IMG/VR virus record: IMGVR_UViG_3300005910_000039
Span: 1 to 21,748 of that record
Source: a virus
Strand: one strand, 5' to 3'
Length of the DNA stretch: 21,748 nucleotides
How positions within the stretch are numbered: the first letter of the stretch is position 1; the number at the start of each line of letters is the position of its first letter. This document shows positions 1-21,748 of the stretch, piece after piece. The notes beneath the pieces were generated by a model. It ran no database searches and was not told where the DNA came from. It worked only from the letters and a program-made list of their open reading frames with translations. The translations under genes were made by a program, and so were the position numbers.

Positions 1-194
1 CTCATAGAATAATTGAATATAGAGATGCCTCATATACTGTTAGGTCGTGTAGAGGAAGAAGATATGATTTAGAAAGATATATTATATTTGATAATACACT
101 AAAAGATGTTATTATAGATGTGTATCCAGAATATTATATAAATGAAAAACACATTAATGATCTGTATGCTAAATACAAAAAGGAAATAAGGTGA
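1..194 (+). CDS. C-terminal part of an unknown protein (cut by window edge)
   Basis: An open frame with codons starting at base 3 runs without a stop from the left edge to TGA at 192-194, about 63 residues. The visible part is rich in Tyr, Arg, Asp and Ile, for example RSCRGRRYDLERYIIFDN, and ends AKYKKEIR. No family is recognised. Its stop overlaps the GTG start of the next gene (GTGA), which suggests translational coupling. The N-terminus lies outside the window. Confidence 0.6.
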   Translation, partial: HRIIEYRDASYTVRSCRGRRYDLERYIIFDNTLKDVIIDVYPEYYINEKHINDLYAKYKKEIR

Positions 195-412
195 AAGAAA
201 TGAAATTATGTAGCAAACACGGAGATATAATATTGTACGTAAGTGGGATAGAAACAAGGTATCCAGACGTATCATTTAAAAAAGAAGATGCTTTTGACAT
301 TAAGAATGATTTAATAATAATGCATTTAATAGGTCAAGGATATATACCAATAGCAGACGAAAAAACAAAGGTTAAGAAACTACCATTACATAATGGGGAG
401 GTAACAGATTAA
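191..412 (+). CDS. small hypothetical protein, 73 aa
   Basis: No recognised family. GTG at 191 overlaps the previous stop. An alternative ATG at 200 has AAGGTGA five bases upstream, so the protein may be 70 aa. Residues ETRYPDVSFKKEDAFDI resemble ETKYNILEFSPKEEDAVDI in the gene at 618, so the two may be diverged paralogues. The stop overlaps the next start (TAATG), consistent with one operon of small accessory phage proteins. Confidence 0.6.
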   Translation: MKEMKLCSKHGDIILYVSGIETRYPDVSFKKEDAFDIKNDLIIMHLIGQGYIPIADEKTKVKKLPLHNGEVTD

Positions 413-621
413 TGAAAACAAAATCAACAATAATTAAAGAACAACAAATGCAATTTGTACAGAGTATGTTTAAAGCATTAGGAGTTAACCCAAAGTTTAT
501 AGATGAAGAAGGAAAAGAAATAAAAAAACAAGAGTTTATTCCCTTATCGGAACAAAAGAAAAGTGGTTTTAAAGGGTCTACAAGAGTTGACGGAACAAAA
601 GAAAGAAGATGTAGAGGGTGA
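412..621 (+). CDS. small hypothetical protein, 69 aa
   Basis: A strong GGGGAGG ribosome binding site at 397-403 precedes the ATG, which overlaps the previous stop. The protein is Lys/Glu-rich and basic at its end (STRVDGTKERRCRG), with no membrane segment. Its stop overlaps the GTG of the next gene. No family is recognised. The tight coupling to both neighbours is the main support that it is translated. Confidence 0.6.
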   Translation: MKTKSTIIKEQQMQFVQSMFKALGVNPKFIDEEGKEIKKQEFIPLSEQKKSGFKGSTRVDGTKERRCRG

Positions 622-872
622 GATTTTATAAATGGATAGAAAACTTAGATGGAGAAAGACATAAAGAATATGTAAGTGACTGTGAAACGAAATATAATAT
701 ATTAGAATTTTCACCAAAAGAAGAAGATGCAGTAGATATACATAGAGAAACAGAACAAAAGCTATTAATAACTTGTTGTGACTGTTTACCAGAAATAGTA
801 GAAAGTGTAGAAGAACTACATATATTAGCACTAAGAACAATCAAAGCAAAAGAGTTAGTTAAGAAAACGTAA
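618..872 (+). CDS. small hypothetical protein, 84 aa
   Basis: It starts at GTG 618, overlapping the preceding TGA, with AGAGGG just upstream. The segment ETKYNILEFSPKEEDAVDI resembles a segment of the gene at 191, suggesting duplication. It has a CCDC cluster near the middle. Function is unknown. It is the last gene before the long gene-free, structure-rich stretch at 873-1458. Minus-strand frames over it are shadows. Confidence 0.55.
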   Translation: MRFYKWIENLDGERHKEYVSDCETKYNILEFSPKEEDAVDIHRETEQKLLITCCDCLPEIVESVEELHILALRTIKAKELVKKT

Positions 873-946
873 CAATTATTCTTTATATATAAGAAAAAAA
901 GTTACAACACGCCTTTTTACAATGCGTACTAGGTTGGAACAAATAT

Positions 947-1067
947 GAACGGGTGGCGAAAAGGTAAACGCACTGAAGAAAATAATGTGATTGGGAAGTA
1001 AGGATTCCGTTAAAAGCGATATGTCCTAGTACCAACGACGTGTAAGGTTCAACTCCTTACCCTGTTC
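947..1067 (+). ncRNA. tRNA-like RNA domain with non-canonical anticodon arm
   Basis: It has a possible acceptor stem GAACGGG (947-953) with CCTGTTC (1061-1067), a D-arm-like GCG/CGC hairpin, and a T-arm TAAGG-TTCAACT-CCTTA (1043-1059) whose loop fits the TTCRANY rule. The anticodon arm is replaced by CTGAAGAAAATAATGTG (973-989), the same 17 bases found in the RNA at 6297. It is followed by a long insert bounded by TTGG/CCAA. No 5-bp/7-nt anticodon arm and no CCA are present. It could be a decayed tRNA, a tRNA-like part of a larger RNA, or a decoy. The helices were paired by eye. Confidence 0.5.
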
Positions 1068-1416
1068 TAAATTATAACATTTGAATGTTACACTGCTCGT
1101 GGTTAGAGCAATATAAATTATCGCACTGTAGTTTCATCCATTGTACCCGTGTGGTCAGTGGAGCATAAAAACTCTCAAGGGTAGAGTTCTACATATAAGC
1201 CGATATAGTAAGGTCATTCCTTACTAGCAAAACATGTTGTAGTGATTATAGTATGCCTGCGCGGTTGAGACGAAATCTCATGCTATAAAATATCTTAACT
1301 GCTGATAAGCAGAATGTGTCTTGCTAGTAGTGATATGACTACACACATGGCCCTAAGTTACCCTTTTAATGAGGAAAGGCCACGCGTAACGGATGAGGCT
1401 TAGTCATAATCGTTAC
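1068..1416 (+). ncRNA. large structured RNA, family not identified (GOLLD/ROOL-like candidate)
   Basis: There is no ORF here, but many complementary helices. They are TAACAT/ATGTTA (1075-1090), TGCTC/GAGCA (1094-1110), AACTCT/AGAGTT (1170-1188, 7-nt loop CAAGGGT), GTAAGG/CCTTAC (1208-1224), TATAG/CTATA (1247-1287) enclosing GAGA/TCTC, CTGCT/AGCAG (1299-1312), TGGCC/GGCCA (1348-1382) and GTAACG/CGTTAC (1386-1416). A long-range helix CTAGCAA (1224-1230) with TTGCTAG (1321-1327) closes a multi-branched domain. GGGT in the CAAGGGT loop can pair with ACCC at 1145-1148 as a pseudoknot. Large ornate RNAs such as GOLLD and ROOL are known beside phage tRNA genes, and the gene-free stretch is similar in length to them. 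Membership is inference from size, position and complexity only. Confidence 0.5.
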
Positions 1417-1458
1417 AATTAGTTAGTTAGACAGTTAGTAAGAAGGAGATAGGTAGAT

Positions 1459-1719
1459 ATGATAGTTAAGTTTAAAAAAAGGGATTTACAGAACGGCAAA
1501 TATGCAGATGAATCAAATCAAGCGAGTAGTGAAAATGTCTATGACATTATGCCAATAACAATAATTGATAATGTAGTAGATTTTAAAGAGTTTAAGGATA
1601 ACGTACAATTTTATATGTATACAAAGGAAGAAAAAGATATGATAAGCGTACAAAAAGATACATTAGACTATTTCTTTGTAATGAACGACCAAGGTCAAAC
1701 AATAGAAAGAATCAAATAG
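1459..1719 (+). CDS. small hypothetical protein, 86 aa
   Basis: GAAGGAGAT at 1442-1450 precedes ATG 1459 at a suitable distance. The protein is soluble and mixed-charge, with a basic start (MIVKFKKRD) and an acidic, aromatic middle (FYMYTKEEKDMISV). It has no recognised domain. It is bracketed by a 14-bp inverted repeat and follows the structured RNA region directly. Its stop codon lies in a hairpin with a GCAA loop. Confidence 0.6.
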   Translation: MIVKFKKRDLQNGKYADESNQASSENVYDIMPITIIDNVVDFKEFKDNVQFYMYTKEEKDMISVQKDTLDYFFVMNDQGQTIERIK

Positions 1720-1734
1720 ACTAGCAATAGTCTA
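1717..1734 (+). other. stem-loop with GNRA (GCAA) tetraloop over the stop codon
   Basis: TAGACTA-GCAA-TAGTCTA is a perfect 7-bp stem with a GNRA loop, beginning at the stop codon of the 86-aa gene. It is followed by an A+T-rich tract but no clean T-run, so an intrinsic terminator is doubtful. An mRNA-processing or stability element is as likely. Confidence 0.5.
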
Positions 1735-1770
1735 ACTAACTAAAATTTTATTAACAATAGGAGGAATAGT

Positions 1771-1908
1771 ATGAAAGCTTTACCAAAAGAGTTTTTTCAA
1801 AAAACAAGAAAGAAATCAACGAAAAAGGCAGATAATATTACACCTTTCAAATGGTCAAAAGAAGTATTGAACGGAACAAAAAAGGTAACAATGATAAAAG
1901 CTAACTAG
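1771..1908 (+). CDS. short basic protein, 45 aa
   Basis: The start is ATG 1771 behind AGGAGG (1760-1765). The frame runs 45 codons to TAG 1906-1908. The product is strongly Lys-rich (QKTRKKSTKKADN), so it could bind nucleic acid, but no family is recognised. TAG is followed immediately by GAGG of the next gene's binding site, so the two are likely co-translated. Confidence 0.55.
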   Translation: MKALPKEFFQKTRKKSTKKADNITPFKWSKEVLNGTKKVTMIKAN

Positions 1909-1917
1909 GAGGAATGT

Positions 1918-2112
1918 ATGCACGATTATAGAACATTTGAAGAATACAAACAAGATGTTGCTTCTAAACTAGATAAGGAAGAACTAACTCATTGGTGTTA
2001 TGATATGTCAAGTCAATTAAACCATATAACTAGTTTTGTTAAAAACTTACCAAAAGATATGACAATCAGTGATATTAAAGAGACAATATTAGAAATAGGC
2101 GAAGAAACTTAA
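1918..2112 (+). CDS. small hypothetical protein, 64 aa
   Basis: TAGGAGGAATGT precedes ATG 1918. The protein is acidic and predicted mostly helical by eye (FEEYKQDVASKLDKEELTHW). It contains no recognised motif. It lies 9 bases after the 45-aa gene and just before the HNH-bearing element starting at 2125. Confidence 0.6.
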   Translation: MHDYRTFEEYKQDVASKLDKEELTHWCYDMSSQLNHITSFVKNLPKDMTISDIKETILEIGEET

Positions 2113-2124
2113 ATAAGTTTATAT

Positions 2125-2569
2125 GAGTAGTGGCGGTTGTATAAGGAGTGATATAATGGAAAAAACTTGTTGTGTATGTAAAGAAACTAAACCTTTAAAT
2201 GAATTTAGAAAAGAAAAAGGTAAGAGTTATGATAGAGCAGGTATGTGTAAGCTTTGTAAAAGAGAGCTTGAAAGATTATGGCGAGAAGAAAATAGAGAAA
2301 AGATAAAAGAAAGACAAAGAGATTATTATAAAAAACACCAAGAAGAAATTAAACAAAAAAGAAAAGATAACTACGACCCAAAGAAATCAAAAGCAAGGGG
2401 AATGGTTAGAGAAATTAAAAAAGAAAAATGTATATTTTGTGAGAATATAGGGGAAAAACATCACTCTAATTATGATGAACCAACAAATATAGTATTTTTA
2501 TGTAAGAGTCATCATAAACAGGTACATGATGGAACGTTGAGTATATAACATCCTTATCTACTCACTAAT
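2125..2569 (+). mobile_element. tRNA-like element interrupted or replaced by an HNH gene
   Basis: The left edge, GAGTAGTGGCGG (2125-2136), matches the start of the tRNA-like RNA at 6297 in 11 of 12 bases. The right edge, TATCTACTCACTAAT (2555-2569), matches its end exactly over 15 bases. Between them lies the HNH gene instead of the tRNA-like core. GAGTAG (2125-2130) pairs with CTACTC (2558-2563). ATAAGG (2141-2146), which includes part of the HNH ribosome binding site, pairs with CCTTAT (2552-2557). The likely reading is insertion of a homing endonuclease gene into a copy of the tRNA-like element. Replacement of the core in one step is also possible. Confidence 0.55.
2156..2548 (+). CDS. HNH homing-type endonuclease with zinc motifs, 130 aa
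   Basis: Probable DNA endonuclease of the HNH superfamily, cutting DNA to promote its own spread. An N-terminal zinc-knuckle-like segment has C5/C8 and C31/C34. A Lys/Glu/Arg-rich helical linker spans about 38-75. The C-terminal HNH core shows C92-x2-C95, H102-H103, N111, C116 and H119-H120 (KHHSNYDEPTNIVFLCKSHH). AAGGAG at 2143-2148 selects ATG 2156. An in-frame ATG at 2123 lies inside the tRNA-like flank and lacks a good binding site. The gene occupies the middle of a tRNA-like element. Its cleavage site is not visible but is probably in or near that element. Confidence 0.75.
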   Translation: MEKTCCVCKETKPLNEFRKEKGKSYDRAGMCKLCKRELERLWREENREKIKERQRDYYKKHQEEIKQKRKDNYDPKKSKARGMVREIKKEKCIFCENIGEKHHSNYDEPTNIVFLCKSHHKQVHDGTLSI

Positions 2570-2591
2570 TTTTAATTAAGAAGATGATAAC

Positions 2592-2780
2592 ATGAAGTTT
2601 TACATAGAATATTGTGATATAGTAGCTTTTGTTCAAGATATAGATGAACAGGGGCCTTTATACACCTTAGACGTATATGACGCATTAGATGTGCAAGATC
2701 CAGTATTAGAATTTTATTTAATGCAGACAGGTCATAACAGTTATGAAAAAGAACAAGTGTATACAAGAGAGTTACACTAA
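2592..2780 (+). CDS. small acidic hypothetical protein, 62 aa
   Basis: The frame starts at ATG 2592 with only a weak purine-rich signal upstream (AAGAAGATGA). The product is acidic and aromatic (FYIEYCDIVAFVQDIDEQG), without a recognised family. It ends three bases before the first tRNA gene. The minus-strand frame over it is a shadow. Confidence 0.5.
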   Translation: MKFYIEYCDIVAFVQDIDEQGPLYTLDVYDALDVQDPVLEFYLMQTGHNSYEKEQVYTRELH

Positions 2781-2783
2781 ATT

Positions 2784-2859
2784 GGTGGAGGTAGCATAAA
2801 GGTAATGCACTAGCCTGTGAAGTTAGCAGATATGAGTTCGAATCTCATCGTTCACCCCA
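2784..2859 (+). tRNA. tRNA-His (GTG)
   Basis: Cloverleaf with anticodon arm CTAGC-CTGTGAA-GTTAG (anticodon GTG) and T-arm ATGAG-TTCGAAT-CTCAT. The encoded G at 2784 lies opposite C73, the G-1 identity element unique to tRNA-His. CCA is encoded at 2857-2859. There is one mismatch low in the acceptor stem. First gene of the array. Confidence 0.93.
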
Positions 2860-2863
2860 AATT

Positions 2864-2939
2864 GGCCCCATAGTCTAGTGGTCTAAGACACTGCCCTTTC
2901 ACGGCAGCAACCCGGGTTCAAATCCCGGTGGGGTCACCA
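2864..2939 (+). tRNA. tRNA-Glu (TTC)
   Basis: Acceptor GGCCCCA pairs with TGGGGTC. The anticodon arm has loop CTTTCAC with anticodon TTC, and the T-arm is CCGGG-TTCAAAT-CCCGG. CCA is encoded at 2937-2939. It is complete and canonical, starting five bases after tRNA-His. Confidence 0.95.
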
Positions 2940-2944
2940 ATTAT

Positions 2945-3020
2945 GCCCACTTAGCTCAGTGGATAGAGCACAGGATTTCTAATCCTGCGGTCCCAGGTTC
3001 GAGTCCTGGAGTGGGCGCCA
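2945..3020 (+). tRNA. tRNA-Arg (TCT)
   Basis: Acceptor GCCCACT pairs with AGTGGGC. Anticodon arm is CAGGA-TTTCTAA-TCCTG (anticodon TCT, codon AGA). T-arm is CCAGG-TTCGAGT-CCTGG. CCA is encoded. The AGA codon is common in A+T-rich genomes. Confidence 0.95.
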
Positions 3021-3041
3021 AAAAGATTAGAGGTGTTACAA

Positions 3042-3389
3042 ATGGAAAGTATTTTTACAAGAGAAATTAAGTTAACACCAGAGGGATGTAAGAGGTTCTT
3101 AGAAATAATGAATGAGCCAATAGACCCTAAAAGAATAATTAAGATTACGGAGAACCCTAACAAAGTTCCTGTGGAAGAATATTTTAAGATAATGAAGGCA
3201 TACCATATAATCCCTAAGCCAAAAGGTAGATGGGGATTACAGAGACATAATGCCACTAGGGCTACTAAATTATTTGATGATAAAGATGAAGCAGTTTCAT
3301 ATTTTAAAAGTAAACACAAGACGGGTAGATTATACATTCATAGAGACACTGGTTCTATATCTGATACAATAAATTTACCGCAACAGTAA
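3042..3389 (+). CDS. hypothetical protein with DUF2188-like C-terminus, 115 aa
   Basis: AGAGGTG at 3030-3036 favours ATG 3042 over the in-frame GTG at 3033. Residues about 3-28 (FTREIKLTPEGCKRFLEIMN) recall the motif at the end of DUF1778/TacA-type antitoxins. Residues about 60-106 (a Trp-Gly start, RATKLFDDKDEAVSYF, then LYIHRDTGSI) match the pattern of the DUF2188 family, small proteins of unknown role. It lies alone between tRNA-Arg(TCT) and tRNA-Asn. The DUF2188 call is moderately supported; the antitoxin resemblance is weak. Confidence 0.65.
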   Translation: MESIFTREIKLTPEGCKRFLEIMNEPIDPKRIIKITENPNKVPVEEYFKIMKAYHIIPKPKGRWGLQRHNATRATKLFDDKDEAVSYFKSKHKTGRLYIHRDTGSISDTINLPQQ

Positions 3390-3399
3390 TAAAATAAAC

Positions 3400-3475
3400 G
3401 CTTTAGTAGCTCAGCTGGCAGAGCGCTTGACTGTTAATCAAGATGTCGGAGGTTCGAGCCCTTCCTAGAGCGCCA
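3400..3475 (+). tRNA. tRNA-Asn (GTT)
   Basis: Acceptor GCTTTAG pairs with CTAGAGC with one G-T. Anticodon arm is CTTGA-CTGTTAA-TCAAG (anticodon GTT). T-arm is GGAGG-TTCGAGC-CCTTC. CCA is encoded at 3473-3475. It is followed by a structured gene-free stretch. Confidence 0.94.
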
Positions 3476-3486
3476 TAATAAAATAC

Positions 3487-3685
3487 AAGTCCGAGATGAC
3501 TCTATAAACTAAGCCCCAGAGAGCCACTCAACGCACATTGAGACTGGGTATAGGAATAGCAAGCCCTTGGTAATTAGTGGCGGGAACAAGGTGAAATGTA
3601 CTAGTTTTAATAGATAATGTGATGAAAAGACTAGACATGCGAAACCACAAGGACGTAGCTGCCCCTTGTAAATATAGGCAGGGAC
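3487..3685 (+). ncRNA. structured RNA region between tRNA-Asn and tRNA-Ser(GCT)
   Basis: No ORF. An extended arm is built from CTATA (3502-3506)/TATAG (3549-3553), CCCAG (3515-3519)/CTGGG (3544-3548) and CTCAA (3527-3531)/TTGAG (3538-3542). Its right side is almost continuous, with one unpaired A, and its left side has bulges. Further helices are CCTTG/CAAGG (3565-3591), CTAGTTTT/AAAAGACTAG (about 3601-3634, with ATAATGTGAT in the loop) and CTGCC/GGCAG (about 3659-3681). It resembles no tRNA and no intron core I recognise. Function is unknown. Confidence 0.5.
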
Positions 3686-3687
3686 AT

Positions 3688-3777
3688 GGAGGTATACTCA
3701 AACGGTTAAGAGGAATGGTTGCTAACTATTTAGATCGTTAATTCGGTGCGTAGGTTCGAATCCTACTGCCTCCGCCA
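3688..3777 (+). tRNA. tRNA-Ser (GCT)
   Basis: Class II tRNA with a long variable arm. Acceptor GGAGGTA pairs with TGCCTCC. The anticodon loop TTGCTAA gives anticodon GCT (codons AGC/AGT). T-arm is GTAGG-TTCGAAT-CCTAC. CCA is encoded at 3775-3777. Confidence 0.94.
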
Positions 3778-3786
3778 AAAATATAT

Positions 3787-3874
3787 GGGGAGTTACTCAA
3801 GTGGCTTAAGAGACTGGTCTTGAAAACCAGCAGATCGAGCAATCGGTGCAGGGGTTCAAATCCCTTACTCCCCG
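3787..3874 (+). tRNA. tRNA-Ser (TGA), ends at nucleotide 73 with no CCA; interrupted 3' end
   Basis: Acceptor GGGGAGT pairs perfectly with ACTCCCC (3867-3873). Anticodon arm is CTGGT-CTTGAAA-ACCAG (TGA). The T-loop is TTCAAAT. Unlike its neighbours, the discriminator G3874 is followed by CGGC, not CCA, where a GIY-YIG element begins. A second copy of nucleotides 60-76, ending in CCA, lies at 4566-4582. The gene could still mature by 3' trimming and enzymatic CCA addition. Confidence 0.9.
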
Positions 3875-3909
3875 CGGCTACATGATATTGCCTTCTCGTG
3901 GCGTAGCTG
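3875..3909 (+). other. conserved-shape hairpin at the left end of the GIY-YIG element (Ser)
   Basis: CGGCTAC (3875-3881) pairs with GTAGCTG (3903-3909). An 8-nt left bulge follows, then GCC/GGC closes a 7-nt loop TTCTCGT (3893-3899). The hairpin at 5571-5607 has the same plan with a different stem sequence, which implies selection for structure. Confidence 0.65.
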
Positions 3910-3950
3910 TTTAAACTAAAATATCAAAGATAGAAAGGAGCTATTTAATT

Positions 3951-4565
3951 ATGGCATACATCTACAAAATTATAAACAAGAAAAATGGTAAATGTTATAT
4001 CGGAAAGACAGAATCATTTGATCCTTATTCAAGATGGACAGAGCATAAAGCAGAAAATAGGCGTGCCAGGTCCAATCGAGCCCTCTATAGTGCTATGAGA
4101 AAATATGGAGAAGAATCCTTTACCTTTATGGTATTAGAAAAAACTGAGGAACCAAATAAACGTGAAATTGATTATATTACCCTCCATGATAGTTATCATA
4201 GTGGTTACAATGAAACATTAGGAGGCGATGGTAGGAGTTATTTAAACTTAGACACTAATGATGTCTGTATGTACTATCTAGCCGTTAATTCAATAGCAAC
4301 AACAGCAGAATATTATAAATGTGATGTCGGGACTATACGTAACATCTTATATAATAAGAATATCCCGACTTTAACTGGGGCGCAAGTTACTAAAAATAAA
4401 ACTAAAAAAGCCGTTGCTCAGATAGATAAAATAACAGATATGATTATAGCAACCTTTGAGTCTACAATGGAAGCAGAAAGAGCTGTGGGAGGGAATAAAC
4501 ACATTGCTGATGTGTGTAATAGAAAAAGAAAAACTGCGGATGGGTACAAGTGGAAGTATATATAG
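3951..4565 (+). CDS. GIY-YIG homing-type endonuclease with NUMOD1-like tail, 204 aa
   Basis: Predicted site-specific DNA endonuclease. The GIY-YIG nuclease domain covers about residues 1-95: YIYKI and CYIGKT form the two signature strands, SRWTEHK holds the conserved Arg, REIDYI the metal-binding Glu, and GYNETLGGDG the end of the fold. A helix-turn-helix-like segment spans about 105-140 (TAEYYKCDVGTIRNILYNKN). A NUMOD1/IENR1-type DNA-binding repeat spans about 155-204 (EAERAVGGNKHIADVCNRKR). GAAAGGAG at 3932-3939 sets ATG 3951. The stop codon abuts a copy of the 3' end of tRNA-Ser. It is related throughout to the gene at 5658, including the binding site and first codons. Its target is inferred to be a tRNA-Ser 3' end. 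Confidence 0.88.
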   Translation: MAYIYKIINKKNGKCYIGKTESFDPYSRWTEHKAENRRARSNRALYSAMRKYGEESFTFMVLEKTEEPNKREIDYITLHDSYHSGYNETLGGDGRSYLNLDTNDVCMYYLAVNSIATTAEYYKCDVGTIRNILYNKNIPTLTGAQVTKNKTKKAVAQIDKITDMIIATFESTMEAERAVGGNKHIADVCNRKRKTADGYKWKYI

Positions 4566-4582
4566 TCCCTGGCTCTCCGCCA
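4566..4582 (+). repeat. second copy of tRNA-Ser(TGA) nucleotides 60-76 with CCA
   Basis: TCCCTGGCTCTCCGCCA directly follows the GIY-YIG stop codon. Compared with 3861-3874 it supplies T60, the 3' T-stem strand, the acceptor 3' strand and G73, then the CCA absent from the upstream tRNA. It is a remnant or spare 3' end, not a whole tRNA. Confidence 0.75.
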
Positions 4583-4612
4583 AATTTAAAATTAATAGAA
4601 GGAGGTAATAAT

Positions 4613-4801
4613 ATGGACAAATTAGCGAAGAGATACAAGGACAAATATAACCAAGAAGTAAATGCAAAACGAAATATGTACAACAGACTAAAACGATACG
4701 ACAAACTAAAAAAAGCGGTAGAGTCTGAAGACAGTGTTTATGTAAATCAGTTATTAGAAGATATAAACGAAAGCAACAAAAATTATAAATTGCTCATCTA
4801 A
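4613..4801 (+). CDS. small basic helical protein, 62 aa
   Basis: GAAGGAGGT at 4599-4607 selects ATG 4613. An in-frame ATG at 4550 lies inside the GIY-YIG gene and is rejected. The protein is rich in Lys, Tyr, Asn and Arg (KLAKRYKDKYNQEVNAKRNM) and probably a single coiled helical unit. No family is recognised. It ends three bases before tRNA-Gln. Confidence 0.6.
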   Translation: MDKLAKRYKDKYNQEVNAKRNMYNRLKRYDKLKKAVESEDSVYVNQLLEDINESNKNYKLLI

Positions 4802-4804
4802 AAT

Positions 4805-4878
4805 TGCCCCTTGGTGAAGTGGTATCACACCACACTTTGACTGTGGCATCCGAGGTTCGAATCCTTGAGGGGCAACCA
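4805..4878 (+). tRNA. tRNA-Gln (TTG)
   Basis: Acceptor TGCCCCT pairs with AGGGGCA, with T1-A72 as usual for tRNA-Gln. Anticodon arm is CCACA-CTTTGAC-TGTGG (TTG). The T-arm loop is TTCGAAT. CCA is encoded at 4876-4878. Confidence 0.94.
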
Positions 4879-4881
4879 AAT

Positions 4882-4956
4882 GTGCTGCTAGCTCAATGGT
4901 AGAGCACCTCACTTTTAATGAGGTGGTTGGAGGTTCAAATCCTTCGCAGCACACCA
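4882..4956 (+). tRNA. tRNA-Lys (TTT)
   Basis: Acceptor GTGCTGC pairs with GCAGCAC. Anticodon arm is CCTCA-CTTTTAA-TGAGG (TTT). T-arm is GGAGG-TTCAAAT-CCTTC. CCA is encoded at 4954-4956. An HNH gene starts 18 bases later, but this tRNA's 3' end is intact. Confidence 0.95.
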
Positions 4957-4973
4957 AAATAAAGGAGATAATT

Positions 4974-5489
4974 ATGGAAAAGTGGAAACCTCTTATTTAT
5001 AATACTGTCGATTACGGGGTATTTTATGAAGTCTCTAATTTAGGCAGAGTGCGAAACGCAAAGACTAAAAGAGTTGTTAAATTAAACTCCTCACAAACAG
5101 GTTATTTATGCTATGTTGGAAGTTTAGGTAGTCGTTCTAAAAGCAAGTCATTTAGAATCAATCGTGCAGTTATGTGTTCTTTTGAGCCAGCTGCGGATAC
5201 GACAAAGGATGTAAATCATATAGATGGAGATAAACACAATAATACAATAAGTAATTTAGAGTGGTGTTCGGCAAGTGAAAATATAAGGCACGCATACCAA
5301 AATAAGTTAATGAGCCGTCGGACAGGTTCAACCAACTCTGCTGCTAAGTTATCAAATGAGGCCATTAAAAAAATAAGAGAACTATATATACGAGGAAACA
5401 AAGAATTCGGATGTAGAGCACTAGGGAAAAAGTATAATGTGGCTCATACAACAATCTCCGACATTGTGAATAACATTAGTTGGATATGA
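4974..5489 (+). CDS. NUMOD4-HNH endonuclease with C-terminal HTH, 171 aa
   Basis: Predicted free-standing homing endonuclease. A NUMOD4 domain spans about residues 3-48 (EKWKPLIYN, YEVSNLGRVRN). The HNH_3 core spans about 78-108 (VNHIDGDKHNNTISNLEWCS; H82, N95). A helix-turn-helix segment ends the protein at about 125-171 (GCRALGKKYNVAHTTISDIV). AAAGGAGAT at 4961-4969 selects ATG 4974. The in-frame ATG at 4896 lies inside tRNA-Lys. It sits between intact tRNA-Lys and tRNA-Arg(TCG). Unlike the GIY-YIG genes, it has no duplicated tRNA end. Confidence 0.88.
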   Translation: MEKWKPLIYNTVDYGVFYEVSNLGRVRNAKTKRVVKLNSSQTGYLCYVGSLGSRSKSKSFRINRAVMCSFEPAADTTKDVNHIDGDKHNNTISNLEWCSASENIRHAYQNKLMSRRTGSTNSAAKLSNEAIKKIRELYIRGNKEFGCRALGKKYNVAHTTISDIVNNISWI

Positions 5490-5496
5490 TAAATAT

Positions 5497-5570
5497 ACCC
5501 TTGTGGCGCAATGGATTAGCGCAGTTGGTTTCGAACCAATTGGTTGAAGGTTCGAGTCCTTCCAGGGGTG
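5497..5570 (+). tRNA. tRNA-Arg (TCG), ends at nucleotide 73 with no CCA; interrupted 3' end
   Basis: Acceptor ACCCTTG pairs with CAGGGGT (5563-5569, one T-G). D-arm is GCGC/GCGC. Anticodon arm is GTTGG-TTTCGAA-CCAAT (TCG). T-arm is GAAGG-TTCGAGT-CCTTC. After G5570 comes GGAACAC instead of CCA: a GIY-YIG element starts here. The 3' copy at 6276-6282 (CAAGGGT) complements ACCCTTG perfectly, better than the adjacent strand does. Confidence 0.9.
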
Positions 5571-5607
5571 GGAACACGAGTTTAACCACTTCCACGTAGT
5601 GTGTTCT
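5571..5607 (+). other. conserved-shape hairpin at the left end of the GIY-YIG element (Arg)
   Basis: GGAACAC (5571-5577) pairs with GTGTTCT (5601-5607). A 10-nt left bulge follows, then ACT/AGT closes a 7-nt loop TCCACGT (5591-5597). The counterpart at 3875 has unrelated stems but the same geometry and a similar loop (T-Y-C-W-C-G-T). Confidence 0.65.
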
Positions 5608-5657
5608 GGATAAAGCAAGGAGTTAAACAATGTAGTATAGAAAGGAGCTGTTTAATT

Positions 5658-6269
5658 ATGGCATACATCTATAAAGTTACAAACAAGAATAACGGAAAGA
5701 TTTATGTAGGTAAGACTAATCAAGATGTCAAACACCGTTGGAAACAACATTGCAACGATTTCAAGAGAACTAGAAACGAAAAGCGGCCATTATATGCAGC
5801 AATAAAAAAGTATGGAAGCAGTGCTTTTGAGATTTCGATTATAGAAGAAGTAATATCAGAGAAGAGTAGTGATAGAGAGATTTACTGGATTAACACTTTA
5901 GGAAGTTACAAGAATGGATATAACGCAACTAAAGGTGGCGATGGTACTATTTATATTGATTACGATTTAGTAGAAAGAACGTTTAATAACTTAGGATCAG
6001 TTTTAAAAACTACAGAGTTACTTGGTATACATGAGCAGACAGTTAGAAAAATATTGAAACAAAGGAATATCAGACTATTAACAAGATCAGAAATAGGAAA
6101 ACAGGCTAGTAAACCAGTGGGACAATACACCTTGGATAATGAAGTTATTGCAGTGTTTGGTTCTAGCAAAGAAGCCGCTAGAAGGCTAAATCTAAGAAGC
6201 TGTAATATATCAAGAACCTGTAATGGAAAAAGAAAAACAGCTTACGGATGCTTGTGGAGATTTATATAG
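5658..6269 (+). CDS. GIY-YIG homing-type endonuclease with NUMOD1-like tail, 203 aa
   Basis: Paralogue of the gene at 3951 and predicted to nick or cut a tRNA-gene target. The GIY-YIG domain spans about residues 1-98 (YIYKV, IYVGKT, HRWKQH with the Arg, DREIYWI with the catalytic Glu, GYNATKGGDG). A helix-turn-helix-like region spans about 105-140 (TELLGIHEQTVRKILKQRN). A NUMOD1-type repeat forms the C-terminus (KEAARRLNLRSCNISRTCNG). GAAAGGAG at 5640-5647 and the shared leader GAAAGGAGCTGTTTAATT fix ATG 5658. A longer in-frame start at 5601 lies inside the leader hairpin. The stop codon directly precedes a copy of the tRNA-Arg 3' end. Confidence 0.88.
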   Translation: MAYIYKVTNKNNGKIYVGKTNQDVKHRWKQHCNDFKRTRNEKRPLYAAIKKYGSSAFEISIIEEVISEKSSDREIYWINTLGSYKNGYNATKGGDGTIYIDYDLVERTFNNLGSVLKTTELLGIHEQTVRKILKQRNIRLLTRSEIGKQASKPVGQYTLDNEVIAVFGSSKEAARRLNLRSCNISRTCNGKRKTAYGCLWRFI

Positions 6270-6286
6270 TCTCTCCAAGGGTGCCA
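6270..6286 (+). repeat. second copy of tRNA-Arg(TCG) nucleotides 60-76 with CCA
   Basis: TCTCTCCAAGGGTGCCA follows the GIY-YIG stop codon. CAAGGGT is the perfect complement of the acceptor 5' strand ACCCTTG at 5497. G73 and CCA follow. The T-stem half (CTCTC) is diverged, so this is a partial 3' copy. Confidence 0.75.
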
Positions 6287-6296
6287 AATAATAAAT

Positions 6297-6408
6297 GAGT
6301 AGAGGCGGAAAATGTAGACGCGCTGAAGAAAATAATGTGTCCTCATACGGTGGGTAATCTTAGTGAACCACGCAAGGACGGTATAGAGTGTAAATCTCTA
6401 TCTACTCA
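6297..6408 (+). ncRNA. tRNA-Leu-derived tRNA-like RNA with altered anticodon arm
   Basis: Acceptor GAGTAGA (6297-6303) pairs perfectly with TCTACTC (6401-6407). The D-region GGCGGAAAATGTAGACGCGCT is nearly that of tRNA-Leu(TAG) at 6417. A T-arm-like TAGAG-TGTAAAT-CTCTA is present, but its loop breaks the TTC rule. The anticodon arm is replaced by CTGAAGAAAATAATGTG (6323-6339), shared with the RNA at 947. An extra arm GTCCT/AGGAC enclosing GTGG/CCAC spans about 6339-6378. There is no CCA (ACTA follows). Paired acceptor and arms argue against simple decay. Role unknown. Confidence 0.6.
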
Positions 6409-6416
6409 CTAATATG

Positions 6417-6500
6417 CCCTTATGGCGGAACTGGTAGACGCGCTAGCCTTAGAAGCTAGTCTGTAACAGGGTGCAAGTTCGACTCTTGCTAGGGGCACCA
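6417..6500 (+). tRNA. tRNA-Leu (TAG)
   Basis: Class II tRNA. Acceptor GCCCTTA pairs with TAGGGGC. Anticodon arm is CTAGC-CTTAGAA-GCTAG (TAG). It has a variable arm and T-loop TTCGACT. CCA is encoded at 6498-6500. Its D-region matches the tRNA-like RNA just upstream. Confidence 0.94.
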
Positions 6501-6504
6501 AATG

Positions 6505-6589
6505 CTCGGATGACGGAATTGGTAGACGTAGAGGACTTAAAATTCTCTGTCCTTGTGGCGTGGGAGTTCAAGTCTCCCTCTGAGCACCA
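6505..6589 (+). tRNA. tRNA-Leu (TAA)
   Basis: Acceptor GCTCGGA pairs with TCTGAGC. Anticodon loop CTTAAAA gives TAA. The long variable arm is followed by T-arm GGGAG-TTCAAGT-CTCCC. CCA is encoded at 6587-6589. Confidence 0.94.
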
Positions 6590-6598
6590 AATAAATAT

Positions 6599-6679
6599 GC
6601 GGGTCGAATATGCGTAGTGATATCGACAAAGAAAAGAGAGAGGCATAAAGATTATTCTAGTCTCTTTCAACCCGCTCCA
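6599..6679 (+). ncRNA. tRNA-like RNA with acceptor stem and CCA but no cloverleaf
   Basis: GCGGGT (6599-6604) pairs with ACCCGC (6670-6675), followed by T and an encoded CCA (6677-6679), exactly as a tRNA ends. Inside there are two hairpins instead of three canonical arms: GTCG-ATAT/ATAT-CGAC (about 6603-6626, one bulged A) and AAAGAGA/TCTCTTT (about 6633-6667) with a long loop. No anticodon arm and no proper T-arm are seen. The 81-nt size equals that of a tRNA. It is either a heavily remodelled tRNA or a tRNA mimic. Confidence 0.55.
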
Positions 6680-6683
6680 ACTT

Positions 6684-6760
6684 GGGGCATTAGCGTAGCG
6701 GTCTAACGCGCCACCCTGTCACGGTGGAGATCACGGGTTCAAATCCCGTATGCCTCGCCA
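6684..6760 (+). tRNA. tRNA-Asp (GTC)
   Basis: Acceptor GGGGCAT pairs with ATGCCTC. Anticodon arm is CCACC-CTGTCAC-GGTGG (GTC). T-arm is ACGGG-TTCAAAT-CCCGT. G73 and CCA are encoded. Confidence 0.95.
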
Positions 6761-6775
6761 ATTTAAAAATAATAA

Positions 6776-6851
6776 GGCTGAGTAGCTCCAACGGTAGAGC
6801 AGGCGGTTGAAGGCCGTCGTGTTGTAGGTTCGATTCCTACCTCAGCCACCA
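6776..6851 (+). tRNA. tRNA-Phe (GAA)
   Basis: Acceptor GGCTGAG pairs with CTCAGCC. Anticodon arm is GGCGG-TTGAAGG-CCGTC (GAA). T-arm is GTAGG-TTCGATT-CCTAC. A73 and CCA are encoded. Confidence 0.94.
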
Positions 6852-6854
6852 AAC

Positions 6855-6931
<77 letters not shown>

Positions 6932-6945
6932 TAAGAAAAATAATG

Positions 6946-7148
6946 AGGCCTTAAGTGGTCAACAGGTAGCCTAAGTATACTAGTAATTGCTTAGGTGGCG
7001 TAATGTCTTAATGTGAATCCATCGGTCGCCTATTTCGATAGAGCGGGCTAGGATTTTGTTTCATGGAAAACCTTTGTAGGTAACTCCTACATAAAAAAGT
7101 AACAAAGGCCTTAGGAGTTGCAAACGCTTTAGCCTTATTAGAAAGCGT
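6946..7148 (+). ncRNA. structured RNA region between tRNA-Ile and tRNA-Thr
   Basis: No ORF. AGGCCTT (6946-6952) and AAGGCCT (7105-7111) can close a domain. The domain holds CCTAAG/CTTAGG (6970-6995), GGCG/CGCC (6997-7030), CTAT-TTCG-ATAG (7030-7041, a stable UUCG loop), CCTTTG/CAAAGG (about 7071-7108) and the alternative TGTAGG/CCTACA (7075-7091). A perfect 7-bp hairpin ACGCTTT/AAAGCGT with an 11-nt loop (7124-7148) follows. Family not recognised. Too many consistent helices for ordinary spacer. Confidence 0.5.
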
Positions 7149-7155
7149 AAGACAA

Positions 7156-7231
7156 GCCGAAATAGCTCAACTGGTAGAGCAACTCACTTGTAATGAGTAG
7201 GTTGTGGGTTCAAGTCCTACTTTCGGCACCA
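7156..7231 (+). tRNA. tRNA-Thr (TGT)
   Basis: Acceptor GCCGAAA pairs with TTTCGGC. Anticodon arm is ACTCA-CTTGTAA-TGAGT (TGT). The T-loop is TTCAAGT. CCA is encoded at 7229-7231. Confidence 0.95.
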
Positions 7232-7236
7232 TATTT

Positions 7237-7307
7237 GGGGAAAAGTATGATACTAGTGCAATAAATATAATTGCATAATTTAGGTTTGAATCCTAATGAC
7301 TCCACCA
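7237..7307 (+). ncRNA. degenerate tRNA-like RNA with CCA end, lacking U33
   Basis: GGGG/CTCC starts an acceptor stem with mismatches below it. D-arm is reduced to AGTA-TGA-TACT. A 5-bp anticodon-type stem GCAAT/ATTGC holds a 7-nt loop AAATATA with A instead of T at position 33. T-arm is TTAGG-TTTGAAT-CCTAA, with T for C56. CCA is encoded at 7305-7307. It is most simply a decaying tRNA gene. A maintained decoy is possible because stems, length and CCA persist. Confidence 0.55.
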
Positions 7308-7312
7308 CAATT

Positions 7313-7398
7313 GGGAGTGTACTCAAGCGGTCAACGAGGTTAGACTGTAAATCTGATGGCTTTAGCCTTCGAAGGTTCGAATCCTTCAGCTCCCACCA
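7313..7398 (+). tRNA. tRNA-Tyr (GTA)
   Basis: Class II tRNA of the bacterial type. Acceptor GGGAGTG pairs with AGCTCCC, with one mismatch at the base. Anticodon arm is TTAGA-CTGTAAA-TCTGA (GTA). The variable arm is followed by T-arm GAAGG-TTCGAAT-CCTTC. CCA is encoded at 7396-7398. Last gene of the array. Confidence 0.93.
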
Positions 7399-7419
7399 TA
7401 ATTTAAAGGAGGCTTTACT

Positions 7420-7773
7420 ATGTATTCATTAAAAGAAATGTGGTTCATTATTTTAAAAGTAAGAGGATCTAGAAAATGGCTAATGCTTGGAAGGTGGTTT
7501 AAACATGGCAGGTCTTTTGACTACGGCTGTAATATAAGCTATGGTATAATTGAAAATATCAAAGACCAAATAGTGTTCTTCAATAAACTAAGATCGAGAG
7601 ATAATTGTCCTATTGGAATGTCTATAGAAGAATGGAATACAGAGATGGATCGTTTTGAGTTTGTGGCTAAGAGACATTTAGAAACATACTACGGAGACTT
7701 ACCATCACATTTAGCGATAGAGAAAGAGTTTTGGAGATTGTTTACAAAGTTGATCTACCACTTCTGGTTATAA
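7420..7773 (+). CDS. hypothetical protein, 117 aa
   Basis: AAAGGAGGC at 7405-7413 precedes ATG 7420. The protein is rich in Trp, Phe and Arg and begins MYSLKEMWFIILKVRGSRKW. That start is basic with only a short hydrophobic run, so a true membrane anchor is doubtful. The C-terminal part (IEKEFWRLFTKLIYHFWL) is amphipathic. No family is recognised. It stands between the last tRNA and the strong promoter at 7788. Confidence 0.6.
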   Translation: MYSLKEMWFIILKVRGSRKWLMLGRWFKHGRSFDYGCNISYGIIENIKDQIVFFNKLRSRDNCPIGMSIEEWNTEMDRFEFVAKRHLETYYGDLPSHLAIEKEFWRLFTKLIYHFWL

Positions 7774-7787
7774 GAGATATAATTGCC

Positions 7788-7816
7788 TTGACAAAAGGCT
7801 TTTTCTATGCTATAAT
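7788..7816 (+). promoter_or_regulatory. consensus sigma-70/sigma-A promoter with extended -10
   Basis: TTGACA (7788-7793), a 17-base spacer, then TATAAT (7811-7816) preceded by TGC (extended -10). Both hexamers are perfect consensus. It lies 24 bases before the helicase start, with AGGAGG between them, so it should drive the replication module using host polymerase. Confidence 0.9.
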
Positions 7817-7839
7817 ATACATAGAGTAGGAGGAAAAAA

Positions 7840-10419
7840 ATGAAGACTATTATACATATAAACAAGAAGCAAGCCGTTTTCACACGTAAGACTGGTAACG
7901 CTTTATATATATCATTTAGTTTAGATTTAGACGCCCTCCGTAGAATAAAAGAAATGCCCAAAAGAATATATCACTCTCAATGGTTAGAGTGGGAGATACC
8001 TATGAAAGATCTAGGTTTGTTCATGATGTTATTCAGAAGTTTTCCAATGACCACCGAGTCACCAGAGGAAACTAAGGATGTTGTAAATAAGATAAAGGAA
8101 TATAAAAAAGGTATTGCTGGTTTCGATGTGTCACAAATAAACGAAAATTTTAAATATATTACTAAGCCGTTTCCTCACCAACATGAAGCATTTATTTATG
8201 CACAGAATCACGAGATGTTCTTATTAGCAGATGACCAAGGGTGTATCTCAGGAGACGCCGTTGTTCAAATAAACTTTGGGAGAGCTTCTCAGAAGGTGTC
8301 ATTACGAAAAGCCTACGAGTTATTTAAAAAACATAATAGGAAGCCTCCATATATGTGCAGATGCTTAAAGAATAATATTTTTGGTCAACATGGAGTTAAA
8401 AATATATTATACAAAGGAGAACAACAAACCTATAAATTAACATTAACAAATGGATATCAAATTAAAGCCACTGGAGATCATCTAATTTTAACTGATGGGG
8501 GATATATTGAATTAACTAGTTTAAAGGTTAATGATAATATTGTTACAAATGGTACTTCTGTTTGTAAGTTATGCGGGAGTCATGAGAATCTAATCACTTA
8601 TAAGTACGCTAAATATTTGGGACACTGTAAAAAATGTGCTTATCAGCTAAGAGATTTAGATAGACATCCTAAAGAACATAAAAGAATGGACGCAGATGGT
8701 TACGTAGTATTATCAGGTAGTGATTATTGGGAGCATCCACGAAGAAATGCTTCTGGATATGTCTATGAACATATTATAATTATGGAAAACCATGTTGGAA
8801 GGCAAATAACAAATCAGGAAGTAGTCCATCATAAAAATAGGGATAGGTCCGACAACAGAGTAGAGAATTTAGAGTTATTATCAATGTCGGAGCATAGACA
8901 GAGGCATGTACCAGACTCAATAAATAACTTAATGGGTAGGAACTATAAATCAAAATCAGGATTGGACATCATAGTTGTTCCGAAATATGAGAAAGTCATC
9001 TCTGTTGAGAAGGATATAATTCAAGATGTATATGATATTGTTATGGACGAACCCTATCACAACTTTGTGGCAAATGGAATAGTAGTCCATAACTGTGGGA
9101 AAACTAAATGCGCAATAGACATAGCAGTTAGCAGACGAGGACAATTCAAACATTGTTTAATTATCTGTGGAGTTAATGGTTTAAAATGGAACTGGGAAAA
9201 AGAAATAGAACTACATAGTAATGAGAGTTGTCACATCCTTGGTACATATAAAGGTAAAGGAAATGTAACAAGACAGGGAGTCTCTACAAAGAAAATAGAA
9301 TCTCTGAATACAGAGAGAGACGACTTCTTTCTTATAACAAATAAAGAATCTTTGAACAACAAAGAGATACTTGCTATCTTAGAAGATAAGTGCAAGTCTG
9401 GTGAAATAGGAATGGTTATCATAGATGAGTTCCACAAAGTTAAAAACTACAGAAGTCAGGTAGGAAAGAATATTCACAAGTTATCAAGTTTCTATAAAAT
9501 GGCCTTGACAGGAACACCTTTAATGAATAGTCCGGTCGACTTATACAATTTGTTAAGATGGGTAGGAGTAGAAAATAGATCTCTTACTAACTTCGAGAAT
9601 AGATACTGTATGTTTGCTAGTGGTTTCATGGCGAGAGAAGTAGTAGGGTTTAGGAACATGCCAGAACTTCAAGAACGATTACACAGAGTTCAATTAAGAA
9701 GAAAGAAAGAAGATGTTTTAGACTTGCCACCAAAAATATTGTCAGTTTCGTATGTTGAACTTGACAAAGGTCAGCAAACATTGTATGATGATATTAAATT
9801 AGAACTAATCTCACAAATAAATGAAATAAAATTACTACCTAACCCATTGGCTAAATTAATAAGGTTAAGACAAGTAACAGGAGCCCCATCAATTTTAGAT
9901 CCAGAGTTGGGTTACGGAGTTAAGCTTGAGAGATTATTAGAACTTGCACAGGAATTAAAAGGACAGGGTTCTAAATTCATTGTGTTTAGTAATTGGAAAC
10001 AGGTAATACGAAGAGTAGAAGAGATGTTCAGAAGTTATGGTATTACATTTACGACAATTGATGGAGATGTAAAGGATACTGACAAGATGGCTAATATAGA
10101 TAGCTTTCAAAATGATCCGAATGTAACAGGACTATTAGGAACTACTGGTGCTTTAGGTACTGGGTTCACAGCACATGCTGCTGAATATGTATTTTTCCTT
10201 GATAGCCCATGGAACGAAGCCAACAAACGTCAAGCAGAAGATCGTGCCCATAGAATAGGAACTAAGCACACTGTTAACGTTGTAACCATCATAGCCAAAG
10301 ATACAATAGATGAAAGAATTGAAGATTTAATTTATAGAAAAAAAGAAATGTCGGATTTCCTTGTAGACGGTAAAGGTAAATCAGATTGGAACGAAATACT
10401 TACAAGTTTGTTAGAATAA
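7840..10419 (+). CDS. SNF2-family DNA helicase/translocase with an intein in its P-loop, 859 aa
   Basis: Superfamily 2 ATP-dependent DNA translocase, presumably for phage replication or recombination. After a leader domain (about 1-105), the Walker A motif is split. Residues 128-134 end LLADDQG and the motif resumes at C419-G-K-T, giving ADDQGCGKTK once the 284-residue intein (135-418) is removed. Motif II is DEFH (529-532), motif III TGTP (557-560) and motif VI QAEDRAHRIG (798-807). These are typical SNF2 motifs, although motif II is DEFH rather than the usual DEAH. The mature extein protein would be about 575 aa, normal for phage SNF2 helicases. AGGAGG sets ATG 7840 under the promoter at 7788. 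Activity should require protein splicing because the intein breaks the nucleotide-binding loop. Confidence 0.92.
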   Translation: MKTIIHINKKQAVFTRKTGNALYISFSLDLDALRRIKEMPKRIYHSQWLEWEIPMKDLGLFMMLFRSFPMTTESPEETKDVVNKIKEYKKGIAGFDVSQINENFKYITKPFPHQHEAFIYAQNHEMFLLADDQGCISGDAVVQINFGRASQKVSLRKAYELFKKHNRKPPYMCRCLKNNIFGQHGVKNILYKGEQQTYKLTLTNGYQIKATGDHLILTDGGYIELTSLKVNDNIVTNGTSVCKLCGSHENLITYKYAKYLGHCKKCAYQLRDLDRHPKEHKRMDADGYVVLSGSDYWEHPRRNASGYVYEHIIIMENHVGRQITNQEVVHHKNRDRSDNRVENLELLSMSEHRQRHVPDSINNLMGRNYKSKSGLDIIVVPKYEKVISVEKDIIQDVYDIVMDEPYHNFVANGIVVHNCGKTKCAIDIAVSRRGQFKHCLIICGVNGLKWNWEKEIELHSNESCHILGTYKGKGNVTRQGVSTKKIESLNTERDDFFLITNKESLNNKEILAILEDKCKSGEIGMVIIDEFHKVKNYRSQVGKNIHKLSSFYKMALTGTPLMNSPVDLYNLLRWVGVENRSLTNFENRYCMFASGFMAREVVGFRNMPELQERLHRVQLRRKKEDVLDLPPKILSVSYVELDKGQQTLYDDIKLELISQINEIKLLPNPLAKLIRLRQVTGAPSILDPELGYGVKLERLLELAQELKGQGSKFIVFSNWKQVIRRVEEMFRSYGITFTTIDGDVKDTDKMANIDSFQNDPNVTGLLGTTGALGTGFTAHAAEYVFFLDSPWNEANKRQAEDRAHRIGTKHTVNVVTIIAKDTIDERIEDLIYRKKEMSDFLVDGKGKSDWNEILTSLLE
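8242..9093 (+). mobile_element. intein with HNH homing endonuclease domain (in SNF2 helicase)
   Basis: Encodes host-protein residues 135-418. Splicing block A begins at C135 (CISGDAVVQI). Block B has the TxxH signature T211-G-D-H214 (KATGDHLILT). Blocks F and G end the intein: YDIVMDEPYHNFVANGIVVHN, split here as YDIVMDEPYHNF then VANGIVVHN, with N418, followed by C419 as the +1 residue. Between them lies a zinc ribbon (C242-x2-C245, C263-x2-C266) and an HNH nuclease (H330-H331, N339, N343, QEVVHHKNRDRSDNRVENLE). It is therefore a full intein with an HNH rather than the commoner LAGLIDADG nuclease. Insertion is inside the P-loop, between G134 and C419. Confidence 0.92.
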
Positions 10420-10421
10420 CA

Positions 10422-10450
10422 TTGACAATGTTGCAAAAATATGTTAGTAT
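10422..10450 (+). promoter_or_regulatory. sigma-70/sigma-A promoter
   Basis: TTGACA (10422-10427), a 17-base spacer, TAGTAT (10445-10450) preceded by TGT (extended -10). A start point near 10457 would leave the AAGGAGAGG binding site (10459-10467) and ATG 10475 in the message. It gives a second transcription start for the genes after the helicase. Confidence 0.82.
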
Positions 10451-10474
10451 ATATTTATGGAAGGAGAGGACTAT

Positions 10475-10897
10475 ATGATAAGTTTTAACCTAGAAAAGAA
10501 AGAAGACGAAGAATTAGACGCAATGGAGTTCGCGGTAAAATATTACTACGAAAACAACGAAACAAAGAAAAAGGTTGAGAAAGAAGTAAAGAAACACGGT
10601 GCTACTATAAAGGAAAACCTTGAAGTTGGAGACAGCGCAACGTATCCCGCAGTAGGGCTAAAAGCATCACTCACAGCTAAGAAATCTACCTACTTACTAG
10701 CAGCAAAGTTAGAAGCAAAACTAGAGTCTCTTAAAGGTATTGTACCTGGAGTTGAAGAATGTTTTGTTACGACTGTAACGGTTGACCAAAATAAAGTAGG
10801 AGAACTAATAGCAGCAGGTTTACTTGATCCAACATTGTTAGAAGAATGTACGGAAGAAAAAGTAACAGGCGCGTTATATGTGAAACCTATAAAATAG
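10475..10897 (+). CDS. hypothetical early phage protein, 140 aa
   Basis: Start ATG 10475 is chosen because AAGGAGAGG lies seven bases upstream. The in-frame ATG at 10457 falls on the expected transcription start. The N-terminal part is acidic then Lys-rich and helical (ETKKKVEKEVKKHGATIKEN). The C-terminal part (about 70-140) is a small alpha/beta-like region (VTTVTVDQNKVGELIAAGLL). No family is recognised. A replication or recombination accessory role is inferred only from position directly behind a strong promoter. Confidence 0.7.
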   Translation: MISFNLEKKEDEELDAMEFAVKYYYENNETKKKVEKEVKKHGATIKENLEVGDSATYPAVGLKASLTAKKSTYLLAAKLEAKLESLKGIVPGVEECFVTTVTVDQNKVGELIAAGLLDPTLLEECTEEKVTGALYVKPIK

Positions 10898-10910
10898 AAG
10901 GGAGAATAAT

Positions 10911-11117
10911 ATGGCAAAATTAAAAGAAATGACGTTTCAAAAGGATGTAAAACTTTCTCACGATTACAACAGTGTAGGAATAACCTTTGGAGTTACTATG
11001 GAAGTTGAAGAAGGAGAAAACACAGATGAGTTAAAAATAAACTCATGGGCTGCTATTGACAAAGAAATGGAAATACAAGTCGTAGACGCTAAGAAAGTCT
11101 TGGGGATGCCTCAATGA
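10911..11117 (+). CDS. small hypothetical protein, 68 aa
   Basis: GAAGGGAGAAT precedes ATG 10911. The sequence suggests a small beta-rich protein (YNSVGITFGVTMEVEEGENT). Function unknown. Its stop overlaps the next start (ATGA at 11114-11117), indicating translational coupling to the replisome-organizer-like gene. Confidence 0.65.
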   Translation: MAKLKEMTFQKDVKLSHDYNSVGITFGVTMEVEEGENTDELKINSWAAIDKEMEIQVVDAKKVLGMPQ

Positions 11118-11668
11118 AGTATATAGAGATACCCATAAGATATTTTCTACCTGATGTTTATAGCGAGATAATAGGTTACTACGACATGGCAGGAGAGATG
11201 GTTATATTTCCTGTTTTTGAAGGACCTACAATAGAAATAAACATGGATGAAAAACCTGTAAAAAAAGTAGCAAAAAACAAAGAGTCAAAAGGAAAAAAAG
11301 TAGCAAAAAACAAAGTTACCAAAGATGAGCAGTTATTTGGTATGCTTGCGAATACGAAGACAGTAATAGATTTTTTCAACACAACAACAGGTTCAGATTT
11401 TAAAGCAACAACTAAAAGTACTCAACAGGCCATTCATGCAAGAATGGAAGAAGGGTACACAATAGAAGATATAAAAGAAGTAATTAATGTTAAAAGCGCC
11501 GACCCTTATTTTGTAACCAACCCAAGATACTTATGTCCCTCAACATTGTTTAGACCAAGCAATTTCGAGAAATATCTAAATGAAGCAAGAGCGGCAAAAG
11601 GCTTGACAAATGACACACATTTTAATACAGATGTGGAGACTGCCTCAATAAGTGACGAGAGTTTCTAA
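11114..11668 (+). CDS. phage replisome-organizer-like protein (conserved phage C-terminal domain), 184 aa
   Basis: Residues about 85-160 carry the pattern of the conserved phage C-terminal domain found in replication initiators: VIDFFNTTTGSDFKA, an IHARMEEGYTIEDIKEVI stretch, then YLCPSTLFRPSNFEKYLN. In known phages such proteins bind the origin and help load the helicase. The N-terminal half is short, with a Lys-rich duplicated linker (KKVAKNK twice, about 50-68) and no evident winged helix, so it may be a domain fragment acting with a partner. It is followed at once by the DnaC-like loader and DnaB-like helicase, which fits. Confidence 0.75.
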   Translation: MKYIEIPIRYFLPDVYSEIIGYYDMAGEMVIFPVFEGPTIEINMDEKPVKKVAKNKESKGKKVAKNKVTKDEQLFGMLANTKTVIDFFNTTTGSDFKATTKSTQQAIHARMEEGYTIEDIKEVINVKSADPYFVTNPRYLCPSTLFRPSNFEKYLNEARAAKGLTNDTHFNTDVETASISDESF

Positions 11669-12385
11669 ATGTGGTGGAATGATTTAAACCTACCTGAATG
11701 TACTTTATCTAATAGTTGTCCGCAGTTTGATTCGGCTAAATGTAAGATATCGTGTGTTAAGTATCACATGGCAAAACAAGCAATAGAGTATTCTAATTTA
11801 CCTAAACGAGCATTTGATGATTTGTCATTAATGCCTGAGAAAGTAGACCTTGAAGCCTTTAAAACTTGCAAGAATTTCTCAGAGAATATTCTTGACCATG
11901 TAAAACAAGGCGACGGTTTATATATTCACGGATTCAATAAGGGTAACGGAAAGACAACATGGGCTTTTAAGATAATTATAAAGTACATAGAACAACTTGC
12001 TAAACACGGAAAAGGATGGGACAATGATATACCTATCTATTACCTCAATGTTTCAGAGATGTTTGACCAGTACAGAAGTAACATGGAGGATAAAGAATAC
12101 ACCAAAGCAATAGAGGATGCAATTTATGGTGCAGATTTAGTTATATTCGATGATGTTGGAGTGGAAGCGCCTACAACTTGGGTAAAGAATAAACTGTATA
12201 CATATATTAATTATAGATACAATAACAAAAAATCTATAATATTCACTAGCAACTTAACACTCACACAACTGGGTGCTAAGATAGATGATAGAGTGGCGGA
12301 TAGAATTAGTCAAGTGTGCAGACCGATTCAATTCCAAGGACAGTCAAGAAGATTTAATCAAAGATGGTGGGAGGACAAAACATGA
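11669..12385 (+). CDS. DnaC-like helicase loader ATPase, 238 aa
   Basis: AAA+ ATPase of the DnaC/DnaI/IstB type, loading the replicative helicase. Four cysteines (C11, C17, C25, C29) form a possible zinc site at the N-terminus, as in some DnaI-type loaders. Walker A is GFNKGNGKT (88-96). Walker B is LVIFDD (157-162). The sensor-like SIIFTSN and a basic RISQV...QSRR C-terminus follow. The start codon directly follows the previous stop. The stop overlaps the helicase start (ATGA). Confidence 0.85.
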   Translation: MWWNDLNLPECTLSNSCPQFDSAKCKISCVKYHMAKQAIEYSNLPKRAFDDLSLMPEKVDLEAFKTCKNFSENILDHVKQGDGLYIHGFNKGNGKTTWAFKIIIKYIEQLAKHGKGWDNDIPIYYLNVSEMFDQYRSNMEDKEYTKAIEDAIYGADLVIFDDVGVEAPTTWVKNKLYTYINYRYNNKKSIIFTSNLTLTQLGAKIDDRVADRISQVCRPIQFQGQSRRFNQRWWEDKT

Positions 12386-13680
12386 TAGAACTACAAATAC
12401 TCAACAAGATCCTTCAAACTCAAGACATAACTTTTCTAATTGACGCAGGAATTAAGCCACAGGATTTCAGTGCGGCATACATGGAAGAAATATCTTTCAT
12501 ATATGACCACTACAATAAGTATGGTAACATACCTGATATGCTAACATTTTTTGGTAAATATACCAACTGTGATAACATAGAAGTAAACGAGGCAACAACA
12601 TACTTAGTCGACAAATTCTTTGATGATTTGATTTATCGTAAACAAGTTATAACAGCGAATGAATGGGGAACACAATTAAGAAACCCAGATAGTAGCCAAT
12701 CATTTGACTACCTAGTATCACAAGTAGAAGAAATAAAGAACATTCAAATGAAACAGGCTCAAGGAACTGACATAACAACAGATTTAGAAAGACTCGATAA
12801 ATACAAAGAATTACTAGAGAATCCAGAAGCAATAGGTATCAAAACAGGTATAAAGCAACTCGATGATATAATACATGCATTTCTTTCAACAGACTTAATT
12901 GTATTAGCAGCGAGAACAAACCAAGGTAAATCATTCTTAGCCTTAAAGATAGCCAGTAACATTTGGAATCAGGGGCACAAGATCTTGTTTTATAGTGGTG
13001 AGTTAAATGCGGTACCGACAGGGTATAGATTCGACACCTTGGTGCACAACTTCAGTAACACAGGTCTTATCACAGGGGACAGAGATTTAGGACACTTTAT
13101 GACTCCTGAGAAGTATGAAGAGTACGTAAGAGAACTTGCAACTAAAGACACTCCATTTATAGTAGTAACCCCATCAGATTTAGGGAACTCACAAATGGAT
13201 GTACCCACATTGAAAAACCTTATGGAAAAACATCAACCAGACTTTGTAGTACTGGATCAACTAAGTTTAATGTCAGATGCTAGAGGAAAGAAAAATGACA
13301 TTGAGAGAATCAAATACTCACACATCATGGAAGACTTGCGAATACTTGTTAATGAGAAAGAAATACCAGTAATGGTAACAAGCCAAACTAACCGAAGTAG
13401 CGCTGTTAAGTCAAAAGGAATAACAGAGCCACCAACGATAGCAGAATTAAGTGAAAGTGATGGAGTGGCACACCATGCAACGAAAGCATTAATGTTTGTT
13501 GTAAATAGCGATATACTAAACTTGATTATTAGAAAGAACACCAACGGAGAAAAGGACAAGAGTTTCAGGATGTTATGGAATAAGAACTACGGAATCTTTC
13601 AACCATTCTCAGACCCAGAAGAACCTGAAGAAGAACCACTAGAAGCACCAGTGATTCCTGAAGGGTCGGCGAAGTTTTAG
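12382..13680 (+). CDS. DnaB-like replicative DNA helicase, 432 aa
   Basis: RecA-fold hexameric helicase that unwinds the fork. ATG 12382 (GGGAGG upstream, ATGA overlap with the loader) is preferred over the in-frame ATG 12364. An N-terminal helical domain covers about 1-130. The ATPase domain has GIKTGIKQLDD, Walker A ARTNQGKS (177-184), the catalytic Glu in YSGEL (207), Walker B FVVLDQ (D292), and QTNR near the C-terminal DNA loop. The tail is acidic and Pro-rich (PEEPEEEPLEAPVIPEG). It is shorter than cellular DnaB, as in many phage versions. Confidence 0.88.
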   Translation: MIELQILNKILQTQDITFLIDAGIKPQDFSAAYMEEISFIYDHYNKYGNIPDMLTFFGKYTNCDNIEVNEATTYLVDKFFDDLIYRKQVITANEWGTQLRNPDSSQSFDYLVSQVEEIKNIQMKQAQGTDITTDLERLDKYKELLENPEAIGIKTGIKQLDDIIHAFLSTDLIVLAARTNQGKSFLALKIASNIWNQGHKILFYSGELNAVPTGYRFDTLVHNFSNTGLITGDRDLGHFMTPEKYEEYVRELATKDTPFIVVTPSDLGNSQMDVPTLKNLMEKHQPDFVVLDQLSLMSDARGKKNDIERIKYSHIMEDLRILVNEKEIPVMVTSQTNRSSAVKSKGITEPPTIAELSESDGVAHHATKALMFVVNSDILNLIIRKNTNGEKDKSFRMLWNKNYGIFQPFSDPEEPEEEPLEAPVIPEGSAKF

Positions 13681-14634
13681 ATGTTGAATGGAATAGATGT
13701 AGAAGATTTACTTACCTTAATGACAACCGAACTATTGTTAGTGAACAATGGATATAACCCTGATATTAAACCAACAGGCGACAATGTCATGATAACATGT
13801 CCTTACCACAAGAACGGACAGGAACGAAAGCCCTCAATGGGAGTAGCGATAGACAAGACAATAACAACAGAAAAAGGAACTTGTCACTGCTTTACTTGCG
13901 GAAGAGTAGTCTCACTGCCAACACTAATATCAGATGCCTTTGGGTATGACGATTTTGGTTCATACGGAAACAAATGGATAGCAAAACAATTTTATAGTTA
14001 TTCAGATGAGCGACCTGAGATACAAATTATACCAGAAGAGAAGACAGTGTTTGAGGAAACAGGAGAATACTTCTACAACCCATTATCACTTCCTTACTTA
14101 ACAGGTAGAAAAATATCAGAGGACATTATACGAAAGTTTGAAATTGATTATGACATCCAAGATAATGCAATTATATTTCCAGTTAAAGACAAGAGCGGAC
14201 AAGTGCTCTTCACTCAAAGAAGATTCACAAAAGCAAAAATATTTATGAATAGTGAAGGTGCAGACAAAGCAGCAACATTGTACGGAATAGATAAAGTTTA
14301 CGAGATAGTCGGCCAGTTAGATAGAGGTACTCATTTATATGTAGTAGAAAGTATTATTGATGCTTTATATTTATGGAGTAACGGATATATAGCGGTTGCC
14401 TCAATGCAAGCGCAAGCAAGCGAGAAGCAATTAAGACTATTAAAAGAACTACCAATTTACAACATAGTGCTTGCACAGGATAACGATAGTGCAGGAATCA
14501 CAGGCGCAAATAAGATGCGTGACGAGTTAAAGGACAAACACCTAGCAAGGTTAATATTTCCTGCAGGGTGCAAAGATGTAAATGATATGAGTATTGCGCA
14601 AGTATTAAGCCACAGTATCTCATACATATTTTAA
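13681..14634 (+). CDS. DnaG-like primase, 317 aa
   Basis: Makes RNA primers for lagging-strand synthesis. A CHC2-type zinc finger has C40-x2-H43 and C70-x2-C73 (CHCFTC). The TOPRIM domain has HLYVVESIIDALYL with the acidic E223, and AQDNDSAG with D267 and D269. No helicase-interaction domain is evident, and at 317 aa it is about half a cellular DnaG. It starts immediately after the helicase stop codon, so the two are coupled. Confidence 0.87.
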   Translation: MLNGIDVEDLLTLMTTELLLVNNGYNPDIKPTGDNVMITCPYHKNGQERKPSMGVAIDKTITTEKGTCHCFTCGRVVSLPTLISDAFGYDDFGSYGNKWIAKQFYSYSDERPEIQIIPEEKTVFEETGEYFYNPLSLPYLTGRKISEDIIRKFEIDYDIQDNAIIFPVKDKSGQVLFTQRRFTKAKIFMNSEGADKAATLYGIDKVYEIVGQLDRGTHLYVVESIIDALYLWSNGYIAVASMQAQASEKQLRLLKELPIYNIVLAQDNDSAGITGANKMRDELKDKHLARLIFPAGCKDVNDMSIAQVLSHSISYIF

Positions 14635-14649
14635 AGGAAGAGGTAGAGT

Positions 14650-14946
14650 ATGTACATAAAAGCAGAAACATTAGTCTTTGATATAGCCGATTTTGATACT
14701 GCTATTATCGTTGATATTACAAAAGAAGAAGAGAGAGAAGAAACAGTTGGCAAGTTCTTTAAAAGAACTAAAACAATAAAAGAAAAACTCGATGGCCGTC
14801 AACTTACAGTCAATCTAAAAGGTAAAAACGGTATAATTACCACTACTTATACTGACGAGGGAGCCAAAAGGCTCGATAAGACCTTAGAGTCAATTTTAAA
14901 ACAAGCAAATAAGTATGAAGAATCAAACAAAAAGAAGGAGAAATAA
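14650..14946 (+). CDS. hypothetical protein, 98 aa
   Basis: AGGAAGAGG at 14635-14643 precedes ATG 14650. The sequence suggests alternating strands (ETLVFDIADFDTAIIVDIT, then RQLTVNLKGKNGIITTTYT) followed by a charged C-terminal helix (KYEESNKKKEK). This is compatible with a small beta-barrel plus helix. No family recognised. It lies between the primase and the ssDNA-binding candidate, ending one base before the latter's start. Confidence 0.65.
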   Translation: MYIKAETLVFDIADFDTAIIVDITKEEEREETVGKFFKRTKTIKEKLDGRQLTVNLKGKNGIITTTYTDEGAKRLDKTLESILKQANKYEESNKKKEK

Positions 14947-14947
14947 T

Positions 14948-15871
14948 ATGAAAATAGACTTACAAACAGCAATTAATAAGTTCCAAAGCGGTGGAGGAGG
15001 AGACTTCTTAACACTAAAGAACGACGGAGACAGCATCACAGGTAGATTTATCTACGGAAATGACCCAAATGAAATGGACTACTTTGTAGTTTACGAAATT
15101 GAAGTTGATGGAAAAAGAAGAATGGTAGAACAAAATAGTGAGCAAGATCCATTCGCTATGGCAGGATTTAGACCTAAAGTAAGAGCATTACTACAATTTG
15201 TAGATGCAACTGATGGGGCTATAAAATTCTGGAACAGAGGAAAGAAAGACTTAGAAGATTTAATAGTATATATGAATCAATATGGAAATCTTTATGCACT
15301 ACCATTAACAATTAAAAGAAGTGGTAGACCAGGAGACAAAAATACAATATATGTTAAATTACCAGGAGTACCTGATGCAATAACACCTGCAGATTTACCA
15401 AATAGTTTAGCAGATAGAATGCTTAACAAACATGACGGAATATTCTTGAAGTTTACAGATCAAGAACAAGCTCAATACTTGGCGAATCCAACTATGTTTA
15501 AACTAACAAAAACACCTAAAGCTGCTGTACAAGGGCAATATAATCAACCTGCTGCACAACCAGTTCAATATGCGCAACCAGCACCACAACCTGCGTATGC
15601 ACAACCTGTGCCAGTAGCACAACCAGCGCCTCAACCTGTACAATATGCTCAACCAGTTGCACCAGTTGCACCAGTGGCACCAGTGCCTGCAACACCCGCA
15701 ACAATGGTTAATCAAGCACCAGTTGCACCACCAGTACCAGTAGCACCTGTTGCACCAGTACAACCAGTTGCAGCACCAGTTGCGCCTGTTCAACCTATAG
15801 TTCAACCTGTAGTTGCAACAGCACCAGTAAGCCCTGCTTACCCACAACCTGCTACAACAACAATATTTTAA
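14948..15871 (+). CDS. probable ssDNA-binding protein with Pro/Gln/Ala/Val tail, 307 aa
   Basis: AAGGAGAAAT selects ATG 14948. A longer in-frame start at 14915 lies in the upstream gene. Residues about 15-165 look like an OB-fold phage single-strand-binding protein: KNDGDSITGRFIYGN, KVRALLQFVDATDGAIKFWN, then PLTIKRSGRPGDKNTIYV. From about 195 the protein is a low-complexity Gln-Pro-Val-Ala tail with QPVQYAQPAPQP-type repeats, ending TTTIF. Cellular SSBs also have flexible tails, but with an acidic tip, which is missing here. Position between primase and polymerase supports the call. Confidence 0.65.
   Translation: MKIDLQTAINKFQSGGGGDFLTLKNDGDSITGRFIYGNDPNEMDYFVVYEIEVDGKRRMVEQNSEQDPFAMAGFRPKVRALLQFVDATDGAIKFWNRGKKDLEDLIVYMNQYGNLYALPLTIKRSGRPGDKNTIYVKLPGVPDAITPADLPNSLADRMLNKHDGIFLKFTDQEQAQYLANPTMFKLTKTPKAAVQGQYNQPAAQPVQYAQPAPQPAYAQPVPVAQPAPQPVQYAQPVAPVAPVAPVPATPATMVNQAPVAPPVPVAPVAPVQPVAAPVAPVQPIVQPVVATAPVSPAYPQPATTTIF
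15535..15855 (+). repeat. degenerate tandem repeats encoding the Pro/Gln/Val/Ala tail
   Basis: In-frame repeats of units such as CACCAGTTG, CAACCTGTA and CAACCAGCACCACAACCT run through the last third of the ssDNA-binding candidate. They create spurious open frames in other frames and on the minus strand. Such tracts readily gain or lose units by slippage. Confidence 0.85.
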
Positions 15872-15886
15872 TAAAAGGAGGTTATT

Positions 15887-18235
15887 ATGAATAGCAAAAT
15901 AATTCTAAACCAAGTTGACACCAAAGCAGTTATAAGCAAAGCAGGAAAGAAAAAGAAACCTGTGCGTACAGCTGAAGAGAAACGTGTTGATACCATCGCT
16001 CAGATGGAAGGTAACATGCAAGAATATTGCAAACTACTTACAGCGCAAAGACCAGATGTTAACTATGAGTTAATAACCGACTTGGCAAGATTAGAAACAT
16101 ATTATAACAAAATTATAGAAAATGGAATAGTGGCTCTCGATACCGAGGGCACAGGATTAGACCCAATTGACGACCATGTCGTTGGGGTATCTTTGTACAC
16201 CCCTGGGGAAAATCCTGTATACATTCCTTGCGACCATACAAATTATGACCGCAACATAGATGTGAAACCTTTCTTGGAAAAGATAACAACCGATAGTATT
16301 GATAATGGATTAAAGGTTATCATGGCGAATGGTAAGTTCGATATACGTTGTATACGAAATACCTTCAACATGGACCGATACATTAAAGTATTTTGGGATT
16401 GTATTTTAGCCTCGAAGTTTTTAAATGAAAATGAGAAATCACATGGGTTGAAGAATTTATGGAATACCTATGTTCTAGGAGATGTAACAGCAGATGTTCA
16501 ATCTTATACCAAATTATTTGGTAAGTTTGGCTTTGGTGTTTATAATCCTGATGTAATATACTACTACCCTGCAATGGATGGTTTGGAAACTTATGAAGTT
16601 TTTAAATTTCAAGAGCCTTTCCTTACTGCAACATCACAAGAGTGCAAAGACCAAGATCTAGTAGGGGCAGCATGGTTATTCAATGAGATAGAAATGCCTT
16701 TGGCAGGATACTTAGCTATGTCGGAAGACATGGGCTTTAAGATAGATTTAAAATATGCTAAAGAATTAGAAGAAAAATATGAAAAAGAGTTGACAGAAAT
16801 ACTTGCCGACTTTAATACAGAGATAGGTAAGGTAAGTCATTTATTCGACTTGTTAAATGTAGAACAAATGATAGGTTATGCAGGAGTAAGAGTTAACGAC
16901 GGAAACGGAAACATGGTAATACCTGCGGATGTTCAAAAGAAGATCGACAACAAGACTAAAATGATATCAGGAATGAAAGACCATGTTAATCCAAGTAGTC
17001 CAATTCAGTTATCAATTCTTTTCTATGACTGCTTACACATGTCAAATACTAAGAAAACAAGAGGAACAGGCGTAGACATTATAGAGGAACTTAAAAAGAG
17101 TTTCCCTAAATATGCTGACCTACTTGGTTACTTATTAGAGTACAGAAGAGTAGCAAAACTACTTAACACTTATATAAAGAAGATTCCTGAAAAAGAAGTT
17201 AAAGCATCAACTGGTAAAGTTCATTGTAATTTTAATCAGTACGGCGCAGCGACAGGAAGATTCAGTAGTAACAAACCAAACCTACAGAACATACCTGCTA
17301 GAAACAAAGAAATTAGAAAAATGTTTATACCTAGTGAAGGGTACTACTTAATCAGTAGTGATTACTCACAACAAGAGCCACGTTGTCTTGCAGAACTTTC
17401 GAAAGACCAAGCGATGATAGATGCATACACACAAGGAAAAGACTTGTATGCCGACATGGCGAGTACTTTATACGGAGTTACTTATGATGAATGTCTAGAG
17501 TTCGCTTCAGACGGCACAAAGAACCCTGCTGAGTACAAACAGAGAAGAACCAATACTAAGAGTGTACTATTAGGTATAATGTATGGTAGAGGGGCTAATT
17601 CTATCGCTGAACAGATAGGTCTTAGCAAAGAAGAAGCGAAAAATGTTATAGAGAAGTTTAATAAGGATTTCCCTAACATAAAGAAATTCGAACAAGAGCA
17701 ACAAAAGAAGTGTAGAAGATTCGGATATGTTAAAACAATATGGGGTCGTAAGAGAAGACTACCTGATTTAAACTTGTCTCCGTTCGAAATAACAGGAGCA
17801 ATAACCGAAGACGGAAAACAAATAATTATAAAAGATTTAAAAAATACATGGAACTTTAATGATAGGAAAGAAAAGATATACCACTACTCTCATGCGTACA
17901 ATGTTACGATAAAAGATAATCGTGGTTTCATTGCGCAAGCAGAGAGACAAACATTGAACTCAGTAATTCAAGGGAGTGCAGCAGACATAACCAAAATTGC
18001 AATGGTAAGACTTTACGAAGACAAAAGATTACAAGATCTTGGTGTAAGAGTAATATCAACCGTGCATGATGAAGTTATATGCGAGGCGCCTATCCCAGTA
18101 GCACTAGAGAGCATGAATTTAATCACAGACATAATGCGACAAGCCGTTGCATATAAGATAAAAATTCCAATGAAATGTGATGGAGAAATCCTTGACAAAT
18201 GGAGTGGGAAAGATTTATCGGAGGAGATGGTTTAA
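15887..18235 (+). CDS. family A DNA polymerase with 3'-5' exonuclease domain, 782 aa
   Basis: Replicative phage polymerase of the PolA family. AAAAGGAGGTTATT precedes ATG 15887. The DEDD exonuclease begins with VALDTEGTG (D85, E87) and continues MANGKFDIRC. Polymerase motif A is SSDYSQQEPR (D492). Motif B is R554-x3-K558...Y566-G567. Motif C is STVHDEV (H727, D728, E729). The 3'-5' exonuclease active site appears intact, so it should proofread. No 5'-3' exonuclease domain is present, as usual for phages. The stop overlaps the next start (TAATG). Confidence 0.93.
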   Translation: MNSKIILNQVDTKAVISKAGKKKKPVRTAEEKRVDTIAQMEGNMQEYCKLLTAQRPDVNYELITDLARLETYYNKIIENGIVALDTEGTGLDPIDDHVVGVSLYTPGENPVYIPCDHTNYDRNIDVKPFLEKITTDSIDNGLKVIMANGKFDIRCIRNTFNMDRYIKVFWDCILASKFLNENEKSHGLKNLWNTYVLGDVTADVQSYTKLFGKFGFGVYNPDVIYYYPAMDGLETYEVFKFQEPFLTATSQECKDQDLVGAAWLFNEIEMPLAGYLAMSEDMGFKIDLKYAKELEEKYEKELTEILADFNTEIGKVSHLFDLLNVEQMIGYAGVRVNDGNGNMVIPADVQKKIDNKTKMISGMKDHVNPSSPIQLSILFYDCLHMSNTKKTRGTGVDIIEELKKSFPKYADLLGYLLEYRRVAKLLNTYIKKIPEKEVKASTGKVHCNFNQYGAATGRFSSNKPNLQNIPARNKEIRKMFIPSEGYYLISSDYSQQEPRCLAELSKDQAMIDAYTQGKDLYADMASTLYGVTYDECLEFASDGTKNPAEYKQRRTNTKSVLLGIMYGRGANSIAEQIGLSKEEAKNVIEKFNKDFPNIKKFEQEQQKKCRRFGYVKTIWGRKRRLPDLNLSPFEITGAITEDGKQIIIKDLKNTWNFNDRKEKIYHYSHAYNVTIKDNRGFIAQAERQTLNSVIQGSAADITKIAMVRLYEDKRLQDLGVRVISTVHDEVICEAPIPVALESMNLITDIMRQAVAYKIKIPMKCDGEILDKWSGKDLSEEMV

Positions 18236-18489
18236 TGTTTTTAAAGGCCAGAATGGCAAATCTTAAAGGCAATAGAAGACTATCAGAAACAGAATTTCTA
18301 CAAGAGTTAGAGGATGTGCTAGATAGGAACAAATGTACTTATCATAGACAACCCCTTATGAATCTTAAAGACATGTATGTAATTGTAACAAAAGAAGATG
18401 AAAAATATGTAGCAATGTTGACAGCCGGATTTATTTACGGAACCATAGAGTTTTACGGTATCGAAAGGCTATATATGAGAGGAGACTAG
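18235..18489 (+). CDS. small hypothetical protein, 84 aa
   Basis: GGAGGAG at 18221-18227 supports ATG 18235, which overlaps the polymerase stop. A longer start at 18199 would lie inside polA-like coding sequence. The protein is basic and helical at first (LKARMANLKGNRRLSETEFL), then strand-like (YVAMLTAGFIYGTIEFYGIE). Unknown family. Coupling to the polymerase suggests an accessory protein. Confidence 0.65.
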   Translation: MFLKARMANLKGNRRLSETEFLQELEDVLDRNKCTYHRQPLMNLKDMYVIVTKEDEKYVAMLTAGFIYGTIEFYGIERLYMRGD

Positions 18490-18495
18490 TTAGTA

Positions 18496-19326
18496 ATGGC
18501 TAAAAATGATTTAGCGAAACTAATACAAGCTAACGTCGCTCCAAAGACAGCAGAAGATGAATTTGTCTATGCGTTCTTTAAGACTGCATTAGAGATGAAC
18601 CCAAGTAGGAAACCTACACCAGGCTCATTCTCACCGTCGTCAATAGGAGCATGCGAAAGAGAGCTTTATTACAGATACACAGGCGTAGAGCCTGACATTG
18701 ATATAAGACTTGCAAACCAAGTAGGGCCGTTTAATTCTATCATGCAAAATGGATCTGATAGACACGAGAGAATCCAAGAGGTAGTAATGGCAATGCAAAG
18801 TAAGGGTCACGATGTACAATGGATAGATGTAGGAGAATTTGTTGAAAGAACAAGACCTATAGGAACAAAGGTATTAAATCAACAAGGATATGAAACAAAA
18901 CTTATAAACGAAATACTTGAATTAAGATTTTTATGTGATGGTATCATAGTTTATAGAGGAGAATATTATATATTAGAAATAAAAACAATGTACAATGGAA
19001 AGTGGGCAAAGGCTAACATGAGTAGAAAACCTCATGAGGAACATATACCACAAGCCGCAACATACTCACTTGTATTAAATATAAATAAAATACTATTCTT
19101 ATATGAGGATAGAAACATGATGGGTATTTGCCCAATAGTGTATGAAGTAACAGAAGAAGATAAGCAACTAATTGTAAACAAAGTAACCAATGTTAAGAAC
19201 TATGTACAGCTTGAGTGTGTACCACCACTGTGCCAAGATTCTAGTAAGTGTAAGTATTGTAGATACAAGAACCAATGTGCTGCAGACGGACACACACAAT
19301 CAATAGAGGATATAAGTAATGGCTAG
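18496..19326 (+). CDS. Cas4/RecB-like PD-(D/E)XK exonuclease with Fe-S cysteines, 276 aa
   Basis: Predicted DNA exonuclease in phage recombination or end processing. Motifs: C53 in GACERELYYR, H90 (GSDRHERIQE), catalytic D148 (LRFLCDGII), E161-x-K163 (YILEIKTMY), and QAATYSLVLN (the QxxxY motif). C252, C255 and C261 close the Fe-S cluster pattern with C53. No CRISPR array or other cas gene is present here, so it is a stand-alone phage Cas4-like nuclease. The last eight bases overlap the next gene. Confidence 0.85.
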   Translation: MAKNDLAKLIQANVAPKTAEDEFVYAFFKTALEMNPSRKPTPGSFSPSSIGACERELYYRYTGVEPDIDIRLANQVGPFNSIMQNGSDRHERIQEVVMAMQSKGHDVQWIDVGEFVERTRPIGTKVLNQQGYETKLINEILELRFLCDGIIVYRGEYYILEIKTMYNGKWAKANMSRKPHEEHIPQAATYSLVLNINKILFLYEDRNMMGICPIVYEVTEEDKQLIVNKVTNVKNYVQLECVPPLCQDSSKCKYCRYKNQCAADGHTQSIEDISNG

Positions 19327-19798
19327 TAGGGATCCAGGAAAAGCGTTCGAAGACAACTTCGAGGACTCTGAAACCACTGCATTAGTGCAACGTTTCTACG
19401 ATGTAACGACAGGGTTTAAAGGTGTAAGTTATTGTTGTGACTACTTAGTATTCGCAAACAAACGATTATACTGGCTAGAGTTAAAATCTACGAAGACAGG
19501 TACACTGCCTTTGAGAAACATGAGCGACAATCAATACGACGGACTTCAAGACAAGGATACTTATGCTGATACTATCTGTGGGTTAGTGATTAAATATACA
19601 AACTACAAAGACCACTACTTCATTCCGATAGCGGAAGTAAAAAGAATAAAAGAATCAGGAGCAGCTTCGATAAGACATAAGCAAATAATAGATGGAAAAA
19701 TTAAATGTGTAAAAATGGACAGAACAGACAATAAACCTGTTAATTGGGAATATGATATAGATAAACTATTACTAGACCTAAAGAATATGGAGGCATAA
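19319..19798 (+). CDS. recU: RecU-like Holliday junction resolvase, 159 aa
   Basis: Residues GKAFEDNFEDS (E11), CDYLVF (D41), LYWLELKST (E54, K56) and the following LPLRNMSDNQ match the layout of RecU, the Firmicutes Holliday junction resolvase with a PD-(D/E)XK fold. Phages use such enzymes to resolve recombination intermediates before packaging. It overlaps the Cas4-like gene by eight bases. The assignment is by motif order; overall identity cannot be judged here. Confidence 0.8.
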   Translation: MASRDPGKAFEDNFEDSETTALVQRFYDVTTGFKGVSYCCDYLVFANKRLYWLELKSTKTGTLPLRNMSDNQYDGLQDKDTYADTICGLVIKYTNYKDHYFIPIAEVKRIKESGAASIRHKQIIDGKIKCVKMDRTDNKPVNWEYDIDKLLLDLKNMEA

Positions 19799-19799
19799 T

Positions 19800-20258
19800 A
19801 TGTTAATGATAGATCCTTTTACAATTATAAGAAGCACAGATGAGGAACTTAGAAACTATTTACACGAATTGTCAGTACAAAGCGAAAAGAAAGATACCAG
19901 CAACTCAATAGAACTAGGCGACAAGATAGTTCTTTTAAGCGATGCACAAACTATTGCAGGAGAGCTTCTTGCTAGGTTTGACAAGGAATACGAAGATGCC
20001 AAAGCAATTCAAGAGGTTAATTATGGGAAAGAAGTTAGGAACCAAAGAGCATTATGGCAAGAAGAAAACATTGATGTCAAATGTCCTGCAGCAACTTACT
20101 TCGACAGAATAGCACTTGAGAACACATTAGAAGAAAAATTAGCGCTTAACGAAAAGAAAAAGATATTAACAAGTTTCAGAAAGATTTATAACAATTACGA
20201 GACACGAATAAATGCACTTAAGAGATTACAAGACAGGGTCTCAAACTTAGGATTTTAG
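19800..20258 (+). CDS. hypothetical helical protein, 152 aa
   Basis: GGAGG at 19789-19793 supports ATG 19800. ATG 19806 is a possible alternative. The protein is strongly charged and likely almost all helix (ELLARFDKEYEDAKAIQEVN; LEEKLALNEKKKILTSFRKI), perhaps coiled coil. It has no catalytic motif. It lies between recombination genes. Confidence 0.65.
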   Translation: MLMIDPFTIIRSTDEELRNYLHELSVQSEKKDTSNSIELGDKIVLLSDAQTIAGELLARFDKEYEDAKAIQEVNYGKEVRNQRALWQEENIDVKCPAATYFDRIALENTLEEKLALNEKKKILTSFRKIYNNYETRINALKRLQDRVSNLGF

Positions 20259-20269
20259 GAGGTTATAAT

Positions 20270-20527
20270 ATGAAAATACTAGATTGTAGAGGGGTAGACA
20301 AAAATACTAACGAAACGGTGTATGGAGAACTAACAGTTTTTTGTGCGGTTGGCGACGGTACTGACAAAAAAGGTTTACTAACAGATGAAGAGGGTAAAGA
20401 CCATTGGGTGTATCTAAATACAACAGCACAATGGTGTAACCATAGATTAAGAGCAACCAACGAGAAAGTATTTATACCTCTTATTGCTCTAAAAGGATAC
20501 GGGGAAGGGGAGCCCTTTATAACATGA
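20270..20527 (+). CDS. small hypothetical protein, 85 aa
   Basis: TAGGAGGTTATAAT precedes ATG 20270. The sequence alternates short strands and turns (VYGELTVFCAVGDGTDKKG; KDHWVYLNTTAQW), suggesting a small beta protein. Unknown family. Its stop overlaps the next start (ATGA). Confidence 0.65.
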   Translation: MKILDCRGVDKNTNETVYGELTVFCAVGDGTDKKGLLTDEEGKDHWVYLNTTAQWCNHRLRATNEKVFIPLIALKGYGEGEPFIT

Positions 20528-21003
20528 AAGAAAAGATATGGGGACCAGCGGAACGAGCTGCACAAAGAAAAGTTATGAGAGAAATAAAAGTGCCTAAACA
20601 AGATAATATGTTTGATTACTACAGCAAGAGAGCAGAGGACTACCTTAATGAGGATGAGATGATCTATCTAACCAAAGAGGAAAAGACTTGTATGCAAGAA
20701 TCCATACTAAAGCAATGTACACCTACTGGAAGAAACGTGTTTGATTTATACAATAAAAAGACCGCAAAGGAAATGTTTGCAGAGTTGGGGTATGGACTAA
20801 AGAAGGATAATAGCAATTTTATAACTTATATTAAAGAGGATATTAACTATGGAGTGGAGTACACTATATCATTTGATAAGGTTTCAAAGATTACATATTT
20901 AAACTTTTATGACTATGTGCACGGGACACACAAGCCGGAGGGAGTAATCCATTATAAGGAATTCAAAGCAATTCAACAACAAATAATAGAATTGGAGTGG
21001 TAA
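20524..21003 (+). CDS. hypothetical protein, 159 aa
   Basis: The ATG overlaps the previous stop by four bases. The N-terminal half is charged and helical (PAERAAQRKVMREIKV). The C-terminal half (about 85-159) has a strand-rich segment (YGVEYTISFDKVSKITYLNF) followed by a helix. Similar short C-terminal segments occur in many phage hypothetical proteins, but I recognise no named family. Confidence 0.65.
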   Translation: MKEKIWGPAERAAQRKVMREIKVPKQDNMFDYYSKRAEDYLNEDEMIYLTKEEKTCMQESILKQCTPTGRNVFDLYNKKTAKEMFAELGYGLKKDNSNFITYIKEDINYGVEYTISFDKVSKITYLNFYDYVHGTHKPEGVIHYKEFKAIQQQIIELEW

Positions 21004-21004
21004 T

Positions 21005-21184
21005 ATGAAGCAAGAAATGAAAGCAATAACAGGGCTAATAGAGTTAAACGAATTACTAGCCGCTGCCAATAAGGGTGAAATAATAATCAATAGCTTTATA
21101 CCAAACATAACATTAGAAAATGCTGTCGGAGAAGACATAGGAGTACTAATAATCTCAATAGAAAAGGAAGATGTCGATGAGTAA
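21005..21184 (+). CDS. small acidic hypothetical protein, 59 aa
   Basis: ATG 21005 follows TGGAGTGG, a modest binding site, and the frame runs 59 codons to TAA 21182-21184. Sequence starts MKQEMKAITGLIELNELLAA and ends acidic (KEDVDE). Its 3' end overlaps the recA start by eight bases. Unknown function; translation supported by spacing and overlap only. Confidence 0.55.
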   Translation: MKQEMKAITGLIELNELLAAANKGEIIINSFIPNITLENAVGEDIGVLIISIEKEDVDE

Positions 21185-21748
21185 TATAGAGAAGACCTTA
21201 GAGGCCATCAGAAAAAGTTACGGAGAAGACTCTGTAATGGTACTGGGCGACGGACATGGATTAGATGTAAAGAGAACGACAAGTGGATCGCTTAAGCTTG
21301 ATGAAATATTAGGTGGCGGATATCCCCAAGGAAGAATCATAGAAATTTTCGGACCAGAGTCATGTTTAGATGCGGATACTTTCATACAATACGATGTTAT
21401 GTCTGGGGACAAGAGAATAAATCACAAAGGTGGCAGCATAAAAAGATTATATGAGAGGTTTCATAAAGACTTTAATGGGGTACAACAAGGTATTCATTTA
21501 ATGAATAATGATGTAGACTTTTACGTATCAGCTGTGAATGAAGAAAATAGAGTTATAAAAAATAAAGTACTTGACGTAGTTAACACCGGAAATAAAGAAA
21601 CATTTGAGATGATGGATATATGGGGGAATAGGATAATAGCCACAGCCGACCATAAATTTTTAACGTTAGATGGTTATAAGAAACTTTCTGAATTAGCTGT
21701 GTACGACATTATATTCATACATAACAATACCCACTATAAAAACAAAAA
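21177..21748 (+). CDS. recA: RecA recombinase, 5' part, interrupted by an intein (cut by window edge)
   Basis: Phage-encoded RecA, for strand exchange. ATG 21177 has AAGGAAG upstream; ATG 21171 in the same frame is an alternative. The N-terminal part contains the RecA landmarks LEAIRKSYGEDSVMVLGDG, TTSGSLKLDEILGGGYPQGR and IIEIFGPES, the beginning of Walker A (GPESSGKT in standard RecA). At residue 63 the frame switches to an intein starting with Cys. The rest of RecA lies beyond the window. It ends a run of recombination genes (Cas4-like, RecU-like). Confidence 0.9.
   Translation, partial: MSNIEKTLEAIRKSYGEDSVMVLGDGHGLDVKRTTSGSLKLDEILGGGYPQGRIIEIFGPESCLDADTFIQYDVMSGDKRINHKGGSIKRLYERFHKDFNGVQQGIHLMNNDVDFYVSAVNEENRVIKNKVLDVVNTGNKETFEMMDIWGNRIIATADHKFLTLDGYKKLSELAVYDIIFIHNNTHYKNK
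21363..21748 (+). mobile_element. intein in the RecA P-loop, N-terminal part
   Basis: Starts at C63 of the RecA frame directly after GPES. Block A is CLDADTFIQYDVMSGD. Block B is RIIATADHKFLTLDGY with the T-x-x-H signature (T-A-D-H). The sequence then runs off the window, so the C-terminal Asn and any endonuclease domain are not visible. Insertion is inside the nucleotide-binding loop, as in the SNF2 helicase. Confidence 0.9.

Follow-up and report, generated by a model that had tools for sequence, protein, structure and literature searches.

A gene-free stretch near a viral tRNA array appears to encode a tRNA-like RNA, with a paralogue elsewhere in the record, and a separate structured domain

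Does a gene-free stretch of 586 nt near a phage tRNA array encode one large RNA, as an earlier note proposed, or several smaller ones? The stretch (873-1458) belongs to a virus record, whose entire 21.7-kb sequence was analyzed and is called the window here. The window encodes an SNF2 helicase with an interrupting intein, a RecA that also appears to contain one, and a DNA polymerase whose nearest named phage relatives are those of Streptococcus phages Dp-1 and MS1 (39-40% identity). The two premises about the setting held: there is no sense-strand gene between the coding sequences at 618-872 and 1459-1719, and 16 tRNA genes lie at 2785-7398. Features are listed in Table 1.

Table 1. Positions of the predicted RNA features in the window and of the pseudoknot RNA in other contigs
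Feature	Position	Strand	Basis or remark
5' flank	873-946	+	z -0.98
GTACTAGG, complementary to CCTAGTAC within el1	926-933; 1025-1032	+	possible alternative pairing
el1, tRNA-like RNA (121 nt)	947-1067	+	minimum-energy fold, shuffle scan, R1 match, paralogue
el1 acceptor GAACGGG/CCTGTTC, 7 bp	947-953/1061-1067	+	
el1 D-arm	956-971	+	D-stem GCG/CGC, loop with GG; preceded by joint TG
17-nt conserved segment CTGAAGAAAATAATGTG	973-989	+	position read from sequence; identical in el2
el1 variable arm, 52 nt	990-1041	+	
el1 T-arm GTAAGG-TTCAACT-CCTTAC, canonical T-loop	1042-1060	+	sequence and fold
Hairpin TGCTC-GTGGTTA-GAGCA	1094-1110	+	fold, probability 0.96; tRNA D-arm resemblance by eye
Separate structured RNA domain, ~280 nt	1125-1404	+	z -3.9, 0/200 shuffles; pair probabilities
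Closing helix AGTTTCATCC/GGATGAGGCT, 10 bp	1130-1139/1391-1400	+	probability 0.99
Closing helix CGTGTGGTC/GGCCACGCG, 9 bp	1148-1156/1378-1386	+	probability 0.99
Hairpin of 3' domain	1158-1192	+	
Long arm of 3' domain	1199-1351	+	
Arm helix TTACTAGCAA/TTGCTAGTAG	1221-1230/1321-1330	+	probability 0.94
Arm helix ACATGTT/AATGTGT	1232-1238/1313-1319	+	
Further arm helices	1246-1255/1279-1288; 1299-1303/1308-1312	+	
el2, el1 paralogue	6296-6408	+	record self-search, fold, shuffle scan, R1 match
el2 acceptor	6296-6302/6402-6408	+	
el2 D-arm	6305-6321	+	
el2 17-mer	6323-6339	+	
el2 variable arm	6340-6382	+	
el2 T-arm	6383-6401	+	
Pseudoknot RNA	L092:1174-1266; L093:1166-1260; L097:1164-1259; L094 and L095:1167-1260		
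Pseudoknot RNA	L096:1163-1260; L212:5014-5109 (-); L098:~1167-1260; L100:~1472-1620		

The + strand of 873-1458 folds at -150.3 kcal/mol (z -2.73), which beats all of 100 dinucleotide shuffles, and fold statistics and setting together agree with a structured non-coding RNA near a phage tRNA array. The reverse strand has an almost equal z of -2.48, and hence the strand is not given by energy alone. Promoter-like sequence within the stretch showed no excess over shuffles, and the one terminator-like site (1299-1312) falls inside the structured 3' domain. When the stretch was divided, the excess of structure was found in 1126-1404 and was absent from the flanks; the region at 940-1072 alone gave z -1.5.

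This 5' region is predicted to form a tRNA-like RNA, designated el1, whose minimum-energy fold closes 947-1067 on itself and stacks the T-arm directly on the acceptor. Between the D- and T-arms lie one base, 17 bases, and the enlarged variable arm. The 17-mer has the length of an anticodon arm (5+7+5), and its ends, CTGAA and ATGTG, are unable to pair. A search of the record with the gene-free region returned a second site at 6308-6339 (32 nt, 91%, E 2.6e-7), which belongs to a paralogue, el2, sharing all 17 nt of this segment. Both copies self-fold into acceptor, D-, and T-arms by minimum energy, acceptor and T-stem amount to 13 bp in each, and the variable arms span 43-52 nt. Between the two, 8 of 16 tRNA-type pairs are changed on both sides, with no one-sided change and no broken pair. 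The elbow bases co-differ as well, at two positions only as read from the sequence (G18 G19/U55 C56 in el1 and U18 G19/G55 U56 in el2), and the T-loop of el2, TGTAAAT, is non-canonical. MAFFT placed the single length difference of el1 and el2 at the end rather than in the D-loop. The covariation check on homologues that the earlier note proposed was possible for the tRNA-like part, between two paralogues only, but not for the 3' domain, for which no homologue was found.

Folds and pairs give both elements the acceptor, D-arm, and T-arm of a tRNA; a 5-bp anticodon stem with a 7-base loop is absent from both. ARAGORN and Rfam are blind at these positions, in that neither ARAGORN nor cmscan called a tRNA at el1 or el2. 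The 15 bases at the 3' end of the 17-mer have no complement in the window at up to three mismatches, and searches of viral contigs and genome contigs with patterns built around the 17-mer, both exact and degenerate, returned nothing or coding coincidences. The el1 T-arm also accounts for part of a reported triple repeat of GTAAGG: the copy at 1042 is the 5' strand of this arm and the copy at 1208 is present, but the first copy lies at 998 and not at 1008. That some 6-mer occurs three times in 586 nt is unremarkable.

We assessed chance with a scan for frames consisting of an acceptor, a D-stem, and an abutting T-arm. The + strand of the window contains three such frames, namely those of el1 and el2 and a third, lacking a T-loop, that falls in coding sequence; the mean per whole-window shuffle is 0.025. 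A frame arose in 12 of 3000 shuffles of the 586 nt and in 1 of 5000 shuffles of the el2 region; the scan was devised after el1 had been seen, which tilts the figures somewhat in its favor. The folding energy of el2 alone is weakly distinguished (MFE z -1.1). Model R1 was built from 14 tRNA-Leu-like, pseudoknot-bearing RNAs of other viral contigs with the window left out. R1 matches el1 end to end (E 7.1e-6) and el2 with E 0.01, and these are its best matches in the window apart from annotated tRNAs. Since genuine tRNA-Leu genes in the window reach equally high scores (27-30 bits), R1 supports the tRNA body only and not the payload.

Descent of el1 and el2 from a tRNA-Leu is likely from their sequences, because el2 adjoins the tRNA-Leu(tag) gene and their D-arms differ at few positions. 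The same proximity would suit a reading in which both elements are tRNA-Leu pseudogenes, decaying after duplication in the array. Neither copy is followed by an encoded CCA (TAAA follows 1067 and CTAA follows 6408), and the array does hold a degenerate tRNA at 7234-7309. Decay, however, would not leave eight compensated pairs and none broken, nor 17 identical unpaired bases in copies that otherwise differ in sequence, and we consider it fairly unlikely. We lean instead, by a modest preference, to the reading that el1 and el2 are non-decoding payload RNAs with tRNA bodies, and that 1125-1404 is a separate RNA. Comparable builds in other viral contigs, described below, speak for this reading: tRNA-Leu-like bodies bearing a pseudoknot, and tRNA-family RNAs with inserted arms in a relative. 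Judged from folds and from two copies, both in one record, the elements are well supported as structures and weakly supported as functional RNAs.

The 3' domain, to judge by its predicted pairs, probably folds on its own as a second RNA of the region that contains el1. Since it is represented by a single sequence, its fold is purely an energy-based prediction. The 7-bp long-range helix described previously (1224-1230/1321-1327) is present in this fold but extends to 10 bp, and two stronger long-range helices, the closing helices of the domain, had been overlooked. A pseudoknot had been suggested between ACCC (1145-1148) and GGGT (1179-1182). Both motifs are present, but their pairing is unsupported, because the predicted local partner of GGGT is 1171-1174 and C1148 belongs to the 9-bp closing helix. 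The domain ends 55 nt upstream of the start codon of the gene at 1459-1719, which from its sequence has a good ribosome-binding site, and it could accordingly be pictured as a structured cis-acting leader of that gene. The ribosome-binding site lies outside the closing helices, however, no riboswitch or leader family matched, and the gene has no recognized family and no relatives in viral contigs, which makes a leader unlikely.

The proposal of one 586-base RNA is contradicted by the closed acceptor stem of el1 and by its paralogue elsewhere, although the impression of a large multi-helix structure was correct insofar as the whole stretch is structured beyond shuffles. GOLLD and ROOL RNAs resemble the stretch in phage origin, tRNA-array setting, length, and multi-helix fold, and tRNAs are sometimes present in GOLLD linkers (PMC12286853), so that a single ornate cage RNA of this type might contain el1 as an internal tRNA-like part. 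By contrast, when 800-1520 and 1060-1470 were compared by cmscan with every Rfam 15 model (E <= 10), neither GOLLD nor ROOL matched, nor did any other family. Independent folding is confined here to ~280 nt, and adding flanks to the domain weakens its significance (z -1.84 for 1069-1458 compared to -3.9 for 1126-1404 alone). Moreover, el1 is self-closed and recurs alone as el2. We regard a single ornate RNA as very improbable, and no direct homologues of 873-1458 were found in phage records. The stretch is, on the predicted folds, composite and more structured than shuffled sequence, and it encodes at least two RNAs, el1 and the domain at about 1125-1404.

Helicase-guided searches led to two related contigs, L012 and L013 (55% identity), and a pattern search led to a third, L212, whose sequence overlaps both and runs on beyond them. 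In their array, two RNAs of the tRNA family, 116 and 130 nt long and scoring 43.6 and 40.7 bits in cmscan, carry inserted arms and are missed by ARAGORN; el1, el2, and the 3' domain have no match in the three contigs. Beside tRNA-Ala and tRNA-Val, the reverse complement of L212 has three RNA pieces that resemble one another (AGACAC ... CAGCAA ... GTGTCT), at about 1440-2100.

A side finding that may be the most transferable result is a pseudoknot RNA of ~95 nt with the core GAANAAGGGTTAAYAGTA ... AAACNAGTAACCCCGAAA, and GCTNTTAGG, which has no Rfam match. Among 12 members, 15 of 22 pairs are changed on both sides (0/500 shuffles). A scan of viral contigs gave at least 120 matches, some of them seemingly due to chance. 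As a free-standing RNA it is present in phages PM2, RaK2, KP13-26, other Klebsiella phages, and Erwinia phage Hallingskeid, in several of them next to tRNA genes. Cellulophaga phage phi19:3 and Bacillus phage Eldridge have it in circularly permuted form. In about 20 distinct RNAs of IMG/VR contigs, a tRNA-Leu-like body holds the pseudoknot instead of an anticodon arm, and the pairs of this structure covary, 7 of them differing on both sides (0/500 shuffles); the carriers include L126, L134, L137, L148, L174, L227, and about 15 other loci, often on contigs with few or no other tRNAs. A further context is phage RNase P RNA. One such RNA, of class A, lies in Stenotrophomonas phage DLP6 (L099:1302-1550, equal to KU682439.2 105774-106022; 54.7 bits, E 2.6e-14), whose record has no annotation of it, and one of class B lies in L212 (4922-5220, - strand; 32.8 bits, E 4e-6), where the pseudoknot is present as an inserted arm. 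Both matches are under the Rfam curated cut-offs, and both RNAs sit in tRNA arrays.

Because these two arrays carry an RNase P RNA, we considered one for 1125-1404 and rejected it. The domain has no CR I, its long-range helices leave no room for P15-P18, no RNase P family matched 1060-1470 at E <= 10, and a CR I-CR V core with a match to RF00010 or RF00011 is lacking; the best RF00011 score in the window, 5.8 bits, falls outside the domain. The pseudoknot RNA was likewise sought in the window, where its core pattern is absent and the best match of model R2 (12.7 bits, E 0.22) is in coding sequence. El1 and el2 were rejected as diverged pseudoknot carriers, since their best core similarity was reached by 861/1000 and 578/1000 shuffles, respectively.

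RNase P and RNase Z recognize the acceptor/T-arm stack of tRNA precursors. For the favored reading, in which el1 and el2 keep the acceptor, D-, and T-arms in shape, replace the anticodon arm by the single-stranded 17-mer, and enlarge the variable region, tRNA ends would allow tRNA-processing enzymes to excise the RNAs from a long array transcript and would protect them. RNase P would cut el1 at 946/947, and RNase Z or exonucleases would form its 3' end at 1067/1068, possibly followed by CCA addition. The working part would then be the conserved 17-mer together with the variable arm, binding an RNA or protein partner; transcription, processing, stability, and target of the elements are all matters that we infer. 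A different use of the same shape would be as decoys that soak up tRNA-cutting host defenses during infection, as both copies retain the elbow and a long variable arm but have lost decoding, and a phage tRNA-Tyr has been proposed as a decoy or supplement against Septu defense (PMC13096335). Yet what known anticodon nucleases recognize is the anticodon arm, and el1 and el2 have none; no defense target is known for either, so that we judge decoys to be quite unlikely. Returning to payload RNAs, we suggest tentatively, as a possibility that goes beyond this locus, that tRNA bodies are a general phage scaffold in which unrelated RNA payloads take over the place of the anticodon arm, the 17-mer here and a covarying pseudoknot elsewhere, and that tRNA-maturation enzymes release the resulting trans-acting RNAs from the array transcript and protect them.

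The array contains other irregular pieces. At 5496-6286 and 3787-4582, respectively, tRNA-Arg(tcg) and tRNA-Ser(tga) are each followed by a GIY-YIG gene, and after each gene stands a second tRNA 3' end that fits the acceptor (CCAAGGGTGCCA at 6275-6286 and CTCTCCGCCA at about 4573-4582), as if insertion had supplied or displaced the tRNA end. Further RNA-like pieces lie between tRNA genes: at 6597-6683 a stem with T-CCA at its end, at 6931-7155 a long element that TGAGGCCTT/AAGGCCTTA closes, at 3476-3687 a piece of 212 nt with no gene, and at 7234-7309 the degenerate tRNA, which has a T-arm and CCA. The closest polymerase relative of the window, L003 (74%), likely has a group I intron, recognized by eye, with a GIY-YIG gene in a phage phosphoesterase-like gene (10480-11530).

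Among known RNAs, tmRNA shares with el1 the plan of tRNA-like ends enclosing a non-tRNA middle. Unlike tmRNA, el1 has A3-U70 instead of the alanine identity pair G3-U70, a D-stem, and no pseudoknot ring, and ARAGORN and Rfam have no tmRNA match at el1. We also rejected a mini-tmRNA whose payload would contain a short frame, the identity pair being absent. The pseudoknot-bearing tRNA-Leu-like RNAs (L126, L148, L174) resemble el1 and el2 more extensively, with a 7-bp acceptor, a two-base joint, the 3-bp D-stem GCG/CGC, a T-arm, and a payload where a tRNA would have its anticodon arm. In these RNAs the payload is the covarying pseudoknot, whereas that of el1 and el2 matches it no better than shuffles do.

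By analogy, the closest known counterparts are the T4 small RNAs C and D, which come from the T4 tRNA region, have unknown roles (PMC3014915), and were detected as late RNAs by Northern blotting (PMC9697503). RNAC (species 1 RNA) and RNAD resemble el1 and el2 in being small and in originating from a phage tRNA region with a GIY-YIG homing gene in it. As in el1, a canonical T-arm (CCGGG-TTCGAAT-CCCGG) stands close to the 3' end of RNAC, and a tRNA-like 3' end within a phage tRNA array is found in both el1 and el2. RNAC differs in sequence, its acceptor pairing is partial, and it does not share the 17-mer; moreover, the T4 RNAs are demonstrated, whereas el1 and el2 are predicted here from sequence. 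Non-coding RNAs of phage tRNA arrays have been known since T4, with no role assigned, and are overlooked by gene finders. A recurring tRNA body with varied payloads provides a testable idea of how such RNAs might be manufactured, and points to the part that may do the work.

Follow-up and report, generated by a model that had tools for sequence, protein, structure and literature searches.

RNA viruses, tmRNA and Y RNAs are known examples of tRNA mimicry. In tmRNA (RF00023), the ends are tRNA-like and the place of the anticodon arm is taken by a long helix that stops at the T arm, while the bacterial Y RNAs (YrlA, RF02553) are noncoding mimics of the tRNA body in which the anticodon arm is likewise missing and a long arm is present. 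LeuRS, which charges tRNA-Leu, does not read the anticodon. The window analysed here, a stretch of 21,748 nucleotides of viral DNA, contains two RNAs, A and B, that share with YrlA a tRNA body devoid of the anticodon arm, as well as a long arm. The family to which they belong has the tRNA-like ends of tmRNA and a long helix up to the T arm but, unlike tmRNA, has a Leu-type D stem, and neither a tag reading frame nor pseudoknots were recognised in it. In contrast to YrlA, no Rfam match at the cut-off was obtained in the window or the scanned loci, and Ro-like proteins were rare in the records.

E. coli tRNA-Leu devoid of its anticodon and variable arms is still leucylated, given A73 and the D/T-loop contacts, and C73 abolishes the charging of this minimal RNA (PMC9976931). 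With tRNA-Leu the family shares the D domain and A15-U48, and in subfamily I also A73 and U55, and like the laboratory construct it lacks the anticodon arm, yet it is natural and has a long extra arm and, in subfamily II, a 6-bp T stem and G55. In phage T4, the tRNA cluster encodes the stable RNAs rnaC and rnaD (139 and 119 nt), whose roles are described as unknown (PMC9697503, PMC3014915). As in the family, a perfect T arm adjoins a long hairpin in rnaC, but no Leu-type D arm was seen in rnaC or rnaD. The Bacillus cereus tRNA-Other is a pseudo-tRNA that adjoins a genomic island and for which a role outside translation has been proposed; it retains a Trp anticodon, whereas the RNAs of the present family have no anticodon arm (PMC3399842).

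Two RNAs with a linker in place of the anticodon arm

RNA A lies at positions 947–1067 and RNA B at positions 6296–6408, both on the plus strand, as are all their parts. A previous sequence-only reading had described them as tRNA-like RNAs whose anticodon arm is replaced. This was confirmed by their folds, by a cloverleaf scan and by matches to a covariance model, though the start of the second RNA had to be moved from 6297 to 6296, as required by the acceptor pairing. In A, the 5' strand of the acceptor stem, GAACGGG (947–953), pairs with CCTGTTC (1061–1067). It is followed by a D arm (956–971; stem 956–958/969–971) with GG in the loop at 963–964, by a long irregular arm (985–1041) with an outer helix, AUGU/ACGU, of only 4 bp, and by a directly abutting T arm (1042–1060) with a 6-bp stem and the loop UUCAACU. 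In B, TGAGTAG (6296–6302) pairs with CTACTCA (6402–6408); the loop of the D arm (6305–6321; stem 6305–6307/6319–6321) has UG, not GG. The long arm (6338–6380; outer helix UGUCCU/AGGACG) stops 2 nt ahead of the T arm (6383–6401), which also has a 6-bp stem and carries the loop UGUAAAU, of the subfamily II type UGYAAAU.

Both folds have a 7-bp acceptor stem, and in neither is the D stem followed by a 5-bp/7-nt anticodon arm. As the same reading had noted, the sequences of A and B differ outside their shared segment, but their pairing is kept. The tRNA-Leu origin that it assigned to the second copy holds for B without being limited to it, since the D stem of both RNAs is the tRNA-Leu-like GCG/CGC. 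Neither RNA has an encoded CCA, and base 73, which follows the acceptor stem, is U in A and C in B rather than the LeuRS-type A73. RNA B is contained in an array of 16 ordinary tRNA genes (2785–7398, plus strand), 14 of which encode CCA. On the strand of A, the upstream sequence yielded no promoter-like site, and neither RNA is covered by an ORF of at least 60 aa.

Using our own cloverleaf scanner, which disregards the anticodon arm, we obtained scores of 53 for A, within the range of the ordinary tRNAs of the window (52–59), and 48 for B. The best score among 300 Markov sequences of window size was 47, and some stretches in 140 unrelated viral loci reached 51. The T loop is perfect in A, as in none of the non-tRNA cloverleaf hits among these 140 loci, and imperfect in B. 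R1, a covariance model of the Leu-type family trained on a set that excluded the window, ranked A first (49.4 bits, E 7.3e-11) and B second (46.1 bits, E 4.8e-10) in the window, both matches spanning the full model (positions 1–116 of 116). The window's own tRNA-Leu genes scored 29.3 and 28.5 bits, but R1 alone fails to tell the family apart from all genuine tRNA-Leu genes, one of which scores 44.9 bits. ARAGORN reported neither A nor B in the window, and an Rfam scan of the window (E up to 1) gave no family, including RF00005 (tRNA), matching either RNA. At 860–1460, no tRNA match to A was obtained with E up to 5, nor any Rfam RNA, RNase P included, beyond a 14.8-bit chance match; tmRNA (RF00023) matched neither there nor in the window. 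The folding energies of A and B were ordinary (z −1.2 and −1.1), such z-scores being mostly uninformative.

The segment CTGAAGAAAATAATGTG is present as an exact match in A (973–989, plus strand) and in B (6323–6339, plus strand). It occurs exactly twice in the window, with no further match at up to 3 mismatches (0.18 expected). In A, it consists of a single-stranded, A-rich linker ending in AUAA and of the first bases of the long arm. This 17-mer had been taken for a fixed, conserved element, which was not upheld: relatives carry other linkers, and all 21 other exact viral matches lie in coding-looking contexts without tRNA-like ends. The relaxed pattern ACGCNCTGAAGAAAAT yielded 119 stretches, with none tRNA-like among 80 of them. 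The segment is local: it joins the linker to the first part of the long arm, and the family as a whole does not conserve it.

Relatives in phages and prophages

Relatives were searched for with a pattern made of a Leu-type D arm and a T arm set too far apart. The sequence-only reading had named the lack of further examples in phages as the outcome that would speak for decayed genes; many were found, in viral contigs, in prophages and in named phages including Bacillus phi3T and Lactobacillus LP65, phiJL-1 and Sha1. Direct blastn of the A and B regions against phages and plasmids returned nothing relevant. A perfect acceptor stem and T stem without an anticodon arm were present in 47 of 78 viral matches, the gene neighbours of members were those of phages and prophages, and members occurred in 18 of the 201 genomes that represent one genome family versus 0 of 198 from another. 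Annotated records had no RNA annotation over the stretches inspected, and tRNA finders miss the family because they look for an anticodon arm. It is a large and so far unannotated family in many bacterial viruses, among them laboratory phages.

Among 30 aligned relatives, 125 cells changed both sides of a pair yet stayed paired (mean of shuffles, 32.8), the covarying helices being the acceptor and T stems. In 37 of 60 members, a helix of 5 bp or more runs up to the T arm (shuffled mean 17.7, maximum 28), and the A15-U48 tertiary pair is retained (A15 in 59/61, U48 in 57/61). The family has kept from tRNA-Leu the D domain, the T arm and a covarying acceptor stem, has exchanged the anticodon arm for a short linker, and has a long helix that reaches the T arm and whose sequence changes freely. 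It is widespread in phages and prophages and does not consist of decayed oddities. The T4 RNAs were rejected as members: on the T4 tRNA region, R1 gave only a partial match of 8.3 bits on rnaC, restricted to the T arm.

The chances are close to balanced, if slightly adverse, that phages of Bacillota, apparently Bacteroidota and other groups carry a previously undescribed class of natural tRNAs that lack the anticodon and have hypervariable extra arms, and which would bind host or phage proteins recognising the tRNA body outside translation, T4 rnaC/rnaD and a set of class I RNAs linked to Ro60-like DUF2828 proteins representing further branches of viral tRNA mimicry. If real, this would make tRNA mimicry common in DNA phages and would provide a frame for the decades-old question of the stable RNAs of phage tRNA clusters, such as rnaC and rnaD. 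The presence of members in phi3T, phiJL-1, Sha1 and LP65 makes their function testable.

Possible action and competing explanations

Very probably, A and B are conserved, non-translating tRNA mimics. We favour the view that they imitate the tRNA body without decoding and occupy proteins recognising the elbow or the acceptor end; an action on such proteins is inferred because an RNA of this kind cannot read codons. The RNA would be matured like a tRNA, by RNase P, 3' trimming and CCA addition, and fold into a tRNA elbow. The most likely way of occupying its partners would be that of a decoy or competitor, the variable arm tuning the choice of partner or stability. We regard the competitor or decoy mechanism, taken by itself, as tentative, and give an even chance to the composite proposal of a phage-borne family in which non-decoding mimics of tRNA-Leu, A and B among them, compete through body binding. 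A decoy for anticodon-cleaving nucleases appears unlikely, as the RNAs lack the substrate loop, while a putative decoy for proteins reading the acceptor end or elbow is possible.

The tRNA part could instead be a scaffold for a variable payload, its constant ends serving processing and stability and its arm pairing with or binding lineage-specific targets, as in a regulatory RNA. Members of the Lactobacillus-phage type suggest this, as they have near-identical ends (GTGCTTG...CAAGCAC) and T arms around unrelated middles, and overall length varies between 83 nt in Sha1 and 216 nt in LP65. Yet the helix adjacent to the T arm is enriched, so the middle is structural in part at least. We regard this explanation as unlikely.

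Still less probable is a Y-RNA-like ligand of a Ro60/TROVE-type ring protein, with the tRNA-like part as a client-recruiting module. DUF2828 accompanied 7 of 11 class I RNAs of alignment A4 versus 1 of 19 other records searched, TROVE and Ro60 models match a protein encoded close to a further class I RNA (L514), and a DUF2828 gene lies about 500 nt from one Leu-type member (L266, 4615–4719). However, DUF2828 and TROVE were each found in only 1 of 51 Leu-type records, many of them fragments, and neither in the scanned ORFs of the window, itself a fragment. Furthermore, YrlA reached only 26.1 bits in the window, across two ordinary tRNAs at 6820–6880, against a cut-off of 69.

If the RNAs were chargeable minimal tRNA-Leu, they would be leucylated by LeuRS and deliver or sequester leucine. 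The charging of the arm-less E. coli RNA agrees with this idea, and U8, A14, A15, U48, U55 and A73 occur together in 21 of 32 members of subfamily I, which mostly keeps the known LeuRS determinants. A and B, however, probably belong to subfamily II, whose 6-bp T stem both have and whose T loop only B has; this subfamily has G55 in 25 of 29 members and A73 in only 12 of 29; no conserved A73 was found throughout the 61 members. A and B are unlikely to be leucylated, since base 73 is U in the one and C in the other, and it was C73 that abolished charging in the minimal RNA. We consider this explanation improbable overall.

That the RNAs are decayed tRNA-Leu genes is highly improbable. The tRNA array in or close to which A and B are located does contain other odd copies, and B, which has lost elbow bases (U18 for G18, U56 for C56), may itself be losing function; but the stems covary and the same architecture recurs in many phage lineages. 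Finally, the idea of tRNA genes whose anticodon arm is interrupted by a small intron can practically be dismissed: in the Leu family (n = 47), removal of a presumed intron from the sequence restored an anticodon arm 0–2 times per junction position versus 0.3–0.7 expected, no excess beyond chance, whereas the same test was positive for class I RNAs, some of which regain a perfect anticodon arm once an insert is taken out.

RNAs A and B and their setting

The window, 21.7 kb long, is a viral fragment whose replication module (a SNF2 helicase with an intein, DnaB, a primase-like protein and a family A DNA polymerase) resembles that of Streptococcus phage Dp-1 and virus MS1, with identities of about 39-40 % for the polymerase and 48-50 % for the helicase. 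RNA B (6296-6408, plus strand) lies within an array of 16 tRNA genes (2785-7398) and RNA A (947-1067, plus strand) 1.7 kb upstream of it; ARAGORN and Rfam reported neither of them in the window. RNA A comprises an acceptor stem (947-953/1061-1067), a D arm (956-971), a linker starting at 972, a long arm extending to 1041 and a T arm (1042-1060). The corresponding elements of RNA B are the acceptor stem (6296-6302/6402-6408), the D arm (6305-6321), the linker from 6322, the long-arm helix (6338-6343/6375-6380) and the T arm (6383-6401). The acceptor stems differ in sequence, with pairing kept in both, and no CCA is encoded in either RNA, while 14 of the 16 ordinary tRNAs of the array have one. 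The 17-base segment that the sequence-only reading had located in place of the anticodon arm was exact in both RNAs (973-989 and 6323-6339), with no further match in the window at up to three mismatches. It consists of the linker, with its AUAA end, and the initial bases of the long arm.

A cloverleaf scanner requiring acceptor, D and T arms and disregarding the anticodon attributed scores of 53 to A and 48 to B, as compared with 52-59 for the ordinary tRNAs of the window and a maximum of 47 over 300 Markov sequences. Scores of up to 51 were reached by non-tRNA matches, none with a perfect T loop, in a set of 140 unrelated viral loci (1.24 Mb); the score of B is therefore not decisive alone, and the covariance model described below (R1) decides.

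A family of Leu-type RNAs in phages

A helicase profile search provided 80 loci. In the helicase/polymerase group, eight matches scoring at least 51 (six loci) received no tRNA call from ARAGORN on being tested singly; two of them do exceed the Rfam tRNA cut-off. The eight included tandem Leu-type RNAs without anticodon arm in locus L197 (10528-10635 and 10638-10750), near which a sub-threshold match to type II hammerhead was also seen (9016-9081; 31 bits, cut-off 37).

Viral contigs were searched for Leu D-arm and T-arm sequences 48-78 nt apart, a spacing wider than in normal tRNA-Leu. This pattern occurred in at least 120 stretches, of which 80 loci were examined; in these, 78 matches were scored. 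The 7-bp acceptor and the 5-bp T stem were free of mismatches in 54 matches, among which 47 lacked a perfect anticodon arm; the remaining 24 were dropped because the acceptor or T stem failed. In species genomes, 80 matches yielded 24 cloverleaves, 16 without anticodon arm. Such anomalies are not restricted to Leu, since control patterns for class I (a parallel non-Leu set; 33 cloverleaves in 79 matches, 29 lacking the anticodon arm) and Ser (11 in 80, all 11 lacking it) also yielded them. The class I set differs in kind from the Leu family. In five contigs (L249, L252, L262, L297, L307), a tRNA-Leu-like body with CCA combines a long variable arm with an anticodon arm of normal appearance (loops e.g. 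CTGTTAA).

The family has two branches. Subfamily I has a 5-bp T stem, a UUCRA loop and often the acceptor AGUCAGG, and subfamily II a 6-bp T stem and mostly a UGCAA loop. RNAs A and B have the 6-bp T stem of subfamily II, B additionally with a UGUAAAU loop. Covariation was assessed on 30 subfamily II-type members chosen for paired stems, so that their 100 % pairing is by construction; two-sided changes were found in 12 of 16 pairs, with 125 such cells versus 32.8 after shuffling. R1 was built from these 30 members, the window being left out. Its top matches in the window were A (49.4 bits) and B (46.1 bits), as compared with 29.3 and 28.5 bits for the window's two tRNA-Leu genes, and 90 unrelated loci gave only one tRNA-Leu (35.2 bits) and one 16.5-bit match.

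With one member as query, blastn retrieved relatives from Lactobacillus, Leuconostoc and Bacillus phages and from a Tenericutes phage, as well as short matches to other phages. A search of 37 phage or virus records with R1 gave matches at E ≤1e-7 in 28, including records from which the model was built, and none in P1, Dp-1, phage G and six virus records; one match is a true tRNA-Leu (L736, 44.9 bits). With relatives found in phages by pattern, blastn and R1, the proposal of a tRNA-like family holds beyond the two copies. Twelve phage records were examined (phi3T, LP65, ATCC 8014-B2, phiJL-1, Sha1, zrk29-2, Satyr, P1, Lpa804, H1-Guo, LpeD and phiLM33_01), and none of the 11 annotated ones (zrk29-2 is unannotated) carries an RNA annotation over the element. 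It is overlapped by hypothetical ORFs, namely orf80 in LP65 and the start of phi3T_57 in phi3T. Phage phiJL-1 (L353, 1894-1954) has a tRNA-like RNA of 60 nt in which acceptor, D and T arms are present and only a short linker replaces the anticodon arm.

At E ≤1e-8, R1 matched 18 of 201 genomes of one family, presumably Lactobacillaceae as it contains a Pediococcus contig, and 0 of 198 genomes of the family around a Pseudomonas contig. One of the 18 (G091) had 80-nt matches only, which may be ordinary tRNA-Leu. Among 20 neighbouring proteins scanned, 18 matched phage protein families, which in two cases were exclusively of unknown function; the remaining two proteins had no match. Late activators and terminase small subunits were neighbours in several prophages, others being HNH, SSB, polymerase, replication proteins, endolysin and ParB-like proteins.

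No description of the Leu-type family was found in listings and abstracts of the open-licence PMC literature or in PMC9693318, though one may exist elsewhere. The tRNA-Other (PMC3399842) differs in carrying an anticodon; the role of T4 rnaC and rnaD is given as unknown (PMC9697503, PMC3014915).

The long arm and possible functions

Of 60 distinct Leu-type sequences, 37 have a helix (5 bp or longer) whose end lies 0-3 nt ahead of the T stem, versus a mean of 17.7 and a maximum of 28 in 200 shuffles. UAA immediately preceded this helix in 8 of the 37, as compared with 4.2 % of linker-zone trinucleotides. Both A and B have AUAA in the linker, but their best-scored helix starts at it or within 3 nt around it, not exactly behind it. 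The middle is otherwise free, nearly identical ends being joined to unrelated middles among family members, and total length varies between 83 nt (Sha1) and 216 nt (LP65).

Because both subfamilies keep a tRNA-Leu body with its A15-U48 core, we infer, and favour, a role as non-decoding mimics, which would compete for proteins that read this body. We also considered that these RNAs might be charged with leucine. According to PMC9976931, LeuRS requires A73 and D/T-loop contacts and does not need the anticodon, and E. coli tRNA-Leu can still be charged after loss of its anticodon and variable arms, although C73 abolishes this. The determinants U8, A14, A15, U48, U55 and A73 are jointly kept in 21 of 32 members of subfamily I, which makes charging plausible there, versus 1 of 29 in subfamily II (G55 in 25, A73 in 12 of the 29). 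Charging of A and B is unlikely, since they have U73 and C73, respectively, and B has lost G18 and C56. The sequence-only reading had also speculated on a decoy for tRNA-cleaving defences; such a role against anticodon nucleases is unlikely, as the loop that they cleave is absent. Finally, the middle is not explained as an intron in the Leu set (n = 47), where excision rebuilt a 5-bp/7-nt anticodon arm no more often than in shuffles. The same test on class I (n = 29) gave 4 versus 0.01 at one junction and 3 versus 0.02 at the neighbouring one.

Other unusual tRNA-like RNAs

In 11 records, tRNA-like RNAs of class I, with one Ser-type exception, bear an insert in the anticodon stem (L484, L494, L482, L499, L511, L549, L555 (Aeromonas phage Aeh1), L522, L540, L521 and L661). 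The insert consists of a hairpin and a CAGCAA-like motif, and its excision again gives a perfect anticodon arm in several of them. DUF2828, a Ro60/TROVE-like protein, is encoded in 7 of these 11 records versus 1 of 19 other records searched. The alternatives are phage Y RNAs that have become part of tRNAs and a small tRNA intron of a new kind. In L494, four such RNAs stand in tandem (10101-10768) directly after a DUF2828 gene, on a contig where a tmRNA and some two dozen tRNAs are also encoded.

Upstream of the gene for the same helicase as the window's, L024 has an 88-nt tRNA-like RNA ending in CCA (3517-3604), with G3-U70 and no mRNA-like part, to which the tmRNA model (cut-off 47) gave 43.4 bits. 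L152 begins with a fragment (1-164) adjoining a phage tRNA array and resembling class B RNase P RNA (21.7 bits, under the cut-off of 97; E 2.9e-4), in which conserved core stretches are present. Further odd tRNA-like RNAs in this related array (2073-2208, 2387-2502, 1912-1994 and 2669-2742) display a giant variable arm, an anticodon loop of about 50 nt with a hairpin, or missing arms.

In the window, RNA A is followed by about 370 nt (1068-1440) that contain no ORF of 60 aa; several hairpins are visible by eye, and no Rfam match was convincing. A two-hairpin tRNA-like oddity (6598-6676; fold z -3.0) carries TCCA and has the ends GCGGG/CCCGC, and a cloverleaf ending in CCA (7238-7308) has A33 and a mismatched acceptor. 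GIY-YIG endonuclease genes (3787-4580 and 5496-6289) follow the 3' ends of tRNA-Ser and tRNA-Arg; 3' of each gene is a replacement 3' end (CTCTCCGCCA, CAAGGGTGCCA) that, judged by eye, could rebuild the acceptor and CCA.

Follow-up and report, generated by a model that had tools for sequence, protein, structure and literature searches.

The window, that is, the whole 21,748-nucleotide stretch of the IMG/VR virus record IMGVR_UViG_3300005910_000039, contains two tRNA genes, tRNA-Ser(TGA) and tRNA-Arg(TCG), which lack an encoded CCA, while all of the remaining window tRNAs (14/14, ARAGORN) encode one. Behind each of the two come a leader, a GIY-YIG endonuclease gene (PF01541) and, with zero spacing after the TAG stop, a further tRNA 3' end, the repeat-to-repeat spacing being 705 (Ser) and 713 (Arg). 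All this had been noticed in a first-pass annotation of the bare sequence and is confirmed here. The features are as follows.

3787..3874, + strand: tRNA-Ser(TGA), nt 1-73 (ARAGORN; Rfam RF00005, 56.3 bits), no CCA encoded
3859..3874, + strand: first repeat copy, tRNA-Ser nt 58-73, AATCCCTTACTCCCCG, 12/16 match to 4564-4579
3876..3926, + strand: minimal HDV-like (theta-type) ribozyme, Ser, predicted (descriptor scans; homologous ribozymes)
3951..4565, + strand: GIY-YIG endonuclease gene, Ser element, 204 aa (PF01541, 34.6 bits, E 2.3e-8)
4564..4582, + strand: second repeat copy, tRNA-Ser-like nt 58-76 with CCA end (sequence)
5497..5570, + strand: tRNA-Arg(TCG), nt 1-73 (ARAGORN; RF00005, 65.9 bits), no CCA encoded
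5555..5570, + strand: first repeat copy, tRNA-Arg nt 58-73, AGTCCTTCCAGGGGTG, 13/16 match to 6268-6283
5571..5628, + strand: minimal HDV-like (theta-type) ribozyme, Arg, predicted (descriptor scan; alignment A3)
5658..6269, + strand: GIY-YIG endonuclease gene, Arg element, 203 aa (PF01541, 48.2 bits, E 1.3e-12; PF22083, PF07453)
6268..6286, + strand: second repeat copy, tRNA-Arg-like nt 58-76 with CCA end (sequence; acceptor 7/7 Watson-Crick)

The 17 nucleotides abutting the stop codons are TCCCTGGCTCTCCGCCA (4566-4582, Ser element) and TCTCTCCAAGGGTGCCA (6270-6286, Arg element). They had been described as a copy of tRNA nt 60-76, which is correct for these 17 nucleotides and not for the start of the repeat: since the last two letters of the TAG stop double as T-loop A58-R59 (A58-G59 in the Ser element), the repeat begins at nt 58. 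As had also been claimed, the downstream acceptor strand can pair with the 5' strand of its own tRNA, perfectly for Arg (7/7 Watson-Crick) and with two G.U pairs among the seven for Ser. A 7/7 pairing with the Ser acceptor occurs at a single one of the window's 228 N-CCA sites, and the same holds for the Arg acceptor; the two sites are the ends at 4566-4582 and 6270-6286. T-stem pairing is imperfect (4/5) in both downstream copies. For nt 58-73, just 1.9% (Ser, 12/16) and 1.1% (Arg, 13/16) of mismatched tRNA/element pairs reach the level of the match to the own tRNA.

Between the repeats, the window ORFs and Pfam reveal no site-specific recombinase or integrase, the GIY-YIG gene standing there alone. 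The motif residues Y3, Y5, Y16, G18, R28, E72 and N87 are invariant in an alignment that includes the Ser-element protein (A1), and the Arg-element protein ends in NUMOD-like DNA-binding motifs (PF22083, PF07453).

Ribozyme folds in the leaders

The overall interpretation of the first-pass annotation is only partly supported, and it overlooked that both leaders have the fold of minimal HDV-like (theta) self-cleaving ribozymes, with their predicted cut at the 3' end of the tRNA. In the Ser leader, cleavage is predicted 5' of G3876, which is separated from tRNA nt 73 by the single C at 3875, and the putative catalytic C lies at 3916; the stems are P1 GGCTAC/GTAGCT with G1.U, P2 TGATATT/AATATCA and P3 GCC/GGC, the loops L3 TTCTCGT and J4/2 CTAA, and homologues in four other loci (L024, L025, L055, L058) show compensatory changes. 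In the Arg leader, cleavage is predicted 5' of G5571 and the catalytic C at 5616, with P1 GGAACAC/GTGTTCT, P3 ACT/AGT, L3 TCCACGT and a P2, GTTTAACC, with a one-base bulge. Both leaders thus possess the nested double pseudoknot, the G1.U pair, a P1 of 6-7 bp, a P3 of 3 bp and a 7-nt L3 of theta ribozymes; in both a catalytic C opens J4/2 (C3916, CTAA; C5616, CAAG), and the site falls within the 5 nt from the tRNA 3' end that characterise the class (G3876 2 nt and G5571 1 nt past nt 73). The Arg ribozyme departs from the theta form in its bulged P2 and in having CAAG, not CNRA, as J4/2.

Covariation supports these folds. In alignment A3, which joins the Arg ribozyme and 10 relatives, 99.4% of the pair cells are paired, as against 30-51% in slid controls, and double (compensatory) changes occur at 14 of the 18 pairs, a level equalled by none of 500 shuffles. 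Across 651 kb of loci, the fold descriptor at a score of at least 14 gives 16 matches when it demands the catalytic C, against 2, 0 and 0 when A, G or U is set in its place; within the window it matches only at the ends of tRNA-Ser and tRNA-Arg. Along the same line, the ribozyme of locus L031 is matched by the Rfam HDV-F-prausnitzii model at exactly its position, 2914-2968, with 28.7 bits, below the 44-bit cut-off. Sequence and covariation show the fold, and the RNA would be expected to cleave itself.

Recurrence and edges of the element

The compact GIY-YIG element at tRNA 3' ends, with neither integrase nor splicing intron, had been proposed to form a family, and it does recur: approximately 16 further ribozyme plus GIY-YIG units were found in other phages, many from gut and rumen, giving 18 with the window pair. 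The further units adjoin tRNA-Met, Leu, Gln, Cys, Ala, Pro and Trp, which with Ser and Arg makes nine isotypes. The search that had been suggested for other GIY-YIG genes whose stop abuts a tRNA 3' fragment was likewise successful, since such a copy is present in at least four independent further units; nt 58-73 are repeated exactly in L030 and L120 (16/16) and at 14/16 in L031 and L125, and the downstream fragment is conserved in L158/L126. The match of a fragment to its own tRNA exceeds that of permuted pairs (p about 5e-5). Detection required that the comparison be anchored at the stop codon in a fixed register, a naive direct-repeat search of the whole upstream region being insensitive; L056, whose fragment TTTCGGGTACCA fails to match its upstream tRNA, was left out. 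L079 is a weak case: its ribozyme, with a 16-nt J1/2, was identified by visual inspection, and the fragment matches at only 10/16.

Overall, a downstream fragment is recognisable in 8 of the 18 units and absent or unrecognisable in about 10; it therefore looks dispensable, and the duplication is either not universal or quickly decaying. The first-pass annotation had staked its reading on conservation of the fragment beside homologous genes. Such conservation is seen in ribozyme-bearing units, and fails in ribozyme-less GIY-YIG relatives, which, L095 excepted, have no fragment (mean match 6.3/16, versus 6.2 for mismatched pairs). In the GIY-YIG tree, the ribozyme-bearing proteins are scattered among plain ones with at least eight forced label changes, and the pairing of ribozyme and nuclease is therefore modular rather than a single old lineage. 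Searches with single window GIY-YIG proteins led to loci nearly free of tRNAs (the exception, L014, has neither ribozyme nor fragment), and a search with the window helicase found distant relatives only, without tRNA clusters. Searches of phage and viral collections turned up no close relative with an empty allele for any of the units, and none of 15 host phage records encodes a CCA-adding enzyme.

A case in point concerning mobility is the pair of loci L120 and L123. Their elements are identical at 693 of 742 positions (93%), while their tRNAs share 49 of 87 positions (54-56%) and their flanks are unrelated at about 52-54% (Fisher p 3e-18). The edges are sharp and coincide with ribozyme base 1 and with the stop codon; sharp edges within such dissimilar tRNAs imply that the mobile unit is ribozyme plus endonuclease. 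Yet the upstream nt 58-73 segments agree at only 11/16, and the downstream copy of L120 is an exact copy of its own tRNA segment, from which it follows that the duplicated end is host-derived. The same element at unrelated sites, bordered by repeats of the local target (repeats in 8/18 units), is what a target-site duplication produces. To judge from these sequences, then, the repeat is of host origin and resembles a target-site duplication of about 16 bp, and the unit seems to jump between tRNA genes harmlessly through self-cutting, not splicing.

Proposed mechanism and alternatives

Here, I propose that the two loci probably belong to a family of mobile elements in phages, each composed of a theta ribozyme and a GIY-YIG gene, targeted to the T-loop and inserted in the 3' part of a tRNA gene with a 16-bp duplication, the tRNA being freed by the ribozyme. 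The resident tRNA segment of 16 bp that runs from A58 of the T-loop to the discriminator base at nt 73 lies on both sides of the element, so that the upstream tRNA retains its complete body. The element begins with the ribozyme, whose predicted cut falls at tRNA nt 73/74; host enzymes would then take off the 2',3'-cyclic phosphate and supply the CCA. In this view the downstream copy (nt 58-76, with the old CCA) would be a leftover, free to decay, whose A58-R59 often finish the endonuclease stop codon. As the endonuclease most likely recognises the conserved T-loop GTTCRANYC, related elements could spread among tRNA genes, perhaps to this day. Maturation of the tRNA is accordingly most likely enabled by the self-cleaving ribozyme and not by a replacement end. 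Several points count against the proposal: the searches yielded no empty allele, about 10 of the 18 units show no recognisable fragment, the ribozyme-bearing proteins are scattered across the GIY-YIG tree, the Arg ribozyme has its bulged P2 and CAAG, the window copies have themselves diverged to 12/16 (Ser) and 13/16 (Arg), and I-TevI, the best-studied GIY-YIG enzyme, cuts with a 2-nt and not a 16-nt stagger (PMC2988022), so that GIY-YIG precedent leaves the 16-bp duplication unexplained.

The first-pass view was that a replacement tRNA 3' end comes with the element; nt 58-73 would then be the carried part and the downstream copy the displaced native end. Such an origin would account for the 5' acceptor strand of the window tRNA-Arg pairing better with the downstream than with the upstream copy, and for the L079 fragment departing from its tRNA in the T-stem, and it has a precedent in the Allomyces and Glomus mobile ORFs, which carry a foreign gene 3' end (PMC3630166). 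This origin is nonetheless improbable, and the fungal type of carried end is not supported: elements 93% identical in L120 and L123 sit in tRNAs 56% identical and behind upstream segments that agree at 11/16, both copies match 16/16 within L120 and within L030, and nine isotypes could not be fitted unless the acceptor stem were replaced each time. It is also unlikely that these phages keep the ribozyme as a tRNA-processing device of their own, downstream of which an ordinary free-standing GIY-YIG homing gene landed by chance. Theta ribozymes are indeed very numerous at phage tRNAs, in a paper silent on endonucleases (PMC10879173), the tree mixes ribozyme-bearing and plain genes, and L049 has a tRNA-Pro ribozyme without endonuclease; against this, ribozyme and gene form one sharp-edged block in the dissimilar tRNAs of L120 and L123, the fragment after the stop places both between two copies of the same segment, and plain GIY-YIG relatives lack it.

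A reverse transcriptase acting in trans might instead copy, at the cut tRNA, an element RNA whose 5' end the ribozyme had freed. An HDV-like ribozyme placed right at the 5' junction like that of R2, repeats resembling target-site duplications and a GIY-YIG nuclease as in Penelope-like elements all fit, but the element encodes no reverse transcriptase and only one of 15 host records (several being fragments) carries one, which makes such RNA-mediated insertion very unlikely. Least credible of all, and extremely improbable, is a functional downstream fragment, with tRNA nt 1-57 and the distant nt 58-76 joined or co-folded into a CCA-bearing tRNA and the element forming a giant T-loop insert. The 7/7 acceptor pairing in both window tRNAs and the presence of CCA would suit it; however, Rfam finds no splicing ribozyme, T-stem pairing reaches only 4/5, about 10 of the 18 units miss the fragment, and the upstream tRNA body is complete, with a conserved self-cleaving ribozyme fold behind it. 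Two further candidates were discarded, namely a splicing RNA such as a group I intron (nothing of the kind matched in Rfam at the insertion; tRNA body complete upstream) and an integrase-type tRNA-targeting element (no recombinase, the GIY-YIG gene alone between the repeats).

If T-loop-targeted insertion with ribozyme-freed tRNAs is correct, cleaving the host RNA free and leaving a duplicated end would be a second solution, besides self-splicing, for a selfish gene in an essential RNA gene. It would also offer a testable account of where the theta ribozymes at tRNAs come from and what they are for, the shielding of tRNAs from an inserted endonuclease gene, and it suggests the conserved T-loop as a landing site through which one enzyme family could reach tRNA genes of many isotypes. 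More tentatively, these may represent a new class of element, defined by T-loop-directed GIY-YIG spread, a tRNA 3' end duplicated over approximately 16 bp and a self-cleaving 5'-edge ribozyme that makes the element harmless, in which case many tRNA-linked theta ribozymes, of which there are thousands, could be living or decayed copies and not recoding devices.

Comparison with known systems

Theta ribozymes at phage tRNAs and T-loop-preferring GIY-YIG nucleases are already known; their combination as a mobile element, of which no description was found in the literature searched, is apparently new. Theta ribozymes are minimal HDV-like ribozymes; Kienbeck et al. (2024, PMC10879173) describe their cleavage in vitro at the 3' ends of phage tRNAs and propose roles in tRNA maturation and genetic recoding, homing, endonucleases and GIY-YIG being unmentioned there. 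Those described here are alike in fold (P1-P2-P3, 7-nt L3, J4/2 with catalytic C, no P4), in site, in hosts (gut Caudoviricetes, many TAG-recoded) and in their mostly CCA-less tRNAs (PMC10879173), and differ in that a mobile unit here has the ribozyme as its 5' edge and that the window tRNAs which are not hit encode CCA.

SegB of T4/T6 (2026), a T-loop-preferring free-standing GIY-YIG endonuclease of phage tRNA clusters, provides a precedent for T-loop targeting, its cutting motif RAWTSGAAC being the reverse complement of GTTCSAWTY (PMC13096335); it sits between tRNA genes (PMC13096335, PMC2988022), and the passages covered describe neither a ribozyme nor a flanking tRNA duplication. In tRNA-gene group I introns that encode homing endonucleases, too, a ribozyme renders a selfish endonuclease harmless to the host RNA gene (PMC3984707), whereas here the ribozyme is predicted to cut, not splice, and a duplicated segment, not exon ligation, would complete the tRNA. 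The mobile ORFs of Allomyces atp6 and Glomus likewise have an endonuclease gene lodged in the 3' part of another gene, whose 3' end then occurs on either side of it, the inserted end being foreign, carried by the element and part of a protein gene (PMC3630166). In the present elements, by contrast, the repeat is host-derived, the targets are tRNA genes and a ribozyme is present. Finally, R2 has an HDV-like ribozyme at its 5' junction and Penelope-like elements combine a GIY-YIG nuclease with ribozymes; the elements described here share these traits, but they are only about 700 bp long, have no reverse transcriptase and reside in phages.

Two interrupted tRNA genes

Two tRNA genes of the window lack the CCA that ARAGORN finds encoded by all 14 others; as the first-pass annotation had described, each is followed by a leader, a GIY-YIG gene and a tRNA 3' end abutting the stop codon:

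3787-3874: tRNA-Ser(TGA), without CCA
3951-4565: GIY-YIG gene of the Ser element, TAG stop
4566-4582: 17-nt tRNA 3' end directly 3' of that TAG
5497-5570: tRNA-Arg(TCG), without CCA
5658-6269: GIY-YIG gene of the Arg element, TAG stop
6270-6286: 17-nt tRNA 3' end directly 3' of that TAG

Among the 228 N-CCA sites of the window, only 4566-4582 (Ser) and 6270-6286 (Arg) show 7/7 acceptor pairing.

The window also holds a NUMOD4-HNH endonuclease gene (4974-5489) between tRNA-Lys (ending at 4956) and tRNA-Arg (starting at 5497), with no ribozyme found upstream of it, and an SNF2-type helicase gene (7840-10419) into which an intein carrying an HNH endonuclease (Pfam Intein_splicing, HNH_3) is inserted. 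Two inter-tRNA non-coding stretches, 6599-6680 (folding better than shuffles, z -2.9) and 7235-7309 (cloverleaf-like fold, z -1.55), have acceptor-like ends and a terminal CCA; uncalled by ARAGORN, they are possibly odd tRNAs or tRNA-like RNAs. The other long non-coding spacers of the array (3476-3687, 6287-6415, 6932-7155) have no Rfam match, and 6298-6413 folds no better than shuffles.

The leaders as predicted HDV-like ribozymes

By predicted fold, both leaders are minimal HDV-like (theta) ribozymes: G1 lies immediately 3' of tRNA nucleotide 73 (the discriminator base) or 74, P1 is closed by a G1.U wobble, P2 is a nested pseudoknot, P3 has 3 bp, L3 has 7 nt (TTCTCGT / TCCACGT) and J4/2 begins with the predicted catalytic C. 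A descriptor scan of 651 kb gave 16 matches with this C at a score of at least 14, and 2, 0 and 0 when it was replaced by A, G and T; the window matches exactly twice, at 3876 and 5571. In an alignment of 11 related ribozymes, the Arg leader included, standard pairs fill 99.4% of pair cells and double changes occur at 14 of 18 pairs, a level reached by no shuffle, and agreement is lost when the structure is slid along the alignment; part of it is expected, since the descriptor helped to pick the sequences, the replacement control and the tRNA-end position being outside that selection. The ribozyme of L031, a locus outside the window like the other L handles, coincides exactly in its coordinates with a match to Rfam HDV-F-prausnitzii that falls under the curated cut-off. 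The tRNA and leader arrangement is the same as that of theta ribozymes, for which in vitro cleavage was shown with four tRNA/ribozyme pairs of this kind (PMC10879173).

Strong theta-type ribozymes also sit where other non-coding stretches of tRNA arrays end, with no called tRNA adjoining and no GIY-YIG gene (L025:3134, L047:1674, L054:5525, with acceptor-like pairing GATAGTTT/AAACTATC, and L099:1255).

Recurrence and edges of the unit

A ribozyme followed by a GIY-YIG gene recurs at L024, L025, L030, L126/L158, L031, L032, L034, L054, L055, L058, L079, L120, L121, L123, L125 and L145, loci gathered via GIY-YIG homology and ribozyme patterns, so that unit frequencies are not unbiased. The adjoining tRNAs are Met, Leu, Gln, Cys, Ala, Trp and Pro; three units come from INPHARED human faecal phage records (MT837398, MT836666, MT835492), that of L145 is in a bacterial MAG, and most unit-bearing phages, unlike the window, where TAG is a stop, read TAG as an amino acid. 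No empty allele, that is, a close relative without the element, was found for any unit in the phage and viral collections.

Stop-abutting tRNA 3' fragments, which the first-pass annotation had proposed to seek at other GIY-YIG genes, were seen there: in L030 a perfect copy of nucleotides 58-73 of the resident tRNA-Met (AATCCTACCTCCGCAA) directly follows the stop, its first AA being the last bases of TAA. Fragments match their own tRNA at 16/16 (L120), 14/16 (L031, L125), 13/16 (window Arg), 12/16 (window Ser) and 10/16 (L079), and summed over 17 units the match reaches 153, more than permuted pairings give (p about 5e-5); in the remaining units the fragment is absent or decayed. Twenty ribozyme-less GIY-YIG genes close 3' of a tRNA gave no fragment signal (p 0.37), L095 excepted.

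The L095 gene (2501-3121), 19 nt past tRNA-Met and with a 12/16 tRNA 3'-end copy after its stop, may be a unit from which the ribozyme has been lost. In L023 (6715), L062 and L047 the GIY-YIG stop abuts or overlaps the start of the tRNA gene that follows, with no 3' fragment. Another leader, similar among L071, L105, L082 and L047 (e.g. GTAGCGTTAGAATAGCTAACTAACGAGATAAAGATGCTCCTACATC), runs from a tRNA or non-coding stretch to a ribozyme-less GIY-YIG gene; Rfam gives no match to it at L071, L105 or L082, and it is possibly a different structured RNA. Phage tRNA arrays further contain a sub-threshold Y RNA-like (YrlA) match (L120 4106-4225, 38.8 bits) and above-threshold cow-rumen-4 RNAs (L071 1764-1830, L105 1875-1937).

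L120 and L123 share one element (693/742 identical) whose edges are exactly ribozyme G1 and the stop codon; outside it, agreement drops to 49/87 in tRNA-Met, to 11/16 in the 58-73 segments and to about 52-54% in the flanks. This sequence comparison delimits the mobile block as ribozyme plus gene and assigns the repeats to the resident tRNA, and the divergent segments speak against the earlier proposal that the element brings its own replacement end. L030 and L158, from related phages, represent one and the same insertion, their elements agreeing at 93% and their tRNAs at 98%.

In the GIY-YIG tree, ribozyme-bearing genes are dispersed among ribozyme-less ones. The label changes 11 times, a total as low occurring in only 1 of 500 shuffles, and strong branches force at least 8 of these changes; ribozymes have therefore been gained or lost. 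The Met elements fall into a single clade (100/99), suggesting that lineages are adapted to a single type of tRNA.

A probable mechanism and known systems

The repeat, which starts at T-loop A58 and ends with the discriminator base, resembles a 16-bp target-site duplication. SegB, a GIY-YIG enzyme of T6, is described in PMC13096335 as cutting within tRNA genes and preferring RAWTSGAAC, the reverse complement of T-loop GTTCSAWTY. GTTCRANYC sites number 17 in the window, of which 16 fall on tRNA T-loop positions (1.9 expected); given this and the SegB preference, the element endonucleases probably recognise the T-loop as well. Cutting by these enzymes and mobility of the elements are inferred. 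The upstream tRNA body is complete; the ribozyme would free it by self-cleavage, after which host enzymes would remove the cyclic phosphate and add CCA. Both the cyclic phosphate of HDV cleavage and CCA addition are established chemistry. No CCA-adding enzyme (PF01743) was found in 15 host phage records. Once a complete upstream tRNA is released, the downstream copy would be free to decay, and decayed copies are observed.

Theta ribozymes at tRNAs and GIY-YIG genes in tRNA clusters are already known singly. The theta-ribozyme paper (PMC10879173) does not mention homing or endonucleases, and full-text searches of open-licence papers turned up nothing relevant on a homing endonuclease together with an HDV-like ribozyme. 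Also known, from fungal mORFs (PMC3630166), are elements that combine an endonuclease with a duplicated 3' end of the gene they enter; the two window units share both features.
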